The notes under the pieces were generated by a model, which was given only the letters and a program-made list of their open reading frames with translations, searched no databases and had not been told where the DNA came from. Of a stretch of 64,000 nt of DNA, positions 1 to 64,000 are shown piece after piece. The stretch is from NCBI RefSeq assembly GCF_000955805.1, contig NZ_JYOA01000019.1, positions 1 to 64,000 on the forward strand, in the 5' to 3' direction. The translations under genes were made by a program, and so were the position numbers. The number at the start of each line of letters is the position of its first letter. The stretch's first letter is position 1. Source of the stretch: Pseudomonas sp. 21. GTDB taxonomy: Bacteria > Pseudomonadota > Gammaproteobacteria > Pseudomonadales > Pseudomonadaceae.

Positions 1-660
1 CTAGGAAAGCCGGGGCGATTCATGTTGTAAACATCTCACCTCCAAAAAGAACCCTATAGAGTGTAGCTCTATAGGGCTCATTTGACATCAGCCCGTGTCG
101 CAATCAGCGGCTCGAGCCGACGATCAGCTAGCCGATAGCAAAGCTCCTTCCAGCGCATTTCCCCAGTAGGACCGGAAGGGCTTTTACCTTGAGCCATAAG
201 GCGCGTTCTCGCTCGCGCTCTGTACCCAAGGCTCAAGGCCAACACGGTCTTTCGCGGAGAACTGTGAAGGCCAGCCGCGGCGCTTGAGCTTCGGGCAATC
301 GCCGTGACGGGTTGGGTCGAGGCCTGGAGTCGGAGAGCGGCGCTGTGGCGTCGTCCACACTAAAGCTGTACAAGGGCGCTATCTCGTGGTTTAGCTCTTT
401 AATTCCGTAGTTCGTAGATTGATCACTTCCGAGGAATTGATGGTCCGACGTTTGCCGCCAGCAGTGGAACTGCAGCACGACTACAGCCGTGAGATGAGGA
501 TGACAAACTGGCCATAGGTGATCAGGTAAAAGCTAGAAAACCTTGTAGCTCTAGGCGAAATAGCTTTCATAAGCCACTGATAGAAAAGGCTTTATAGTTT
601 TTAAGTGATTTTTCGCATATTTAACTGAATACGACAGCAGTGGTGCCGCTTCTCAGCCCT
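1..660. other. Gene-poor left flank of the dif site
   Basis: No convincing gene is seen in this stretch. It is visibly less GC-rich than the rest of the window, especially at 480-660. Short open frames exist but have no ribosome binding site and no recognisable protein features. It holds one terminator-like hairpin near its left end, and an isolated TTCGCATA at 612-619 that equals part of the XerC-binding arm of the nearby dif site. Such a stretch is compatible with ordinary terminus DNA or with a decayed element inserted at dif. Confidence 0.5.
42..76 (-). terminator. Probable Rho-independent terminator, minus strand
   Basis: A perfect 10-bp inverted repeat (CCCTATAGAG at 52-61, CTCTATAGGG at 67-76) has a 5-base loop. 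On the minus strand it is followed by TTCTTTTT (complement of 44-51). The stem is AT-rich for this genome, and no clear minus-strand gene lies directly upstream of it in the window, so the transcript it would end is unknown. Confidence 0.45.
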
Positions 661-663
661 TAG

Positions 664-691
664 GCTTCGCATAATGTATATTATGTTAAAT
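664..691 (+). other. dif: dif site, XerC/XerD chromosome dimer resolution
   Basis: The 28 bases read GCTTCGCATAA (XerC arm), TGTATA (central region), TTATGTTAAAT (XerD arm). The central hexamer and XerD arm are identical to the E. coli dif site as I remember it, and the XerC arm differs only in its outer bases. From memory it is also nearly identical to the published P. aeruginosa dif. At dif the XerC and XerD tyrosine recombinases, activated by the FtsK translocase, resolve chromosome dimers at the septum. One copy per chromosome is expected, in the replication terminus. Mobile elements that exploit Xer recombination can also carry or duplicate dif-like sites, so a second copy left of the window is possible. 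Confidence 0.9.
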
Positions 692-902
692 TACAGATAG
701 ACCGATGGGTCGTTATCCAGGGCTGTCTGCTATTTCCGCATTCCCCACCAATTCTCCAACTGCTCCTTCAGCGATCCATTCTGGTCAACGCCATTTCCCC
801 GCGAGCATCCCCCGACAACTTCGAAAGCATTTGGCACGAGCCCGACTATTCTTCTGTGCATACGGCCTGCCGGAACTCCGATGGGCAACCAGGAGACGCT
901 TC

Positions 903-1631
903 TTGAATCGGACTCGACTGCTCACTGCATCCTGCCTGTCACTGATTTCGTTCTTCGTCCACGCCCAAACCCAGGTGGCTTTTCTCCAGGGCCACCTCTA
1001 CGAGCTTCGTCGCGATACTTCGCCAGCCACTTGCACCGAGTGGCCAAACGGCCTCCCGGACGGTGTCTGGGGCAATGGCGGCGATTACGTTCCCGATGGC
1101 GAACACCTGAGCGCAAATGGCGATGTGCTGATCACGTCGGCGATCTACAAGCCCACGGGTATCCGCGTTTCCCACACCTTCTATAAAAGCCGGCAGTCCT
1201 GCCTTGCGGACCTTTCCCCGCAACCGCAGGCGACGGCCGTGACGCACGACGGCCAGGGAAGCTACGTCGACAGGCTGCAGCGTAATTTCGGCAGCCGCCT
1301 GTATTTCAGTTCCGCCGAGGCCGAAGCCCTGGTGAAGAAGATCAATATCGACTGCAAGGCTCCCGATGGTCGTTACCTGCCGCTCTACAACGCACTTCTG
1401 GCGCGCCTGGATGAAGGCAGCACGCCCGATGCCTGGATGGAAACCAGCGTGGTCAACACCGGCAAGAAGCTGCAGGTGTTCGACAGCGTTCGGCTGAAAA
1501 GCGGCAAGGAGCTCACGCCTCAGCTGACCCTGGAAATCAACGAGTTCGGCGGGTACGAAACCCACGGCGTGCGCCCGCAGGCGCTGTCGAATGCCTGCTT
1601 TGGCAGCTACGGCCCGATCTGGAAGCTCTAG
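903..1631 (+). CDS. Secreted protein of unknown function
   Basis: I do not recognise this 242-residue protein. The start is placed at a TTG codon because AGGAG lies 7 bases upstream (891-895) and because the protein then opens with a typical signal peptide: a basic start (NRTR), a hydrophobic stretch, and a probable cleavage after VHA at about residue 20. The frame is open back to 705, but that extension is not secretion-like. The mature part contains several cysteines (CTEW, SCLADL, DCKA, ACFG), suggesting disulfide bonds in the periplasm. It is the first gene after the dif site and stands alone, with about 330 bases before the next gene. Periplasmic or extracellular location is inferred from the signal peptide only. 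Confidence 0.6.
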   Translation: MNRTRLLTASCLSLISFFVHAQTQVAFLQGHLYELRRDTSPATCTEWPNGLPDGVWGNGGDYVPDGEHLSANGDVLITSAIYKPTGIRVSHTFYKSRQSCLADLSPQPQATAVTHDGQGSYVDRLQRNFGSRLYFSSAEAEALVKKINIDCKAPDGRYLPLYNALLARLDEGSTPDAWMETSVVNTGKKLQVFDSVRLKSGKELTPQLTLEINEFGGYETHGVRPQALSNACFGSYGPIWKL

Positions 1632-1964
1632 TTTTCCTCACCCCTCGTAAGTATTTGAATCTGCTGGATTTGTCTTTTCCGACAGGTGATGCCGACTTAA
1701 GCTCGCCGGCCGGCAAAAAGCTGCGGATCACCCATACTCATTCCACACCGATCAGCGCCTGCCAAGCCATCCACGACGCGTGGCCTGTGCGAGGCGAGTG
1801 CCTGAACGGCGCAGTAGCAGATGCAAGCCCCCTGCTCTCTTTCCCCAGAGAAGCCCTGGGAGCGGGGTGTCGTGGCCGCCAGGATGCAGCCGGCGGGACA
1901 AGCACCCGCCGGGCAATATCGACAGGGCCAAGAGGCCCGCAAGGAATCACAAGAGGGCTGATGA
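1632..1964. other. Intergenic stretch without a recognisable gene
   Basis: Open frames here overlap one another on both strands and show no ribosome binding site or protein-like composition. I see no strong terminator or repeat. The last bases contain AGAGGG at 1951-1956, which serves as ribosome binding site for the antiporter gene that follows, so the promoter of the 2.0-8.6 kb operon probably lies here. Confidence 0.4.
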
Positions 1965-3791
1965 ATGCCACATGACGGGAGCCTGCTGCAGGCGACGGTA
2001 ATCTTCCTGCTGACGGTCGTCATTCTCGTACCCCTGGCGCAACGCCTGAGGTTGGGCGCAGTGCCGGGTTATCTGCTGGCCGGCATCCTCATCGGTCCGT
2101 CCATTCTGGGCCTGGTCAGCCATCCAGAGAACGTCAGCCGCCTCTCGGAGATGGGCGTGGTGATGCTGCTGTTCATCATCGGCCTGGAGCTTTCCCCGCG
2201 CCGCCTGTGGATGATGCGGCGCTCGCTGTTCGGTGTAGGGTCGCTGCAGGTGGGGCTGACGGCTCTGGCGCTCGGGCTGATCGCCTTCCTGCTGTTCGAC
2301 CAGTCGCCTGCCGCTGCGGTGGTACTGGGCGTGGGCCTGGCGCTCTCCTCCACCGCCTTCGGCCTGCAGGTACTGGCCGAGCGCAAGGAACTGGGCAAGC
2401 CCCATGGCCGGTTGGCCGTGGGCATTCTTTTATTCCAGGATATCGCCGCCATTCCGCTGATCGCCGTGGTGCCGCTGCTGGCCGGTAGCGGTGATCCGTC
2501 AAACGAAGGCATTCGCCCGTTGCTGACGGTGGCTGTCGGTATCGGTGTGGTGGTGATCGGCGGCCGTTACCTGCTGCGCCCGGTGTTTGCCTGGGCGGTC
2601 GGCTCGGGGCTGCGCGAGCTCTCCACCGCCACCGCGCTGCTGGTGGTGCTGGGCACCGCCTGGATCATGGAGCACGTGGGTGTGTCCATGGCGCTGGGCG
2701 CCTTCCTCGCCGGCATGCTGATGGCCGAGTCGCAGTTCCGCCATGAACTGGAATCCCAGATCGAGCCGCTCAAGGGCTTGTTGCTCGGTTTGTTCTTCGT
2801 GGGCGTGGGCATGACTGCCGACCTCAGTCTGCTGGTCGATGCGCCGTTACTGGTACTGGGCCTGACGGTGCTGCTGGTCGGCATCAAGCTTCCGCTGCTG
2901 TTCGGTCTCGGGCGCTTCACGGGTGGACTGCAACGTTCCGAGGCGCTCTGCCTTGGCGTGGTACTGGCGTCCGGCGGCGAGTTCGCCTTCGTGGTGTTCA
3001 AGCTGGCCCTGGATCACCACCTGCTGGATCAGCGGGTGCACGACGTGCTGGTACTGGTCATCACCCTGTCGATGGCCGTGGTGCCGCTGGTGATGATGGC
3101 GCTGGCCCGCCAGTTGCGCGGCGATGCGCCCGCCGCCGCGGTGCCGGATGGGCCGCCGGAAGTGAGCGACGAACCGCGCGTGGTGATAGCCGGCATGGGC
3201 CGCATGGGCCGGGTGGTCGCCAATCTGTTGCAGGCCCAGGGTGTATCGGTGGTGGCGCTGGATACCTCGATGGACGCCATCGTTCGCCAGACCGAGGAAG
3301 GCCATGTGCCGGTGTACTACGGCGATCCGACGCGCCCGGAAATCCTCCACGCCGCCAAGGTCGGCGAGGCGGAACTGGTGATAGTCGCCACCGACGATCC
3401 GCAGATCAACCTGAACACCGTGGACGCCCTCTCCCGCCTCTACCCCAAGACCCGCGTGATCTCTCGCGCGCTGAACCGCCAGCAGGTCCTGCAATTGCTC
3501 GACCGGGGCGCCAATCCGGTACGCGAAACCTTCCATTCCAGCCTGGAGATGGGTCGCCGCGCCTTCATCGAACTGGGCGTGAGCGAAGAGCAGGCCGCCG
3601 CCTGGGTGCGCCGCTACCAGTTGCAGGAAGTGCAGTCGCTGCTTGAACTGCACCGCCAGGGCCGCGACGACGAACCCGGCGGCCGCTTCGCCGACGATGG
3701 CAGCGGACTTGCCGGTGTCACGCCCGCCGCGGCACAACAACCCGAGCAACCCCAACCAGGCGCTGATCAGCGCAATGACCGCCCCGCCTGA
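1965..3791 (+). CDS. Kef-type monovalent cation:proton antiporter (CPA2 family)
   Basis: This 608-residue inner-membrane protein has the CPA2 layout: about twelve hydrophobic segments over residues 5-385, then a cytoplasmic TrkA-N (RCK) domain from about residue 402. The RCK domain shows the nucleotide-binding glycine motif AGMGRMG. KefB and KefC of E. coli (about 600-620 residues) are potassium/proton antiporters gated by glutathione adducts, and YbaL is a related protein. Which of these this gene matches best cannot be told by eye, so the ion and gating ligand are open. The start ATG at 1965 has AGAGGG upstream. The next gene follows after 11 bases, so it leads an apparent five-gene operon ending in an exporter. 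The C-terminal tail after the RCK domain is proline/alanine-rich and probably disordered. Confidence 0.85.
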   Translation: MPHDGSLLQATVIFLLTVVILVPLAQRLRLGAVPGYLLAGILIGPSILGLVSHPENVSRLSEMGVVMLLFIIGLELSPRRLWMMRRSLFGVGSLQVGLTALALGLIAFLLFDQSPAAAVVLGVGLALSSTAFGLQVLAERKELGKPHGRLAVGILLFQDIAAIPLIAVVPLLAGSGDPSNEGIRPLLTVAVGIGVVVIGGRYLLRPVFAWAVGSGLRELSTATALLVVLGTAWIMEHVGVSMALGAFLAGMLMAESQFRHELESQIEPLKGLLLGLFFVGVGMTADLSLLVDAPLLVLGLTVLLVGIKLPLLFGLGRFTGGLQRSEALCLGVVLASGGEFAFVVFKLALDHHLLDQRVHDVLVLVITLSMAVVPLVMMALARQLRGDAPAAAVPDGPPEVSDEPRVVIAGMGRMGRVVANLLQAQGVSVVALDTSMDAIVRQTEEGHVPVYYGDPTRPEILHAAKVGEAELVIVATDDPQINLNTVDALSRLYPKTRVISRALNRQQVLQLLDRGANPVRETFHSSLEMGRRAFIELGVSEEQAAAWVRRYQLQEVQSLLELHRQGRDDEPGGRFADDGSGLAGVTPAAAQQPEQPQPGADQRNDRPA

Positions 3792-3802
3792 GGAGAAAAG
3801 CC

Positions 3803-4906
3803 ATGCAACCAGGATTCAAGCTCGATGGAGCCCTCTCCCAGGGCATGCTCGACATACTCATCAAGGCCGGACTGGTCGCCGCCCTGGTGATCTTTTCCTT
3901 CGAGGTGTTCCAGCCGTTCCTCGAACTGATGCTCTGGTCGGTGATCCTCGCGGTCACCCTCTATCCGGTGCTGCGCTGGGTCAAGGTGCGCACCGGGTTG
4001 AAGGACGGTCATGCCGCGACGCTGATCGTGCTCTTCGTGCTGCTGGTCCTGATCGCGCCGATCTACCTGATGGCGACGTCCATTGCCGACTCCGTAGACA
4101 GCGTCGGCGCCGTCCTCAAGAGCGGCACCCTGAGCGTACCGGCGCCCTCGCCCTCGGTGGCCGAGTGGCCGCTGATCGGCCCGCGCGTCTATGACTTCTG
4201 GCTGGCCGCCTCCAACAGCCTGAGCGATGTGCTGCGCAGCCTGATGCCCAACCTCAAGGACGCCGGCCGCATGCTCCTGGGCGCCGCTGCCAGCGCCGGC
4301 GGCGCCTTCCTGCTGTTCATCGGCGCGATCATCATCTCCGGCATCATCATGGCCTTCGGCGAGATGGGCACCATTGCCTCGCAGCGCATCGCCCTGCGGA
4401 TTTCCGGCGCGGAACGCGGCCTGCACATCTCCGCGCTGTGCACCGCCACCATTCGCGCAGTCGCGCTGGGCGTGATCGGCATCGCCTTCATCCAGATGCT
4501 GCTGATCGGCATCGGCTTCGTGATCAAGGGCGTCCCGGGCGCGGGCATCCTGGCGCTGATCGTACTGGTGCTGGGCATCGCCCAGGCGCCGGCGACCCTG
4601 GTCACCCTGCCGGTCATCATCTATGTGCTGAGTACCGAAGGCTTCACGGGTACGACCATCGTGTTCGCCATCTACATCTTCGTCGCCGGCCTCGCCGACA
4701 ACGTACTCAAGCCACTGCTGCTTGGGCGTGGCGTGGACGTGCCGATGCCGGTGGTGCTGATCGGCGCCCTCGGCGGCATGGTGGTCAAGGGCATCATCGG
4801 CCTGTTCCTCGGCCCGGTGATCCTCGCCGTGACCTACAAGCTGTTCTGGCAATGGGTGGACCAGCAGGTACCGAAGATGGACAAGCCCGCCACTCCGTCC
4901 GAATGA
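3803..4906 (+). CDS. AI-2E/PerM-family inner-membrane permease
   Basis: The 367-residue protein consists of about eight hydrophobic segments in the order typical of the AI-2E transporter family (E. coli YdiK, PerM, TqsA): two helices near residues 15-60, a pair of helices near 65-95, a soluble region at about 95-150, then a dense block of helices from about 155 to 345. Family members have been linked to autoinducer-2 export and, more recently, to sodium/proton exchange, so the substrate cannot be read from sequence. The start is supported by AGGAGAAAAGCC just before the ATG. The spacing of 11 bases to the antiporter gene and 13 bases to the outer-membrane factor indicates co-transcription. 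Confidence 0.85.
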   Translation: MQPGFKLDGALSQGMLDILIKAGLVAALVIFSFEVFQPFLELMLWSVILAVTLYPVLRWVKVRTGLKDGHAATLIVLFVLLVLIAPIYLMATSIADSVDSVGAVLKSGTLSVPAPSPSVAEWPLIGPRVYDFWLAASNSLSDVLRSLMPNLKDAGRMLLGAAASAGGAFLLFIGAIIISGIIMAFGEMGTIASQRIALRISGAERGLHISALCTATIRAVALGVIGIAFIQMLLIGIGFVIKGVPGAGILALIVLVLGIAQAPATLVTLPVIIYVLSTEGFTGTTIVFAIYIFVAGLADNVLKPLLLGRGVDVPMPVVLIGALGGMVVKGIIGLFLGPVILAVTYKLFWQWVDQQVPKMDKPATPSE

Positions 4907-4919
4907 CCCAGGGATCGCC

Positions 4920-6440
4920 ATGCCAGAGCGCGCCAGACGCTGCACCCTGATCCTCGCCGCCCTGCTGGGTGGCTGCACCCAGGTCGGCCCGGACTACCAG
5001 AAACCGGAGCAGCCGTGGCTGAACGACTGGAGCACGCCGCTGCTGGACCAGGCCGGCCACCGTGCGGCTGCTCCGGATTTCAGCCGCTGGTGGACGGTCT
5101 TCGCCGACCCGACCCTGGATGCGCTGATCGCCGAGGCCGACGCGCACAACACCAGCCTGCGCGTGGCCGGCCTGCGCATCGCCGAGGCGCGCGCGCAACT
5201 GGCCATCGCCGAGACCGGGCGCTACCCGCAGCTGCAGCAGATCAGCGCCGACAGCCTCTACCTCAAGCAGAACCAGCACGGCGCGCCCAGCGCGCGGGAT
5301 TCAGTGTTCTGGCAATCCAGCGTCGGCTTCGACATCGGCTGGGAGATCGACTTCTGGGGCCGCTTCAGCCGCGCCATCGAGTCGGCTGACGCGGTGTATT
5401 TCGCCTCCCAGGCCAACTACGCGGACGCCATGGTGCTGCTGCGCGCGCAGGTCGCCGATACCTACTTCGGCCTGCGCACCGCCGAGGCGCGCCTGGACAT
5501 CGCCCGCGAGAACGCCAAGCGCCAGGAGCGCAGCCTGGAAATCACCGAGCGGTTGTTCCGCCACGGCGAAAACGACGAACTGGACTGGCAGCAGGCACGC
5601 ACCCAGTACCTGGCGACGAAGGCGACCATTCCCGAATTCGAGAACCAGGTGAACGCCCTGCGCAACATTCTCTGTGCCCTCCTCGGCCGCCCGCCAGGCG
5701 ATATGCCGGAGCTGCTCGCGCGCCACGGCCAGTTGCCGATGCCCAATGGCGCAATGCTCCAGGATGTGCCGGCCAGCCTGCTGCAGCGCCGGCCGGACAT
5801 CCGCGCCGCGGAACAGGCGGTGGTCGCGCAGTCGGCGCTGGTGGGCGTCGCCGAGGCCGACCTGTATCCGTCGCTGAGCCTGATCGGCAGCCTCGGCTGG
5901 AGCTTCGTCTCGGCCAGCAACCTGCCCGACAGCTTCAACCTCGCCGCCGGCCCGAGCCTGATCTGGAACCCCTTCGACTACGGCCGGCGCAAGAACGCCG
6001 TGCGCGTGGAAGATGCGCGCCTGCAGCAACTGATCGAGCTGTATCAGCAGGACGTGCGCAACGCCGCGCGCGAAGCCGACGACGCCGCCAGCGGCCTGGT
6101 GCGCTCGCTGCAGAGCGCCGGCATCCGCGAACAGGCCTCGCAGGCGGCACAGCGTTCGCTGAGCCTCGCCAGCTCGCAATACCGCGAAGGTTTCGCTGAC
6201 TTCCAGCGCGTACTCGATGCCCAGCAACTGCTGCTGCAACAGCAGGATGGTTATCTCGTCAGCCGCGGCAACGCGGTCAGCAGCCTGGTGGCGCTGTACA
6301 AGGCGCTCGGCGGCGGCTGGGACAGCCTGCGCGCCCCGATCGACTCCGCCACCCGGCAACAGATGCAACAACGCACCGACTGGGGCGACCTGCTCGATGA
6401 GCCCTCCCCGGCCGCCAAGGATCAAGGAAGCCCGAAATGA
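4920..6440 (+). CDS. Outer-membrane efflux lipoprotein, NodT/OprM family
   Basis: The 506-residue protein begins with a lipoprotein signal whose lipobox LLGGC puts the acylated cysteine at residue 19. The body has the two repeated halves of the TolC-like outer-membrane factor fold, with marks such as WWTVFADPTLD near the start of the first half, LQRRPDIRAAEQ around residue 290, and the YREGFADFQRVLDAQQ stretch near residue 420. Such proteins form the trimeric exit duct of tripartite exporters across the outer membrane. It overlaps the following HlyD-type gene by four bases (ATGA), so the two products are probably made together. The export substrate is unknown. Confidence 0.88.
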   Translation: MPERARRCTLILAALLGGCTQVGPDYQKPEQPWLNDWSTPLLDQAGHRAAAPDFSRWWTVFADPTLDALIAEADAHNTSLRVAGLRIAEARAQLAIAETGRYPQLQQISADSLYLKQNQHGAPSARDSVFWQSSVGFDIGWEIDFWGRFSRAIESADAVYFASQANYADAMVLLRAQVADTYFGLRTAEARLDIARENAKRQERSLEITERLFRHGENDELDWQQARTQYLATKATIPEFENQVNALRNILCALLGRPPGDMPELLARHGQLPMPNGAMLQDVPASLLQRRPDIRAAEQAVVAQSALVGVAEADLYPSLSLIGSLGWSFVSASNLPDSFNLAAGPSLIWNPFDYGRRKNAVRVEDARLQQLIELYQQDVRNAAREADDAASGLVRSLQSAGIREQASQAAQRSLSLASSQYREGFADFQRVLDAQQLLLQQQDGYLVSRGNAVSSLVALYKALGGGWDSLRAPIDSATRQQMQQRTDWGDLLDEPSPAAKDQGSPK

Positions 6441-7561
6441 GCGACACCCCCGCTATGCCGCCGGCACCACCCTCGCCTCCTGCTCCCGGCAAGTCCGCAC
6501 CGGATCGCGGCATGCGTCTGGTATTGCTGCTGATCGTCGTCAGCCTGGTCTGGTACCTGCTCGCCGACCGCTTCACGCCCTACACCCAGCAGGCGCGCCT
6601 GCAGGCGTACGTCGTCCCGGTCAGTGCCGAGGTGGCTGGCCAGGTGAAGCGCGTCGCCGTGGGAAACAACCAGGAAGTGCGCAAGGGCGACGTGCTCTTC
6701 GAGCTGGACCAGGAGCAATACCGCATCGCACTGCAGCGCGCCGAGGCGGACCTGGACACGGTGCGCCGGCAGATCGGCGCAAGCACCGCCGGCATCGATT
6801 CAGCCCAGGCCTCGCTCGCCGCCGCCCAGGCCAACGAACGCAAGGCCAGGCAGGACGCCGAGCGTCTGCAACGGCTCTATCAGGAAGACCCCGGTACGGT
6901 TTCCGTGCGCCGGCTGGAGTCCGCGCAGGCGACCCGCGAGCAGGCGGCCAGCCAGGTGGCAGCGGCGCGCGCCGAAGTCGAGCGCGCCCGCGAGCAGCAA
7001 GGCGGTCACGAAGAAGACAACGCCCAGTTGCGCAGCGCCACGGCCAACGTCGCCAAGGCACGCCTGGACCTGGACCGCACCCGGGTACACGCCGACTCGG
7101 ACGGGCTGATCACCGACCTGCGCACCGACGTCGGTCATTACGTCGGCCCCGGCAGCCCGGTGATGACCTTGATCGCCATCCACGACCTGTGGATCAGCGC
7201 CGACATGACCGAGAACAACCTCGGTCACCTGCGCAACGGCACACCGGTGCTGGTGGTGCTCGATTCGCTGCCCGGTGAACTGCTCAAGGGTCGCATCCGC
7301 AGCATCGGATATGGGGTCAGTGTCGGCCAGAGCACGCCGCCGGGTTCGCTGCCGACGGTGCAGAACAGCCGCGAATGGCTGCGCTCGGCGCAACGCTTCC
7401 CGGTGATCGTCGAGCTGGACCGTGACCAGCTGGAAAGCCCGGCTGGCCTGCGCGTGGGTGGCCAGGCCGAAGTCATGGCGCTGCCCAGCGAAGGCAATCC
7501 GCTGAACCTGCTCGGCCGCGTGTTCATGTGGCTCATGAGCTGGCTGAGCTATGCCTACTGA
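6437..7561 (+). CDS. HlyD-family membrane fusion protein (EmrA/AaeA-like)
   Basis: The 374-residue periplasmic adaptor has one N-terminal membrane anchor (about residues 27-45, LLLIVVSLVWYLLAD). The first biotinyl-lipoyl half follows (VPVSAEVAGQVKRV, residues 59-72), then a long alpha-helical hairpin (about 95-200) and the second lipoyl half with the beta-barrel (TRVHADSDGLITDL onwards). It would bridge the inner-membrane partner, presumably the next gene product, to the outer-membrane lipoprotein encoded upstream. The ATG overlaps the upstream stop by 4 bases, and its own end overlaps the next gene by 11 bases. The set resembles aromatic acid or fusaric acid exporters, but no substrate can be assigned. 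Confidence 0.87.
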   Translation: MSDTPAMPPAPPSPPAPGKSAPDRGMRLVLLLIVVSLVWYLLADRFTPYTQQARLQAYVVPVSAEVAGQVKRVAVGNNQEVRKGDVLFELDQEQYRIALQRAEADLDTVRRQIGASTAGIDSAQASLAAAQANERKARQDAERLQRLYQEDPGTVSVRRLESAQATREQAASQVAAARAEVERAREQQGGHEEDNAQLRSATANVAKARLDLDRTRVHADSDGLITDLRTDVGHYVGPGSPVMTLIAIHDLWISADMTENNLGHLRNGTPVLVVLDSLPGELLKGRIRSIGYGVSVGQSTPPGSLPTVQNSREWLRSAQRFPVIVELDRDQLESPAGLRVGGQAEVMALPSEGNPLNLLGRVFMWLMSWLSYAY

Positions 7562-8582
7562 GCTGAAGCCAGTCGAGCTGCGTCGCCGCCGCGCGCTGCG
7601 ACTGGCCTGGGGCACGGCGCTGTGCCTGGCGGCAAGCTACGGAATCGGCATGCCGGTTCCGTTCCTCGCCCCCGTGCTTGCGGTGCTCCTGCTGGCGATG
7701 CGCACCCAGGCCCTGCCGCTCAAGGCGGCTCCGGCGCTGGCGGTGCTGGTGATGCTCAGCTGCGGTATCGGCCTGCTGCTGATCCCGTTGCTCCGCCACG
7801 CGCCCCTGAGCGGTGTGCTGTTGGTCGGCGTCGGTCTGTATTGCGTATTCCGCTATGCGCTGCGCGGAGGCAATGGCCTGCTGGCGAACCTGCTGGTCAT
7901 CGGCCTGACCATGATCGCCGCCGCCGGCACCAGCGATTTCACCCTGGCCTTGTCGGTGGTCGAAGCGCTGGCCAAGGGAATGCTCCTCGCCGTGCTGAGC
8001 ACCGCAGTGGCCCATGCCCTGTTCCCGGAGCCGAGCAATGCGCCTTCCCCCCCTGCCCCACCCCTGCCGAACGAGCAGGACGTCGGCTGGATCGCCCTGC
8101 GCGCCACGCTGATCGTGATGCCGGCCTTCCTGCTGGCGATCATTGCGCCGGATCGCTTCATGCCGTTGATCATGAAGTCGGTGAGCCTCGGCCAGCAGGC
8201 CGGGGAAACCCGTGCGCGCCACGCCAGCCGGGAGTTGATCGGCTCCACTCTGCTGGCAGGCGTGCTGGCAATCCTGGTCTGGAGCGCCCTGAGCCTGTTC
8301 GTGCACCTGTGGATGTTCTTCCTCTGGGTGCTGCTGTTCACCCTCTGGCAAGGGCGTCGCCTGTACGCCGCCGTGGCTACGCGAAAAAGCCCGGCGTACT
8401 GGGTCAGCTGCCTGACCACCATGCTGATTCTGCTCGGCCAATCGGTGGCGGACAGCGCCGGCGGCCAGGATGTCTATCGCGCCTTCGCCATCCGCATGGC
8501 ACTGTTCCTCGCCGTGTCGCTCTACGCCAGCGGCATGCTCATATGGATTGACGGGCGTCGCGCGCGGGCCCGCGCCGCCTAG
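7551..8582 (+). CDS. DUF2955 / FUSC-like inner-membrane transporter component
   Basis: This 343-residue protein is almost entirely hydrophobic, with two similar blocks of membrane helices (about residues 18-150 and 185-335) joined by a proline-rich loop near residue 160. That plan is typical of the DUF2955 family, distant relatives of the AaeB/FusC aromatic acid exporters, which are encoded next to HlyD-type adaptors. It would be the inner-membrane part of the exporter made with the two preceding genes. Its gene overlaps the adaptor gene by 11 bases. Its stop TAG shares the four bases CTAG (8579-8582) with the stop of the convergent SulP gene, so the two genes meet with no space between them. 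Confidence 0.75.
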   Translation: MPTELKPVELRRRRALRLAWGTALCLAASYGIGMPVPFLAPVLAVLLLAMRTQALPLKAAPALAVLVMLSCGIGLLLIPLLRHAPLSGVLLVGVGLYCVFRYALRGGNGLLANLLVIGLTMIAAAGTSDFTLALSVVEALAKGMLLAVLSTAVAHALFPEPSNAPSPPAPPLPNEQDVGWIALRATLIVMPAFLLAIIAPDRFMPLIMKSVSLGQQAGETRARHASRELIGSTLLAGVLAILVWSALSLFVHLWMFFLWVLLFTLWQGRRLYAAVATRKSPAYWVSCLTTMLILLGQSVADSAGGQDVYRAFAIRMALFLAVSLYASGMLIWIDGRRARARAA

Positions 8583-10306
8583 GGCTTCCAGTCCACGCCG
8601 GAGTCGGCCAGGTAGGCATCCACCGCAGCGCCCACCGTCGGGTGAAACGCCGATTCGCCCAGGCCCTCGAACAGCTCGAACTGCTTCATCTTGTCCTTCA
8701 CCGGATCCTTCATCTCGGCGAACTGCAACTCGACGCCGCGCTGCTCCAGCGCCTTGTCCAGCTCGGCGAGCATGTCCGCGGAGGTCACGTCGATACTGGT
8801 CACCGGGCTGGCGGCGATCACCAGTCGCTGTACCGGCGTCGGTGACTCGTCCAGCGCCGCCAACACCTGGTTCTGGAACTGCTCGGCGTTGGCGAAGAAC
8901 AGCGGTGCATCCCAGCGCAGCAGCACCAGGCCGGGAACGCGCCGGGAGTCAGGGTAACGCGTTACGTCGTGATAGCCGCGCACGCCATCGACCCGGCCCA
9001 GCACCGCATGGTGCGGCCGCCAGCCGTCCCAGAGGAATTCGATCACCGAGATCGCCACCGCGATGCAGATGCCCGGAATGGCACCGAACACCGCGACACC
9101 GACGAAGCAGCTGATGGACAGCCAGAACTCCCAGGGCTGCATGCGGTAGATGCGTTTCAGGTCGGCGAACTCGAACAGGCCCAGCGCGGCGGCGATCACC
9201 ACCGCAGCCAGCGCGCTGTTGGGCAGATGCTCCATCAGGTTCGGCGCCACCAGCAGCAACAGGGTCACCGCCAGCGCGCCGATGATGCCGGTGAGCTGGG
9301 TTTTCGATCCCGCCGCTTCGGCCACGGGAGTGCGCGAGGAGCTGCTGCTGATGGGAATGCCCTGGAACAGGCCGGAGGCGACGTTGGCCACGCCGAGGCC
9401 GAACATTTCCTGGTTGGGGTTCACCGGGCTTTTCAGTCGGGCGGCGTAGGTGCGCGACAGCACGCTGGTGTCCGCGAAGGAAATCAGCGCCACCGCGACC
9501 CCGCCCAGCACCACTTCCAGCAGATCGATATCGGTCACCCAGGGGAAGGCGAGCGACGGCAGCCCTTGCGGCAGCTGACCCAGTACCTTGACGCCATGGC
9601 TGCCGAGGTCGAACAGGCTGACCGCCAGCGTTGCCAGGACCACCGCAATGAGGATGCCCGGAATGCGCTGGTAGGGTTTGAGCAGCAGGATCAGCCCCAG
9701 GCTGCCGGCGCCCACGGCGAAGCTGGTCCAGTTGGCGCGCCCCTCCAGCAGCGCCTGGCCCAGGTGCCAGATATCCCGCAGCGGTCCCTCGCTGTCGACC
9801 TTCAGGCCGAACAGTTTGGGCAACTGGCTGATCAGCACCGTGAGCGCGATGCCGTTCATGTAGCCATAGCGGATCGGCTTGGACAGCAGTTCGGTGATGA
9901 AGCCCAGGCGCAGCAGGCCGGCAACCATGCACACCGCACCGGACACCAGCGCCATCAGGCTGGCAATCGCGATCGCCCGTTGCGGGTCGCTCGCCGCGTA
10001 CTGCACCACCACCGCGAGGATTGGCGCGGCCAGTGCCGAATCGGGGCCGAGCACCAGAATCCGGCTCGGCCCGAACAGCGCATAGGCCAGCAGCGGGATG
10101 ATGGTCGCGTACAGTCCGTAGATGCCCGGCACGCCGGAAGCTTCGGCATAGGCAATGCCCACCGGCACCAGCATGGTGGTCAGCACCAGGCCGGCGGCCA
10201 GGTCCCTGGGTAGCCAGCCCGCCTGGTAATGGCGCAGGGTGACGAGGCCAGGCAGCCAGCGCTGCCAGTCGAAGCCGGCTCGGGATCGCGATGGGGTTTC
10301 GGACAT
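8579..10306 (-). CDS. SulP-family anion transporter with STAS domain
   Basis: The 575-residue protein has the SulP layout. Its membrane domain with about 10-14 helices (residues 25-420) includes the family signature region LVPVGIAYAEASGVPGIYGLYA-like near residue 50. It is followed by a C-terminal STAS domain (about 440-555) with the SIDVTSADML loop. SulP proteins move sulfate, bicarbonate or dicarboxylates; the substrate cannot be fixed from sequence. Two ATG codons compete: 10315, where AGGAG is only 2 bases away, and 10306, where the same AGGAG is 11 bases away. I prefer 10306. The gene is transcribed alone and converges on the DUF2955 gene. Confidence 0.85.
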   Translation of the reverse strand: MSETPSRSRAGFDWQRWLPGLVTLRHYQAGWLPRDLAAGLVLTTMLVPVGIAYAEASGVPGIYGLYATIIPLLAYALFGPSRILVLGPDSALAAPILAVVVQYAASDPQRAIAIASLMALVSGAVCMVAGLLRLGFITELLSKPIRYGYMNGIALTVLISQLPKLFGLKVDSEGPLRDIWHLGQALLEGRANWTSFAVGAGSLGLILLLKPYQRIPGILIAVVLATLAVSLFDLGSHGVKVLGQLPQGLPSLAFPWVTDIDLLEVVLGGVAVALISFADTSVLSRTYAARLKSPVNPNQEMFGLGVANVASGLFQGIPISSSSSRTPVAEAAGSKTQLTGIIGALAVTLLLLVAPNLMEHLPNSALAAVVIAAALGLFEFADLKRIYRMQPWEFWLSISCFVGVAVFGAIPGICIAVAISVIEFLWDGWRPHHAVLGRVDGVRGYHDVTRYPDSRRVPGLVLLRWDAPLFFANAEQFQNQVLAALDESPTPVQRLVIAASPVTSIDVTSADMLAELDKALEQRGVELQFAEMKDPVKDKMKQFELFEGLGESAFHPTVGAAVDAYLADSGVDWKP

Positions 10307-10485
10307 CGGGGACATGGCTCCTGGCGAAACGACAAATGGCCAAGCGAAGCGGCAACCTTATCGTCGTACAGCGTAGATCAGCGGCCCTGCCGCCAGCGTC
10401 GATCCAGCAATGATAGTTTCCGCGCCACCGGCGGATTCGCACCTAGACTTCCCTCAGCCTTCCGCCACTGGAGAAACGCCCGGCC

Positions 10486-11160
10486 ATGAGCAGTCTGTTC
10501 GACGCTATCCTACTTGGGCTGCTCGCTTTGCTGCCCCTGATCAATCCACCGACGACGGTCGCGCTGTTCCTCGCCCTGTCCCAGGGGTTCAGCCGCGAAG
10601 AGAAGAACCAGCAGGCGCTGCTCACCGCCTGCTACGTGTTCATCATCATGACGCTGACCTACTACATCGGCGAGTTCATCATGGGGGTGTTCAGCATCTC
10701 GATTCCGGGGCTGCGCATCGCCGGGGGCGGCATCCTCTGCATCATCGGCGGACGCATGCTGTTTCCCGCGCCCATGCCCTCCCCCGACGCCCGCGAGGAC
10801 CTGCCCGAGCGCACCAGCTTCGCCTTCATTCCGCTGGCCATGCCCAGCACTGCCGGGCCCGGCACCATCGCGATGATCATCAGCTCCGCGGCCAGCATCA
10901 AGCACAGCACCAGCTTCCCGCACTGGGTGATCCTGGTCGCGCCGCCGCTGATTTTCCTCTGCACCGGGTTGATCCTCTGGGGTTGCCTGCGCGCCTCGGA
11001 CCTGATCATGAAGGCCACCGGCAAGTCCGGCATCGACGCCATCTCGCGATTGATGGGCTTCCTGCTGGTGTGCATGGGCGTGCAGTTCGCCATCAATGGC
11101 CTGGTGGAGGTCGCGCAGACACTGATCGACAGCAACGCCCACCTGCTCGCTCAACCCTGA
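10486..11160 (+). CDS. MarC-family (UPF0056) inner-membrane protein
   Basis: The 224-residue protein has six hydrophobic helices and the conserved features of the MarC/UPF0056 family: LLPLINPP near the N-terminus (residues 15-22), a cytoplasmic loop with [17 protein letters not shown] around residues 110-125, and GAGGI-like glycine segments such as [12 protein letters not shown]. The function of this family is not established; the old link of E. coli MarC to antibiotic resistance was withdrawn. The gene stands alone, about 180 bases from the divergent SulP gene, and converges on the periplasmic binding protein gene. Confidence 0.85.
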
Positions 11161-11204
11161 AGCGCAAGCGGGCACCGAAGCGCCCGCCTGCAATCCCGCC
11201 CGGC

Positions 11205-12098
11205 CTACGGCCGCGAATAGACCTTGAACAGGTTCTGGTCCAGCTCACTCGGCGCGCCGAAATACCTGCTGTACAGGGGCAGGAAGGCGTCGGAGCGGTA
11301 CAGCTCGCTCAACGCGGTATCCACCTGCAGGCGGAAGTCCCCATCGCCGCGCGGCATCGCCAATGCAACCGGGGCGAACTCGAAGCGGCGACTGAGCACC
11401 ATCAGGTTGGCCTTGCCAGGGCTGCGTTCCACCAGGCTACGCAGGGTCATCTGGTCGTAGAAGAAAGCGTCGGCCTTGCCGGCAGCCACTGCTTCCAGGC
11501 CTTCCGCCGGGCCTGCCACCGCCTGCACGGTCGCCAGCACCTTGAGCAGGCGCAGTTTTTCCCGCACCCAGGTTTCCACTCGCGTATTGCCGGGTACCGC
11601 AAAGGTATAGGCCGCCAGGCCGCGATTGAGCGTGGCGCGCCAGGTCGGCCCGCTCTGGTCCACCTCACCGTTGAGCGAGCGGACCAGGAAGAATGGCGCA
11701 TCCTTGCGCACCACCACGCCCAGCCCGGCGGTGTATACGGGCAGGGAGAAATCGAGGCGCTGGCGCAGCTTCAGGGTTTCCGCCATCGGGCTGCAGAGCA
11801 GGTCGACGCCGCCGGCTTGCACCGCTTCCAGCGCCTTGTCGGCATCCAGCGGGACGAAGCGCACCTGCATTTGCGCCAGGCCCGGCAGGGTCCGCAACTG
11901 GTCAGCCACCTTCTGGCACAGGTCGATTCCGTAGCCGACGGCGACCTCGGCTTCGCTGGCGGAGAACGGCGGGCGCTCCGGCAGGTAGCCCAGGTTCAGG
12001 GTGTGGCTGCTGCGAATGCGCTCCAGGGTCTGGGCCGGGGCCGCCAGCGGCAACACGCCGGCCAGCAGGAGGATGACGCGGGGGAACCAGCGTTTCAT
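11205..12098 (-). CDS. Periplasmic amino-acid-type binding protein (SBP family 3)
   Basis: The 297-residue protein starts with a signal peptide (MKRWFPRVILLLAGVLPLAAPAQ, cut after about residue 22). Its body is typical of family-3 solute-binding proteins: TLNLGYLPERPPFS, then GYGIDLCQKVADQL, the DLLCSPMAETLKLRQRLDFS loop, and a second lobe with AGKADAFFYDQ. It therefore probably binds an amino acid or amine in the periplasm. Its ATG overlaps the stop of the PotE-like antiporter gene by 4 bases, so the two are translationally linked. No ABC permease or ATPase lies nearby, which is unusual for this family. It may serve an unlinked transporter, or sense the antiporter substrate. Confidence 0.8.
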   Translation of the reverse strand: MKRWFPRVILLLAGVLPLAAPAQTLERIRSSHTLNLGYLPERPPFSASEAEVAVGYGIDLCQKVADQLRTLPGLAQMQVRFVPLDADKALEAVQAGGVDLLCSPMAETLKLRQRLDFSLPVYTAGLGVVVRKDAPFFLVRSLNGEVDQSGPTWRATLNRGLAAYTFAVPGNTRVETWVREKLRLLKVLATVQAVAGPAEGLEAVAAGKADAFFYDQMTLRSLVERSPGKANLMVLSRRFEFAPVALAMPRGDGDFRLQVDTALSELYRSDAFLPLYSRYFGAPSELDQNLFKVYSRP

Positions 12099-13432
12099 GG
12101 CCGACCCTCCACGTTGAGCTTCGCCTGCGGATCGATGAAGCGGTCGGCGATGTAGCCGAACATCAGGTAGCCCACCGCCGTGACCAGCATGCCGCCGAAC
12201 ACCGCTTCCATCCCCGAGGCGTACAGTGCGTAGAAGCTGTAGGCCATGGCAACCAGCAGCGCCGCCACATTGCGATGGTGCGGGTAACCGGTCACGCCGG
12301 CCTTCTGCATGATCACCAGCAGCGCCGACAGCGCGGTGATGTAAGGAACGATGTTGGTCACCGCCGCGAGGCTGACCAGCTTGCCGAACTGCTCCGACGC
12401 ATTGGGCGAAATGGTCGACACGGCCATGGCGCTCTGCAGCGCCGCGTTGGCCACCAACCCGAGGATCGGCGCGCCGAGCAGCGTCACCCTGCTGAACAGA
12501 CGCGGGAACATGTGCTGGTCGGCGGTGACCTTGGCGGTCTGCGCCAGGGTGAACTGCCAGCCCAGCAGCGAGCCGACGCAGGCCATCACCGCCAGCGCCA
12601 TGATGATATTGCCCACCATCGGGTTGAACATCTGCGCATAGACGAAGGCGAACGGCGCGCTGGAACTGGCCAGCTCGGGGTTCGGCACGATGCCCATGAT
12701 CACCGTGGTCGACAACACGTAGACCACCGCCGCGCCCAGGGTCCCCAGCAGGCAGGCCAGCGGCACGTTGCGCTTGGGGTTCTCCACTGCATCGGAGTTC
12801 TGCGCCGCCGACTCCATGCCGAGGAAGGCCCAGAGGGTCAGCGGGATGCTCTGGGTGATGGCATCGTTCATGGCGATGTTGTTCGGGTTCCAGGCGGCGT
12901 CGAACACCTGCCTGTCGAACCAGAACCAGCCGATGATCGACAGCCCCGCCACCGGAATGATCACGCCCCACACGGTGATCGAGCCGATCTGCCCGGTCAC
13001 CTTGGGGCCGCCGAAGTTGGCCAGGGTGGTCAGCCAGATCAGTCCGACGGTGCCGACGAACAGCGGCATGGCGCCCGTACCCAGCCAGGGAATGAAGGGT
13101 GTCAGGTAGCCCACCGCTGAGATGGCGATGGCCACGTTGCCGATGGCCAGCGACAGGAAATACAGATAGGAACAGAGGAAGAACGCCGACTTGCCGTGGG
13201 CCTCCTCGGTGTAGGCCGACATCCCGCCCGAGCGGGGGCAGTAGATGCCGCACTGAGCGAAGCAGTAGGCGATGGCCATCGAACCGACGGCGGTGATGAT
13301 CCACGACAGCAGGGAGATGGCCCCCAGCTGCGCCATGCTGGTGGGCAGCATGATGATGCCCGAGCCCATCATGTTGACCGCGACCAGGGTAGTGAGCCCG
13401 GTCAGGGTCATTTTCTTGCCGGATGCTTCCAT
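12095..13432 (-). CDS. potE: Putrescine/ornithine antiporter-like APC permease (PotE-like)
   Basis: The 445-residue protein has twelve predicted membrane helices and is clearly similar to E. coli PotE as I recall it: VNMMGSGIIMLPT near the start, SSITVWGVIIPV-like residues at about 155, WAFLGMESAAQNSDAVENP, SLLGWQFTLAQ, and LVSLAAVTNIVPYI. PotE exchanges putrescine for ornithine or imports it with protons. CadB (cadaverine/lysine) is the close alternative. Usually a decarboxylase gene sits next to such an antiporter, but none is seen here. I chose the ATG at 13432 rather than 13438 because AAGAG then lies 7 bases upstream and the N-terminus matches PotE in length. A periplasmic binding protein gene overlaps its 3' end. 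Confidence 0.82.
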   Translation of the reverse strand: MEASGKKMTLTGLTTLVAVNMMGSGIIMLPTSMAQLGAISLLSWIITAVGSMAIAYCFAQCGIYCPRSGGMSAYTEEAHGKSAFFLCSYLYFLSLAIGNVAIAISAVGYLTPFIPWLGTGAMPLFVGTVGLIWLTTLANFGGPKVTGQIGSITVWGVIIPVAGLSIIGWFWFDRQVFDAAWNPNNIAMNDAITQSIPLTLWAFLGMESAAQNSDAVENPKRNVPLACLLGTLGAAVVYVLSTTVIMGIVPNPELASSSAPFAFVYAQMFNPMVGNIIMALAVMACVGSLLGWQFTLAQTAKVTADQHMFPRLFSRVTLLGAPILGLVANAALQSAMAVSTISPNASEQFGKLVSLAAVTNIVPYITALSALLVIMQKAGVTGYPHHRNVAALLVAMAYSFYALYASGMEAVFGGMLVTAVGYLMFGYIADRFIDPQAKLNVEGRP

Positions 13433-13556
13433 GTGCATGCTCTTTTGCTGGAGAAGTGCTCAGGCGACAGGAGCAGTCCGCTGGGGCTGCCGCCGTCGAT
13501 CCCATTGAACCTTGCTGACATGAACCCGCCTGCTGGGCGCGACTATTCCTCCTCCA

Positions 13557-13754
13557 TCAGCATTTTGTAGAGGATCGGCGGCTGGTCGATGCTGCGCGCC
13601 CGCGCCTGGGAGCCTTCCACTGGCCGTGGGCCTCGCGGGGGGATTTCTGCCGCAGGCGCTGGCCGATGTGCAGGCGTTCGTCACGGGAATGGAACGGCGT
13701 GGCGGGCTCGGGGGAGCCAGTTTTCTTGCCGGGAGTTTTCTTCGGGGAGGCCAT
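13557..13754 (-). pseudogene. Relic of a DUF2252-type gene (N-terminal fragment)
   Basis: The first 50 residues, with FHSRDERLHIGQRLRQKSP and AHGQWKAP, look like the N-terminus of DUF2252 proteins of Pseudomonas, which are normally about 400-450 residues long. The frame then loses this similarity and stops. In the next frame the same DNA reads a tail ending SIDQPPILYKMLMEEE and a stop near 13552. So the piece may be an internal deletion with a frame change. No strong ribosome binding site precedes the ATG. The DUF2252 assignment is from memory of the family and rests on a short match. Confidence 0.45.
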
Positions 13755-13934
13755 GATGCGGTCGTCACCAGGGATGAGGGGCGTGCGGCGCGCGCGAACG
13801 CGGCGCCGTCCTGCTCGCGGAGCCGGTGCGGGTACCGGCTCCCCTCCATTGAAACTAGATCAGTTTCGACAGCATCACTGAGGCCCGGGCGCCTTTTTAT
13901 CGTGCCGCGGCCCTGTCCCGTTCTGGCGACAGAT

Positions 13935-14042
13935 TCAGAGCGCTTCCCCGAGCTCCTGCAGGGTAACGAACAGCTCGCGGGCCAGACCGTAGCCGGCAAC
14001 CTGGAAGACCGGCGCCTGTTTGCCCCTGTTGGAGGCGTTGTC
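13935..14042 (-). pseudogene. Short relic resembling the C-terminus of an ETF alpha subunit
   Basis: Just past the stop of the citramalyl-CoA lyase gene, one minus-strand frame reads about 36 residues including KQAPVFQVAGYGLARELF and TLQELGEAL before a TGA at 13935-13937. Electron-transfer flavoprotein alpha subunits end in a similar way (APIF.VADYGLV.DLF...PEL). There is no start codon with a ribosome binding site and no upstream part of the gene, so if the match is real this is a remnant left by deletion. The similarity is short and judged by eye. Confidence 0.35.
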
Positions 14043-14874
14043 AGTCGGCGGCGCTGGCCAGCAACCGCCGGGCGCGGCCCAGCACCGGCGCGTCGACCAT
14101 CTGCCCGTCTACCTGGAAGGCCGCCGCGCCGCTCTCGGCGGCCGCCACCACGCGGCGCGCCCAGTCCAGCTCGTCGGCGCTCGGGGCCAGCGCCGCATGG
14201 GCGACGCCCACCTGCCTGGGATGAATGCACAGCGCGCCGAGCAGGCCGAGGTCGCGGCCATGGCGGATGGTCGCGGCGAAGCCTTCGGCGTCGTCGAACG
14301 CCGGGAACACGGTATCCAGCGGCGGTTGCAGGTCGTTCACCCGCGAATGCAGCAGCAGGCTCAGGCGCACCTGGTCGTAGACCACGGCGGCCGCCTGGGT
14401 GCCACTGCTCATGCCGATATCCAGCGCCAGGTCGAGGCCGCCGAAGGTCAGGCGTTCCACGCCTTCGCAGGCTGCGATTTCGCCCAGTGCCAGCAAGCCA
14501 CGGGCGCTCTCGATCAGCGGCCAGACCGGCTTGCCGCAGGACGCGGCAATGCGCACCTGCATGGCGCGCTCGGCCTTGGGCAGCAGGATGCCGATAACGC
14601 CCGGCAGGCGCCGGCACAGTTCAAGATCGGCGGCCTGTTCCGGATCGCCGGCGGCATTCACACGCACCCGCACGCGGGCCTGAGGGTTGGCGTCGAGGAA
14701 GGCTTCCAGATTGTCGCGGGCCTGGGCCTTGAGCGACGCCTCGACAGCGTCCTCGAAGTCGACGATCACCGCATCGGCGCCGCTGGCCAGGGCCTTGGCG
14801 AAACGCTCCGGGCGGCTGCCGGGAACGAACAGCGCGGTTCGTGCGATGGAATCCGCCGGGCTTGCATGAATCAT
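14041..14874 (-). CDS. ccl: (S)-citramalyl-CoA lyase (HpcH/HpaI, CitE-like)
   Basis: The 277-residue enzyme belongs to the CitE-like lyases: FVPGSRPERFAKAL near residue 15, VIVDFEDAV with the acidic metal/substrate residues at about 42, ILLPKAE near 98, LIESARGLL, and IHPRQVGVAH at about 220. In the itaconate pathway it splits (S)-citramalyl-CoA into acetyl-CoA and pyruvate. The assignment to this substrate rests on the operon, whose order matches P. aeruginosa PA0878-PA0883. The start at 14874 is preferred because AGGAG lies 6 bases upstream. An earlier ATG at 14892 overlaps the stop of the CoA-transferase gene by 4 bases but lacks such a site. It is the last gene of the operon. Confidence 0.85.
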   Translation of the reverse strand: MIHASPADSIARTALFVPGSRPERFAKALASGADAVIVDFEDAVEASLKAQARDNLEAFLDANPQARVRVRVNAAGDPEQAADLELCRRLPGVIGILLPKAERAMQVRIAASCGKPVWPLIESARGLLALGEIAACEGVERLTFGGLDLALDIGMSSGTQAAAVVYDQVRLSLLLHSRVNDLQPPLDTVFPAFDDAEGFAATIRHGRDLGLLGALCIHPRQVGVAHAALAPSADELDWARRVVAAAESGAAAFQVDGQMVDAPVLGRARRLLASAAD

Positions 14875-14888
14875 TGGGTTCTCCTGGG

Positions 14889-16085
14889 TCATACCGCGCC
14901 CTGCTCGTGCAGGCGCTGGATATCACCGGGGGTATAACCCAGTTCCTGCAGCAGGTCATCCGTCTGCTGACCTAAAGCCGGCACAGCGCCCATGCGCGGT
15001 GCATAGGCACTGCTGGTCACCGGCGGCAAAAGCGCCGGCAGGCGGCCCGCCGGGCTGTCGATCTCACGCCAGCGGTCGCGGGCGGCCAGCTGCGGGTGTT
15101 GCCACAGGCCACGCATGTCGTTGACGTGGGCATTGGCGATCTGCGCCTGCTCCAGGCGTTCGACCACCTGCTCGGCGCCCAGGGCCGAGAAGGCCTCGAC
15201 TATCGACTCGCGCAGGGCATCGCGGTTGGCCACGCGCAGGCTGGTCGCGGTGAAGCGCGGATCGGCCGCCAACTCCGGGCGCTGCAGCACGATCTCGCAG
15301 AACAGCTTCCACTCACGTTCGTTCTGCACGCCGAGCATGACGCTGCCGCCATCGCCGGTGGGGAACGGCCCGTAGGGATAGATGGTGGCGTGGGCCGCGC
15401 CAGCGCGCGGCGGCTGCGACTGGCCTTCGAAGGCGTAGTACATGGGGAAGCCCATCCACTCGGCCATGCCTTCGAGCATCGACACCTCGACGCGGCTGCC
15501 CTCCCCGGTACGGCCACGCAGCAGTAGCGCTGAGAGGATGCCGCTGTAGGCGTACATGCCGGCGGAAATGTCGGCGATGGAGCAACCGGCCTTGGCCATC
15601 TCGTCAGCCCCCGGCCCGCCGGTGACCGAGAGGAAGCCACTTTCGCTCTGGATCAGCAGGTCGTAGGCCTTCTTCTGCTCGTAGGGGCCGCCTTCACCGT
15701 AGCCGGAAATGTCGCAGACGATCAGGCGCGGGAAGCGCTCGTGCAGCGTTTCGAACGACAGGCCCAGGCGCGCGGCGGCCCCCGGCGCAAGGTTCTGCAC
15801 CAGTACGTCGGCGGTTTCCAGCAGTTGCTCCAGCACGGCCTGCGCCGGCTTCTGCTTGAGGTCCAGCGACAGGCTTTCCTTGGATCGGTTGGTCCAGACG
15901 AAATGCGAGGCCAGGCCGCGCACGCGCTCGTCGTAGCCACGGGCGAAGTCGCCGACACCGGGGCGTTCGATCTTGATCACACGGGCGCCGAGGTCGGCCA
16001 ACTGGCGGGTGCAGAACGGCGCGGCGATGGCGTGTTCCAGGCTGACGACGGTAATCCCGTCGAGGGGACGCGAACTCATGGGCAA
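14889..16085 (-). CDS. ict: Family III CoA-transferase, probable succinyl-CoA:itaconate CoA-transferase
   Basis: The 398-residue protein is a CaiB/BaiF-type CoA-transferase. It has the N-terminal LEHAIAAPFCTRQLADLGARVIK-like segment, the family glycine stretch ISGYGEGGPY, and the YDLLIQSESG motif carrying the catalytic aspartate (about residue 172). It would activate itaconate to itaconyl-CoA with succinyl-CoA as donor, the first step of itaconate breakdown in the cytoplasm. This role is inferred from its place between an MmgE/PrpD gene and the citramalyl-CoA lyase, the order of the P. aeruginosa itaconate operon. The end overlaps the alternative start of the lyase gene. Confidence 0.83.
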   Translation of the reverse strand: MPMSSRPLDGITVVSLEHAIAAPFCTRQLADLGARVIKIERPGVGDFARGYDERVRGLASHFVWTNRSKESLSLDLKQKPAQAVLEQLLETADVLVQNLAPGAAARLGLSFETLHERFPRLIVCDISGYGEGGPYEQKKAYDLLIQSESGFLSVTGGPGADEMAKAGCSIADISAGMYAYSGILSALLLRGRTGEGSRVEVSMLEGMAEWMGFPMYYAFEGQSQPPRAGAAHATIYPYGPFPTGDGGSVMLGVQNEREWKLFCEIVLQRPELAADPRFTATSLRVANRDALRESIVEAFSALGAEQVVERLEQAQIANAHVNDMRGLWQHPQLAARDRWREIDSPAGRLPALLPPVTSSAYAPRMGAVPALGQQTDDLLQELGYTPGDIQRLHEQGAV

Positions 16086-16158
16086 CTCCAGACGCCGGCC
16101 GGGTGGCCGACGCTACGATTCGGTGGGATCGGGCGGCCGAGCCGCCCGCGAGTCTGTT

Positions 16159-17508
16159 TCAGTGGAAGTCGTCGAGGTTCGACAGCTGGTGCAGCCGCCA
16201 GCTGGCCTGCACCAGCCGATCCGCTTCAGCCTCGCTGCGCTGGCCGGCGAAGGCCAGCAGGCGGCGGAACTTGTCTTCCAGTTCGGCACGGCTCAAGCCG
16301 TTGCCCGGATCGCCCTTGGGCTCGTCGATGGCGCCGTGCAGCTGGCGGCCATCGGTGGTCAGTACATCGACACGGCCAAGCCAGCGCCGCGGGTAGGCAC
16401 TGTCCACTTCCGCATCGAGCTGCATGCTGACCTTCTCGCGGAAGGCCGCGACCTCGGCGTCTCCCAGGGAGAATTCCTCGAATTCCACCAGCCCGGCCTT
16501 GCCGTGCACGGCGATCAGCCCCAGCACGGTGCCCATGGAGAACTTCGCCTGGTGCACCGTCTGCGGCACCACCACGCGGCCGAGCACATCGATGGCGCCC
16601 TGGTGCACGCGGGTGGTGACCTTGGCGATATCGCCGTGCGCCAGCCCTTCGCGCTGCATCAGGCCCAGCAGCGCATCGGCGGCGGGATGGGTATGGCGGC
16701 AGGAGGCGTGGAACTTGTAGGAGGTCTCGCAGAGCGCCCAGCGGGTGCCCAGGCCGTCCACCAGACGGCTCGGGTCGGCGTCGCTGGACATGCCGGCCGC
16801 CATGCCCTGCTCGCCTTCGAGGATGTTCTGCGCGCCGGTCAGGCCGTCGGCCGTCAGGTAGGCGGCGAGCAGGCCGTCGGCAGCTGCCTTCGCGGTGTGC
16901 AGCTGTTTGGAATCGGCGGCGTCGCGCAGGAATTCCCAGAGGCCGGCGGCCTGGGTCCCGGCGCTGCCCAGGCAGTTGACGAACTGGCGGCTGTCCAGCC
17001 CCAGCAGCTTGCCCACCGCTACCGTGGCGGCCAGCGTGCCGACCGTGGCGGTGGTGTGGAAGATGCGGTAGTGCGAACGACCGAGGAACTCGCCGATGCG
17101 GATGCCCGCCTCGTAGCCGGCGACGCTGGCGAGGATCAGTTCGCGGCCGGACTTGCCCAGCTCCTGCGCGGCCGCCAGCGCCGCCGGGAAGACCACGGTG
17201 GCCGGGTGCAGCACGGAGCTGTTGTGCAGGTCGTCCTGCTCCACCAGGTGCGAACTGGCGCCGTTGACCAGCGCGGCGAAGTACGCGGAGGTCGAGCTGC
17301 CATCCACCAGTACGCGGCTCTTGCCACTGGCCGGGCCCATGCGCTGGGCATAGCGCTGGAACAGCGGGATCGGGTGGCGGTTCTGGCTGGCCAGGGCCGA
17401 GCCGAGCCAGTCGAGGAACAGTTCTTCGGTGTACTCGACCACTGCCGCGGGCAGGTCTTCGTAACGCAGGCCGGCAAGGAATTCGGCCAGGGCGTGGGTA
17501 TTGTTCAT
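16159..17508 (-). CDS. MmgE/PrpD-family protein of the itaconate operon
   Basis: The 449-residue protein has the MmgE/PrpD fold, shared by 2-methylcitrate dehydratase and cis-aconitate decarboxylase: an all-helical first domain with LFLDWLGSAL (about 30-40), NGASSHLVEQDDLHNSSVLHP with histidine and acidic residues around 85-105, and HASCRHTHPAADALL near 280. Its reaction is not established. In a pathway that consumes itaconate, a link to aconitate-, citramalate- or methylcitrate-type acids is plausible. It corresponds in position to P. aeruginosa PA0881. The gene lies 19 bases after the acyl-CoA dehydrogenase gene and 73 bases before the CoA-transferase gene. Confidence 0.82.
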   Translation of the reverse strand: MNNTHALAEFLAGLRYEDLPAAVVEYTEELFLDWLGSALASQNRHPIPLFQRYAQRMGPASGKSRVLVDGSSTSAYFAALVNGASSHLVEQDDLHNSSVLHPATVVFPAALAAAQELGKSGRELILASVAGYEAGIRIGEFLGRSHYRIFHTTATVGTLAATVAVGKLLGLDSRQFVNCLGSAGTQAAGLWEFLRDAADSKQLHTAKAAADGLLAAYLTADGLTGAQNILEGEQGMAAGMSSDADPSRLVDGLGTRWALCETSYKFHASCRHTHPAADALLGLMQREGLAHGDIAKVTTRVHQGAIDVLGRVVVPQTVHQAKFSMGTVLGLIAVHGKAGLVEFEEFSLGDAEVAAFREKVSMQLDAEVDSAYPRRWLGRVDVLTTDGRQLHGAIDEPKGDPGNGLSRAELEDKFRRLLAFAGQRSEAEADRLVQASWRLHQLSNLDDFH

Positions 17509-17527
17509 CGCTTGTCGTCCCGGTTCG

Positions 17528-18688
17528 TCAGAAGGAGCGCGGCAGTTCGAGCAGGTGCTCGGCCACGTAGGACAGGATCAGGTTGGTGGAGATCGGCGCC
17601 ACCTGGTACAGGCGGGTTTCGCGGAACTTGCGCTCGACGTCGTACTCGTTGGCGAAGCCGAAACCGCCGTGGGTCTGCAGGCAGGCGTTGGCCGCTTCCC
17701 AGCTGGCCTTGGCCGCCAGGTACTTGGCCATGTTGGCGGCGGCGCCGGCGTTCTTGCCGCTGTCGTATTCCTGGCAAGCGCGCCAGCGCATCAGGTCGGC
17801 GGCCTCGATCTCGATATGGGCCTCGGCGATGGGGAACTGCACGCCCTGGTTCTGCCCGATCGGGCGGCCGAACACCACGCGGTCACGGGCGTACTGCGCG
17901 GACTTCTCGGTGAACCAGCGGCCATCGCCGATGCACTCGGCGGCGATCAGGGTGCGCTCGGCATTGAGGCCGTCGAGGATGTACTTGAAGCCCTTGCCCT
18001 CTTCGCCGATCAGGTTGCCAGCGGGGATTTCCAGGTTGTCGAAGAACAGCTCGTTGGTCTCGTGGTTGACCATGTTGGCGATCGGCTGCACGGTCAGGCC
18101 GTTGCCGATGGCCTCGCGCAGGTCGACGAGGAAGATCGACATGCCTTCGGACTTCTTCTTCACCTCGGCCAGCGGCGTGGTGCGAGCCAGCAGGATCATC
18201 AGGTCGGAGTGCTGGATGCGCGAGATCCACACCTTCTGGCCGTTGATCACGTACTTGTCGCCCTGGCGCACGGCGGTGGTCTTGATCTTGGTGGTGTCGG
18301 TGCCGGTGGTGGGTTCGGTGACGCCCATGGACTGCAGGCGCAGCTCGCCGCTGGCGAGCCTGGGCAGGTAGTAGGCCTTCTGCTCGGCGCTGCCGTTCCG
18401 CAGCAGGGTGAACATGTTGTACATCTGCCCATGGATGGTGCCGGAGTTGCCGCCGCAGCGGTTCACCTCCTCCAGGATCACCGAGGCCTCGGCCAGGCCC
18501 AGGCCCGAGCCGCCGTACTCTTCCGGGATCATCGCGGACAGCCAGCCGGCTTCGGTCATGGCGCGGACGAAGTCCTCGGGGAAGCCTTTCTCTTCATCGA
18601 TCCGGCGCCAGTACTCGGCGGGGAACTCCGCACACAGGGCGCGTACGCCTTCACGGATGGCCTGGAGTTCTTCGGGGGTGGAAGTCAT
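17528..18688 (-). CDS. Acyl-CoA dehydrogenase of the itaconate operon
   Basis: The 386-residue flavoprotein shows the acyl-CoA dehydrogenase signatures: MGVTEPTTGTDTTKI around residue 125, WISRIQHSDLMI, a GLNAERTLIAAE segment (about 242) where isovaleryl-type enzymes carry the catalytic glutamate, and RVVFGRPIGQNQGVQFPIAEA for FAD contact near 270. It probably oxidises a short branched or dicarboxylic CoA ester to feed or drain the itaconyl-CoA pathway, but its substrate is not known. It matches P. aeruginosa PA0879 in position. The start at 18688 is supported by AAAGGTGA upstream. The open frame continues back into the hydratase gene, but that part has no coding sense. Confidence 0.85.
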   Translation of the reverse strand: MTSTPEELQAIREGVRALCAEFPAEYWRRIDEEKGFPEDFVRAMTEAGWLSAMIPEEYGGSGLGLAEASVILEEVNRCGGNSGTIHGQMYNMFTLLRNGSAEQKAYYLPRLASGELRLQSMGVTEPTTGTDTTKIKTTAVRQGDKYVINGQKVWISRIQHSDLMILLARTTPLAEVKKKSEGMSIFLVDLREAIGNGLTVQPIANMVNHETNELFFDNLEIPAGNLIGEEGKGFKYILDGLNAERTLIAAECIGDGRWFTEKSAQYARDRVVFGRPIGQNQGVQFPIAEAHIEIEAADLMRWRACQEYDSGKNAGAAANMAKYLAAKASWEAANACLQTHGGFGFANEYDVERKFRETRLYQVAPISTNLILSYVAEHLLELPRSF

Positions 18689-18737
18689 CGAATCACCTTT
18701 GCTCTTTTCTTGTTGGGAGGGCACCGCCGGGGTGCGA

Positions 18738-19565
18738 TCAGTCGAATTCCACTTCGCCGCGCTGGGCGATGCCGGCACCGTTGCCAGCCCAGACTTCGGC
18801 CTTGCCGGGGCCATTCAGGCGGCCGCCGACGGTGAAAGGTTCGGGGCTGATCAGCGGGCGCAAGCCACGGTAGGCGTAGCGGCGCAGGCGTGCTTCGGGG
18901 TTGGCGCGGCAGAACGCGCGCAGGTTCAGGGTGCCGATCAGCGGGCCGTGCACCACCAGGCCGGGGTAGCCCTCGGCTTCGGTGACGTAGGGCCAGTCGT
19001 AGTGGATGCGGTGGCCGTTGAAGGTCAGCGCGGAATAGCGGAACAGCAGGATCGGTGTCGGCTCGACGGCCTCGCTCCAGTCGCCGGCCGGCAGCGCGTC
19101 GCCGCTGGAGAGCCGGGGCGGCGTCGGTTCGCGGTAGACGATGTCCTGTTCCTCGCTGAAGGCCAGGCGGCCGTCCTGGTGGAATTCATGGCGCAGGGTG
19201 ACGAACAGCAGCGAGCCGGTGCGGCCGTGCTTTTCCTCGACGTTGAGGAGGGTCGTGGTGCGCTTCGCCATCCCGCCGACACGCAGCGGCTCATGGAACT
19301 CCAGGCGGCCGCCGGCCCACATGCGGTTGCGCCCGTCGGCCGGCGGCAGGAAGCCACCGCGCGCCGGATGGCCATCAGCGCCCAGGCCGGGCTCGACCAC
19401 CTCGTCCTGGAAGAACATCCAGTGCCACAGCGGCGGCAGCGCCTCGCCTGCGGCCGGTACGTCTTCCGCGAGGGTCACGGCCAGACGGCGGACCAGCACG
19501 GCACTCAATTCTTCCTCGCGTTCCTGGGAACGGCCGATCCAGTCGGCGTACGGCGAATCGCTCAT
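18738..19565 (-). CDS. ich: Itaconyl-CoA hydratase (MaoC/FAS1-type hydratase)
   Basis: The 275-residue protein has a two-hotdog layout. An N-terminal region includes LWHWMFFQDEV, and a C-terminal MaoC-type hydratase half shows LTFNGHRIHYDWPY (about residue 200) and GLVVHGPLIG. This resembles mesaconyl-/itaconyl-CoA hydratases. It would add water to itaconyl-CoA to give citramalyl-CoA in the cytoplasm. The start at 19565 is taken because AGAGGT lies just upstream; the frame is open slightly further. It is the first gene of the catabolic operon and faces a LysR-type regulator across about 135 bases, as in P. aeruginosa, where PA0878 and PA0877 are so placed. Confidence 0.83.
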   Translation of the reverse strand: MSDSPYADWIGRSQEREEELSAVLVRRLAVTLAEDVPAAGEALPPLWHWMFFQDEVVEPGLGADGHPARGGFLPPADGRNRMWAGGRLEFHEPLRVGGMAKRTTTLLNVEEKHGRTGSLLFVTLRHEFHQDGRLAFSEEQDIVYREPTPPRLSSGDALPAGDWSEAVEPTPILLFRYSALTFNGHRIHYDWPYVTEAEGYPGLVVHGPLIGTLNLRAFCRANPEARLRRYAYRGLRPLISPEPFTVGGRLNGPGKAEVWAGNGAGIAQRGEVEFD

Positions 19566-19637
19566 GGGTGACCTCTTGGCAGAGTGGATGAGCCGAGGAT
19601 GCAACAAGGGCTTGCGTTCGGCGAATCCACATTTTCA

Positions 19638-19650
19638 TAATCCAGCGTTA
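19638..19650. promoter_or_regulatory. Candidate LysR-type operator between ich and its regulator gene
   Basis: Within the divergent intergenic region, TAA at 19638 and TTA ending at 19650 form a TAA-N7-TTA dyad, fitting the loose T-N11-A pattern of LysR-type binding sites. It lies about 50 bases before the regulator start and about 75 bases before the ich start. The match is weak by itself and rests mainly on position. Confidence 0.3.
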
Positions 19651-19700
19651 AGCAGAAACGAACGCCACTCCTATCCCCAAGCCTAGCGGGAACCCGTTGC

Positions 19701-20615
19701 ATGCATTTCGACCTCGCCGACCTGCGTCTCTTCATCCATATCGCCGAAGCCCCCAGCCTCACCCAGGGCGCCCGCCGCGCCCATCTTTCCGCCGCTGCCG
19801 CCAGCGCGCGGATCAAGGCACTGGAGGGGCAGCTCGACTGCCGGCTGTTGTACCGGGACAACCGCGGGGTCGAGCTGACCCCCGCCGGCGAGCGCCTGCT
19901 GCAGCACGCACGGCTGATCCTGCGCCAGGTGGATCACCTGAAGAGCGACTTCAGCGGCCAGGCCGGCGACCAGGTCGGGCATATCCGCATCTTCGCCAAC
20001 ACCACCGCGTGCACCGAGTTTCTCCCCGAAGTACTGGCGGACTTCCTCGCCGAACGCCCCGGCGTCAGTGTCGACCTGCAGGAACGGCTGAACCGCGACA
20101 TCGTCCGCGCCATCCTCGATGGCTCGGCGGACCTGGGCATAGTCGCCGGCCCGGTGCGTGCCGAGGGCCTGCAGATCGTCCACTTCAGCACCGACCGGCT
20201 GGTGCTGGCCGTGGCCCCCGACCACCCGCTGTGCGCCCTGCCCCGCCTGACCCTGGCCGATACCCTGGATTACCCGCACATCGGCCTGCACGAAGGCAGC
20301 ACCCTGCAGAGCTTCCTGCGCGAGCGGGTGGACCGCATGGGTGGCGAGCTCAACCTGCGCATCCAGGTGGCCAGCTTCGAGGCGATCTGCCGGATGGTCG
20401 AGGCCGGGGTCGGCATCGGCGTCATCCCGGAAACGGCCGCCGTGCGCCACAGCCGCACCATGAACCTGCGGATACTGTCGCTGGACGAGCCCTGGGTCGT
20501 CCGCGAACGCAGCGTGCTGCTGCGCGACCGCGAGGCCCTGCCCGCCTGCGCCCGCGCGCTGGTCGACCTGTTGCGCGAAATGCCGGAGGCGGAGTCGCCC
20601 CAGCCATCCCCTTGA
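19701..20615 (+). CDS. LysR-type regulator of the itaconate operon
   Basis: The 304-residue protein has a LysR N-terminal helix-turn-helix (residues 1-60: LRLFIHIAEAPSLTQGAR, then the recognition helix region with SARIKALEGQL) and a periplasmic-binding-protein-like effector domain from about residue 90. It is transcribed away from the itaconate operon, as is the regulator PA0877 in P. aeruginosa, called ItcR/RipR in the literature. By analogy it should activate the operon with itaconate as inducer. No clear ribosome binding site precedes the ATG. The next gene converges on it, 28 bases away. Confidence 0.85.
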   Translation: MHFDLADLRLFIHIAEAPSLTQGARRAHLSAAAASARIKALEGQLDCRLLYRDNRGVELTPAGERLLQHARLILRQVDHLKSDFSGQAGDQVGHIRIFANTTACTEFLPEVLADFLAERPGVSVDLQERLNRDIVRAILDGSADLGIVAGPVRAEGLQIVHFSTDRLVLAVAPDHPLCALPRLTLADTLDYPHIGLHEGSTLQSFLRERVDRMGGELNLRIQVASFEAICRMVEAGVGIGVIPETAAVRHSRTMNLRILSLDEPWVVRERSVLLRDREALPACARALVDLLREMPEAESPQPSP

Positions 20616-20643
20616 GTCGATCGGATCGCTGCGGGAAATAGCG

Positions 20644-21555
20644 TCAACCGCGCGGCTGCCCTTCCGTCGCCAGCAACTCCAGCGCCACATCGCGGAATTG
20701 CCGCACCACGCGGCTTTCGTTGTCCGGGTTGTACACCAGGGCGAGCGCGACGGTGCGCTCCTGGCGAGGTGTTTCCAGCTCCAGGAAGCGCACCGGCGCC
20801 GATGAATTGCGCGCATGAAGCGCCGGTACCAGGGCCACGCCCAGCCCGCAGGCGACCAGGCTGATGGCGGCCTGCACCTGGGTCGTGGAATGCACCAGTT
20901 TCGGCACGAAACCGGCCGCCTGGCAAAGCTGCAACAGCACGTAGTGCAGGCCTTCGGTGTGCGGATAGTCGATCAGAGGCTGATCGGCGACCTCGGCCAG
21001 GTGCACGGCGGTGCGCCCGCTCGACGCCAGCGGGCTGTCCTGCGGCACGACCAGCATCATCGGCTCCCACACCAGCGGAATCAGCTTGAGCGGAGTCGAC
21101 TGCGGCAGCGGGAAGCGCACCAGGCCGATGTCGGCGCGGCCGTTCTCCACCAGTTCCAGCACGCCGCTGGAAGGCAGCTCGCGCAGCTCCAGCGTGATGC
21201 CCGGATAGCGCCGGCGAAACTCGGGGATCAGCCGCGGAATCAGCGACAGCGTCGCCGACCCGACCGAGCCCAGCGTCAGCTGCCCGCGCTCGCCCGCCCC
21301 TGCCTCCAGCGCGTAGCGCCGCGCCTGCTGCAGGTGCAGCAGAGCCTTGCGCAGCTCCGGCAGCACCGCCTCGCCCGCCTCGGTGAGAGTCACCTGCCGC
21401 GTGGTGCGCTCGAAGAGCGGCAGGCCGATGTCCTCCTCCAGCTTGCGGATCGACACCGACAGCGGCGGCTGGGACATGTGCAGGCGCTCGGCGGCCTCGC
21501 GGAAGTTCAGGGTTTCCGCCAGGGCGAGGAATTGATGAATCTGGCGCAGCTCCAT
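20644..21555 (-). CDS. LysR-type regulator of the second CoA-ester cluster
   Basis: The 303-residue protein begins MELRQIHQFLALAETL and continues with LHMSQPPLSVSIRKLEEDIG, a textbook LysR helix-turn-helix (residues 1-60), followed by a substrate-binding domain with LTLGSVGSATLSLIPRL at about 92. The N-terminus resembles CatR/BenM-type members. It is divergent from the MaoC, acyl-CoA dehydrogenase, transporter and CoA-transferase genes, so it most likely controls that set in response to a CoA-pathway intermediate. Its 3' end converges on the itaconate regulator. Confidence 0.85.
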   Translation of the reverse strand: MELRQIHQFLALAETLNFREAAERLHMSQPPLSVSIRKLEEDIGLPLFERTTRQVTLTEAGEAVLPELRKALLHLQQARRYALEAGAGERGQLTLGSVGSATLSLIPRLIPEFRRRYPGITLELRELPSSGVLELVENGRADIGLVRFPLPQSTPLKLIPLVWEPMMLVVPQDSPLASSGRTAVHLAEVADQPLIDYPHTEGLHYVLLQLCQAAGFVPKLVHSTTQVQAAISLVACGLGVALVPALHARNSSAPVRFLELETPRQERTVALALVYNPDNESRVVRQFRDVALELLATEGQPRG

Positions 21556-21584
21556 ACTGATACTCCCAATGTATCAATCGTTCT

Positions 21585-21598
21585 CCAAATAATATTGG
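21585..21598. promoter_or_regulatory. Candidate operator: near-palindrome CCAAATAATATTGG
   Basis: The 14-base near-palindrome lies 30 bases upstream of the LysR start and 67 bases upstream of the MaoC start. The region is AT-rich and probably holds both promoters. A LysR protein could bind here, but no defined consensus is available to me. Confidence 0.3.
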
Positions 21599-21665
21599 AT
21601 GAGTACGAACGCTGACCATAGCCTGACCCCACTCGACGACAACAATCCCAACAGGAGAGTGGTGC

Positions 21666-22139
21666 ATGGCACGCAATGAAATCGCCCTCGGGCAAGGCTA
21701 TTACTGGCAGGACATCGAAGCCGGCCAGCGCTTCCGCACCTTTCGCCGGACCGTCACCGAGGCCGACCTGATCGGTTTCATCGGCGTCACCGGGCAGACC
21801 GAGGTGATCTTCATCGACAGCACCTTCAACGGCGCGATCCAGGGCCGCCCGGTGCCTGCCGCGCTGAGCTACAGCCTGATCGAAGGCATCCTCATGCAGA
21901 CCATGCTGCAAGGCACCGGCCTGGCCCTGCTGGAACTGCACAAGAGCGTGCGCGGCCCCGTGCTGGTGGGCGACACCCTGGAAGCCGTGGTGGAGATCGA
22001 CGAAGTCCGCCCGACCTCCAGGCACAACCGCGCCGTGGTCACCTCCCGCGTCTTCGTACTCAACCAGCGCGAAGAGACGGTGATGGAGTACCAGGTCAAG
22101 CGCCTGCTCGCCGGCCGCCCCGAGCGGAGCGCCGGCTGA
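21666..22139 (+). CDS. MaoC-type CoA-ester hydratase
   Basis: The 157-residue single-hotdog protein shows the MaoC dehydratase pattern: YYWQDIEAGQRFRTFRRTVTE-like opening, ADLIGFIGVTGQ (about residue 38) in the substrate-contact region, and a central PVPAALSYSLIEG helix. Such enzymes hydrate enoyl-CoA esters. The usual D..H pair of (R)-hydratases is not obvious in the GVTGQTEVIF segment, so catalysis is less certain than the fold. It is the first gene of a forward cluster and overlaps the next gene by one base (TGATG). Confidence 0.75.
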   Translation: MARNEIALGQGYYWQDIEAGQRFRTFRRTVTEADLIGFIGVTGQTEVIFIDSTFNGAIQGRPVPAALSYSLIEGILMQTMLQGTGLALLELHKSVRGPVLVGDTLEAVVEIDEVRPTSRHNRAVVTSRVFVLNQREETVMEYQVKRLLAGRPERSAG

Positions 22140-23284
22140 TGCTCGAAGCTCTCGACTTTCGCGCACTGCCGGCCCGGCACGAGGCCTTGCGCGAGGAGCT
22201 GCGCCGCTTCCTCGCCGAGCGCCTGGGGGACTATCCCATCGATCTTCGGGCGCGCAGCTGGCAAGGCTTCGACGCCGGCTTCAGCCGCTCCCTGGCCGAG
22301 CGCGGCTGGGTCGGCCTGACCCTGCCGCGCGAGTACGGCGGCGCCGGCCTCGACCCGCTGGCGCGCTTCGTGGTGGTGGAGGAACTGCTCTGCGCCGGTG
22401 CGCCGGTGGCGGCCCACTGGATTGCCGACCGCCAGAGCGGCCCGTTGCTGCTGCGCTTTGGCAGCGAGCAGCAGAAGCGCCTGCACCTGCCGGCGATCTG
22501 CCGTGGCGAGCAGTTCTTCTGCATCGGCATGAGCGAGCCGAACTCCGGCTCGGACCTGGCCAGCGTGCGCACCCGCGCCGAGCCCAATGCTGGAGGCTGG
22601 CTGCTCAACGGGCAGAAGATCTGGACCACCTACGCCCAGCACAGCCACTACATGATCGCCCTGGTGCGTACCTCCGGCAGCGCCCAGGACCGCCATCGCG
22701 GGCTGTCGCAGGTGCTGGTCGACCTGTCGCTGCCGGGCGTGAGCATCCGCCCGATCCGCGACCTCACTGGCGCCGAGCACTTCTGCGAGGTGTTCTTCGA
22801 CAACGTGCAACTGCCGGCCGACGCGCTGGTCGGCGAGGAAGGCGACGGCTGGAAGCAGGTTACCGCCGAGCTCGCCTTCGAGCGCAGCGGGCCGGAGCGC
22901 ATCTACTCCAGCATCGCCCTCCTCGACGCCTGGTTGACCTGGCTGCGCGATCAGCCGCAACCGGGGCACGAGCGGCTGCTGGGACAACTGCTGAGCGAGC
23001 TGATGGTGCTGCGTGCGCTGTCGGTCAGCCTTGCCGCGCAACTGGCGGATGGCCGCAGCCCGGTGGTCGAAGCCGCCCTGGTGAAAGACCTGGGCACCAG
23101 CTTCGAGCAGTCCATCCCGGCCCTGCTCGGCGACCTGCTGGGCGCGGTGCAAGGCGCCGCCGTCCCGCACCTGCTGCAACGCACCCTGGCCTACCTGGAA
23201 CGCACGGCCCCGGTGTTTTCCCTGCGCGGCGGCACCCGCGAAATCCTGCGCGGCGTGATCGCCCGCGGCCTTGGCCTGCGATAG
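22139..23284 (+). CDS. Acyl-CoA dehydrogenase, probable subunit with flavin-side motif
   Basis: The 381-residue protein has the N-terminal and middle acyl-CoA dehydrogenase domains with IGMSEPNSGSDLASVRTRA (about residue 128) and GQKIWTTYAQHSHYMI. It also has an AELAFERSGPER helix where some family members carry the catalytic glutamate. In the C-terminal domain the usual R.QFG..I...Q adenine-binding stretch is not seen, and the usual YEGT position reads LRGGT. That motif is present in the next gene instead. Together the two may form a mixed tetramer like the FadE pairs of sterol degradation. The gene starts on the last base of the MaoC stop. Confidence 0.8.
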   Translation: MLEALDFRALPARHEALREELRRFLAERLGDYPIDLRARSWQGFDAGFSRSLAERGWVGLTLPREYGGAGLDPLARFVVVEELLCAGAPVAAHWIADRQSGPLLLRFGSEQQKRLHLPAICRGEQFFCIGMSEPNSGSDLASVRTRAEPNAGGWLLNGQKIWTTYAQHSHYMIALVRTSGSAQDRHRGLSQVLVDLSLPGVSIRPIRDLTGAEHFCEVFFDNVQLPADALVGEEGDGWKQVTAELAFERSGPERIYSSIALLDAWLTWLRDQPQPGHERLLGQLLSELMVLRALSVSLAAQLADGRSPVVEAALVKDLGTSFEQSIPALLGDLLGAVQGAAVPHLLQRTLAYLERTAPVFSLRGGTREILRGVIARGLGLR

Positions 23285-23292
23285 GAAACCCC

Positions 23293-24291
23293 ATGAGCCT
23301 CGATAACCTGATCATCGACGCCTTCAGCCAGTGGCTGGACGGCGAAGTCACCGCCGAGCGCGTACGCGGCATTGACCTGGGCGAACCCGCCAACGGGCTG
23401 TGGCGTTCCCTGGCCGAACACGGCTTCGCCGACCTGCTGCTGCCCGAGGAACTCGGCGGCGCGGCAGCCTGCGCGGAAACCGCCTGCCACCTGCTCTTCG
23501 CCACCGGTGGCGCGGCACTCCCGCTTCCGCTCGCCAGCACCTGGTGGGTACGCCTGGCGCTGGCCGAGGAAGGCCTTGCGCTTCCCGAGGGCCCCATCGC
23601 GCTTGCGAACGCCGAGTCTGTCGGCCACGGCCTGCGCTGCCACTCGGTGCCTTTTGCCGCGCAGGCCGACTGGGTGCTGGCGGCGCTGCCGGAAGGCGCC
23701 TGGCTGTTGCCGGTACATGGCGCGCAGCGTCGGGCAGACGGCGTCTACGCCAGCGCCACGGAGGAACTCTTCTGGCCCAGCCTGCCCGAACGCGCGCAAC
23801 GGCTGTCTTCGGCCAAGGACTGGAGCGCCCTGGGCGCTGGCTACAGCGCGGCGCTGATCGCCGGTGCCGCCGAACGGGTGCTGCAGCTGACCCTGGACTA
23901 CGCCACTACCCGGCAGCAGTTCGGCAAGCCGGTCGGTGCTTTCCAGGCCATCCAGCAGCAGCTCAGCGTACTCGCCGAGGAAGTCTTCGCCGCGCGCATG
24001 GCCGCGCAACTGGCGCTGCGCGGGGCGACCTGGCCCCAAGGTATCCCGGCGGCCGTGGCCAAGGCCCGTTGCGCAAGCGCCGCGGTGCGCATCTGCAGGA
24101 TTGCCCATGCGGTCCTCGGCGCCATCGGCGTCACCGAGGAATGCGACCTGCAGCTCTACACCCGGCGCCTCTATGCCTGGCGATCCGACTTCGGCAGCGA
24201 GGCGTACTGGCAGCCGGTGATCGGCCGTGCCGCCCTGCGCGAGAGCGGCGACAGCCTCGCCTTCCTGCGTCGCCACCTGCCCGCAGCCTGA
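23293..24291 (+). CDS. Acyl-CoA dehydrogenase, probable second subunit
   Basis: The 332-residue protein is short for the family. The middle domain is weak, but the C-terminal domain has YATTRQQFGKPVGAFQAIQQQ (about residue 210), the FAD adenine-contact motif that is missing from the preceding dehydrogenase. Its end (LYTRRLYAWRSDFG) lacks the usual catalytic glutamate loop. These complementary gaps suggest it acts only as a partner of the 381-residue protein. The two genes are 8 bases apart. The acyl-CoA substrate is unknown. Confidence 0.78.
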   Translation: MSLDNLIIDAFSQWLDGEVTAERVRGIDLGEPANGLWRSLAEHGFADLLLPEELGGAAACAETACHLLFATGGAALPLPLASTWWVRLALAEEGLALPEGPIALANAESVGHGLRCHSVPFAAQADWVLAALPEGAWLLPVHGAQRRADGVYASATEELFWPSLPERAQRLSSAKDWSALGAGYSAALIAGAAERVLQLTLDYATTRQQFGKPVGAFQAIQQQLSVLAEEVFAARMAAQLALRGATWPQGIPAAVAKARCASAAVRICRIAHAVLGAIGVTEECDLQLYTRRLYAWRSDFGSEAYWQPVIGRAALRESGDSLAFLRRHLPAA

Positions 24292-24351
24292 CCCGTGCCG
24301 CCCACGGGCGGCACACCGTGCTTCTCATAACAATGACAATGGAGAACACCC

Positions 24352-25674
24352 ATGGCCCACACACTCAGCCCATCGCGGAGTGCCGCAACGCAAGGGAGCG
24401 CCACCAGCGCCCGCCCCATCGCCTGGCGCACCATCATTGCCGGCAGCGTCGGCAATACCGTGGAGTGGTTCGACTGGACGGTCTACACCGCCTTCGCGCT
24501 TTACTTCAGCCACCAGTTCTTCCCCTCGGACAACGAGACCACCGCCCTGCTCGCCTCCTTCGCGGTGTTCGCCATCGGCTTCGCCATGCGCCCGCTGGGT
24601 GGCTGGCTGATCGGCATCTTCAACGACCGCGCCGGGCGCAAGGCGGCGCTCAACCTGACCATCCTGATGATGGCGCTGCCCTCGCTGCTGATCAGCCTGA
24701 TGCCGACCTACTCCACCATCGGTATCGCCGCCCCCGTGCTGATGGTGCTGGCACGCATGGTCCAGGGGCTGTCGGTCGGCGGTGAGTACGGCGCTGCCGC
24801 GACCTTCCTCGCCGAATCGGCGCCGGCCAGCCAGCGCGGGCTGTACTCGGGCTTCTTCTTTGCCAGCATCGCCCTCGGCCTGCTGTTCGCCTCGGGCCTG
24901 GCCTGGGTGCTGAGCCAATGGCTGAGCCGCGACCAGCTGATCGACTTCGGCTGGCGCATTCCATTCTTCATCGGCGGCCTGGGCAGTCTCGCCGGCTTCT
25001 GCATTCGCCACGGCGTCGAGGAGACCGCGGCCTTCCGCAAGGGCCAGGAACAGCGTCGCGGCCAGCGCATGGAGCAGCCACTGCGCACCCTCTGGCGCGA
25101 GCATCCGCAGGCGGTGAAACGCCTGGTCGGCATCAGCCTGCTGGGGGCTTTCGCTTTCTACCTGTTCGTCAGCTACCTGCCGGTGCACGCCATCCGCACC
25201 CTCGGCGTGGAGCCAGGCACCGCCTACGCCGCCAGCAGCCTGGCGCTGGTGGTGTTCATGATTTCCCAGCCGCTGTTCGGCTGGCTGTCCGACCGCATCG
25301 GCCGCCGCCCGCAGCTGATCGTCTTCGCCCTGGGCTACGCCGCGCTGCTGTATCCGGTGGTCCGTTCGATGAGCGCCTCGTTCACCTCGATCCTCGCCGT
25401 CGAGCTGTTCGGTCTGCTGCTCTACGGCCTGTATTCGGCCATCGCCCCGGCGATCAAGTCGGAGCTGTTCAGCACCGACATCCGCGCCCTGGGTATCGGC
25501 CTGCCGTACAACCTCGTGGTGGCGATCTTCGGCGGCACCACGCCCTACCTGATGACCTGGCTGCAGAGCCGCGGCCACGAACAGTGGTTCCTGGTCTACG
25601 TCTCGGTCATGGCGTTGATCACCCTGGTGGCCTTCGTGCGCATGCCCGAAACCCGCGGCAAAGACCTGCACTGA
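24352..25674 (+). CDS. MFS transporter of the metabolite:H+ symporter (KgtP/ShiA) type
   Basis: The 440-residue protein has twelve membrane helices and the marks of the metabolite:proton symporter group: TIIAGSVGNTVEWFDWTVYT at the first helix (about residue 25), the loop motif NDRAGRKAAL between helices 2 and 3, GLSVGGEYGAAATFLAE near 140, and PETRGKDL at the C-terminus. Relatives import 2-oxoglutarate, citrate, shikimate or similar acids. Its position between the acyl-CoA dehydrogenases and a CoA-transferase suggests that it imports the carboxylic acid degraded by the cluster. The start ATG has only a weak ribosome binding site (ATGGAGAACACC). Confidence 0.85.
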   Translation: MAHTLSPSRSAATQGSATSARPIAWRTIIAGSVGNTVEWFDWTVYTAFALYFSHQFFPSDNETTALLASFAVFAIGFAMRPLGGWLIGIFNDRAGRKAALNLTILMMALPSLLISLMPTYSTIGIAAPVLMVLARMVQGLSVGGEYGAAATFLAESAPASQRGLYSGFFFASIALGLLFASGLAWVLSQWLSRDQLIDFGWRIPFFIGGLGSLAGFCIRHGVEETAAFRKGQEQRRGQRMEQPLRTLWREHPQAVKRLVGISLLGAFAFYLFVSYLPVHAIRTLGVEPGTAYAASSLALVVFMISQPLFGWLSDRIGRRPQLIVFALGYAALLYPVVRSMSASFTSILAVELFGLLLYGLYSAIAPAIKSELFSTDIRALGIGLPYNLVVAIFGGTTPYLMTWLQSRGHEQWFLVYVSVMALITLVAFVRMPETRGKDLH

Positions 25675-25700
25675 AGCCCCGCAGCGAACTGGAGAACAGC

Positions 25701-26981
25701 ATGAGCAACACCCAAGCCACCCCGCAGGGCCCGCTCTCGGGCCTGCGCGTCCTCGACCTTTCGCGGGTCCTTGCCGGGCCCTGGGCCACGCAGATCCTCG
25801 GCGACCTGGGCGCGGACGTGATCAAGGTGGAGCGCCCCAGCCGGCGGGACGACACCCGCACCTGGGGCCCGCCCTTCCTGGAAGACAGCAGCCCCACCTG
25901 GGATGCCGCCTACTATTTCTGCGCCAACCGCAACAAGCGCGCCATCGCCGTGGACTTCGGCCACCCCGACGGCGCCGACCTGCTGCGCCGTCTGGCCGCC
26001 TCCGCGGACGTGCTGGTGGAGAACTACAAGGTCGGCACCCTGGCGCGCTATGGCCTGGATTACGCCGCGCTCAAGGCACTCAACCCGAAGCTGATCTACT
26101 GCTCGGTCACCGGTTTCGGCCAGACCGGCCCCTACGCCGGGCGCGGCGGCTACGACTTCCTGGTGCAAGGCATGAGCGGTCTGATGAGCATCACCGGGCG
26201 CCGCGACGACGAGCCCGGCGCCGGGCCGCTGAAGGTCGGCCTGCCGGTCAGCGACCTGTTCTGCGGGCTGTACGCGACCATTTCGATTCTCGCCGCGCTG
26301 AACCATCGGCACACCAGCGGCGAAGGTCAGCACATCGACTGCGCGTTGCTCGACAGCCAGCTATCGCTGATGGCCAACCAGGCGATGAATCACCTGGTCA
26401 GCGGGCAGGTCCCGCAGCGACTGGGCAATGCCCACCCCAACGTGGTGCCCTACCGTGACTTCGCCTGCAGCGATGACTACATCCTCGTGGCGTGCGGCTC
26501 CGACGGGCAGTTCCGGGCGTTGTGCCATCTGCTCGGCCGCGATGACCTCGGCAGCGACCCGCGTTTCACACGCAACCCCGGACGCAGCGAGCACCGCCGG
26601 GAACTGGAAGTGGAGCTGGCGAAAAGCATCGCCGGCTGGCGCGCCGCCGACCTGCTGGCGGCCATGGAAAAGGCCGGTGTGCCCGGCGGGCCGATCAACA
26701 ACCTGCAGCAGGCCCTCGCCGATCCGCAGGTGCAGGCCCGCGGCCTGTTGCAGACCCTGACCCGGCAGGACGGGACCCCGGTCACCCTGCTCGGCTACCC
26801 GGCGCGCTTCTCCGCCTCGCCGCCGACCTACCGCCTGGCGCCGCCGATGTTCGCCCAGGACACCGCGCAGGTACTGGCCGAGCAGCTGGGGCTGGCCACC
26901 GAGCAACTGGCGGAGCTGGCTGGCGATGGCGCGATCGCCCTGGCCCAGCCGCTGGCGGAGCCTGTCTCGAAGGCCGGCTGA
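25701..26981 (+). CDS. Family III CoA-transferase, dicarboxylate type
   Basis: The 426-residue CaiB/BaiF protein opens with LRVLDLSRVLAGPWATQIL and VERPSRRDDTRTWGPPF, wording typical of the succinyl-CoA:glutarate CoA-transferase branch (human SUGCT and bacterial relatives). The GYDFLVQGMSG motif carries the catalytic aspartate near residue 153. It would activate an imported dicarboxylate with succinyl-CoA. Glutarate itself is possible, but no glutaryl-CoA dehydrogenase of the classical type is adjacent. The start at 25701 follows a GGAG 6 bases upstream; the same frame is open much further back inside the transporter gene without coding sense. Confidence 0.82.
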   Translation: MSNTQATPQGPLSGLRVLDLSRVLAGPWATQILGDLGADVIKVERPSRRDDTRTWGPPFLEDSSPTWDAAYYFCANRNKRAIAVDFGHPDGADLLRRLAASADVLVENYKVGTLARYGLDYAALKALNPKLIYCSVTGFGQTGPYAGRGGYDFLVQGMSGLMSITGRRDDEPGAGPLKVGLPVSDLFCGLYATISILAALNHRHTSGEGQHIDCALLDSQLSLMANQAMNHLVSGQVPQRLGNAHPNVVPYRDFACSDDYILVACGSDGQFRALCHLLGRDDLGSDPRFTRNPGRSEHRRELEVELAKSIAGWRAADLLAAMEKAGVPGGPINNLQQALADPQVQARGLLQTLTRQDGTPVTLLGYPARFSASPPTYRLAPPMFAQDTAQVLAEQLGLATEQLAELAGDGAIALAQPLAEPVSKAG

Positions 26982-27012
26982 GCCGCCGGTTTTGCATTCC
27001 CTCGCCTCGATC

Positions 27013-27055
27013 AATATGATGCATATATGTTTTGTTATGCTTCATAGCGAATTAC
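27013..27055. promoter_or_regulatory. AT-rich promoter/operator region of the parD-like/map pair
   Basis: This short stretch is strikingly AT-rich for the genome and contains near-palindromic ATATGATGCATATAT and a TTTTGTTATGCTTCAT run directly before the ribosome binding site GGGAG of the ParD-like gene. It probably holds the promoter of the pair and may be bound by the ParD-like protein itself. No exact hexamer pair is claimed. Confidence 0.35.
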
Positions 27056-27077
27056 CTCCGAGAGAGGCGGGAGAATC

Positions 27078-27287
27078 ATGGGCATCATCAACCTGGACGA
27101 CGACCTGCACGACCAACTGCGCCGCGCCAGCTCCGTGGCCTGCCGGTCGATCAACGCCCAGGCGGCGTTCTGGATCAAGATCGGCATGCTCTGCGAGCTG
27201 GAGCCGACCCTGAGCTTCAACGAGATCGTCACCCGCGAACTGCAGGAAGCCGGGGTCAAGTACGCCGCCGCGGGAGGCGCCAAGTGA
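27078..27287 (+). CDS. ParD-like antitoxin-family protein
   Basis: The 69-residue protein matches the ParD-like family (PF11903) by its N-terminal strand MGIINLDDDLHDQLR, a ribbon-helix-helix-like region with RASSVACRSINAQAAFWIKIG, and the C-terminal FNEIVTRELQEAG. Ribbon-helix-helix proteins bind DNA as dimers and often repress their own operon. Here no ParE toxin follows; instead a methionine aminopeptidase gene overlaps its stop (GTGA). This pairing recurs in Pseudomonas genomes as I remember, so the protein may regulate the peptidase gene rather than counter a toxin. A strong GGGAG lies 4 bases before the ATG. Confidence 0.75.
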   Translation: MGIINLDDDLHDQLRRASSVACRSINAQAAFWIKIGMLCELEPTLSFNEIVTRELQEAGVKYAAAGGAK

Positions 27288-28054
27288 CCAAGACTCCGGC
27301 GGAACTGGCGCTGATGGCCGAATCGGGCCGGCTGCTGGCGAAGGTCTTCGGCTTCGTCGATGGCCTGCCGCTGGAAGGCATGACGACCCTGGAAGTGAAT
27401 GACCGGGTCGAGCGCTACATCGTCGATGAGCTGCAGGCGCGGCCGGCCAGCAAGGGCCAGTATGGCTTCGCCTACGTGCTCAATTCCTCGCGCAACCAGG
27501 TGGTCTGCCATGGCGTTCCCTCCGCGGCGGACCGCCTGCAGGACGGCGACATCGTCAACTTCGACATCACCCTGGAGAAGAACGGCTTCATCGCCGATTC
27601 GAGCAAGACCTACCTGATCGGCAAGGTCTCGCCAGCCGCAAGGCGCCTGGTGGAAATCACCTACGAAGCCATGTGGAAAGGCATCCGCGCGGTGAAGCCC
27701 GGCGCCCGCCTGGGCGACGTCGGCCACGCCATCGAGCGGCACGCCCGCCAGCACGGCTACAGCGTGGTCGAGGAGTACTGCGGCCACGGCATCGGCCGCG
27801 AGATGCACGAGGCGCCCCAGGTGCTGCACTTCGGCCGCCCGCGCACCGGGCAGGTGCTCAGGGAAGGCATGACCTTCACCATCGAGCCGATGCTCAACCA
27901 GGGGCATTCCGGGGTGAAAACCCTGGCGGACGAATGGACCGTGGTCACCCTCGACGGCAAGCTCTCCGCGCAGTTCGAGCACACCGTCGCGGTGACTGCC
28001 ACCGGCTACGAAGTCCTCACGCTGCGCCCCGAAGAACGCAACGCCGGGTACTGA
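27284..28054 (+). CDS. map: Type I methionine aminopeptidase
   Basis: The 256-residue enzyme starts at GTG 27284, which overlaps the TGA of the ParD-like gene, with GGGAGG 6 bases upstream. All catalytic residues of the family are visible: histidine in VVCHGVPS, metal ligands aspartate in VNFDITLE and IADSSKT, histidine in YCGHGIGREMHE, and glutamates in TIEPM and FEHTVAV. It removes the initiator methionine from new proteins in the cytoplasm. Because the essential map gene of Pseudomonas normally lies near rpsB, this is probably an extra copy with a special role or substrate range. Confidence 0.9.
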   Translation: MTKTPAELALMAESGRLLAKVFGFVDGLPLEGMTTLEVNDRVERYIVDELQARPASKGQYGFAYVLNSSRNQVVCHGVPSAADRLQDGDIVNFDITLEKNGFIADSSKTYLIGKVSPAARRLVEITYEAMWKGIRAVKPGARLGDVGHAIERHARQHGYSVVEEYCGHGIGREMHEAPQVLHFGRPRTGQVLREGMTFTIEPMLNQGHSGVKTLADEWTVVTLDGKLSAQFEHTVAVTATGYEVLTLRPEERNAGY

Positions 28055-28062
28055 TGCGCCGC

Positions 28063-28896
28063 TCAGCCGTCGGTGGAGCGCGTGAGCGCTTCCCAGTGGC
28101 TGATCTCGTCCTGCAGGGCTGACAATTTCTGCCGCACCAGACCCAGGGCGTCGCTGCCCAGCAACAGATGCCGTGGCGGTACCGGCGCCTCGATGGCCGC
28201 CAGCATCGCCTGTGCGGCTTTCGCCGGGTCGCCCAGCTGCTTGCCGCTCTTTTCCTGCCGCGCCTGGCGCACCGGGTCGAACAGTGCGTCGTAATCGGCG
28301 ATGCAACGCGGGCTGCGCACCATGGAGCGCCCCGCCCAATCGGTGCGGAAGGACCCCGGCGCCACGGCGGTCACCGCGATGCCCAAACCCTCGACCTCCT
28401 TGCCCAGTGCGTCGCTGATGCCCTCCAGGGCGAACTTGCTGCCGCAGTAGTAGGCGATGCCCGGCATGGTGATGTAGCCGCCCATGGATGTGATGTTGAG
28501 GATGTGCCCGCGCCGGCGCCGGCGCATGTGCGGCAGCACGGCCTGGATCATCGCCACGGCGCCGAAGACGTTCACCTCGAACTGCCGGCGCATCGCCTCC
28601 AGCGGCGACTCCTCGAGGATGCCTTCGTGGCCGTAGCCGGCGCTGTTCACCAGCACCTCCAGCGGGCCGACGCTGGCCTCGATCTCCGCGACCAGGCCCG
28701 GCATGGCGTCGACATCGGTCACGTCCAGCAGGCGGCCGAAGGCCTGCCCGGGCGCCAGTGCTTCCAGTTCGGCGCGGGCCTGCTCGGTGCGCACCGTGCC
28801 GACCACGCGATGTCCGGCAGCGAGTGCCTCGCGGGCCAATGCGCGGCCGAAGCCACTGCTGGCGCCGGTGATCAGCAGATTCTTGAGAGGTGACAT
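28063..28896 (-). CDS. Short-chain dehydrogenase/reductase
   Basis: The 277-residue protein is a classical SDR: cofactor motif LLITGASSGFGRALA (residues 7-21), NSAGYG around 85, catalytic serine in ILNITSMGGY, and the YYCGSKFALEG box with the active tyrosine and lysine (about 155-165). The ASSGFGRAL type is common in NADP-dependent oxidoreductases of unknown substrate. The start at 28896 has GGAG 7 bases upstream; the longer frame to 28950 has none. It is divergent from an AraC-type regulator gene, 92 bases away, that probably controls it. Confidence 0.85.
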   Translation of the reverse strand: MSPLKNLLITGASSGFGRALAREALAAGHRVVGTVRTEQARAELEALAPGQAFGRLLDVTDVDAMPGLVAEIEASVGPLEVLVNSAGYGHEGILEESPLEAMRRQFEVNVFGAVAMIQAVLPHMRRRRRGHILNITSMGGYITMPGIAYYCGSKFALEGISDALGKEVEGLGIAVTAVAPGSFRTDWAGRSMVRSPRCIADYDALFDPVRQARQEKSGKQLGDPAKAAQAMLAAIEAPVPPRHLLLGSDALGLVRQKLSALQDEISHWEALTRSTDG

Positions 28897-28920
28897 GGGG
28901 TGACTCCGTTGCTGGGAAAT

Positions 28921-28937
28921 TGAGTGCACAATACTCA
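28921..28937. promoter_or_regulatory. Inverted repeat TGAGT-N7-ACTCA between SDR and AraC genes
   Basis: A perfect 5-bp inverted repeat with a 7-base spacer lies 24 bases upstream of the SDR start and 51 bases upstream of the AraC-type start. The position fits an operator acting on both promoters. The sequence alone does not say which protein binds. Confidence 0.3.
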
Positions 28938-28988
28938 GCATCATCGCCATCCCGCAGACCTCAAACTCTGACTTTATTGCCTGATTCT

Positions 28989-29954
28989 ATGAGAACGGAA
29001 ATCCAAGCCAGCCTCCCCGATCAGGCGCGCATGGCCGACCTGCTCGCCGCACTGGCTCCCCAGGAAGGCTACAACCTCACCGCGCTGCCGAGCGTGCGGC
29101 TGCTCCGCTCGAACCGACCGCTGGCGCGCACCCCGGTGCTCTACGACCCCGGCATCGTGATCGTCTGCCAGGGCTGCAAGCGCGGCTATTTCGGCGATGA
29201 AACCTACCTCTACGACGAGCAGCACTACCTGGCCGTCGCGGTGCCCGTGCCCTTTACCATGGAAACCGACGCCACGCCGGAGCGCCCGCTCCTGGCCATC
29301 TACCTGCACCTGGACTTCCAGCTCGCTGCCGAGCTGATGTTGCAGATCGACCAGCAAAGCCTTCAGCTGGGCCGACCGCCCGCCGAGGACGCTCCGCGCA
29401 GCCTCTTCTCCAGCCCGATGGACCCGGCGCTGACGCAGTCCGTGCTGCGCCTGCTCGAAACGCTGGGCGATCCGCTGGCGGCGACGATCCTCGCGCCGGC
29501 CCTGCTGCGCGAGCTGTACTTCCGCGTGCTGACCGGCGCGCAGGGCAATGCCATGCGCGCAGCGCTGGCCATGCGTGGCCGCTTCGGCAACATCGCCAGG
29601 GCCCTGCAACGCATCCACACGAGCTACGCGCAGCCCATCGACCTGCCGCAACTGGCGAGCGAGGCCGGCATGAGCGTTCCGTCCTTCCACAGCCACTTCA
29701 AGGCCATTACCCGCACCTCGCCCATGCAGTACCTCAAGTGCACACGGCTGCACCAGGCGCGGCTGCTGATCGTGCGCCAGGGCATGACCGCGCAGGCGGC
29801 AAGCCTGGCCGTCGGCTACGCCAGCGCCTCGCAGTTCAACCGCGAGTTCAAGCGCCTGTTCGGCCGCACGCCCCTGGCGGAGGCACAGCGAATGCGGGAG
29901 AACTTCGCGATTCCACCGGCGCAGGAAGCCTCGGCTTACGTTTCTTCTCACTGA
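28989..29954 (+). CDS. AraC-family transcriptional regulator (AraC_N type)
   Basis: The 321-residue protein has an N-terminal effector domain of the AraC_N type (TALPSVRLLRSNRPLARTPVLYDPGIVIV, with VCQGCKRGYFGDE). Its C-terminal pair of helix-turn-helix motifs begins near residue 215: DLPQLASEAGMSVPSFHSHFKAIT, then a second recognition region with GYASASQFNREFKRLFG. This type often sits beside and controls a divergent SDR or aldo-keto reductase gene, as here. The ATG at 28989 is chosen as the family-length start; the open frame goes back to 28890. Effector unknown. Confidence 0.85.
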   Translation: MRTEIQASLPDQARMADLLAALAPQEGYNLTALPSVRLLRSNRPLARTPVLYDPGIVIVCQGCKRGYFGDETYLYDEQHYLAVAVPVPFTMETDATPERPLLAIYLHLDFQLAAELMLQIDQQSLQLGRPPAEDAPRSLFSSPMDPALTQSVLRLLETLGDPLAATILAPALLRELYFRVLTGAQGNAMRAALAMRGRFGNIARALQRIHTSYAQPIDLPQLASEAGMSVPSFHSHFKAITRTSPMQYLKCTRLHQARLLIVRQGMTAQAASLAVGYASASQFNREFKRLFGRTPLAEAQRMRENFAIPPAQEASAYVSSH

Positions 29955-30092
29955 AGCGGGCAGCCTTCCGGAAATTCTAGCAATCACTCATCTTTCGATC
30001 ATTTATTGCTGAAAACACCCGATAACAGCCATGACTCGCTTAAAATCAGCCAAGTATTTCACCTAGAATGCAGACTCCCCCAGGAGCCCCGC

Positions 30093-30140
30093 ATGAAACC
30101 GCTCGACATTCCCACCCGCCGCGCAGGCCACGCCCCATGA
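30093..30140 (+). CDS. 15-codon leader ORF before the second AraC gene (or frameshifted N-terminus)
   Basis: An ATG with AGGAG 6 bases upstream opens a 15-codon frame (MKPLDIPTRRAGHAP) whose TGA overlaps the ATG of the AraC-type gene at 30137. It may be a leader peptide that couples translation. The other reading is that it is the true N-terminus of the regulator, put out of frame by a one-base change or sequencing error. The main gene has no ribosome binding site of its own at 30137. Confidence 0.35.
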   Translation: MKPLDIPTRRAGHAP

Positions 30141-30883
30141 CCTGCGCCCTCTCCCTCGAAGCGCTGGCCTATGACCACCAGGATGGCGAGGAAATCCTGC
30201 CGCACTGCCACACCCAGGCGCAGCTGATCCACTCGATCTCCGGCGTGATGCTGGTGGGCGCTGCGCAAAAGAGCTGGGTGGTGCCGGCCGGGCACGCGCT
30301 ATGGGTGCCGCCGGGTACCGAGCACCAGATCCGCATGTTCGGCAGTGTCCGCATGCGCACCCTGTTCATGCCTGCTTCCACCTGGCCCTGGGGCGGCCAG
30401 CGCTGCCAGCTGATCGCGGTAACGCCGTTGCTGCGCGAGCTGCTGGTTGCCGCCAGTGCGGTGCAGGCCGGCGACGGAAACGAGCACCGCCGCCGCTGCC
30501 TGCACGAACTGCTGCTGGTGGAGATGGACGCTGCGCAAACGGTCGCCATTCACCTTGCCATGCCACGGGACCCGCGCCTGCTGCGGCTGTGCAACGCGGT
30601 GATCGCCGCACCGGCGGACGAAACCGGCATGGAGGACTGGGCGCAGCAACTGAACATGAGCAGCCGCACCCTCGCCCGCCTGTTCCAGCGCGAACTGGGG
30701 ATGAACTTCGGCGACTGGCGCACCCGCGTGCGCATGGTCCTCAGCCTGCAGCGCCTGATCGCCGGCGCCTCGGTGCTGGAAGTGGCGCTGGAGCACGGTT
30801 ACCAGAGTCCGAGCGCCTTCTCGCAGACCTTCAAGCGCATCCTCGGGCAGTCGCCCAGCCACTACCAGGCGGTCCGCCGCTGA
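30137..30883 (+). CDS. AraC-family regulator with cupin sensor domain
   Basis: The 248-residue protein has an N-terminal cupin (EEILPHCHTQAQLIHSISG, with VVPAGHALWVPPGTEHQI at about residues 50-70) and a C-terminal AraC DNA-binding domain from about 150 (MEDWAQQLNMSSRTLARLFQRELG, then EHGYQSPSAFSQTFKRILG). Its start overlaps the stop of a 15-codon frame with a strong ribosome binding site. Directly downstream lies the efflux operon, which it probably controls: GAGTCC-like repeats lie before that operon, and one related GACTCCC also lies before this gene at 30073. The frame is also open back to 30068. Confidence 0.82.
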   Translation: MTCALSLEALAYDHQDGEEILPHCHTQAQLIHSISGVMLVGAAQKSWVVPAGHALWVPPGTEHQIRMFGSVRMRTLFMPASTWPWGGQRCQLIAVTPLLRELLVAASAVQAGDGNEHRRRCLHELLLVEMDAAQTVAIHLAMPRDPRLLRLCNAVIAAPADETGMEDWAQQLNMSSRTLARLFQRELGMNFGDWRTRVRMVLSLQRLIAGASVLEVALEHGYQSPSAFSQTFKRILGQSPSHYQAVRR

Positions 30884-30940
30884 GCAGCCTGTCATTTTCG
30901 CGAGGCTGGTTGTCGGCCGTGCGAGAGAGCCGCGCCGGCT

Positions 30941-30980
30941 GAGTCCCTAACCTGCGGGAGTCCGAAGCAAAGGGACTCCC
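30941..30980 (+). promoter_or_regulatory. Triple GAGTCC repeat before the efflux operon
   Basis: GAGTCCC (30941-30947) and GGGAGTCC (30956-30963) give a direct repeat with 17-base periodicity, and GGACTCCC (30973-30980) is its inverse, ending 4 bases before the ATG of the outer-membrane lipoprotein gene. As DNA this looks like AraC-type half-sites. As RNA, arms 1 and 2 could pair with arm 3 in mutually exclusive hairpins that would cover the ribosome binding region. Confidence 0.45.
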
Positions 30981-30984
30981 CGAC

Positions 30985-32472
30985 ATGCCCATACCCTCCC
31001 CCAACCCGCGACATTCGCTGCTCGCCCTGGCTTGTGCCGGCCTGCTGCTCGGCGGCTGTTCGGCGGTCAGCGAACATCAGGCGCCTGCTATCCACCCGCC
31101 CGCTGGCGGCGACTGGCAGGCGCTCGCCAGCGGTACCGCTGCGCAGGAGCCGCCCACCGATTGGTGGCGGCTGTATCAGGACCCGCAACTCGACCAGTTG
31201 GTCGTCCAGGCCCTGCAGCATAACCAGGACCTGCAAGCGTCCCTCGCCCACGTCGACGAGCTGCTGGCCCTGCTCGGCCAGGCGCGGGCACAACGCTGGC
31301 CCAGCACCACGGCGAGCTGGCAGACCTTCTACGGCCGCACCAGCGACGACCAGACCGAAGCCAAGGCCACCGGCAACCGCGCCGGCGCGCAGTGGAACCA
31401 GGTGCCGGGGTTCGCGCTGGACTACCAGCTCGACCTCTGGGGCCAGGTGCGCCAGTCGATCCAGGCCGCCCAGGCCAACGCGGAGGCCGCCCAGGCCGCC
31501 CACGACCAGTTGCGCGTCAACGTCGCGGCCGACACGGCCCGCGCTTTTGCCAATGCCTGCGCCTACGCCGCGCGGGCGGCCATTCAGCAGCACTCGGTCG
31601 CGACCGTGGAGCACAGCCTTGACCTCACGGTCCGCCAGCGCCGGGCCGGGCTGGCTACCGATCTGGAAGTGGATCGCGTGCGCAGCCTGCTGGAGGAGAC
31701 CCGTGCACTGCTGCCGCGCCTGGAGGCCGAACACCAGGCCGCGCTGGAAGAACTCGGCGTGCTCACCGGCAGCGAACCGGAGCAACTGCCGGCGGCCGTC
31801 AGCGACTGCCAGAGCGTGCCTCAACTGAGCCAGGCACTGCCGGTTGGCGATGGCTGGGCGCTGCTGCAACGCCGCCCGGACATCCGCGCCGCCGAACGCG
31901 CGCTGGCAGCCGCCGGGCATGAAGTGGGCGTGCGCCAGGCGGACTTCTACCCGAGCGTGTCCTTCGGCGCATCGATCAGTTCCTCCGCCGAGCGCCTGCA
32001 TGACCTCGGCGACCACGAGGCGATTACCTATGCCGTCGGGCCACTGATCAGCTGGAGCTTTCCCAACCTGCTCGTCACCCATGCCCGCCTCGAAGGCGCC
32101 CAGGCCCACGAACGCCAGCAGCTTGCCCGCTTCCAACAGCAGGCGCTGGTGGCGCTCAAGGAAGTTCGTCAGAGCCTGGCCCGCTACAGCGGCGAGACCG
32201 GCCACCGCGAAGCCCTGGCCGGCGCGCTCGACAGCAGCCGCAACGCCTACCGCCTGGCGCAGGTGAACTACCAGGCCGGCGCGCTGGACTTCCTCGACGT
32301 ACTCGACAGCGAACGCGCCATGGTCCGCCTCGAAGCGGACAAGACCGAGGCCGACCGGCAACTGGTCGAGCGCCAGATCGAACTCTTCCGCGCCCTTGGC
32401 GGCGGCTGGCAGGACTCGCCGGCCGGCGTACCTGCCAGGCGCATCCTCTCTTCTACGGAACCCGCACGATGA
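30985..32472 (+). CDS. Outer-membrane efflux lipoprotein, NodT/OprM family
   Basis: The 495-residue protein has a lipoprotein signal with lipobox LLGGC and acylated cysteine at residue 25. The repeated outer-membrane-factor halves follow, marked by DWWRLYQDPQLDQLV, then LQRRPDIRAAERALAAAG (about 290) and YQAGALDFLDVLDSER (about 430). It would form the exit duct for the EmrAB-like pair encoded next, with which it overlaps by 4 bases. It differs clearly from the family member at 4.9 kb, so the window carries two independent tripartite exporters. Confidence 0.88.
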   Translation: MPIPSPNPRHSLLALACAGLLLGGCSAVSEHQAPAIHPPAGGDWQALASGTAAQEPPTDWWRLYQDPQLDQLVVQALQHNQDLQASLAHVDELLALLGQARAQRWPSTTASWQTFYGRTSDDQTEAKATGNRAGAQWNQVPGFALDYQLDLWGQVRQSIQAAQANAEAAQAAHDQLRVNVAADTARAFANACAYAARAAIQQHSVATVEHSLDLTVRQRRAGLATDLEVDRVRSLLEETRALLPRLEAEHQAALEELGVLTGSEPEQLPAAVSDCQSVPQLSQALPVGDGWALLQRRPDIRAAERALAAAGHEVGVRQADFYPSVSFGASISSSAERLHDLGDHEAITYAVGPLISWSFPNLLVTHARLEGAQAHERQQLARFQQQALVALKEVRQSLARYSGETGHREALAGALDSSRNAYRLAQVNYQAGALDFLDVLDSERAMVRLEADKTEADRQLVERQIELFRALGGGWQDSPAGVPARRILSSTEPAR

Positions 32473-33629
32473 ACATTGCCGTCGATGACCCGCAAGCCAA
32501 CGCCGCCGAACAGGCCGCACAGTTCAACCGCAAGCGCCGCCAACGCCGCCTGACGTGGCTGGGCGCTGGCCTCCTCGCCGCCGTCGCGCTGGGCTATGGC
32601 TTCTACTGGGCTGGCATCGGCCGCTACCTGGAGGAAACCGACGACGCCTATGTGCGCGCCGACTGGATCACCATCAGCCCGAAAGTCTCCGGCTACGTCG
32701 CCGAGGTACTGGTGGAGGACAACCAGCACGTCACCGCCGGCACCCCATTGGTACGCATCCAGGCGCGCGACTACCAGGCCCGCGTGCAACAGGCGCTGGC
32801 GCGACAGGCCGAGGCCCGCGCCGCCATCGCCGCGCAGCAGGCCGCACTGGTGACGCTGGATACACAGTTGAAGGAGCAGAAGGCGCTGATCGACCAGGCC
32901 GACGCCGATATCGACAGCGCTCGTGCCGAACGCCAGCGCGCGCAGCTGGACTTCCAGCGCTACCGCGACCTGGTGGCGCAGAAGGCCGCGAGCGACCAGC
33001 GCCTGGAGAGCGTGACCGCCGACTTTGCCCGCGCGCGTTCGGCCTTCAGCGGTGCCCAGGCCGCGGCCAGCCGGCAACGCACCCGCCTGAGCGTGCTCCA
33101 GGCCAGCCGCGAACAGGCCGTCGCCCAGTTGCAACAGCAGCAGGCTCGGGCCGCCGGGGCGGACGCCAGCCTGGCCCTGGCGGAAAGCCGACTGGAAGAC
33201 ACGCTGGTCCGCGCGCCCATCGCCGGCGTGGTCGGCCAGCGCCGCGTGCGCCAGCGTCAGTACGTGACGCCCGGTTTGCCGCTGCTGGCCCTGGTGCCGG
33301 TGGAACAGTCCTACGTGGAGGCCAACTACAAGGAGACCCAGCTGCGCCGGATGCGCCCCGGCCAGCCGGTGGAGGTGCGCGTGGACAGCTTTCCCCAGGC
33401 AGTGCTGCACGGCCGCGTCGAGAGTTTCTCACCCGGTTCCGGCGCCCTCTTCGCCCTGCTGCCGCCGGACAACGCCACCGGCAACTTCACCAAGATCGTC
33501 CAGCGATTCCCGGTGAAGATCGCCCTCGACCCCGGCGCCCGCCAGCAGGTGCCGATCCTGCCCGGCATGTCGGTGATCGCCGAAGTGGATACGCGCCAGC
33601 ACAGCGAGGCCCAGCGGCATGACCAGTGA
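32469..33629 (+). CDS. EmrA-like membrane fusion protein
   Basis: The 386-residue protein has one membrane anchor (about residues 29-50), and the periplasmic part starts with ETDDAYVRADWITISPKVSGYVAEV, the opening typical of EmrA and its relatives. A long coiled-coil hairpin (about 100-225) and a second lipoyl/barrel part (LVRAPIAGVVGQRRV, PGLPLLALVP) follow. The tail QVPILPGMSVIAEVDTR is also EmrA-like. It links the MFS pump encoded next to the outer-membrane duct. ATGA overlap upstream and 11-base overlap downstream show tight coupling. Confidence 0.9.
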   Translation: MNIAVDDPQANAAEQAAQFNRKRRQRRLTWLGAGLLAAVALGYGFYWAGIGRYLEETDDAYVRADWITISPKVSGYVAEVLVEDNQHVTAGTPLVRIQARDYQARVQQALARQAEARAAIAAQQAALVTLDTQLKEQKALIDQADADIDSARAERQRAQLDFQRYRDLVAQKAASDQRLESVTADFARARSAFSGAQAAASRQRTRLSVLQASREQAVAQLQQQQARAAGADASLALAESRLEDTLVRAPIAGVVGQRRVRQRQYVTPGLPLLALVPVEQSYVEANYKETQLRRMRPGQPVEVRVDSFPQAVLHGRVESFSPGSGALFALLPPDNATGNFTKIVQRFPVKIALDPGARQQVPILPGMSVIAEVDTRQHSEAQRHDQ

Positions 33630-35154
33630 CGCGGAAAAGACTTCGCTGAAGGCCTGGGTCGCGGTCATCGGCGGTTTGTTCGGTTGTTTCATGGCGGGCA
33701 TGAACGTCCACGTCACCAGTGCCGCCCTGCCGGAAATCCAGGGCTCGCTGAGCGCCAGCTTCGAGGAAGGCTCGTGGATTTCCACGGCCTACCTGGTCGC
33801 CGAGATCGTGATGATCCCCCTGACCGCCTGGCTGGTGGAGGTGTTCTCCCTGCGCCGGGTGATGCTGGTCGGCTCGGCGATCTTCCTGGCCGCCTCGGTG
33901 GCCTGCTCGTTCTCGCCCAACCTCGCCACCCTGATCGCCATCCGTGTCATCCAGGGCGCGGCCGGCGCCGTGCTGATCCCGCTGTCGTTCCAGCTGATCA
34001 TCACCGAGCTTCCTGCCTCGCGAGTGGCCATGGGCATGGCCCTGTTCAGCCTGTCCAACAGCGTCGCCCAGGCTGCCGGGCCCTCCATCGGCGGCTGGCT
34101 CACCGACGCCTACAGCTGGCGCTGGATCTTCTACCTGCAGCTGATCCCCGGTGTGTTGCTGCTCGCCGCCGTGGCCTGGGCGATCGAGCCGAAAGCGATG
34201 CAACTGCAGAAGCTGCGCAATGGCGACTGGCTGGGCATCGCCAGCATGATCGTCGGCCTGGGGGCGATCCAGATCGTGCTGGAGGAAGGCGGTCGCAAGG
34301 ACTGGTTCGGCTCCGACTTCATCGTCTGGATGCTGGTCATCGGCGTGATCGCACTGCTGCTGTTCATCTGCACGCAGCTGTTCGGTCGACGCTCGTTCAT
34401 CAACCTGCGCCTGCTGGCGGGCTACAACTTCGGCGTGGCCAGCGCGGCGATGTTCATCTTCGGCGCGGCGACCTTCGGGCTGGTGTTCCTGGTGCCCAAC
34501 TACCTGTCCCAGTTGCATGGCTATAACGCCCGCGAAATCGGCGTCAGCCTGATCGCCTACGGCCTCGTGCAGTTGCTCCTGGCACCGCTGATGCCGCGCC
34601 TGATGCGCTGGCTGAACCCCAAGCTGATGGTCGCCAGCGGCTTCGCCATCATGGCCCTGGGCTGTTATCTGGGTGCGCACCTGGACGCCGACAGCGCGGC
34701 CAACGTGATCATTCCTTCGACGGTGGTGCGTGGCATCGGCCAGCCTTTCATCATGGTGGCGCTGTCGGTGCTGGCGGTCTCCGGGCTGTCCAGGCAGGAA
34801 GCCGGCTCGGCCTCGGCGCTGTTCTCCATGCTGCGCAACCTGGGGGGCGCGGTCGGCACGGCGGCACTGACGCAGATCGTCTCGCAGCGCGAGCGCTTCC
34901 ATTCCGAACGTATCGGCGAGCAGGTGACGCTCTTCTCGCCCGCCTTGCAGGAGCGCCTGCAAGGTGATCCCGGCAGCGCCTTCACCCTCAACGAATGGCT
35001 GCCGGCACAGGCCGAAACCCTTGCCCGCCTGGGCGCGCACATACGCCACGAGGCATTCATCATGGCCTATGGTGATGCGTTCTACCTGTCCTTTATCGCC
35101 CTGCTGGCCTGCGCGGTGGCCGCGCTGGCCTTGCGCGGCAACAAGAGTTCCTAG
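33619..35154 (+). CDS. EmrB-type DHA2 family MFS efflux pump (14 helices)
   Basis: The 511-residue protein has fourteen hydrophobic segments and the DHA2 signatures: MAGMNVHVTSAALPEIQGSL in helix 1 (about residue 22-40), EIVMIPLTAWLVEVFSLRRVML across helices 2-3, and the antiporter motif region around IQGAAGAVLIPLSFQL with AAGPSIGGWLTDAYSWRWIF. EmrB pumps export hydrophobic drugs and uncouplers through EmrA and TolC. The substrate of this pump is unknown. It follows the EmrA-like gene with an 11-base overlap, and the upstream AraC regulator probably controls the set. Confidence 0.9.
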   Translation: MTSDAEKTSLKAWVAVIGGLFGCFMAGMNVHVTSAALPEIQGSLSASFEEGSWISTAYLVAEIVMIPLTAWLVEVFSLRRVMLVGSAIFLAASVACSFSPNLATLIAIRVIQGAAGAVLIPLSFQLIITELPASRVAMGMALFSLSNSVAQAAGPSIGGWLTDAYSWRWIFYLQLIPGVLLLAAVAWAIEPKAMQLQKLRNGDWLGIASMIVGLGAIQIVLEEGGRKDWFGSDFIVWMLVIGVIALLLFICTQLFGRRSFINLRLLAGYNFGVASAAMFIFGAATFGLVFLVPNYLSQLHGYNAREIGVSLIAYGLVQLLLAPLMPRLMRWLNPKLMVASGFAIMALGCYLGAHLDADSAANVIIPSTVVRGIGQPFIMVALSVLAVSGLSRQEAGSASALFSMLRNLGGAVGTAALTQIVSQRERFHSERIGEQVTLFSPALQERLQGDPGSAFTLNEWLPAQAETLARLGAHIRHEAFIMAYGDAFYLSFIALLACAVAALALRGNKSS

Positions 35155-35164
35155 AGGAGTCTTC

Positions 35165-35947
35165 ATGCCCATCGATATCTTCAAGCACAATCAGGACGCC
35201 TGGGACCGCCAGGCCCGCCAGCAGGGGCCATGGAGCCAGCCGGTCGGGCCGGAGGTCACGGCGGCTGCCCGGCGAGGTGACTGGCAGGTGCATCTCACGC
35301 CTTCTCCACTGCCTCCGGCCTGGCTGGGCGATGTCAGCGGCCAGCGCATACTCTGCCTCGCCTCCGGCGGTGGCCAGCAGGCCCCGGTGCTGGCGGCCGC
35401 CGGGGCGCTGGTAACGGTGCTGGACGCCAGCGCGGAACAACTGGCGCGGGACCGTGAGGTCGCCGCCCGCGATGGCCTGCAGCTGGAGACGCTATTGGGC
35501 GATATGCGCGACCTGTCGGCCTTCGCCGACGGCTGGTTCGACTGCATCTTCCACCCGATTTCCAACCTCTATGTGCCAGATATCCGACCCATCTGGCACG
35601 AGTGCTTCCGCACCCTGCGCAGCGGCGGGCGGTTGCTCAGCAGTTTCTACAACCCGGTGGTGTTCATCGGCGAGCGCGACCCGGCGCTGGCCGAGCAAGG
35701 GCTGATCCGCCCGCGCTTCAAGCTGCCCTACTCCGACTTGCGCGACCTGCCGGCCGAAACGCTGAGCGCCAGGCAGGAGCGCGGCGAGGCCCTGGTATTC
35801 GGCCACAGCCTGGCCGAGCAGATCGGCGGCCAGTTGGAAGCCGGCTTCCTCCTCAGAGGCTTCATCGAGGATGAGCAGCCAAACCCCCGCTTCGTGGTGG
35901 ACCGCTTCCTGCCCACCTTCCTGGCGACCTGGGCCGAGAAGCCCTGA
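35165..35947 (+). CDS. SAM-dependent methyltransferase
   Basis: The 260-residue protein has a class I methyltransferase core: motif I RILCLASGGGQQAPVLAAAG (residues 59-78), the acidic end of strand 2 in VTVLDAS, LLGDMRDLSAFADGWFD, and FHPISNLYVPDI at the post-motif region. Similar proteins are annotated as methyltransferase type 11. It starts 10 bases after the efflux pump gene behind a strong AGAGGAGT, so it is probably the last gene of that operon and may modify the exported compound. The target is not known. Confidence 0.82.
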   Translation: MPIDIFKHNQDAWDRQARQQGPWSQPVGPEVTAAARRGDWQVHLTPSPLPPAWLGDVSGQRILCLASGGGQQAPVLAAAGALVTVLDASAEQLARDREVAARDGLQLETLLGDMRDLSAFADGWFDCIFHPISNLYVPDIRPIWHECFRTLRSGGRLLSSFYNPVVFIGERDPALAEQGLIRPRFKLPYSDLRDLPAETLSARQERGEALVFGHSLAEQIGGQLEAGFLLRGFIEDEQPNPRFVVDRFLPTFLATWAEKP

Positions 35948-35971
35948 ACCGCCCGGAAGGCGGCCCCGGTG

Positions 35972-36376
35972 TCACTCGATGGCGAAGCGGATGCTGTAGT
36001 TCACCGTTTCGCCGCGCCGGGCGCTGGCGCGCATCTGGTAGACCTGCACGCTGTAGGACCCCGAGGCCGGCAGCGCGCCGTTCCAGTCCTGACCGACGGC
36101 GCCGCTGCCCAGTGCCGTCGACTCTCCCGGCTTGGCGCCCGGTGCGAAGAGGTTGAAGTTGGCATTGCTGCTGCCGCTGACGCCGACTTTCATGTGTTGC
36201 CCGGCCTTTGCCGACAGGGTGTACAGGACCGTGTCATAGCCCTTGAAACTGCCTTTGATGGTGGTGCTGCTCGCGCCCTGGGCGAAGTGCACCGGGACCG
36301 TGGTGACGGTATCGGCCGCCAGCACGATTGCGGGGGTGGCACTGAGCAGGCAGAACAGCAGCAGGGAGGTTTTCAT
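35972..36376 (-). CDS. pliG: Periplasmic inhibitor of g-type lysozyme (PliG-like)
   Basis: The 134-residue protein has a signal peptide (KTSLLLFCLLSATPAIVLA, cut before ADTV). The mature part follows E. coli PliG (YcgK) as I recall it: FAQGASSTTIKGSFKGYDTVLYTL, then KAGQHMKVGVSG, LPASGSYSVQVYQMRASARRGETVNYSI. PliG binds and blocks goose-type lysozyme in the periplasm, protecting the wall against animal lysozymes. The start at 36376 is used because AGGA lies 8 bases upstream; another ATG is 9 bases earlier. It converges on the methyltransferase gene. Confidence 0.72.
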   Translation of the reverse strand: MKTSLLLFCLLSATPAIVLAADTVTTVPVHFAQGASSTTIKGSFKGYDTVLYTLSAKAGQHMKVGVSGSSNANFNLFAPGAKPGESTALGSGAVGQDWNGALPASGSYSVQVYQMRASARRGETVNYSIRFAIE

Positions 36377-36406
36377 GGTGATCATCCTGTTGTCAGGGTT
36401 TGGAAG

Positions 36407-37963
36407 TCATGAAGCCGCCAGCCAGGCCTGGCCGGCGACGTAAGCGAGGAATTCGTTCAGCGGCATCGCCCTGCCGAACAGCCAACCCTGGCCGTACTGC
36501 ACGCCGCGCTGGCGCAGGTACTGCAGTTGTTCGTCGGTCTCGATGCCTTCGGCCACCATCAGCAGGTCCAGCTGGCGGGCCATGGCGATAGTGTGGTCGG
36601 TCACCGGGCAAGGCGCACCGGCCGACAGCGACTGGACGAAGGAGCGGTCGATCTTCAGCAGGTCCAGCGGCAGGCGGCGCAGGTACTGCAGGCTGGAATA
36701 GCCGGTGCCGAAGTCATCCAGGGCGATCGGATGGCCCGCCTCACGGCTTTGCGCCAGTGTCCGGTGCGCCGCGTCGATACTCAACAGGCTGCTTTCGGTC
36801 ACCTCCAGCCAGATGCAGCCGGCCGCGATGCACGCCTGCTGCCGTGCTTCGGCCAGGTGCGGCAGGAAGTTCCCGCTCGCCACGTCGAGCGCCGAGAGGT
36901 TGATCGACACGTGCTGCAACGCCCCCGAGGCGAGGCTGTTCCCCAGCTCGCGGCAGACCATGGAGATCACCTGCGCGGTGATCGCTTCGACCACTCCACT
37001 GGATTCGGCCAGGGGCAGAAAACTGTCGGGCATGGCCACCGAGCCGTCCGCGCGGCGCCAGCGCACCAGCGCTTCGGCGCCAATGCAGCGGCCGTCGCGC
37101 AGATCGAGGATGGGCTGGTAGAAGGCGGTGAATTCGCCGCTCGCCACCGCCCGCGTCAGCACTGCCAGCGGCGACAGGTAGGCCCGCACGCGGCGTGCGA
37201 CCACCCAGCACCACAGGCCGGAAAGCAGCAGGCCCAGCGGCGTGAGCATGAGCAGTTCGCGCCACAGGTCGCGGACCAGCTCCTCGCGGCTGACGGCAGC
37301 CACCGTCTGCCAGTTGCCGTGGTTGACCCGCGTATAGAGGTAGCCGTCCCGCAGTGCGGTGTGCGGCTCGCTGTGGATGCGCGAGAGGACCTGGGCGAAG
37401 CCGGCGGCCGGCGTGCCCAGCCAGTGCCCAGCCGGCGTGCCCAGCGCCAGGCTGACGCCGGGCGCGAGGGAGGTTTCGAGGAAGTGCTCGGGGTCGATCA
37501 GCAGGTTGAACGCCGCATCGCGCAGCGCCAGCATGGGTTTGGCCGACGCCACGAAGGGCTGCACGTTGATCGACACGCCCATGCCTTCGCGGGTGCGGAA
37601 GTCTTCCGGCCAGCGCTACGCCGGGCGGCCGACCAGGCCCCAGGAACTGCAGGCGAACACTTCTTCCTCGACGTAGCCCACCGCCTTCACCGCCAACGTG
37701 TCGATGGCCAGCAGGCGCATCTGCTCGATGCCTCCAGCCGAACAGGGCGGCAACGGCGATCGGTTCAACTCGCGCAGCATCGCGGCGGCCTGGGCGAAGG
37801 TGTCGTCCGCCCGTTGGGAAGCAAGCCTGGCCAGCGTCTCCAGCCGTTCGGCGGTGTGCTGCACGACCAGGCTCCAGGCCAGGTAGCCGGTGCCGGCCAG
37901 TACCAGAGCGACACCCAGCAGGCTGGCGATGGCGCCAGTCCTGACGATGCGAGCGCGACTCAT
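36407..37963 (-). pseudogene. CSS-motif EAL c-di-GMP phosphodiesterase interrupted by an amber codon
   Basis: One frame of 519 codons holds a complete gene except for TAG at 37616-37618. Before it: start at 37963 with AGGTGA upstream, membrane helix (about residues 10-30), and a periplasmic CSS-type sensor with CSAGG and EEVFACSSWGLVGRPA. After it, without frame change: RWPEDFRTREGMG, the rest of the sensor, a second helix (LMLTPLGLLLSGLWCWVV), and an EAL domain with every key motif (GAEALVRW, HVSINLSALD, WLEVTESS, DDFGTGYSSLQYL, EGIETDEQL). A single C-to-T change of CAG would explain the stop. The enzyme would degrade c-di-GMP. Possible alternatives are a sequencing error, stop suppression, or restart at ATG 37582, giving a 391-residue product. 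Confidence 0.8.
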
Positions 37964-38050
37964 GATGGTCACCTGAGGGAAAGTGATGGGGCTTGATGGG
38001 CATTCTTTGCCGGCTATCGCGAAGTGACGATGCGAAAGCCAGTCACGCCT

Positions 38051-38068
38051 TGTAGGAAAATGATTACA
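38051..38068. promoter_or_regulatory. Candidate FixJ/GacA-type box upstream of the REC-LuxR gene
   Basis: TGTAGG-N6-ATTACA (spacer AAAATG) resembles the TGTAAG-N6-CTTACA box bound by GacA-like response regulators. It lies 50 bases before the start of a gene encoding such a regulator and about 90 bases before the divergent EAL gene, so autoregulation or shared control is possible. Confidence 0.35.
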
Positions 38069-38117
38069 CGCGTGCGGTAGCCATGCCCTAGAGTGAAGGG
38101 CAAACCTGGGGGATGAC

Positions 38118-39854
38118 ATGGCGCGGATACTGATCGCGGACGAACACCCGATGACCCGCTACGCGTTGCGCACGCTGCTGCAGGCGGAGCGTCACAGCGT
38201 GGTCGGCGAAGCCTGCAACGGCCTGGAGGCGCTGAGCCTGGCCACACGCCTGGCGCCGGACCTGCTGATCATCGACATCGACCTGTCGCAGCTCACCGGC
38301 CTGGACGTCATCTCGCGCCTGCGCAGCCGGGGCAGGACGCTGCCCATCCTGGGCTACAGCACCCAGGATTCGGAACACTATGTTGGCCGCTTCCTGCAGG
38401 TGGGCGCCTCGGGCTTCGTCAGCAAGCACCAGGACGTCGACCGGCTCAAGGAGGCCCTGGCAGTGGTCCTGCGCGGACACAGCTACTTCCCCGCCGACAT
38501 GCTTGGCAGCGTGCACCGCGGCAGCCTGCACGAGAACGATGCCGAGCGCGTGGCCTCGCTGTCCAACCGCGAACTGAGCGTGCTCAGCCTGCTCGCCAGC
38601 GGCTACAGCAACCAGGAGATCGCCCACGAGCTGACCATCAGCGACAAGTCCGTCAGCACCTACCGGGCGCGCATGCGCAGCAAGCTCAATCTCTCCAGCA
38701 TGCTGGAGCTGATCGACTTCGCCCGCCGCAACCATCTCGCGGCACCGGCAAGTCATACCCATGACGCGGGCGCCGACACAGGTGAAGCCCCCCTGTGGCG
38801 CTCCATGGTGGAAAGCCTGCCGGCCGCTTTCTATGTCCGTGATACCGAGGCGCGCCTGGTGTACGCCAACCCGGCGCACCTCGAGCTGTATCAGACAGAA
38901 CTGGAAGACGTGCTCGGTACCCGCACCACCGAGGTGGACTGGTACCCGCCCGGCGACGCACGCAACATGCTGCGCTTCCTGCAACGGGCAATCACCGAGG
39001 AGCAGTCCTTCAGCAAGGACATCGAGCTCACCGTCCATGGTCAGCGCCGCGTACTGCACCACTGGGGCACGCCCTACCGCGACGGCGACGGCAACCTGCT
39101 CGGGATGATCTGCTGCAGCACCGACATCACCGAGCGCTACGACCAGCTCAATGATCTGCGCAGCCGCGCCGAAGCCGGCGAACTGGCGCACCAGCAACTG
39201 ACCGACCTGTTCACCAGCGCGACGACGCATCTCAACGAGCGTATCGAGGCGCTCGCCGAAACCCTCGCGCAGCCCAACGCCACGAACCGCGACCAGGCCC
39301 TGGCGATCCTCGAGGAACTGAAGGTCCACGGTGCCTCGCTCAAGCGTGCGCTCATCGCCCAGGAGGAAGTCCCCCTGCTGCCGACGCGGCTGGACGAGCT
39401 CGCCGCCGAGGTGCTCGACGCCCTGCACACACAGGCCGACCCGAAACAGTTGCCGCTGAAACTGGAGGCCGACAGTCGCTCGCGCCAATCCCTGCTGGTC
39501 GACGCCAAGTCCCTGCGCGAAGCCCTGCGGCACCTGGGGCTGTACGTGATCGACCTGACCGACGACGGCAGCGTCCAGTTGCGCATCGCCGCCAGCCCGA
39601 AGCAGCAGCAGATGGGCGTGCGCATCACCCTCGAGGGGCTGCCGGGCAGCAAACGCCGCGAAATGCGCGCCTATTCCCTTTCCGAACTGACCCGCGACTA
39701 CCCCGCGCGCAACCCGGCCCGCAACAGCCTGAGCCTGAACATCGCCCAGCACCTGATCAACAGCATCGGCGGCGAGTTGCAGGTTTCCCACCTGCCCGGG
39801 CAAGGCTGCTGCGCCACCGTGCATCTGCTGCTGCAACAGGCCAGCACGCGCTGA
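38118..39854 (+). CDS. Response regulator fusion: REC-LuxR HTH-PAS-degenerate ATPase
   Basis: The 578-residue protein starts as a FixJ/NarL-type regulator: receiver domain (residues 1-120, acidic D8-E9 pair, likely phosphorylated D53 in LLIIDID, K in FVSKH) and LuxR helix-turn-helix (about 150-210, LSNRELSVLSLLASGYSNQEIA, KSVSTYRARM). It then continues with a PAS domain (about 225-345, ending CCSTDITER) and a region ending like a kinase ATPase domain (NIAQHLINSIGGELQV). No phospho-accepting H-box is visible and the glycine boxes are poor. Having an output HTH in the middle and a kinase-like tail is unusual. It is divergent from the interrupted EAL gene. Confidence 0.82.
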   Translation: MARILIADEHPMTRYALRTLLQAERHSVVGEACNGLEALSLATRLAPDLLIIDIDLSQLTGLDVISRLRSRGRTLPILGYSTQDSEHYVGRFLQVGASGFVSKHQDVDRLKEALAVVLRGHSYFPADMLGSVHRGSLHENDAERVASLSNRELSVLSLLASGYSNQEIAHELTISDKSVSTYRARMRSKLNLSSMLELIDFARRNHLAAPASHTHDAGADTGEAPLWRSMVESLPAAFYVRDTEARLVYANPAHLELYQTELEDVLGTRTTEVDWYPPGDARNMLRFLQRAITEEQSFSKDIELTVHGQRRVLHHWGTPYRDGDGNLLGMICCSTDITERYDQLNDLRSRAEAGELAHQQLTDLFTSATTHLNERIEALAETLAQPNATNRDQALAILEELKVHGASLKRALIAQEEVPLLPTRLDELAAEVLDALHTQADPKQLPLKLEADSRSRQSLLVDAKSLREALRHLGLYVIDLTDDGSVQLRIAASPKQQQMGVRITLEGLPGSKRREMRAYSLSELTRDYPARNPARNSLSLNIAQHLINSIGGELQVSHLPGQGCCATVHLLLQQASTR

Positions 39855-40053
39855 GCCCCTCAGCAGCGCCGCTCATACGATCGTACAGGCGCCATCGCTG
39901 CACTTCTTACCTTGGGTGAATTGTCCGTCCGGGCCTCCCCCTGCACCCTCTCCCTCCCCCTTGCCGGCCGACGAAAACGGGCTCCTGCCGCCCGTTGCCG
40001 GCTCCAGAAAGCTGCCTGCCCGGCCACTTATAAATTCAACAAAGGTTGTACCC

Positions 40054-41415
40054 ATGAGCGTGTTTGATGTCATTGAACATTCCCCGGTATCGAAATTTCA
40101 CCGGAAACTGCTGCTGGCCTGCTGCGGCGGCCCCTTCCTCGACGGCTACATCCTCAGCCTGATCGGCATCGCCCTGATCGGCTTCGGCCAGGACATCGCC
40201 GCCACTTCGGTGGAAACCGGGCTGATCGGCGCCGCCTCGCTGCTGGGCATCTTCTTCGGCGCGACGGTGTTCGGCGCCATCACCGACCGCATCGGCCGGG
40301 AAACCATGTACGCCCTGGACCTCACCGTGCTGGTGATCGCCTGCGGCCTGTCGGCCTTCGTCACCGAAGCCTGGCAACTGATCGTGCTGCGTTTCGTCAT
40401 CGGCTTGGCCGTGGGCGCGGACTACCCCATCGCCACCTCGCTGCTGACCGAATTCACTCCGTCCAAACGGCGCGGCTTCATGATCGGCGTGTCGGGCCTG
40501 GCGTGGTCCTGCGGCGCCATGACCGCCTTCATCGTCGGCTACCTGATGGTCTCCTGGACCGGTGACCACTCGCTGTGGCGCTGGATGCTGTTCAGCGGCG
40601 CGGTGGTCGGCATCATCGTCGTGCTGATCCGCCGGGGTATCCCGGAATCGCCGCGCTGGCTGGCCAGCAAGGGGCGCATCGAGGAAGCGCAGAAGGTCAT
40701 CAAGCTGGTCTACGACAAGGACGTGGTGATCACCCCGGCGGACGTCGCCGAGCTGAACGACGGCGGCCGTCATCGTTCGTGGAAAAGCGACCTGAAGATG
40801 ATTTCCTCGGGCGGCTACCTCAAGCGCACCATCATGTGCGGCATGCTCTACTTCGCGCAGATCACCCCGCAGTACGTGCTCTACACCTTCGGCAGCATGA
40901 TCCTGCTCACCGCCGGCATCAAAGGCGAGAACTCCTCGACCCTGGGCGAGCTGATGATCGCCATCCTCTTCGCCATCGGCGTGATCCCGGCGCTGAAGCT
41001 GGTGGAAACCTGGGGTCGCCGGCCCATGGTGGTGGTGCCCTTCGCGCTGATGGCGCTGCCGCTGCTTGCCCTGGGCCTGTGGGCGGACGCGCCGGCCTGG
41101 TTCATCGTTGGCGCCTTCGCCTTCTACGCCTTCGTTTCCGGCGGCCCGAGCATCCTGGAGTGGATCTACCCGAACGAGCTGTTCCCCACTTCCGTGCGCG
41201 CCACCGCCGTCGGCGTAGCGGTCGGCTTCAGCCGCATCGGCGCGGCCACCGGCACCTACCTGATGCCCATCGGCATCGAGTCCATCGGTTTGCAGGCCAC
41301 CCTGCTGATCGGTGCGGCCATCACCCTGCTGGCGTTCTTCATCTGCCTGGCCTGGGCGCCGGAAACCAAGGGCCGCTCGCTGCAGCAGTCGGCATCGCTG
41401 AGCCTGGCGACCTGA
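40054..41415 (+). CDS. MFS transporter of the sugar/organic acid porter type
   Basis: The 453-residue protein has twelve helices and motifs of the larger sugar porter-like MFS group: FLDGYILSLIGIALIG in helix 1, TDRIGRETMYALDL (residues about 75-88), PESPRWLASKGR after helix 6, WIYPNELFPTSVRATAVG, and PETKGRSL at the end. Similar proteins import sugars, polyols or aromatic acids; the substrate is open. The start at 40054 has AAGG 9 bases upstream, and the region before it includes the small dyad ACAA-agg-TTGT. A strong terminator follows, so it is a single-gene transcript. Confidence 0.85.
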   Translation: MSVFDVIEHSPVSKFHRKLLLACCGGPFLDGYILSLIGIALIGFGQDIAATSVETGLIGAASLLGIFFGATVFGAITDRIGRETMYALDLTVLVIACGLSAFVTEAWQLIVLRFVIGLAVGADYPIATSLLTEFTPSKRRGFMIGVSGLAWSCGAMTAFIVGYLMVSWTGDHSLWRWMLFSGAVVGIIVVLIRRGIPESPRWLASKGRIEEAQKVIKLVYDKDVVITPADVAELNDGGRHRSWKSDLKMISSGGYLKRTIMCGMLYFAQITPQYVLYTFGSMILLTAGIKGENSSTLGELMIAILFAIGVIPALKLVETWGRRPMVVVPFALMALPLLALGLWADAPAWFIVGAFAFYAFVSGGPSILEWIYPNELFPTSVRATAVGVAVGFSRIGAATGTYLMPIGIESIGLQATLLIGAAITLLAFFICLAWAPETKGRSLQQSASLSLAT

Positions 41416-41436
41416 TCCGTTATCCCGCGTGACCCC

Positions 41437-41468
41437 AAAGCCCATCGGCGACCCCGATGGGCTTTTTT
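41437..41468 (+). terminator. Rho-independent terminator after the MFS gene
   Basis: A perfect 12-bp stem (AAAGCCCATCGG at 41437-41448, CCGATGGGCTTT at 41454-41465) has a 5-base loop and runs into TTTTTT. It lies 22 bases after the stop of the MFS gene. The run of A before the stem would also permit activity on the minus strand. Confidence 0.9.
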
Positions 41469-41540
41469 GTGGGCGAGCGACCCGCGTTCCGGCAAGAGCG
41501 GACCTTGTCCGTGAGCCGTTCCCGACCGTACCGGGCCTGG

Positions 41541-41621
41541 TTCGCGAGCAAGCTCGCTCCTACAAGAAATGCCAGGCCCATCTGCAGGACCGAGGGGGAC
41601 GCCTGGTCCTTGCTCGCGAAC
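41541..41621. repeat. REP doublet (REPIN-like), copy A
   Basis: TTCGCGAGCAAGCTCGCTCC-TACAA begins the element, and after about 25 bases an inverted partner ends with CCTTGCTCGCGAA. Each half forms a hairpin, and the two halves are inverted, the layout of Pseudomonas REP doublets mobilised by RAYT transposases. The inner part with GACCGAGGGGGACGCCTGGTC recurs, inverted, in the copy at 47.2 kb. No RAYT gene is in the window. Confidence 0.8.
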
Positions 41622-41692
41622 ATCGAAGGCACCGGTCTCCGGTTCGCGCAGGCGAAGCCTGATCGCGGGCGCAGCTCCGGCTCATCCGCCCA

Positions 41693-41718
41693 TAAAAAAG
41701 GCCACCCGAAGGTGGCCT
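41693..41718 (-). terminator. Rho-independent terminator after the binding protein gene
   Basis: GGCCACC (41700-41706), loop CGAA and GGTGGCC (41711-41717) form a stable stem. On the minus strand it is followed by a run of T (complement of 41694-41699). It lies 34 bases beyond the stop of the minus-strand binding protein gene. Confidence 0.85.
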
Positions 41719-41751
41719 GAAAGTGCGGGCGGGACCGCACACTGGGAAGGC

Positions 41752-42792
41752 TTACTGCTTGGCGGCCCAGGCGTTGAAGCGCTGCTCCAGCTGCTCGCCA
41801 TGGTCGGCCCAGAAGGCCGCGTTCATCGCCACCTGGCCGGCCAGGTTGGCCTCGTCGGTGGGCATGTTGCTGCGGCGCGCGGCATCCACCAGCGGGACGG
41901 CAGCACGGTTCACCGGGCCGTAGGCGATCTGCTGCGCGTAGTTCTTCTGCTGCTCGGTCTGCAGCACATACTGGATGAAGCGCAGACCTTCTTCGGTGTT
42001 CTTCGCGCCCTTGGGAATGGCGAAGGCGTCCATGTCGTAGATGCCGCCGTTCCACACCACGCGCAGCTGGCTTTCATCCTGCACGGCGGCGATCCGGCCG
42101 TTGTAGGCGGAGCTCATCACCACGTCGCCGGAAGCCAGGTACTGCGGCGGCTGCGCACCGGCTTCCCACCACTGGATGCTCGGCTTGATCTGGTCGAGCT
42201 TCTTGAACGCACGGTCCTGGCCTTCCCTGGTCCCGAGCACGGAATAGACATCCTTCGGCGCTACACCGTCGGCCATCAGGGCGAACTCCAGGGTGTACAT
42301 GGCGCCTTTGCGCAGGCCGCGCTTGCCGGGGAATTTCTGCGTGTCCCAGAAGTCCGCCCAGCCGGTGGGCGCGCTCTTGAGCTTGTCGGCGTTGTAGGCC
42401 AGTACCGTGGACCAGACGAAGAAGCCCACGCCGCATGGCTGCACCGCGCCGTCCAGCAGTTCAGGGGCGAGCCTGGCGATGCCCGGCTGTTCGCCGATTT
42501 CCTGCAGCAGGCCTTCATCACAGGCGCGCGCCAGTTCCGGCATCTCCATCTCGACGACGTCCCAGGAAACGCTGCCGGTATCCACCTGCACCTTGACCTT
42601 GGCCATCTCGCCGTTGAACTCGTCGGCGATCAGCCGGCTGCCGCTCTGCTGCATGTAGGGCTGGTAGAAGGCCTTGACCTGGGCGGCCTTGTTGGCGCCG
42701 CCGTGGGAGACCACGGTGAGGTCGGCCAAAGCAGGGAAAGTCGCCGCGCAACCCAGGGCGCAGGCGATGGAGGAACTCAGGATCTTGTTCAT
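41752..42792 (-). CDS. Periplasmic polyamine/amine-type binding protein (SBP family 8-like)
   Basis: The 346-residue protein has a signal peptide (NKILSSSIACALGCAATFPALA) and a two-lobed binding protein body: LTVVSHGGANKAAQ at the first strand, SWDVVEMEMPELARACDEGLL, FVWSTVLAYNADKLK, PTGWADFWDTQKFPGKRGLR, and VMSSAYNGRIAAVQDE. This wording is typical of the spermidine/putrescine PotD-type group. No ABC permease or ATPase gene is linked, but a PucR regulator (divergent) and an amine-type FAD oxidase are near, which supports an amine or amino acid ligand. The ATG at 42792 has GGAG 9 bases upstream; a terminator follows. Confidence 0.82.
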   Translation of the reverse strand: MNKILSSSIACALGCAATFPALADLTVVSHGGANKAAQVKAFYQPYMQQSGSRLIADEFNGEMAKVKVQVDTGSVSWDVVEMEMPELARACDEGLLQEIGEQPGIARLAPELLDGAVQPCGVGFFVWSTVLAYNADKLKSAPTGWADFWDTQKFPGKRGLRKGAMYTLEFALMADGVAPKDVYSVLGTREGQDRAFKKLDQIKPSIQWWEAGAQPPQYLASGDVVMSSAYNGRIAAVQDESQLRVVWNGGIYDMDAFAIPKGAKNTEEGLRFIQYVLQTEQQKNYAQQIAYGPVNRAAVPLVDAARRSNMPTDEANLAGQVAMNAAFWADHGEQLEQRFNAWAAKQ

Positions 42793-43056
42793 TGTTATGG
42801 TCTCCGGTGAGTAGACGGCCCGCCTCGCGGCAGGCGGCGCCATCCGGGGCCTCCAAGGGCTCGCATGGCGCACTGCCAGCTAGTCTTGGGGCTCGCGGGC
42901 GGGCTCCACAATCAGACGGAACTACAATTCGGAGGGCCCTGCTCGTATCCCGGTACGAACCCCGAAAGGCTCGCTCAAGCCAGGCGCGACAAGGCCTCGC
43001 GCTTGGTGGCATGCTTGCCGGCCCGATCGATCGTCATTCCTGCCCGCGGACTCGCC

Positions 43057-44532
43057 ATGCCATTCCATATCCAGGACATCCTCGACAACGCCTCCCTGCG
43101 CACCCGCCTGCTCGGCGGCAGCGAAGGCGTCGGCCGGCGCCTGCGCTGGGCGCACGTGTGCGAGCTGGCGGACCCGACCGAATGGCTCGGCGAAGGTGAC
43201 CTGCTGATGACCACCGGCATCGGCATTCCCGCGCAGGCCCAGGCCCAGCGCGACTACCTGCAACGCCTGGCCGGGGCACGCATCTCGGGGCTGATGATCG
43301 GCGAGAACATGCAGGCGCCGGCGGATATCCAGGCCCTGCAGGACGAAGCCTGCCGGCTGGGTTTCCCGCTGCTGATGACCGACTACGCGGTGCCCTTCTC
43401 CGCCGTCACCCGCGCCATCGTCGACGCCAGCAAGCAGGAAGAACACGAGCGCCGCAGCGCCGTCACGCGCATCTATGAAAGCGCCCGCATCGGCCTGCGC
43501 GGTCTCGGCCTCGCCGGACTGTTGCGCCGGTTGTGCAGCGACGTGCGCGCGCAGCTGTTCCTGTTCGATTCGGCCACCCTGCAACCCTGGCAGGAAGTCC
43601 TGCCGCCGCTGCCGGACAGCTGGCGGGCAACCCTCGCCCAGCGTCGCTCGGTACCGGACACCGTGACTCGCTGCAGCAATGGCGAGCAGGAAGCGCTGGT
43701 GATGCCGCTACCGTCGCTGGCCACCTGCGAGATTCTCGCTACCGGCGGCGAGCTGCTCGACTACGGCCTGCTGCACCACATCGTCGCGGTGCTGGGTATC
43801 GAGCTGGAGCGCGCCCAGGTCGAGCACGAGCGCATGCTGCGCCTGGGCTCGGAACTGCTGGACGACCTGCTGCAGCAGCGCCTCACCGAGCGCGCCGCGC
43901 AGGAGCGCCTGGCGCAACTGAACTGCCCGGTGGATGCCGCCTGCCTGGTGCTGGCGCGCGCCGCCGGCGAGTTGCCAAGGCACTGGCAGCAACGTCTCCA
44001 GCGATTGGGAATGGGGCTGCTGGTGCGCCACCAGGGCAACGAGCTGATCCTGCTGCTGAGCGATCCGGCACAGGCGGCAACCCTGCAGGCCGAGCTGGAC
44101 TGCACCCTTGGCCACAGCAACCCGCTGGGCCATGCGCTGCGAGCGGTGGAAGCGTTGCGCGAGGCGCGCCTGGCGCTGGCCCACGCCAACCGCGAGCGCC
44201 CGCTGGTGGCCTATGCCGATGCCCAGGGAGCACAGTCCTGGCTGCCGGCGAGCCTGGAAGAAGCCCGCCGCGTGCATCGCCGGGTGCTCGGTGCGCTGGC
44301 GGATTACGACGCGCAACAGGGCGGCCAGCTGCAGCACACCCTGCGCGTCTTCCTCGAACAGAACCGCTCCTGGCAGAAGGCCGCGCAACGGCTCAACGTG
44401 CACAAGCAGACGCTGGTCTACCGCATCCGCCGCATCGAGGAAATCACCGAGCGCTCGCTGGACTGCACCGAGGATGTGGCCGTCCTCTGGATCGCCCTGC
44501 GCTCGGCGGAGATTGCCGGCATCAGGGAATGA
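43057..44532 (+). CDS. PucR-family transcriptional regulator
   Basis: The 491-residue protein has the N-terminal PucR sensor domain (residues 1-125, with CELADPTEWLGEGDLLMTTG and ISGLMIGENMQAPADI), a middle region with GGDEF-like remnants, and the C-terminal PucR helix-turn-helix (about 425-485: LRVFLEQNRSWQKAAQRLNVHKQTLVYRIRRIEEI). Family members control purine, GABA and amine catabolism. It is divergent from the binding protein gene (264 bases between the starts) and converges, with an 11-base overlap, on the cupin and FAD oxidase genes. It probably regulates one or both. Confidence 0.85.
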   Translation: MPFHIQDILDNASLRTRLLGGSEGVGRRLRWAHVCELADPTEWLGEGDLLMTTGIGIPAQAQAQRDYLQRLAGARISGLMIGENMQAPADIQALQDEACRLGFPLLMTDYAVPFSAVTRAIVDASKQEEHERRSAVTRIYESARIGLRGLGLAGLLRRLCSDVRAQLFLFDSATLQPWQEVLPPLPDSWRATLAQRRSVPDTVTRCSNGEQEALVMPLPSLATCEILATGGELLDYGLLHHIVAVLGIELERAQVEHERMLRLGSELLDDLLQQRLTERAAQERLAQLNCPVDAACLVLARAAGELPRHWQQRLQRLGMGLLVRHQGNELILLLSDPAQAATLQAELDCTLGHSNPLGHALRAVEALREARLALAHANRERPLVAYADAQGAQSWLPASLEEARRVHRRVLGALADYDAQQGGQLQHTLRVFLEQNRSWQKAAQRLNVHKQTLVYRIRRIEEITERSLDCTEDVAVLWIALRSAEIAGIRE

Positions 44533-44866
44533 TCACGAAGCTCTTGCGTACGGTCTCGCGGACATCCCAGGTGCCCTGACAGTTCGCCGGGAACAGCACG
44601 GCGTCGCCAGCGCGCAGTTCGATCGGCTCGCCGTCGTCCGGGATGAACAGGCAGTGGCCACTGATGAAGTGGCTGAACTCCCGCGACAACACCTGGCGCC
44701 GCCAGCGGCCGGGCGTGCATTCCCAGACACCGGTGAGCAGGCCACCCTCGCCTTCTTCGGCGTGGGTCGCGGTGCTGGACACGGGCGTACCCAGGGGTTC
44801 CTTCACCGGCAGCGGCGCCGGCAGTTCGAGTCCGGCGGTGCCGGTGAGCAGGATCGGTTGGGGCAT
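44522..44866 (-). CDS. Small cupin protein (DUF861/EutQ-like)
   Basis: The 114-residue protein is a single cupin of the DUF861 type, with GLLTGVWECTPGRWRR, SREFSHFISGHCLFIPDDGEPIEL-like core, and AGDAVLFPANCQGTW. Such proteins often accompany amine or amino acid oxidases and bind small ligands, but a reaction is rarely known. Its gene starts 10 bases after the FAD oxidase gene, so the two form an operon. Its end overlaps the end of the PucR gene on the other strand. Confidence 0.78.
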   Translation of the reverse strand: MPQPILLTGTAGLELPAPLPVKEPLGTPVSSTATHAEEGEGGLLTGVWECTPGRWRRQVLSREFSHFISGHCLFIPDDGEPIELRAGDAVLFPANCQGTWDVRETVRKSFVIIP

Positions 44867-44876
44867 GGTTTTTCTC

Positions 44877-46262
44877 CTAGAGGTCCTTGTCTTCGAGGCC
44901 CGCCGGGGCGAAGCCGGCCAGGGTACGGTCGAGCCAGTTGCCTTTGCGGTTCTGCGCCTCGGCCTGTTCCTTGCGTTGCACCGCGCCGCGCACCATCAGG
45001 CCACCGATGTAGCGCACCGGTTCGAGCGGGAAGCGCTTGGGCTGGCGGCCAACCAGGCCGCAACGGCTCCATTCGTCATCGATGCCCAGCGCGAGACTGG
45101 CGAGGATGCGTCCGCCGAGGCGGCTCGGACCGACGCCGTTACCGCTCCAGCCGATGCCGTAGACGATGTGCGGCGCGCCGTTCAGATGGCCGAACACCGG
45201 CAGGCTGTCGTAGGTACGGTCGATGGGGCCGGACCAGCTGTGGGTCACCGGCACGTCGTCCAGTTGCGGGTAGGTCCGACGCAGGTCCTGCTCGGTGTCT
45301 TCGCTGAGCTGCGGGTTGTGGTCGTAGCTCTCGTCGATGCGGCTGGCGAAGCTGATCATCCCGGTGCCCTTGCCGAAGGCGATGCGGCCATCCTGCGTGG
45401 TGCGGTAGTAGTCGACCATCAGCTGCGAGTCGGTGACGGCTTCGCCGCCGGTCCAGCCGATCTGCTCCAGGCGCTCGGGAATCGGCGCAGTGGCGACCAC
45501 CGTGCTGGTCACCGGCAGGATGGTGCGGCGCAGCTCGGGAATCGCCGCCGCCCAGGCGTTGGTCGCCATCACCACCTTCGGGGCACGCAATTCACCACCG
45601 GGCGTACGGATCACGGCCGGCTGGCCGCGATCCAGGCTGAGCATCGGGGTGTTCTCGAAGATGCGCACGCCCTTCTCCAGCGCCACCCGGCGCAGGCCGC
45701 GCACCAGCCGGGCCGGCTGCACGGTGGCGTTGCTGGCTTCCAGCACGCCTTCGAGGTGCTTCGGCGAGCCGGCGCGGCGGGCCACTTCACTGTTGGAAAG
45801 CGACTGGAAGACCGGCTCGCCGAGGCGCTCGCAGGTCTGCTGCACGCCCTTCCAGGCGCCACGCTGGGCGTCGGTGGTGGCGGTCCACAACCAGCCGGCG
45901 CGGCGGAAGTGCGCGTCGATAGCGTGGGCCTTGCAGAATGCCTCGATCTCGCCGATGGCCGCCGCCGAGGCACGAGCCAGGCGCAGCGCCTCGTCCTTGC
46001 CGCACTGCGCGGCCAGCGAGCTGATCTTCGGCCACCAGGACATGACGAAGCCGCCGTTACGCCCCGAGGCGCCGCCACCGCAGATGTCGCGCTCGAGGAT
46101 GGCGATACGGCAGTCAGGCTTCAGCTCCAGCAGGCGCAGCGCGGTCCAGAGGCCGACGAAGCCGCCGCCGACGATGGCCACGTCGACGTCGAGCGGGCCT
46201 TCCAGCGCAGGCAGCGGAGTCAGCTCGGAGGCGATTTCCTCCAGCCACAGGGAACGTTTCAT
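44877..46262 (-). CDS. FAD-dependent amine oxidoreductase (PuuB/DadA-like)
   Basis: The 461-residue enzyme belongs to the DAO family. It has the FAD-binding VDVAIVGGGFVGLWTALRL near residue 30, the ICGGGASGRNGGFVMSWW motif (about 65-82) typical of gamma-glutamylputrescine oxidase-like proteins, and the C-terminal FAD contact YGIGWSGNGVGPSRLGGRILA (about 385-405). It should oxidise an amine or N-substituted amino acid to an aldehyde or imine. The exact substrate is open; a polyamine derivative fits the neighbouring binding protein. The start at 46262 has GGAA 7 bases upstream; a GTG 33 bases earlier is possible. It is followed by a cupin gene. Confidence 0.82.
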   Translation of the reverse strand: MKRSLWLEEIASELTPLPALEGPLDVDVAIVGGGFVGLWTALRLLELKPDCRIAILERDICGGGASGRNGGFVMSWWPKISSLAAQCGKDEALRLARASAAAIGEIEAFCKAHAIDAHFRRAGWLWTATTDAQRGAWKGVQQTCERLGEPVFQSLSNSEVARRAGSPKHLEGVLEASNATVQPARLVRGLRRVALEKGVRIFENTPMLSLDRGQPAVIRTPGGELRAPKVVMATNAWAAAIPELRRTILPVTSTVVATAPIPERLEQIGWTGGEAVTDSQLMVDYYRTTQDGRIAFGKGTGMISFASRIDESYDHNPQLSEDTEQDLRRTYPQLDDVPVTHSWSGPIDRTYDSLPVFGHLNGAPHIVYGIGWSGNGVGPSRLGGRILASLALGIDDEWSRCGLVGRQPKRFPLEPVRYIGGLMVRGAVQRKEQAEAQNRKGNWLDRTLAGFAPAGLEDKDL

Positions 46263-46442
46263 GTGCGGATTCCAGATTGAACGGTAGTGCGCCACTGTCC
46301 TGCGTCAGGCCAGTGCCGAACAATCGTCCGTTCCATGCAATCCGGGGGAAGGCCTCATACGAAGATATGAAGCCATTGGCTGCGCATCCATGCCATTGCG
46401 CCTGACGGGACCATTCGCCGGGCTCCGCGCCTGCGTTTACTT

Positions 46443-46481
46443 CCTTCACCCTACCCCTCTGGGAGAGGGTTAGGGTGAAGG
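46443..46481. repeat. Long imperfect inverted repeat (17 of 18 pairs)
   Basis: CCTTCACCCTACCCCTCT (46443-46460), loop GGG, and AGAGGGTTAGGGTGAAGG (46464-46481) form a hairpin with a single mismatch. The CCCTCTCCCTAACCC-like wording is a common dispersed intergenic repeat in Pseudomonas, though it could also act as a transcript end. It lies 18 bases downstream of the end of the minus-strand gene at 46500. Confidence 0.6.
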
Positions 46482-46499
46482 CCGACCCGAGCACAGGAC

Positions 46500-47123
46500 T
46501 CAGTTGCGGGTCTTTCTGGGGGCGAGGCCCGGCTTGGCGAACTTCACGATCAGCCAGTTCTCCGACTTGCCGTGCTTGACCGTGACCTCGGCCACGCGAA
46601 TGTTCGCCGGCACCGTGGCCAGTACCTGGCGAGCGTCCAGGCCCGGCTTGATGTAGTTGTCGAGCTGTTCGTAGAGGCGGTAGCTGATCATGCCGTTGCG
46701 CAGCGCATGGGTCTCGAAGTCGCCGATGGCCTTGGCATCGGCCTCGGTGCGGTTGGGGTTCAGGGTATGCGCCAGGACATCGACCACGTTCTTGTCATCG
46801 GCGATGGCCACCAGCATGAAGCGCTTGGCCACTTCCTGCAGCACGCGCCGGTAGGCGGCGTCGTTGTATTCGCTGTACAGCACGGCCTCGACCAGCTTCT
46901 GCTTGTCGAAGGTCAGCGCCAGGCGGAAGCGCGTGCCGGCGTAGTCCACGCCATCCTTGCAGCGCGCGGTGACGCCCATGGGCTGCAGGCATTCGACAAA
47001 GCCCTGCGGCTTGCCGAAGCCTTTCTGTGCCGCACCGTAGTTGTAGTTGCCGAACAGCGGCTCGGCCGCCGACGCCATGCCCGCCACGCACATCAACAGT
47101 GCGCCCATTGCCCATCTGCCCAT
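46500..47123 (-). CDS. Secreted protein of unknown function
   Basis: I do not recognise the family of this 207-residue protein. It has a signal peptide (GRWAMGALLMCVAGMASA, cut before AEPLFG). The mature protein contains two cysteines close together (ECLQP, ARCKD) that may form a disulfide bond, followed by a mixed alpha/beta pattern and a basic tail (PRKTRN). The start is ATG 47123, next to a GTG at 47126; the ribosome binding site is weak. The gene stands alone between an inverted repeat and a REP doublet. Confidence 0.6.
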   Translation of the reverse strand: MGRWAMGALLMCVAGMASAAEPLFGNYNYGAAQKGFGKPQGFVECLQPMGVTARCKDGVDYAGTRFRLALTFDKQKLVEAVLYSEYNDAAYRRVLQEVAKRFMLVAIADDKNVVDVLAHTLNPNRTEADAKAIGDFETHALRNGMISYRLYEQLDNYIKPGLDARQVLATVPANIRVAEVTVKHGKSENWLIVKFAKPGLAPRKTRN

Positions 47124-47220
47124 CACAAACCCGTCTCACTCAATGCAAAGGACGCGAGGATAGAGGATTTGGCGCAATCATGGCTGCATGCAGACGATGA
47201 TCGGACGTGGAGGGATGCGG

Positions 47221-47305
47221 GTTCGCGAGCAAGGACCAGGCGTCCCCCTCGGTCCTACGAAAAGCGCTGCGGAGCTGACCTGTAGGAGCGAGCTTGCTCG
47301 CGAAC
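47221..47305. repeat. REP doublet (REPIN-like), copy B, inverted relative to copy A
   Basis: It starts with GTTCGCGAGCAAGGACCAGG and ends with GAGCGAGCTTGCTCGCGAAC, each half capable of a hairpin. The order of the two halves is the reverse complement of copy A at 41.5 kb. The two copies therefore flank the 5.6 kb amine-catabolism region in opposite orientation. Confidence 0.8.
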
Positions 47306-47319
47306 CCGCACGGCACCGC

Positions 47320-49446
47320 TCAATCGAAGCGATACTCCAGCCCCGCCCCCGCGTACCACGACCGCCCCGGCGCCGCCTCGTAGTAACGCCCGTTGCTGTC
47401 GCCGACGATCACCGAACCGACGTACTGGCGGTCCAGCAGGTTGTCCAGGCGCACCAGCTGGTGGAAGGTCCAGGGGCCGACATGCTGTTCGAAGCGGGTG
47501 CGCCAGTTGAACACCGCGTAGCTGGGCGCCGGCTTGTCCTCGTTGCTGTCCTCGACATAGACCTTGCTGCGGTACTGGCCTTCGAAGCCCATGCTGATGC
47601 CGTCCTGCGGCTTCCACACCAGTTCGCCGAACAGGCTGCTGCCGGGCACGCCGGGCAGGTGGTTGCCCTTCTCGATGGTGCTGCCGCTCTCGACGAAGTC
47701 CTCGTCGTAGGTGGCGTCCAGGCGGGTATAGGCGAGGTTGGCCTGCCAGTGTTCGGACAGGTCGCTCTGTACGCCCAGTTCGAAGCCCCGGCGCAGCGTC
47801 TTGCCGGCGTTCTGGTAACTGGTGCGGCCGCCGCTGGAGCTGGCGACGACGATCTCGTCGTCGGTGCGTATCTCGAAGATCGCCGCGTTGACCCGTGTAT
47901 TGCCGGCAACCCTGGCCTTCAGGCCGACTTCGTACTGGGTGCTGGTGGCCGGGTCGAGGCCGAAGTTGAAGCTCTCGGTCAGGCCCGGCGCATAGGCCAT
48001 CTCGGCCTGGGTCGGGGTCTCGAAACCCTTGCCGGCGCTGACGTAGCCGTGCAGCTCGGGGGTGAAGGCGTACATCACCGAGAGCGACGGGGTGTTCTGC
48101 TGGTACTTCTTCGAGCCGCTGGAATCGCCGTTGCTCAGGTAATGGTCGTCCACTTCCATCTTCATGCTGCTGTGGCGCAGGCCGGCGTCGAAAGTCCAGT
48201 TGCCCAGCTCCCAGCGCGCCTGCACGTAGGGGTCGAGGCTGGTGGCGATGTCGTTTTCGTTGCGGCGCATCTCGCCCTTCACACCCAGCTGGTCGCCGCT
48301 GAAATTCTGGAAGCCCTTGCGGTCATCTTCGCTGCGGTCGTAGTCCACCCCGGTGGTGACGGTCAGCTCACCCGGCACGCCGTGTACCGGCTGGATCCAG
48401 CGCAGGGTGCCGCCGTGGAATTCGCGATCGAAGTCCACCACCCCGCCACCGCGCTGGGCATTGGAAGCCACGCCCCTGGGGATCGACAGGTACTGCACCA
48501 CGCTGCGCTGGCCGGCGTAGAGGTTGAACTGCAGGGTCGCGTCGCCGAAGTAGCGCTCGTAGTTCATGCCCAGCTGCTGGTGGTCGATGCTCTTGCGCGT
48601 GTTGTAGGTCTCGGCCGCCGCTGCCACCGAGCGCGGGTCGTGCTGGTACGCGTCCCAGGTCTGGCCCAGCGGGTCCTGCGTGCCGTTCTGCTCCAGGCTG
48701 CTGTAGATCAGCGCCAGGCGGCTGTCTTCGTCGGGCTTGAAGTTGAGCTTGGCGAAGGTCTGGTCGCGGCGCGCGGCGCTGTGATCGCGGTAGCCGTCGG
48801 TGTCCATGCGCGAGGCGTCGAGCAGGAAGCCGGCCTGGTCGGTGCCGCCCTCGGCATAGAGGTGGTTCTTGTTGAAGCCGTCGCTGCCGAAGGTGGTTTC
48901 CGCACCGACTTTCGGCGGGCCGTAACCGTCGCGGGAGAACATCTGGATCACCCCGCCGCTGTTGCTGCCATAGAGCGTCGAGGCCGGGCCGCGCAGGACT
49001 TCGATGCGCTCGGCGACATCCAGGTTCAGCGTCGCCGCCTGGCCCTGGCCGTCCGGCGTGCTCGCCGGGATGCCATCGCTGAGCAGCTTCAGCCCGCGAA
49101 TGCCGAAGGCCGAGCGGGCGCCGTAGCCGCGGGAGGAAATCTGCAGGTCCTGGGCGTAGTTCTGGCGGTTCTGCACCACCAGGCCGGGGACCCGCTGCAG
49201 CACTTCGGAGGCATTGACGCCGAGCTGGCCATCGCTGAGCTGCGGCTGTTGCACGGTATCGATGGAGAACGGCAGGTCGAAGCTCGACACCGGCGCATAG
49301 GCGCCCGTCACCACCATGGGCGCGGCCAGGGCCTGCTCGGCGCTCTGCGGGTCAGCGGCGCGGGCCAGCTGGGCGTGGGCGATGCCGCAGATCAGCAGTG
49401 GCAGCAAGTTGAGTCGGGAGGGCACGACAGAGCGGGGAACAGGCAC
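47320..49446 (-). CDS. pqqU: TonB-dependent outer-membrane receptor, PqqU/YncD-like
   Basis: The 708-residue protein has a signal peptide (cut after about residue 30, ARA|ADPQ), a TonB box-like PMVVTG, a plug domain (about 45-165) and a 22-strand barrel ending in EYRFD. Long stretches agree with E. coli YncD (PqqU), the receptor for PQQ, as I remember it: VQNRQNYAQDLQ, DGIPA.TPDGQGQ, GYRDHS, TDDEIVVASSSGGRT, and LLDRQYVGSVIV..SNGRYYE. It stands divergent from the PQQ-dependent glucose dehydrogenase gene, which supports a role in taking up the cofactor PQQ. The start is uncertain: the GTG at 49446 has no clear ribosome binding site. Confidence 0.8.
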   Translation of the reverse strand: MPVPRSVVPSRLNLLPLLICGIAHAQLARAADPQSAEQALAAPMVVTGAYAPVSSFDLPFSIDTVQQPQLSDGQLGVNASEVLQRVPGLVVQNRQNYAQDLQISSRGYGARSAFGIRGLKLLSDGIPASTPDGQGQAATLNLDVAERIEVLRGPASTLYGSNSGGVIQMFSRDGYGPPKVGAETTFGSDGFNKNHLYAEGGTDQAGFLLDASRMDTDGYRDHSAARRDQTFAKLNFKPDEDSRLALIYSSLEQNGTQDPLGQTWDAYQHDPRSVAAAAETYNTRKSIDHQQLGMNYERYFGDATLQFNLYAGQRSVVQYLSIPRGVASNAQRGGGVVDFDREFHGGTLRWIQPVHGVPGELTVTTGVDYDRSEDDRKGFQNFSGDQLGVKGEMRRNENDIATSLDPYVQARWELGNWTFDAGLRHSSMKMEVDDHYLSNGDSSGSKKYQQNTPSLSVMYAFTPELHGYVSAGKGFETPTQAEMAYAPGLTESFNFGLDPATSTQYEVGLKARVAGNTRVNAAIFEIRTDDEIVVASSSGGRTSYQNAGKTLRRGFELGVQSDLSEHWQANLAYTRLDATYDEDFVESGSTIEKGNHLPGVPGSSLFGELVWKPQDGISMGFEGQYRSKVYVEDSNEDKPAPSYAVFNWRTRFEQHVGPWTFHQLVRLDNLLDRQYVGSVIVGDSNGRYYEAAPGRSWYAGAGLEYRFD

Positions 49447-49626
49447 GGCAGCTAGGATTCTTCTGTAGGACCGAGCAGCGATGCTGCCAGTCTCGGCAGC
49501 CTCTGCACAGAGGGTCGATCAATCGGGATGTCGCGGGGAATGAAACGTGCGAGAGGCTATTTCATTCATCCGGACTTTCTTTTGAAGCAAAAAGAACGGA
49601 CTTCGACGTTTGTACTATCTAGTTAA

Positions 49627-49647
49627 TTAGCTTGCTAAGAGTATAAT
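49627..49647 (+). promoter_or_regulatory. Palindrome and -10 element upstream of gcd
   Basis: TTAGC-TT-GCTAA (49627-49638) is a perfect dyad immediately followed by TATAAT at 49642-49647, a perfect -10 hexamer, 30 bases before the gcd ATG. No good -35 at 17 bases is seen. The dyad would sit between -35 and -10, an ideal place for a repressor. Confidence 0.45.
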
Positions 49648-49676
49648 CGGCGAATCCAACAGTGAGAACCTTCTGT

Positions 49677-52115
49677 ATGAAACCGGTACAGCGCGCCTCC
49701 CGCGTGAGCACTTTCCTCCTCCTCGGCCTGGGTGTGGTCATCGCCCTCCTCGGCCTCGCCCTGGCCGCCGGCGGCGTCCGTCTGGTCGGCCTCGGCGGTT
49801 CCTGGTACTTCCTCATCGGCGGTCTGGCCATGGCCGTTTCCGGCCTGCTGATCGCCCTTCGCAAGCCGGCCGGCGCCTGGCTGTTCGCCGCCTTCCTGGT
49901 CGCCACCGCGGTCTGGGCCGTGGCCGATACCGGGCTGGTGTTCTGGCCGCTGTTTTCGCGCCTGTTCATGTTCAGCGCCATCGGCGTGGCAGTCGCGCTG
50001 GTCTACCCGCTGCTGGCGCGCTCCGCTGGCCGCCAGCCCGGCCGTGGTGCATATGGCATCGCTGGCGTACTGGCAGTGCTGGTGGCGATCGCCGCCGGCA
50101 ACATGTTCGTCGCCCACCCCAGCGTTGCCCCCACCGGCAACGGCCCTGGCCTCACGCCGGTCGACCCGGCCCACGCGCAGAAGGACTGGGCGCACTACGG
50201 CAACACCGAGGGCGGCAGCCGCTTCGCCGCGCTGGACCAGATCAACCGTGGCAACGTCGACAAGCTCAAGGTGGCCTGGACCTACCACACCGGTGACGTG
50301 GCGGTCAGCGACGGCAACGGCGCGGAAGACCAGCTGACCCCGCTGCAGGTCGGCGACAAGGTGTTCATCTGCACCCCGCACAACAACCTGATCGCGCTGG
50401 ACGCGGACACCGGCAAGGAGCTGTGGAAGAACCCGATCAACGCCCAGTCCAAGGTCTGGCAGCGCTGCCGTGGCATGGCCTACTTCGATGCCACCAGGGA
50501 AATCGCACAGCCGACCCAGCCCAACAGTACGCCGGTCATTGCCGCCAGCGTTCCGGCCGGCGCCAACTGCCAGCGTCGCCTGCTGACCAACACCATCGAT
50601 GCGCGCCTGATCGCAGTGGACGCCGACACCGGCGAGTTCTGCCAGGGCTTCGGCAATAACGGTCAGGTCGATCTGAAGGCAGGATTGGGCGACGTACCCG
50701 ATTCCTACTACCAGCTCTCCTCCGCCCCGCTGATGGCCGGCACCACCGTGGTGGTCGGCGGTCGCGTCGCGGACAACGTCCAGACCGACATGCCCGGCGG
50801 CGTGATCCGCGGCTTCGACGTCATCACCGGCGCCATGCGCTGGGCCTTCGACCCGGGCAACCCGGAAGACAAGCAGGCCCCGGCGGACGGCAAGACTTAC
50901 GTGCGCAGCACCCCCAACAGCTGGGCGCCGATGTCCTACGACCCGGCGATGAACACCGTGTTCCTGCCCATGGGCAGTTCCTCCACCGACATCTATGGCG
51001 TGGAGCGCACGAAGCTCGACCACACCTACGGCGCCTCGATCCTCGCCGTGGATGCCACCACCGGCGCCGAAAAGTGGGTCTACCAGACCGTGCACAACGA
51101 CCTCTGGGACTTCGACCTGCCGATGCAGCCGAGCCTCGTCGACTTCCCCGTGGCCGACGGCAAGACCGTTCCGGCAGTCGTCATCGGCACCAAGGCCGGG
51201 CAGATCTACGTGCTCGACCGCGCCACCGGCAAGCCGCTCACCGAGGTCAAGGATGTACCGGTCAAGCCGGGCAACATCCCCGACGAGCCCTATTCGCCGA
51301 CCCAGCCGAAGTCCGTCGGCATGCCGCAGATCGGTGCGCAGACCCTCAGCGAGTCGGACATGTGGGGCGCCACGCCCTATGACCAGCTGCTGTGCCGCAT
51401 CGACTTCAGGAAGATGCGCTACGACGGTCTCTACACCGCGCCGGGCACCGACCTGTCGCTGAGCTTCCCCGGTTCCCTGGGCGGCATGAACTGGGGCAGC
51501 CTGTCCACCGACCCGGTACACGGCTTCATCTTCGTCAACGACATGCGCCTGGGCCTGTGGATCCAGATGATCCCCTCGGCCAACAAGGGCGCGGCCGCCG
51601 GCGGCGGTGAAGCGCTGAACACCGGCATGGGCGCCGTGCCGCTCAAGGGCACGCCCTACGCGGTGAACAAGAACCGCTTCCTGTCGATCGCCGGCATTCC
51701 TTGCCAGGCTCCGCCGTTCGGCACCCTCACCGCCATCGACCTGAAGACCCGCCAGGTAGCCTGGCAGGTTCCGGTGGGCACCGTGGAAGACACCGGCCCG
51801 CTGGGCATCCGCATGCACCTGCCGATCCCCATCGGCCTGCCGACCCTCGGCGGCACGCTGTCCACCCAGGGCGGCCTGGTGTTCATCGCCGGCACCCAGG
51901 ACTTCTACCTGCGTGCCTACGACAGCGGCAACGGCAAGGAAATCTGGAAGGCCCGCCTGCCCGTCGGCAGCCAGGGCGGCCCGATGACCTACGTGTCGCC
52001 GAAGACCGGCAAGCAGTTCATCGTCATCACCGCTGGCGGTGCGCGCCAGTCCACCGACCGTGGCGACTACGTGATGGCCTACGCGCTGCCCGACACCCCG
52101 AAAGCCAGCCAGTAA
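49677..52115 (+). CDS. gcd: Membrane-bound PQQ-dependent glucose dehydrogenase
   Basis: The 812-residue quinoprotein has five N-terminal membrane helices (about residues 10-135) and a large periplasmic eight-bladed propeller: DWAHYGNTEGGSRFAALDQIN at its start, W-motif repeats, CRGMAYFD, and VYQTVHNDLWDFDLPMQPSL near 465-485, where the catalytic aspartate is expected. It ends with ITAGGARQSTDRGDYVMAYALP. It oxidises glucose to gluconolactone in the periplasm and passes electrons to ubiquinone. The ATG at 49677 gives the family N-terminus; a GTG 15 bases earlier is the alternative. It lies beside a PQQ-receptor-like gene and an OprB porin gene. A terminator follows. Confidence 0.93.
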   Translation: MKPVQRASRVSTFLLLGLGVVIALLGLALAAGGVRLVGLGGSWYFLIGGLAMAVSGLLIALRKPAGAWLFAAFLVATAVWAVADTGLVFWPLFSRLFMFSAIGVAVALVYPLLARSAGRQPGRGAYGIAGVLAVLVAIAAGNMFVAHPSVAPTGNGPGLTPVDPAHAQKDWAHYGNTEGGSRFAALDQINRGNVDKLKVAWTYHTGDVAVSDGNGAEDQLTPLQVGDKVFICTPHNNLIALDADTGKELWKNPINAQSKVWQRCRGMAYFDATREIAQPTQPNSTPVIAASVPAGANCQRRLLTNTIDARLIAVDADTGEFCQGFGNNGQVDLKAGLGDVPDSYYQLSSAPLMAGTTVVVGGRVADNVQTDMPGGVIRGFDVITGAMRWAFDPGNPEDKQAPADGKTYVRSTPNSWAPMSYDPAMNTVFLPMGSSSTDIYGVERTKLDHTYGASILAVDATTGAEKWVYQTVHNDLWDFDLPMQPSLVDFPVADGKTVPAVVIGTKAGQIYVLDRATGKPLTEVKDVPVKPGNIPDEPYSPTQPKSVGMPQIGAQTLSESDMWGATPYDQLLCRIDFRKMRYDGLYTAPGTDLSLSFPGSLGGMNWGSLSTDPVHGFIFVNDMRLGLWIQMIPSANKGAAAGGGEALNTGMGAVPLKGTPYAVNKNRFLSIAGIPCQAPPFGTLTAIDLKTRQVAWQVPVGTVEDTGPLGIRMHLPIPIGLPTLGGTLSTQGGLVFIAGTQDFYLRAYDSGNGKEIWKARLPVGSQGGPMTYVSPKTGKQFIVITAGGARQSTDRGDYVMAYALPDTPKASQ

Positions 52116-52154
52116 CCCTCCCATCGCGCCCGCCTCGTGCGGGCGTCTCCTTCC

Positions 52155-52183
52155 GGCGCGGCACACCCACCGCGCCTTTTTTT
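52155..52183 (+). terminator. Rho-independent terminator between gcd and oprB
   Basis: GGCGCGG (52155-52161), an 8-base loop and CCGCGCC (52170-52176) are followed by seven T. It stands 40 bases after the gcd stop, before the porin start. A second short dyad (CGCCCGC / GCGGGCG) just upstream may add to it. Confidence 0.8.
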
Positions 52184-52208
52184 ATTCGCTTCAAGCTCAG
52201 GACATCCC

Positions 52209-53474
52209 ATGCGCACTTCCCTTCGCCTCACGCCCGGCCTGCTGCTGTGCGTCGCCTCGCTGCCTGTGCTGGCCGAAGACGGCCTGCTCAACCGCAACAC
52301 CCTGACCGGTGACTGGGGCGGCCTGCGCCACCAGCTGGAAGAAGACGGCGTCAAGTTCAGCGGCGACTACAGCGGCGAGACCGCCTACAACGCCCACGGC
52401 GGCCTGCACCGTTCCGCGCGCTATTCGCAGAACATCAAGCTGGGCGTGCAGTTCGACCTGTCGAAACTCTATGGCCTGGAGAATGGCGGCAAGGTCCAGC
52501 TGACCCTCAACGACCGCCGCGGCAACAGCGCCTCGGAAGACCTGGTGGGCAACCGCCTGCCGGTCCAGGAAAACTACGGCGGCCTCTACACCCGCCTGAC
52601 CGAGCTGAGCTACGAGCGCGACCTGGGCCAGGCGGTGAACCTCAAGCTCGGCTACATGGCCATGGGCAACGACGTCGGCGGGCTGGACAGCGGCATCCCC
52701 TGCAACTTCATGAACGCCGGTTTCTGCGGTCACCCGCTGAACATGTCCGGCGGCAGCGGCTGGACCAACTACCCCAACGCGCACCTGGGCGCGCGGGTCA
52801 AGTACAGCTTCGCGCCCGACTGGCAGCTGCGCATCGCCGCCTTCAACGTCGACCCGGAAAGCAACGGCAACTCCAGCCGCGCCTGGCACCTCACGCCCAA
52901 GCACACCACCGGCACCGTGGTGCCCATCGAGCTGATCTACAAACCCCAGGGCGAGCTGCCCGGCGAGTACAAGCTGGGTTGGTACTACGACAGCTCCGAC
53001 GCGCAGCGCATCGGCAGCGACCAGGAAGAGTCCGGCCGCAGCGGCCACTACCTGCTAGTGGACCAGGCCGTGTGGAACGACCCGGCCTCCAAGGGGCGCA
53101 GCCTGCACGTCTTTGGCCAGGCCTCGGCCGCCAGCAGTGCGGCCTCGCCCTTCACCAAGTGGTACGGCGCGGGTGTCGTCCTCTACAAGCCCTTCGCAGG
53201 CCGCCCGAAGGACAGTCTCGCGCTCGGTTACGGCCGCGCCGTGCCCAACCCGCGCAGCCGCGAAGTGCAGGAGAACAGCGCCCTCGCCAACGGCCAGGAC
53301 TACCCGAACCTGGACAGCGGCGAACAGCTCATCGAACTGAGCTACGGCTACCAGGCCACACCCTGGCTGACCCTGCGCCCGGACCTGCAGTACGTCATCG
53401 AACCGGGCGCCTTCTCCGGCCAGGACATCGACGACGCCCTGCTGCTCGGCCTGCAGGTGAAAGCGACGTTCTGA
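52209..53474 (+). CDS. oprB: OprB-family carbohydrate-selective porin
   Basis: The 421-residue protein has a signal peptide (RTSLRLTPGLLLCVASLPVLA) and the OprB pattern: LTGDWGGLRHQLEEDGV (about residue 35), GNDVGGLDSGIPCNFMNAGFCGHPLNM with the conserved cysteines near 175-190, PNAHLGARVKY, and the barrel end in KATF. It forms an outer-membrane channel for glucose and related sugars. Next to gcd it would bring the substrate to the periplasmic glucose dehydrogenase; in P. putida a similar gcd/oprB neighbourhood is known. The terminator before it suggests its own promoter or partial read-through. Confidence 0.9.
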   Translation: MRTSLRLTPGLLLCVASLPVLAEDGLLNRNTLTGDWGGLRHQLEEDGVKFSGDYSGETAYNAHGGLHRSARYSQNIKLGVQFDLSKLYGLENGGKVQLTLNDRRGNSASEDLVGNRLPVQENYGGLYTRLTELSYERDLGQAVNLKLGYMAMGNDVGGLDSGIPCNFMNAGFCGHPLNMSGGSGWTNYPNAHLGARVKYSFAPDWQLRIAAFNVDPESNGNSSRAWHLTPKHTTGTVVPIELIYKPQGELPGEYKLGWYYDSSDAQRIGSDQEESGRSGHYLLVDQAVWNDPASKGRSLHVFGQASAASSAASPFTKWYGAGVVLYKPFAGRPKDSLALGYGRAVPNPRSREVQENSALANGQDYPNLDSGEQLIELSYGYQATPWLTLRPDLQYVIEPGAFSGQDIDDALLLGLQVKATF

Positions 53475-53572
53475 GACCCGCGATCCTGAGACAAATTGAT
53501 ACAGTAACCACATGATTCATAGGACTTTTCCTCTACAAATAGAGTGCTCATCCTCCTAAACTGGCCTGTCAC

Positions 53573-53592
53573 CCTGCGGGAACACCCGCAGG
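53573..53592 (+). other. Perfect hairpin in the leader of the YegP-like gene
   Basis: CCTGCGGG (53573-53580), loop AACA, CCCGCAGG (53585-53592) lies 29 bases before the gene start. There is no T run, so it is more likely an RNA leader structure or a protein-binding dyad than a terminator. Confidence 0.4.
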
Positions 53593-53621
53593 ACGTTGAC
53601 ACCGGTTATATGGAGCTACAC

Positions 53622-53954
53622 ATGCCCGGTTGGTATGAAATCAAGGAACTCAGCAGCGGCAGCCGTCGCGTTCTCCTGAAGAACACAGCCCACGGTACTC
53701 TGCTGGAAACTCTGGCCTACCCGACACAGGAGGCAGCCGAGCAGGCCATCAACAGCCTCCGCAGCTCCTGTGCGGCCGTCGAACGCTACAAGCGCCAGAT
53801 GTCCCCCGGCGGCAAGAATTTCTTCGTGATCCGCGATAACACCGGTGCAGAACTGCTGGCCAGCAAGCTGTATGACTCCGAGGCCGCACGCGACCAGGCG
53901 ATCGCAACGATCGCCCAGGCCGGCCTCAGCACCGAGCTGCGCAAGCACGCCTGA
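53622..53954 (+). CDS. YegP-like protein (two DUF1508 repeats)
   Basis: The 110-residue protein consists of two similar halves: GWYEIKELSSGSRRVLLKN with AYPTQEAAEQAINSLRSSC (residues 3-50), then NFFVIRDNTGAELLASKLY with EAARDQAIATIAQAG (about 65-105). This duplicated beta-alpha pattern marks the DUF1508/YegP family, whose function is not known. The start at 53622 has GGAG 6 bases upstream. A hairpin precedes it and a strong terminator follows, so it is a single-gene transcript. Confidence 0.82.
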   Translation: MPGWYEIKELSSGSRRVLLKNTAHGTLLETLAYPTQEAAEQAINSLRSSCAAVERYKRQMSPGGKNFFVIRDNTGAELLASKLYDSEAARDQAIATIAQAGLSTELRKHA

Positions 53955-53972
53955 GTGACGAGTGAATGAAAG

Positions 53973-53998
53973 AGCCCCGCGCAATGCGGGGCTTTTTT
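53973..53998 (+). terminator. Rho-independent terminator after the YegP-like gene
   Basis: AGCCCCGC (53973-53980), loop GCAAT, GCGGGGCT (53986-53993) and a run of T form a classic terminator 18 bases after the stop. Confidence 0.92.
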
Positions 53999-54255
53999 GT
54001 GGGCGCCTGAACGCAAGTGCTCCCTGCCGGCACGTGCCAGAGCCACCCCGCACGAGGTCGCGTGAATGGACGACCGCCACCCACCGCGGCCGGAGGCATG
54101 CAATGCCGGCGATGTGACGGAAGCCGCAAGCCTGCCTATCCTGAACCTCGCCCCGTCGTGGACCGGCGGGTAGGCTGCATGTCCCTCACCAGTGCCGGCG
54201 CTTACATGGACCAGACTTCGACATCGCAACCACGCCGCACCCGACAGGCCAGCCC

Positions 54256-55827
54256 ATGAAGCGCTGGAGCCGCAAGCCACTGACCCTGCGGGTACTGATA
54301 CTCGTCTTCGTGCTGCTCGCCGCGCTGGCCACCCTCGGCAACAGCCTGGTGGTCGCCTACAACGTGCAGCGCACCGCGCTGATCCATTCGACCCTGGAGG
54401 CCAACCGCGCCTATGCGGCCAAGGTGGCGTCGAGCATCAGCGAGTTCCTCGGGTCCGCGCGGCGCAACCTGGCCTACAGCTCCGGGATACTCGCCAACCA
54501 CTTCCACGAGCCGCCGGTGCTGCACGCCGAGGCGATGCGCCTGCAGGCCCAGGACACCTTTTTCAACTCCATCATCATCGTCGACGCCAGCGGCAAGGTG
54601 CTGCAGGCCTACCCCGACTCGCTGCAGATCGTCGGTACCACGCTGCGCTCGGAAAGCGTGCAGGAAGCGCTGCGCCTGAAGCAGCCGAAGATCAGCCAGG
54701 CCTACGAGTCCATCGCCGGCAACCTCGTGGTACTCATCTCGCAGCCGATCACCAGCCCCAGCGGCGAGTACCTGGGGCTGGTCGGCGGCTCGGTGTACAT
54801 CCTCAAGCCCAGCGTGCTGCACAGCATCATCGGCAGCCATTTCCAGCAGGAAGGCACCTTCGCCTTCGTCGCCGACGCCAACCGCCGCCTGCTGCACCAC
54901 CCCGACCGTCAGCGCGTCGGCGAAGTGGTCAATCACAGCAGCACGATAGAAGCCGCCCTGCGCGGCGAGAACGGCTCCATGGAAGTGACCAACTACAAGG
55001 GCGTGCCCATGCTCGCCGGCTACGCCCAGGTGCCCGATGCCAACTGGGCGGTGGTCGCCCAGCAACCACGCGATCTCAGCCTGTCGCCGCTGCACCTGCT
55101 GATGAAGGACATGTTCCTCGGCCTGATCCCGGCCAGCCTGCTCGGCGTACTGGCGATCTGGGCCGGCACCCTGCTGATCACCCGCCCACTGCGCCAACTG
55201 GCGCAGAGCGCCGAGCAACTGTCCAACCCGGAAACACCGCGCGAACTGCAGGACATCAACACCTGGTACCGCGAGGCCGCGGCGATCCGCAAGGCACTGC
55301 TCACCGGCGTCGGGCTGATGCAGCAAAAGCTCGGCCAGCTGAGCCATGAGGCGCAGAGCGACGCCCTCACCGGCCTGGCCAACCGCCGCGCGCTGGGCGT
55401 GGCGCTGGAAGCGCTGGAACAGTCGGGACTGGCCTACGCGGTACTGGCGGTGGACATCGACCACTTCAAGCGGGTCAACGACACCTGGGGCCACGATGCC
55501 GGCGACGAAGCCCTGCGCCGGGTCGCGGCGGTGCTGCGCGACTCCTCCCGCGCCGGCGATCTGGCCTGCCGCGCCGGCGGCGAAGAGTTCGTCCTGCTGC
55601 TGCCGCAAACCTCCCTGGAAACCGCCGCCGGCATCGCCGAGCGCATCCGCGAAACGGTGGCCGTCACGCAGATACCCCGGGTGGGGCTGGTCACGCTGTC
55701 CATCGGCGTCGCCGATCTCGGCGCACCGGCCCAGACCCCGGAAGCGGTGCTCAAGCTCGCCGACCAGCGCCTGTACTGCGCCAAGCAGACCGGCCGCAAC
55801 CGAGTCGTCAGCAACGACGAAACCTGA
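54256..55827 (+). CDS. Diguanylate cyclase with periplasmic dCACHE sensor
   Basis: The 523-residue protein has a membrane helix at about 12-35, a periplasmic double-CACHE domain (about 40-280, with FNSIIIVDASGKVLQAYP and FAFVADANRRLLHHP), a second helix (about 287-308), a linker and a C-terminal GGDEF domain from about 365. The active-site motif reads GGEEF (441-445), and an intact inhibitory site RAGD (432-435) lies five residues before it. It should make c-di-GMP in response to a small periplasmic ligand, and be feedback-inhibited. The gene stands alone; about 290 bases without a gene follow. Confidence 0.9.
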   Translation: MKRWSRKPLTLRVLILVFVLLAALATLGNSLVVAYNVQRTALIHSTLEANRAYAAKVASSISEFLGSARRNLAYSSGILANHFHEPPVLHAEAMRLQAQDTFFNSIIIVDASGKVLQAYPDSLQIVGTTLRSESVQEALRLKQPKISQAYESIAGNLVVLISQPITSPSGEYLGLVGGSVYILKPSVLHSIIGSHFQQEGTFAFVADANRRLLHHPDRQRVGEVVNHSSTIEAALRGENGSMEVTNYKGVPMLAGYAQVPDANWAVVAQQPRDLSLSPLHLLMKDMFLGLIPASLLGVLAIWAGTLLITRPLRQLAQSAEQLSNPETPRELQDINTWYREAAAIRKALLTGVGLMQQKLGQLSHEAQSDALTGLANRRALGVALEALEQSGLAYAVLAVDIDHFKRVNDTWGHDAGDEALRRVAAVLRDSSRAGDLACRAGGEEFVLLLPQTSLETAAGIAERIRETVAVTQIPRVGLVTLSIGVADLGAPAQTPEAVLKLADQRLYCAKQTGRNRVVSNDET

Positions 55828-56120
55828 GCCGCCGTCTCCGGCATCGCCAGGCGCGACGCCAGATCGGCAATCCGCCCGCCATCGCCCAGGCCGAAGGCGA
55901 TAGAGCGCGCCGCGCCCGGCCACTACCACCGGTCGATGCCGGCCTGACGCGACGGGGCTGAACTGCAGGAGCGGCACCGTTCGTCCCTCGCAGCGAACAG
56001 CCGGCCCCGGAACCGGTCTTCCGATAAGGCGGCGCGACAGACGTCGCCCACTGCCAGTGCTCATACCGAGCTGCTCACGCTTAACCACTCTCGCTGGAAC
56101 AGACCTGGGAGGTGCGAACG
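55828..56120. other. Intergenic stretch, nothing recognised
   Basis: No gene, strong terminator or repeat is seen. GGGAGG near its right end is the ribosome binding site of the next small gene, whose promoter should lie here. Confidence 0.4.
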
Positions 56121-56465
56121 ATGGGCTGCAACGAACACCACGACCTTGAACGCTCAGAGGGCCTTCGCCGCCTGCTCGACGAAGGGGTCCTGGAGGCCGA
56201 CAGCCGCCAGGAAGCTCTCGCCCGCTATATCCTCAACCACGGCTTCGCCGCGCTTTCCGAGGCGCAGCAGCAGGAGTTCCACGACGACCTGCTGCCGCTG
56301 CTCGACCGCCGCGACCGCAGCGAAGGCCTGATGCCACAGGGCAGCCTGGACCCTGCCATGGCCGAGCCCGCCATCAACGACCCGGGCAATGAAGACCCCG
56401 GTTCGCTGATCGAGATGGAAGTCGCCGAAGGCCTGCGCCCCGCGCGTGAGACCCCAGGGCGCTGA
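56121..56465 (+). CDS. Small acidic protein of unknown function
   Basis: The 114-residue soluble protein is not one I recognise. It is acidic and mostly helical in its first 70 residues (LRRLLDEGVLEADSRQEALARYILNHG, then LSEAQQQEFHDDLLPLLDRRD), with a flexible, proline-rich tail (PAINDPGNEDPG). It has no signal peptide or membrane helix. GGGAGG lies 8 bases before the ATG, and codon use looks normal, so it is probably a real gene. It converges on the kinase operon. Confidence 0.65.
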   Translation: MGCNEHHDLERSEGLRRLLDEGVLEADSRQEALARYILNHGFAALSEAQQQEFHDDLLPLLDRRDRSEGLMPQGSLDPAMAEPAINDPGNEDPGSLIEMEVAEGLRPARETPGR

Positions 56466-56574
56466 CATCGCCCCCCACGACAATCACCGACCTTGAGCCG
56501 AAGCGCGCCATGCGCCTGGTCACGGGCATGGCGTGCTCCCGGAGGGGCGCTGCCGTCGACCAGGTTCGGTTGTT

Positions 56575-58524
56575 CTACCCGGCGTTCTTCACCTGCAACA
56601 GCAGCGCGAGCAGCTGGTTGCGGTCGAACGGCTTGGGCAGGCGCAGCACCGAATCGGCCAGGGTGTCCACCCGCCCGGCATAGCCGGTGGTGAGTACACA
56701 GGTCAGCGCCGGATGGGACTGGCGCACCTGCTGGATCAGCAGCATGCCGTCCATGTCCGGCATGGCGAAGTCGGTTATCAGCAGGTCGAAGCCCGACTGT
56801 TCCAGCAGTTGCAGGGCCGCCCGCGCCGAGTCAGTGCGCGCGGCCTGGCAGCCGAGATCGGCCAACAACGCACTGGTGCCGTCCAGCACCAGCGCATCGT
56901 CGTCCACCACCAGCACCCGCAGCCCCAGCGGTTCGGTCGGCTCGGCCAGCGTCGCGGCGATCGGCACATCGTCCACCGCCTCGGGTTCCGCCTTCGTCTT
57001 CACCGCCGGCAACCAGATTTCCGCGGTGGTGCCCTGCCCTGGCGTACTGCGCAACAGCAGCGCCCCGCCCTGCTGCTGGGCCAGCCCATGGACGATGGAC
57101 AATCCCAGCCCGGTGCCCTTGCCGGTCGGCTTGGTGGTGAAGAAAGGCTCGGCGGCGCGGCGCAGGGTGTCCTCGTCCATGCCCTGTCCCGAGTCGGTCA
57201 CGGCCAGGCACACGTACTCCCCTGGGGCCAGCTTGCCGCTCTGGCGCGGCCCGACCTGGGCGTTGCGCGCCGAGAAGGTGATGCTGCCGCCGCCAGGCAT
57301 GGCGTCACGGGCGTTGTTGGCGAGGTTGATGATCGCCAGCTCCAGCTGGTTCTGGTCGCTCATCACACAATCGAGCTGAAGCGGAAAGCGGGTCTCCAGG
57401 CTGATGGTCGGCCCCAGGGAGCTGACCAGCAGCTCGCTCATGTCCTGCAGCAGCGCCGGCAGCTGGATCGGCTGCGGGAACAGCCGCTGCTTGCGGGCGA
57501 ACGCCAGCATCCGCTGGGTCAGCTGGGCGCCGCGGCGGGTCGCCTCCAGGGCGTTGCGCCAGATGGTCTGGACCTTCTCGCTGTCCTTCGGCAACTGCCG
57601 TTCGAGCATTTGCAGGCCACCGAGAATCACCGTCAGCAGGTTGTTGAAGTCATGGGCGACGCCGCCGGTGAGCTGGCCGAGGGACTCCATCTTCTGCGAC
57701 TGGATCAGCTCGTCGCGGGCGCGCTCCAGCTCTTCCTGGGCGCGGCGCTTGTCGGTGATGTCACGGGTGATCTTGGCAAAACCCAGCAGCTTGCCGGTGT
57801 CGTCGAACACCGGGTCGATGACGATGTTGGCCCAGAAGCGCGAACCATCCTTGCGCATCTGCAGGCGCTCTTCCTCGTAGCGTCCTTCCGCCAGTGCGGT
57901 GCTCAGGCTGGTTTCGGGGACGCCTCCCTGGCGGTCCTCATCGCAGTAGAAGCACTCGAAGCGGCGGCCGATGATTTCTTCGGGGTGGTAGCCCTTGATC
58001 CGCTCGGCCCCGGGGTTCCAGCTGGTGACGTTGCCCTCGGGGTCGAGCATGTACAGCGCGTAGTCCGTCACGCCGTTGACCAGCAGGCGGAACTGCTGCT
58101 CGCTGCGCCGCAGGGCTTGCTCGGTCTCATGCTGCTCGGTGCGGTCGCGGGTGATCTTGGCGAAGCCCAGCAGCTCGCCGGAGACATCGCGAATGGCGTC
58201 GATCACCACATGGGCCCAGAACGAGCTGCCATCGCGGTGCAGGCGCCAGCCCTCGCTTTCATAGCGGCCGACCCGCGCTGCCTCGCCCAGCGCCAGCTCC
58301 GGCAACCCGGCCTCGCGGTCGGCAGCGGTGTAGAAACGCGAGAAGTGCTGGCCGAGGATCTCGTCGGCGGCGTAGCCCTTCAGGCGTTGCGCCCCGGAGC
58401 TCCAGCTGCTGACGCGACCATCGGGGTCGAGCATGTAGATGGCGTAGTCGGTCACCGCCTCGACCAGCAGGCGGTAGCGCGCATCTTCGACGAGCTGAGC
58501 GGTGCTGGCGGTCGTATCGGGCAT
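56575..58524 (-). CDS. PAS-PAS hybrid sensor histidine kinase with receiver domain
   Basis: The 649-residue cytoplasmic kinase has two PAS domains that resemble each other (about 15-130 and 140-260, each with DYA.YMLDP.G and FAKITRD). Then comes a HisKA domain with H291 in GVAHDFNNLLTVI, an ATPase domain ([31 protein letters not shown]) and a C-terminal receiver with D585 in LLITDFAMPDMDG. There is no membrane segment, so it senses an internal signal. The HDFNN type of H-box belongs to the HPK4-like group. It is the last gene of the operon, 74 bases after the receiver-kinase gene. Confidence 0.9.
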   Translation of the reverse strand: MPDTTASTAQLVEDARYRLLVEAVTDYAIYMLDPDGRVSSWSSGAQRLKGYAADEILGQHFSRFYTAADREAGLPELALGEAARVGRYESEGWRLHRDGSSFWAHVVIDAIRDVSGELLGFAKITRDRTEQHETEQALRRSEQQFRLLVNGVTDYALYMLDPEGNVTSWNPGAERIKGYHPEEIIGRRFECFYCDEDRQGGVPETSLSTALAEGRYEEERLQMRKDGSRFWANIVIDPVFDDTGKLLGFAKITRDITDKRRAQEELERARDELIQSQKMESLGQLTGGVAHDFNNLLTVILGGLQMLERQLPKDSEKVQTIWRNALEATRRGAQLTQRMLAFARKQRLFPQPIQLPALLQDMSELLVSSLGPTISLETRFPLQLDCVMSDQNQLELAIINLANNARDAMPGGGSITFSARNAQVGPRQSGKLAPGEYVCLAVTDSGQGMDEDTLRRAAEPFFTTKPTGKGTGLGLSIVHGLAQQQGGALLLRSTPGQGTTAEIWLPAVKTKAEPEAVDDVPIAATLAEPTEPLGLRVLVVDDDALVLDGTSALLADLGCQAARTDSARAALQLLEQSGFDLLITDFAMPDMDGMLLIQQVRQSHPALTCVLTTGYAGRVDTLADSVLRLPKPFDRNQLLALLLQVKNAG

Positions 58525-58598
58525 CTAGTCTGCTCTCTTGGCTCATTGGAGCAAAGCATAGGCGCAGCTGTGTCACTTCGGGGGCCGCCGGACGGCGC

Positions 58599-59783
58599 TC
58601 AGTCCAGCGGCAGAAGGACGCTGAACGCCGCGCCCTGCCCCGGCTCGCTGCGCACCTCGATACGTCCGCCGTGGGCCTGGACGATCTGCTCGGAGATGAA
58701 CAGCCCCAAGCCCAGGCCGGCCACGCGGGCCGCGCCGGCGCCACGTTCGAATTGCTGGAAGATACGTCGCTGCTCGTCGGCGCCGATGCCGTCGCCATGG
58801 TCGCGCACGCAGAGCTGCGCGTAGCCATCCGCCACCGCGACGGTCACGTCCACCGGCTGGCCGGGCCCGTAGCGCAGGGCGTTGCTGACCAGGTTGCTGA
58901 TCACCTGCTCCAGGCGGTAGGCGTCCCACACACCTTCCACCACTTCAGGCGCCTCCAGGCCCAGCCTGCAGCCGGCGGCCTGGGCCTGTACGGCAAAGTT
59001 GCCCAGCACGCGACGGGCGATATCGGCGAGGTTCGCCGGCTCCGGACGGATAGACAGCTTGCCGGTGCGGATGCGCGAGACGTCGAGCATGTCCTCGATC
59101 AGCCGGTTCAACCCGGCAAGCTGGCGTTCGTCGCGCTCGAACAGCACCCCCAGGCGCTCCTGGGCGAAGTGCTCCAGCTTGCCCTTGGACAGGTACAGGC
59201 GGCGCAGCTGGGTATCCAGCATCAGGCCATTGAGCGGCGTGCGCAATTCGTGGGAGACGATGGACATGAAATCGTCGCGCATCTTCACCGCGCGCTGCAG
59301 CTCCACCTGGGTCTCGCGCAGTTCGGCGAGCAGCGCGTCCTGCTCGGTGCGCGCCTGCTCCAGCGCCTCCAGTTGCCGCGCCAGCACCTTGCGCTGGCGA
59401 TACAGATCGACGAAGACGTTCACCTTGCTGCGCACCGCGTGGTTGTCCAGCGGCTTGTAGAGGAAGTCCACCGCGCCGCTCTCGTAGCCTTTGAAGGCAT
59501 AGTTCAGCTCGCGCCCGGCGGCGGTGACGAAGACGATGGGGATATTCCGGGTGCGCTCGGTGCCGCGCATCAGCTCGGCCAGGGCGAATCCGTCCATGCC
59601 CGGCATCTGCACGTCGAGCAGCGCCAGGGCGAATTCGTGCTCCAGCAGCAGCGACAGCGCCTCGTCCGCCGAGGACGCCTTGAACACCTCGCGCCCCTCT
59701 CCCTTGATCAACGCCTCCAGCGCCAGCAGGTTCTCCGGCAGGTCGTCGACGATCAGCAGTTTGCTTCCCTGGTTACGCAGCAT
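58599..59783 (-). CDS. Receiver-domain histidine kinase (REC-HisKA-HATPase)
   Basis: The 394-residue protein begins with a receiver domain (D57 in LALLDVQMPGMDG, VTAAG, LYKPLD), followed by a coiled linker (about 130-165) and a kinase core with H178 in [16 protein letters not shown]-box NLVSNALRYG, DHGDGIG and GLGLGLFISEQ. Input through phosphorylation of its receiver, presumably by the large hybrid kinase of the same operon, would control its own kinase. The gene overlaps cheB by 11 bases. Confidence 0.9.
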   Translation of the reverse strand: MLRNQGSKLLIVDDLPENLLALEALIKGEGREVFKASSADEALSLLLEHEFALALLDVQMPGMDGFALAELMRGTERTRNIPIVFVTAAGRELNYAFKGYESGAVDFLYKPLDNHAVRSKVNVFVDLYRQRKVLARQLEALEQARTEQDALLAELRETQVELQRAVKMRDDFMSIVSHELRTPLNGLMLDTQLRRLYLSKGKLEHFAQERLGVLFERDERQLAGLNRLIEDMLDVSRIRTGKLSIRPEPANLADIARRVLGNFAVQAQAAGCRLGLEAPEVVEGVWDAYRLEQVISNLVSNALRYGPGQPVDVTVAVADGYAQLCVRDHGDGIGADEQRRIFQQFERGAGAARVAGLGLGLFISEQIVQAHGGRIEVRSEPGQGAAFSVLLPLD

Positions 59784-60360
59784 GTTGGGTGCCCATTCGG
59801 GTCAGGAGCGCGTGAATCTCACGCAGCGGAAGAATGTGGTCCGGGGCGTGCAGTGCAATCGCCGCCTCCGGCATGGTGGACACGGCGGCTTCGGCCGGGT
59901 CCTGGACGATGCTCAACCCGCCCTGGTGCTGGATGCGCGCCAGGCCCTCGGCGCCATCCTGGTTGGCGCCGGTCAGCAGGATGCCCGCCAGCCCCTTGCG
60001 GTAGGCGTCCGAGGCCGAGTCGAAGAGGATGTCGATCGACGGCCGGGAGAAATTCCTCGGCGCCTCGCGGCTCAGGGCGAAGGTGCGATCCTGCTCGATG
60101 GACAGGTGGTAACCGGCGGCGGCGAAGTACAGCCGGCCCGCCTCCACCGGCGCCTTGTCGCGGGCCTCTTCCACGGGAATGGCCAGGCGCCGGGCGAACA
60201 GGTCCACCAGCTGGCTCTCGTGGTTTTCCGGCAGGTGCAACACCGCCACCATGGGCAATGCGAAATCCTCCGGCAACCCGCCGAACAGCTGGAACAGCGC
60301 GTCCACGCCGCCCGCGGACGCACCGATGACCACCGCTTCGACCTTCCGCTGCGCGCTCAT
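59773..60360 (-). CDS. CheB-type methylesterase domain protein (no receiver domain)
   Basis: The 195-residue protein is only the CheB catalytic domain: the serine in VVIGASAGGVDAL (about residue 15), the histidine in VAVLHLPENH and the aspartate in ILLTGANQDGAEGL are all present. It should remove methyl groups or deamidate receptor glutamines. Lacking the usual N-terminal receiver, it is not controlled by direct phosphorylation. Start at 60360 overlaps the cheR stop by 4 bases; its end overlaps the next gene by 11 bases. No chemoreceptor gene is near, so its substrate is unknown. Confidence 0.88.
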   Translation of the reverse strand: MSAQRKVEAVVIGASAGGVDALFQLFGGLPEDFALPMVAVLHLPENHESQLVDLFARRLAIPVEEARDKAPVEAGRLYFAAAGYHLSIEQDRTFALSREAPRNFSRPSIDILFDSASDAYRKGLAGILLTGANQDGAEGLARIQHQGGLSIVQDPAEAAVSTMPEAAIALHAPDHILPLREIHALLTRMGTQHAA

Positions 60361-61175
60361 CGCTTGCGGAACACCCGTTCCCGGCGGTTCACCACCTCGA
60401 ACTCGGCGGCGAAGTCGGTGAAGTCCAGGCTTTCCTTGCTGCCCAGGCCGAGGAAGCCCCGGTGGCACAGCGATTCGTGGAACAGGCCGATGGCGCGGTT
60501 CTGCAACTGGCGGTTGAAGTAGATGAGCACGTTGCGACAGGAAATCAGGTGCGTCTCGGAGAACACGCTGTCGGTGGCCAGGCTGTGGTCGGCGAAGGTC
60601 ACGTTGGCGCGCAGCATCTTGTCGAACAGCGCGCCGTCGTAGGCCGCCGTGTAGTAGTCCGAGAGCGATCCCCTGCCGCCGGCGGCACGGTAGTTGTCGC
60701 TGGCCTGGGCCAGGTCATCCACCGCGTAGATACCGCGCCGCGCCTGCTCCAGCGAACGCGGGTTGATGTCGGTGGCGTAGATCAGCGTACGCTCGAGCAG
60801 GCCTTCCTCGTGCAGCAGGATGGCCAGCGAATGCACCTCTTCGCCGGTACTGCAACCGGCCACCCACAGGCGCAGCGACGGATAGGTACGCAGCACCGGC
60901 ACCACTTCCTGGCGCAGCGCGAGGAAGTAACCGGGGTCGCGGAACAGCTCGCTCACCGAGATGGTCAGGTACTGCAGCAGCTCATGGAAGGCGTGTGGGT
61001 CGTGCAGGATGCGCTCCTGCAGCGCCGAGATGCTGCGGCACTCGAACAACTGGGTGGCGTGCAGCACGCGGCGCTTGAGCGAGGTGCCGGAGTAGTCGCG
61101 GAAGTCGTAGCTGTACTTCAGGTAGATCGCCTCGATCAGGAGGCGCAGCTCGATGTCCTGGCTGCGATCAGGCAT
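60357..61175 (-). CDS. CheR-type protein methyltransferase
   Basis: The 272-residue protein has the N-terminal helical CheR domain (LLIEAIYLKYSYDFRDYSGTSLKRRV) and the SAM-binding domain with LRLWVAGCSTGEEVHSLA (about 103-120), IYATDINPRSLEQARRGIY, and ISCRNVLIYFN. CheR methylates glutamates of chemoreceptors. Here it is paired with a receiver-less CheB and kinases instead of a receptor. The gene starts one base after the stop of the large hybrid kinase and overlaps cheB by 4 bases. Confidence 0.9.
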   Translation of the reverse strand: MPDRSQDIELRLLIEAIYLKYSYDFRDYSGTSLKRRVLHATQLFECRSISALQERILHDPHAFHELLQYLTISVSELFRDPGYFLALRQEVVPVLRTYPSLRLWVAGCSTGEEVHSLAILLHEEGLLERTLIYATDINPRSLEQARRGIYAVDDLAQASDNYRAAGGRGSLSDYYTAAYDGALFDKMLRANVTFADHSLATDSVFSETHLISCRNVLIYFNRQLQNRAIGLFHESLCHRGFLGLGSKESLDFTDFAAEFEVVNRRERVFRKR

Positions 61176-61176
61176 G

Positions 61177-64000
61177 TCAGATGCGCTCCAGCTTGGGTAG
61201 CCATACACGGATCAGGGAGAACAGGCGGTCGAGGTCGATGGGCTTGGCCAGGTAGTCGTTGGCGCCGGCGCGCAGGCACAGCTCGTGGTCGTCCTTCATC
61301 GCCTTGGCGGTCACCGCGAGGATCGGCAGCTTCTTCCAGCGCGGTTCCTGGCGGATCAGGCGCGTCGCTTCGTAGCCGTCCATCTCCGGCATCATCACGT
61401 CCATCAGCACCAGGTCGATGTCGCCGACTTCGTTGAGCTTCTCGATGGCCTCTCGACCGTTGCGCGCCACTTCCACCCGCGCGCCCTTGTGCTCCAGGGC
61501 GCTGGTGAGGGCGAAGATATTGCGCACGTCGTCGTCCACCAGCAGGATGCGCCGTTCCTCGAAGGCCCGGTCGCGGTTACGCGAGGTACGCAGCATGCGC
61601 TGGCGCTCGCTGGAGAGCTGCGACTCGACCTTGTGCAGGAACAGCGTCACCTCGTCCAGCAGGCGCTCCGGCGAACGCGCGCCCTTGATGATGATCGAGC
61701 GCGAATACTTGAGCAGCTCGGCTTCCTCGTCGCGGGTCAGGTTGCGCCCGGTGTAGACGATCACCGGCGGGAAGGAGCAGATGTCCTCCTCGCCCATGCG
61801 CCGCAGCAGTTCGTTGCCCTGCATGTCCGGCAGCTTGAGGTCGATGATCATGCAGTCGTAGATATTCTTGCGCAGCAGCTCCAGGGCCTGCTCGCCCTGC
61901 TCCACCGCGGTGATCTCGATGTCGTCGTCGCCGATCAGCCGCGAGACGCTGTCGCGCTGCAGCGGGTCGTCCTCCACCAGCAGGATGCGCTTGACCTCCT
62001 GGGTCAGCTTGGCCTCCAGCTTGCCGAACACCTCGCGCAGCTGCTCGCGGGTGGTGGGCTTGAGGGCATAGCCGATGGCCCCCAGGTGCAGGGCCGCTTC
62101 ACTGCGATCCTCCACCGACACCACGTGCACCGGCACATGGCGGGTGCGCGGGTTGGCCTTCAGGCGCTGCAGCACGGCAAGGCCGGATTCGTCGGGCAGG
62201 TGCATGTCCAGCAGGATGGCGTCGGGGCCGTGCTCGTCGGCCAGGCGCAGGCCTTCCTCGGCGCCCATGGCCACCAGGCAGCGGTAGCCCAGCTCGCGGG
62301 CCAGGTCATAGAGGATGCGGGCGAACTTCGGCTCGTCCTCCACCACCAGCACGCAGCGCTGGCCGACGCCGGCCTGCTCGCGGTCATCGGCGAAGGCCGC
62401 AGCGGCCGGCGCGCGCACCACCGGCGGCGCTACCGGAGCCGGTGCCGGCGCGACGATCGGCGCGGGCGCGCTGACTGCTTCCACCTCGGCCGGTGCCTGG
62501 TAGCTCAGCGGCAGCAACAGGCTGAACACGCTGCCCTTGCCCGGCTCGCTGCTGACGATGATGCTGCCGCCCAGCAGGTGCGCCAGGTCGCGGGAGATCG
62601 ACAGGCCCAGGCCGGTGCCGCCGTAGCGCCGGTTGGTGGCGCCATCGGCCTGCTGGAAGGCTTCGAAGATGCGCGCGAGCTGGTCTTCGGCGATGCCGAT
62701 GCCGCTGTCGCGGACGTCGAAGCGCAGCCCCTCGGGAGCGCTGCCCACGCGCAGGGAAACCTCCCCGGCATCGGTGAACTTGAAGGCGTTGGAGAGCAGG
62801 TTCTTGAGGATCTGCTCGACCCGCTGGCGGTCGCTGAACAGCAGGGCCGGGGCATCCTCGGCCACTTCGGCGACAAAACGCAGGCCCTTGTCGTCCGCCT
62901 GCGGGCGGAACAGTCCTTCCACGGCCTCCACCAGGCGGCGCACGCTGGCATTCTCCGGGCGCACTTCCAGCTTGCCGGCCTCGACCTTGGAGATGTCGAG
63001 GATGTCGTTGATCAGGTTGAGCAGGTCGTTGCCGGCGCCGTAGATCGACTCGGCGAACTTCACCTGCTCGTCGTCCAGGTTGCCCTGCTCGTTGTCCGCC
63101 AGCAGCCGCGCGAGGATCAGCGAACTGTTGAGCGGCGTGCGCAGCTCGTGGGACATGTTGGCGAGGAACTCGGACTTGTAGCGGCTGGCACGTTGCAGCT
63201 CGTCGGCGCGGCCCTGCAGGTCCAGGCGCGCCTGGTTCAGCTCGGTGTTCTTGCCGTCCAGGTCGTCGCGCTGGGCGGCCAGTTCCTGGGCCTGCTCGGC
63301 AAGGCGCTCGTTGGTCTGCTCCAGTTCCGCCTGCTGGGCCTCGAGGTGCGCCTGGGACTCCTTGAGCACCCGCGACTGCTCCTCCAGTTCCTCGTTGGCG
63401 GTCTTGAGCTCTTCCTGCTGCACCTGCAGCTCTTCGTTGAGCTGTTGGGTTTCCGCCAGCAGGTCCTGCAGGCGCTGGCGATGCTGGGCGGCGGCGATGG
63501 CGCTCCCCAGGGTCTCGGCGACGTTCTGCAGGAAGGCCTGGTCGCGTTCCTCCAGCTGGCGCAGGAAGCCCAGCTCCAGCACGCCGACCACGCCGCCATC
63601 GTTGAGCAACGGCAGCAGTGCCACGCTCACCGGCTGGCCGTTGCCCAGCGCCGAGTTGACCTTCAGATAGTCCGGCGGCAGGCCGTCGACCACGCGCAGC
63701 TTGCGCTGCCGGGCAGCCTGGGCGATCAGGCTTTCATCCGGGGCGAAGTAGTCCTCGCCCAGCGCGCTGGAGGCGAAGCCGAAGGTACCCGACAGGCGCA
63801 GCCCGCCGCGATCATCACGGACATACAGCGCGCCCACCGGGGAGGCGACGAAATCGCCGAGGAAGTCCATCAGGCTGCGTCCCAGCGTCGGCAGCGACTG
63901 CTGGCCGATCAACTGTTCGCCCAGGCGGCTCTGGCCGTCACGCAACCAGGCCTGGCGCTGCAGTTGTTCGTTGTGCAGCACCTGCCGGCGCAGGGATTCG
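61177..64000 (-). CDS. Large hybrid histidine kinase with three receiver domains (5' end outside window)
   Basis: The gene runs in from the right edge; 940 codons are visible and the frame is still open at 64000. In order: a GAF domain ([17 protein letters not shown] to about 190 residues in), a long coiled coil rich in Q and E, a HisKA domain ([14 protein letters not shown]), an ATPase domain ([32 protein letters not shown]), a proline/alanine linker, and three receivers with phospho-aspartates in [25 protein letters not shown] and [18 protein letters not shown] or membrane part is expected beyond the edge. It heads the operon with cheR, cheB and two more kinases. Confidence 0.92.

Follow-up and report, generated by a model that had tools for sequence, protein, structure and literature searches.

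A chromosomal dif site beside a contig end in the draft genome of Pseudomonas sp. 21

Introduction

Is a 28-base sequence near the start of a Pseudomonas sp. 21 contig the chromosomal dif site of this genome, the border of an integrated mobile element, or a chance resemblance? The window analysed here comprises the first 64,000 bases of contig C11 (C11:1-64000), which has 107,667 bases and belongs to a draft genome of 6,326,189 bases in 42 contigs. An earlier note, made from the letters of the window, had placed dif at 664-691 and had it mark the replication terminus. Proteobacterial dif is defined as a 28-base site composed of an XerC arm, a centre and an XerD arm (PMC2731167, excerpt). According to a review, KOPS load FtsK in a defined orientation, after which FtsK travels to XerCD-dif and activates XerD, and chromosome dimers are resolved (PMC5357621).

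Results

The 28-mer GCTTCGCATAATGTATATTATGTTAAAT, at 664-691 on the plus strand of the window, is a dif-type site with an 11 + 6 + 11 base architecture (XerC arm, centre and XerD arm) and an inner dyad symmetry. Its XerC-binding arm GCTTCGCATAA (664-674, plus strand) differed from that of the P. aeruginosa PAO1 dif solely at position 2, and the central hexamer TGTATA (675-680) and the XerD-binding arm TTATGTTAAAT (681-691), both on the plus strand, were the same as in PAO1 (PMC2731167, excerpt). The 64-kb window contained a single match to dif with up to 3 mismatches allowed, and none of 100 shuffled windows contained any match at this threshold. Compared with E. coli dif, the site had two mismatches, both confined to the XerC arm (positions 2 and 4), and the same centre and XerD arm, in keeping with the earlier description of an XerC arm differing at its outer bases. 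No ORF of 60 aa or more overlapped 664-691, and an Rfam scan of the window at gathering thresholds returned no matches. The ORF that adjoins dif (705-1631) had no Pfam or NCBIfam match at E 0.001; it was conserved in a relative (G007) from about 880, and the listed ATG at 705 is probably too early as a start.

A search of the 42 contigs with the 24-base dif core at up to 3 mismatches gave exactly one match, and the reversed-pattern control gave none. When the centre was left free and 3 mismatches were allowed over the arms, 3 matches were obtained, as many as the reversed control gave (3); apart from dif itself, they carried 2 and 3 mismatches, which is chance level, and thus no second dif-like site stood out. 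The single genomic copy expected by the earlier note was therefore found, dispersed extra copies were not found in the draft, and the assembled chromosome carries one copy, as is typical of dif. The same pattern of one match per genome, at up to 2 mismatches, was observed in 33 of 37 genomes, Pseudomonas sp. 21 included; the four genomes without a match at this threshold (G021, G025, G028 and G034) included two that were less than 90% complete. Within the genus, 23 of 24 genomes had a dif match, and 20 of those 23 carried the exact 24-base core. The 27-mer occurred in at least 119 stretches of named genomes, and the 80 matches listed included Pseudomonas, Stutzerimonas, Halomonas and Methylobacter. 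Among the matches listed, the first dif base was G, as here, in 20 and A in 98 of the 118 copies with that base readable. The exact 24-base core was also present in many short viral contigs, in a number of cases near the contig end (L221-L300), as would be expected for phages integrating at dif. Both recombinases are encoded in the genome, XerD on C33 (385 bits versus an NCBIfam cut-off of 329.6) and XerC on C2 (356 bits versus a cut-off of 335).

C11 starts 663 bases to the left of dif and lacks the left flank, which we sought on other contigs by comparison with relatives. The left dif flank of G007, whose genes resemble, by their translations, those for a serine acetyltransferase and a dihydrodipicolinate synthase, matched C5 at 15617-9735, read toward C5:1, with a weak match (68%) at C5 423-248; matches of 66-75% were also found on C38, C1, C41 and C33. 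Of 12 dif loci of the same genus (L010-L021), each including at most 1.5 kb of flank, those of G007 and G022 matched this part of C5 beside dif, and the other ten showed no such match. A syntenic match in C5 to the immediate left dif flank of G002 was not found; in that genome, the genes matching C5 stand about 102 kb to the left of dif. G013 matched C5 and C11 in scattered pieces alone (4 and 2, respectively, of at least 400 bases). Both genomes were consequently dropped as guides to the left neighbour, and the C5-C11 junction stays putative because they failed in this role. C5 is thus the probable rather than the proven left neighbour of C11 at dif, since G007 and G022 match it and 10 of the 12 loci and G002 do not. 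As a separate observation, about 9.3 kb of C5 (L059:424-9734) was absent from G007 at the corresponding place; four of its genes had Pfam assignments (an ABC transporter binding protein, a permease, a DUF347 protein and a PMT-type glycosyltransferase), and others resembled response regulator and sensor genes by eye.

The left end of C11 coincides with the end of an IS3-family-like insertion sequence (1-22, strand not assigned). A 20-mer at C11:3-22 recurred at C5:1-20 (L059:1-20), at C11:107647-107666 (L034:7647-7666) and at the end of C41 (397921-397940, the end of L094), so that four contig ends of Pseudomonas sp. 21 carry one and the same element end. A full-length relative of the element, 1231 bp long and 93% alike, was present in G001 and G018 (the L023 copy has 1231 bp), and the G001 copy encodes an integrase-core transposase. 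A search of the Pseudomonas sp. 21 assembly, at up to 3 mismatches, for the opposite element end of G001 and G018 gave no match. Pairing the four ends by target-site duplication failed, as the 3-4 bases beside them, compared by eye, agreed in no pair. Because all four are the same end of the element, the opposite end was not found and no target-site duplication pairs them, the contig joins are not proven.

The distribution of KOPS GGGNAGGG was strongly polar. In the window, KOPS lay between 6402 and 58640, with 11 of 12 on the minus strand and hence pointing toward dif, and a single plus-strand motif at 11739; their number was not above chance (12 versus a shuffle mean of 15.2), so that the bias resided in strand alone. 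Across the whole genome, KOPS numbered 1090 and the reversed motif 510. The earlier note had predicted that KOPS would change orientation at this site, and they did: to the right of dif, C11 carried 2 forward and 18 reverse motifs, 18 of the 20 being aimed at dif, and C5 in reversed orientation, as the putative left neighbour, carried 32 forward and 1 reverse, 32 of the 33 being opposite to C11. Three relatives that have dif inside a contig, where both flanks could be read, agreed, with forward/reverse counts to the left and right of dif of 33/6 and 0/22 in G002, 31/2 and 2/28 in G013, and 14/0 and 1/12 in G007. The best KOPS switch interval spanned dif in all four sequences (joined C5-C11, G002, G013 and G007), and in joined C5-C11 it extended from -3.8 to +5.7 kb relative to dif. 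KOPS thus converge on dif from both sides, the right side being read on C11 and the left side on the probable neighbour C5. The scrambled control GGGANGGG, which was rarer than KOPS, was biased too (13/3 left and 2/6 right in Pseudomonas sp. 21; 11/0 and 3/15 in G013), indicating that general G-richness accounts for part of the KOPS bias.

GC skew switched close to the same point. In joined C5-C11 (about 260 kb, with the junction putative), the cumulative GC-skew maximum lay +2.6 kb from dif, in line with the skew switch foreseen by the earlier note, on a local scale. Local maxima in the relatives lay at -32.7 kb (G002), +14.3 kb (G013) and +2.7 kb (G007) from dif, in stretches of 280, 280 and 140 kb, respectively, rather than whole chromosomes. 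A GC-skew switch was thus found near dif on these local stretches; the skew is weak, and its peak lies 14 and 33 kb from dif in two of the relatives. The 42-contig draft of Pseudomonas sp. 21 gives no oriC-dif distance; in all five of the single-contig relatives computed, the dnaA-to-dif distance was 0.430, 0.476, 0.483, 0.485 and 0.492 of the circle.

The contigs flanking dif were rearranged relative to those of the relatives. Relative to G007, the left dif flank occupies 9.7-56 kb of C5, and C5:134563-151747 corresponds to a stretch located 59-83 kb to the right of dif in both G007 and G002. In the comparison with G002, a match to C41 approached from the opposite side and reached this same point, 76 kb to the right of dif; it stopped 3.7 kb short of the C41 end. 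The presence of the relatives' right-arm stretch on C5 together with the left dif flank suggests an inversion around dif, and the alignments fit an event that would have moved this stretch to the other arm with KOPS polarity still correct. It is well known that inversions occur around the terminus. We put forward, tentatively and with less than even confidence, that copies of the multi-copy insertion sequence lying 663 bp from dif served as inversion end points, and that stretches may thereby have swapped arms with KOPS polarity correct.

An Xer-type element, once integrated, has a dif-like site at either border. The 28-mer at 664-691 might accordingly be the attachment copy of an Xer-integrating element (an IMEX or a filamentous phage), with 1-663 as element DNA. 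Such an origin would account for the 660 bases to the left of dif having no long match in 55 other genomes (a match of about 23-37 bases was seen in 6 of the 55), for the lower GC content (52%) of this stretch, which ends at the contig end, and for the occurrence of the 24-mer in at least 120 stretches of viral contigs. Neither the core search nor the looser search of the draft contigs gave a second dif-like copy above chance, so that one site rather than two is present in the assembled contigs; the assembly leaves the gap to the left of C11:1 uncovered, and a second site could hide there. Comparison of window positions 1-900 with 239 dif loci and phage contigs at E 0.01 yielded no alignment starting left of 640 and none ending left of 664, and the sole alignment longer than 60 bases (L190, 658-740) ran across dif. 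Variability on either side of dif has, moreover, already been published (PMC2731167, excerpt). The junction of an IMEX or prophage was rejected because no second dif-like site was found and the part of the window to the left of dif was unmatched in all 239 fetched loci and phage contigs, and we regard it as very improbable. Positions 1-3000 of the window matched 1 record of a phage collection and 120 of a plasmid collection; the matches listed (20 of them from plasmids) fell within 1984-3000, an antiporter gene away from dif. That 664-691 is a dif-like sequence arising by chance in an unrelated stretch is refuted by the shuffled windows (0 of 100 with a match) and by the single genomic copy lying where KOPS and skew switch; nothing was found in favour of this reading, and its probability is negligible.

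Discussion

Taken together, the sequence, the single core copy and the coinciding KOPS and skew switches agree with the earlier call, and 664-691 is almost certainly the functional chromosomal dif of a genome of the genus Pseudomonas; no finding spoke against dif itself. This identification is based on the observed sequence, its single copy, the XerC and XerD genes, the converging KOPS, the local skew switch and the mid-chromosome position of dif in relatives. Binding, activation by FtsK and recombination are attributed to the site by analogy with the known family. By that analogy, XerC would occupy the left dif arm and XerD the right arm, and FtsK at the division septum would be guided by the KOPS converging on dif from either side. 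FtsK would then pair the two dif sites that a dimeric chromosome carries and activate XerD, and XerCD recombination at dif would convert the dimer to monomers ahead of cell division.

The dif site places and orients the window, with dif at its left end and one chromosome arm extending to the right, and we infer from KOPS and skew that the plus strand runs from the terminus toward oriC. The earlier statement that dif orients the window where genes would not was right about orientation and overstated the role of dif, which is not the sole clue since KOPS polarity orients the window as well. Replication of the P. aeruginosa PAO1-UW chromosome ended opposite oriC, at a distance of 682 kb from the GC-skew switch, and less than 15 kb separated that switch from dif (PMC6199493, excerpt). 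For this reason, the earlier wording, that dif marks the replication terminus, claims too much for Pseudomonas. What dif marks is the end of segregation, the point of dimer resolution and the skew switch; it marks the replication terminus often, not always.

The site is a textbook dif of an ordinary, already known kind and adds no new biology. It shares with the E. coli dif/XerCD-FtsK system 26 of 28 bases, with the same centre and XerD arm, as well as converging GGGNAGGG KOPS, and differs from it at XerC-arm positions 2 and 4. Alignment of the window began at 880 in G007 and at 819 in G002, short matches across dif aside, which fits the published high variability of the sequence flanking dif on either side (PMC2731167, excerpt). 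The same source describes conservation as higher in the XerD arm than in the XerC arm and highest in the inner parts, and names position 2 as the one that varies most within the outer XerC region. With the P. aeruginosa PAO1 dif, which also lies near a GC-skew maximum (14,962 bp; table in the excerpt of PMC2731167), the site shares 27 of 28 bases, the single difference being C at position 2 in Pseudomonas sp. 21 versus A in PAO1.
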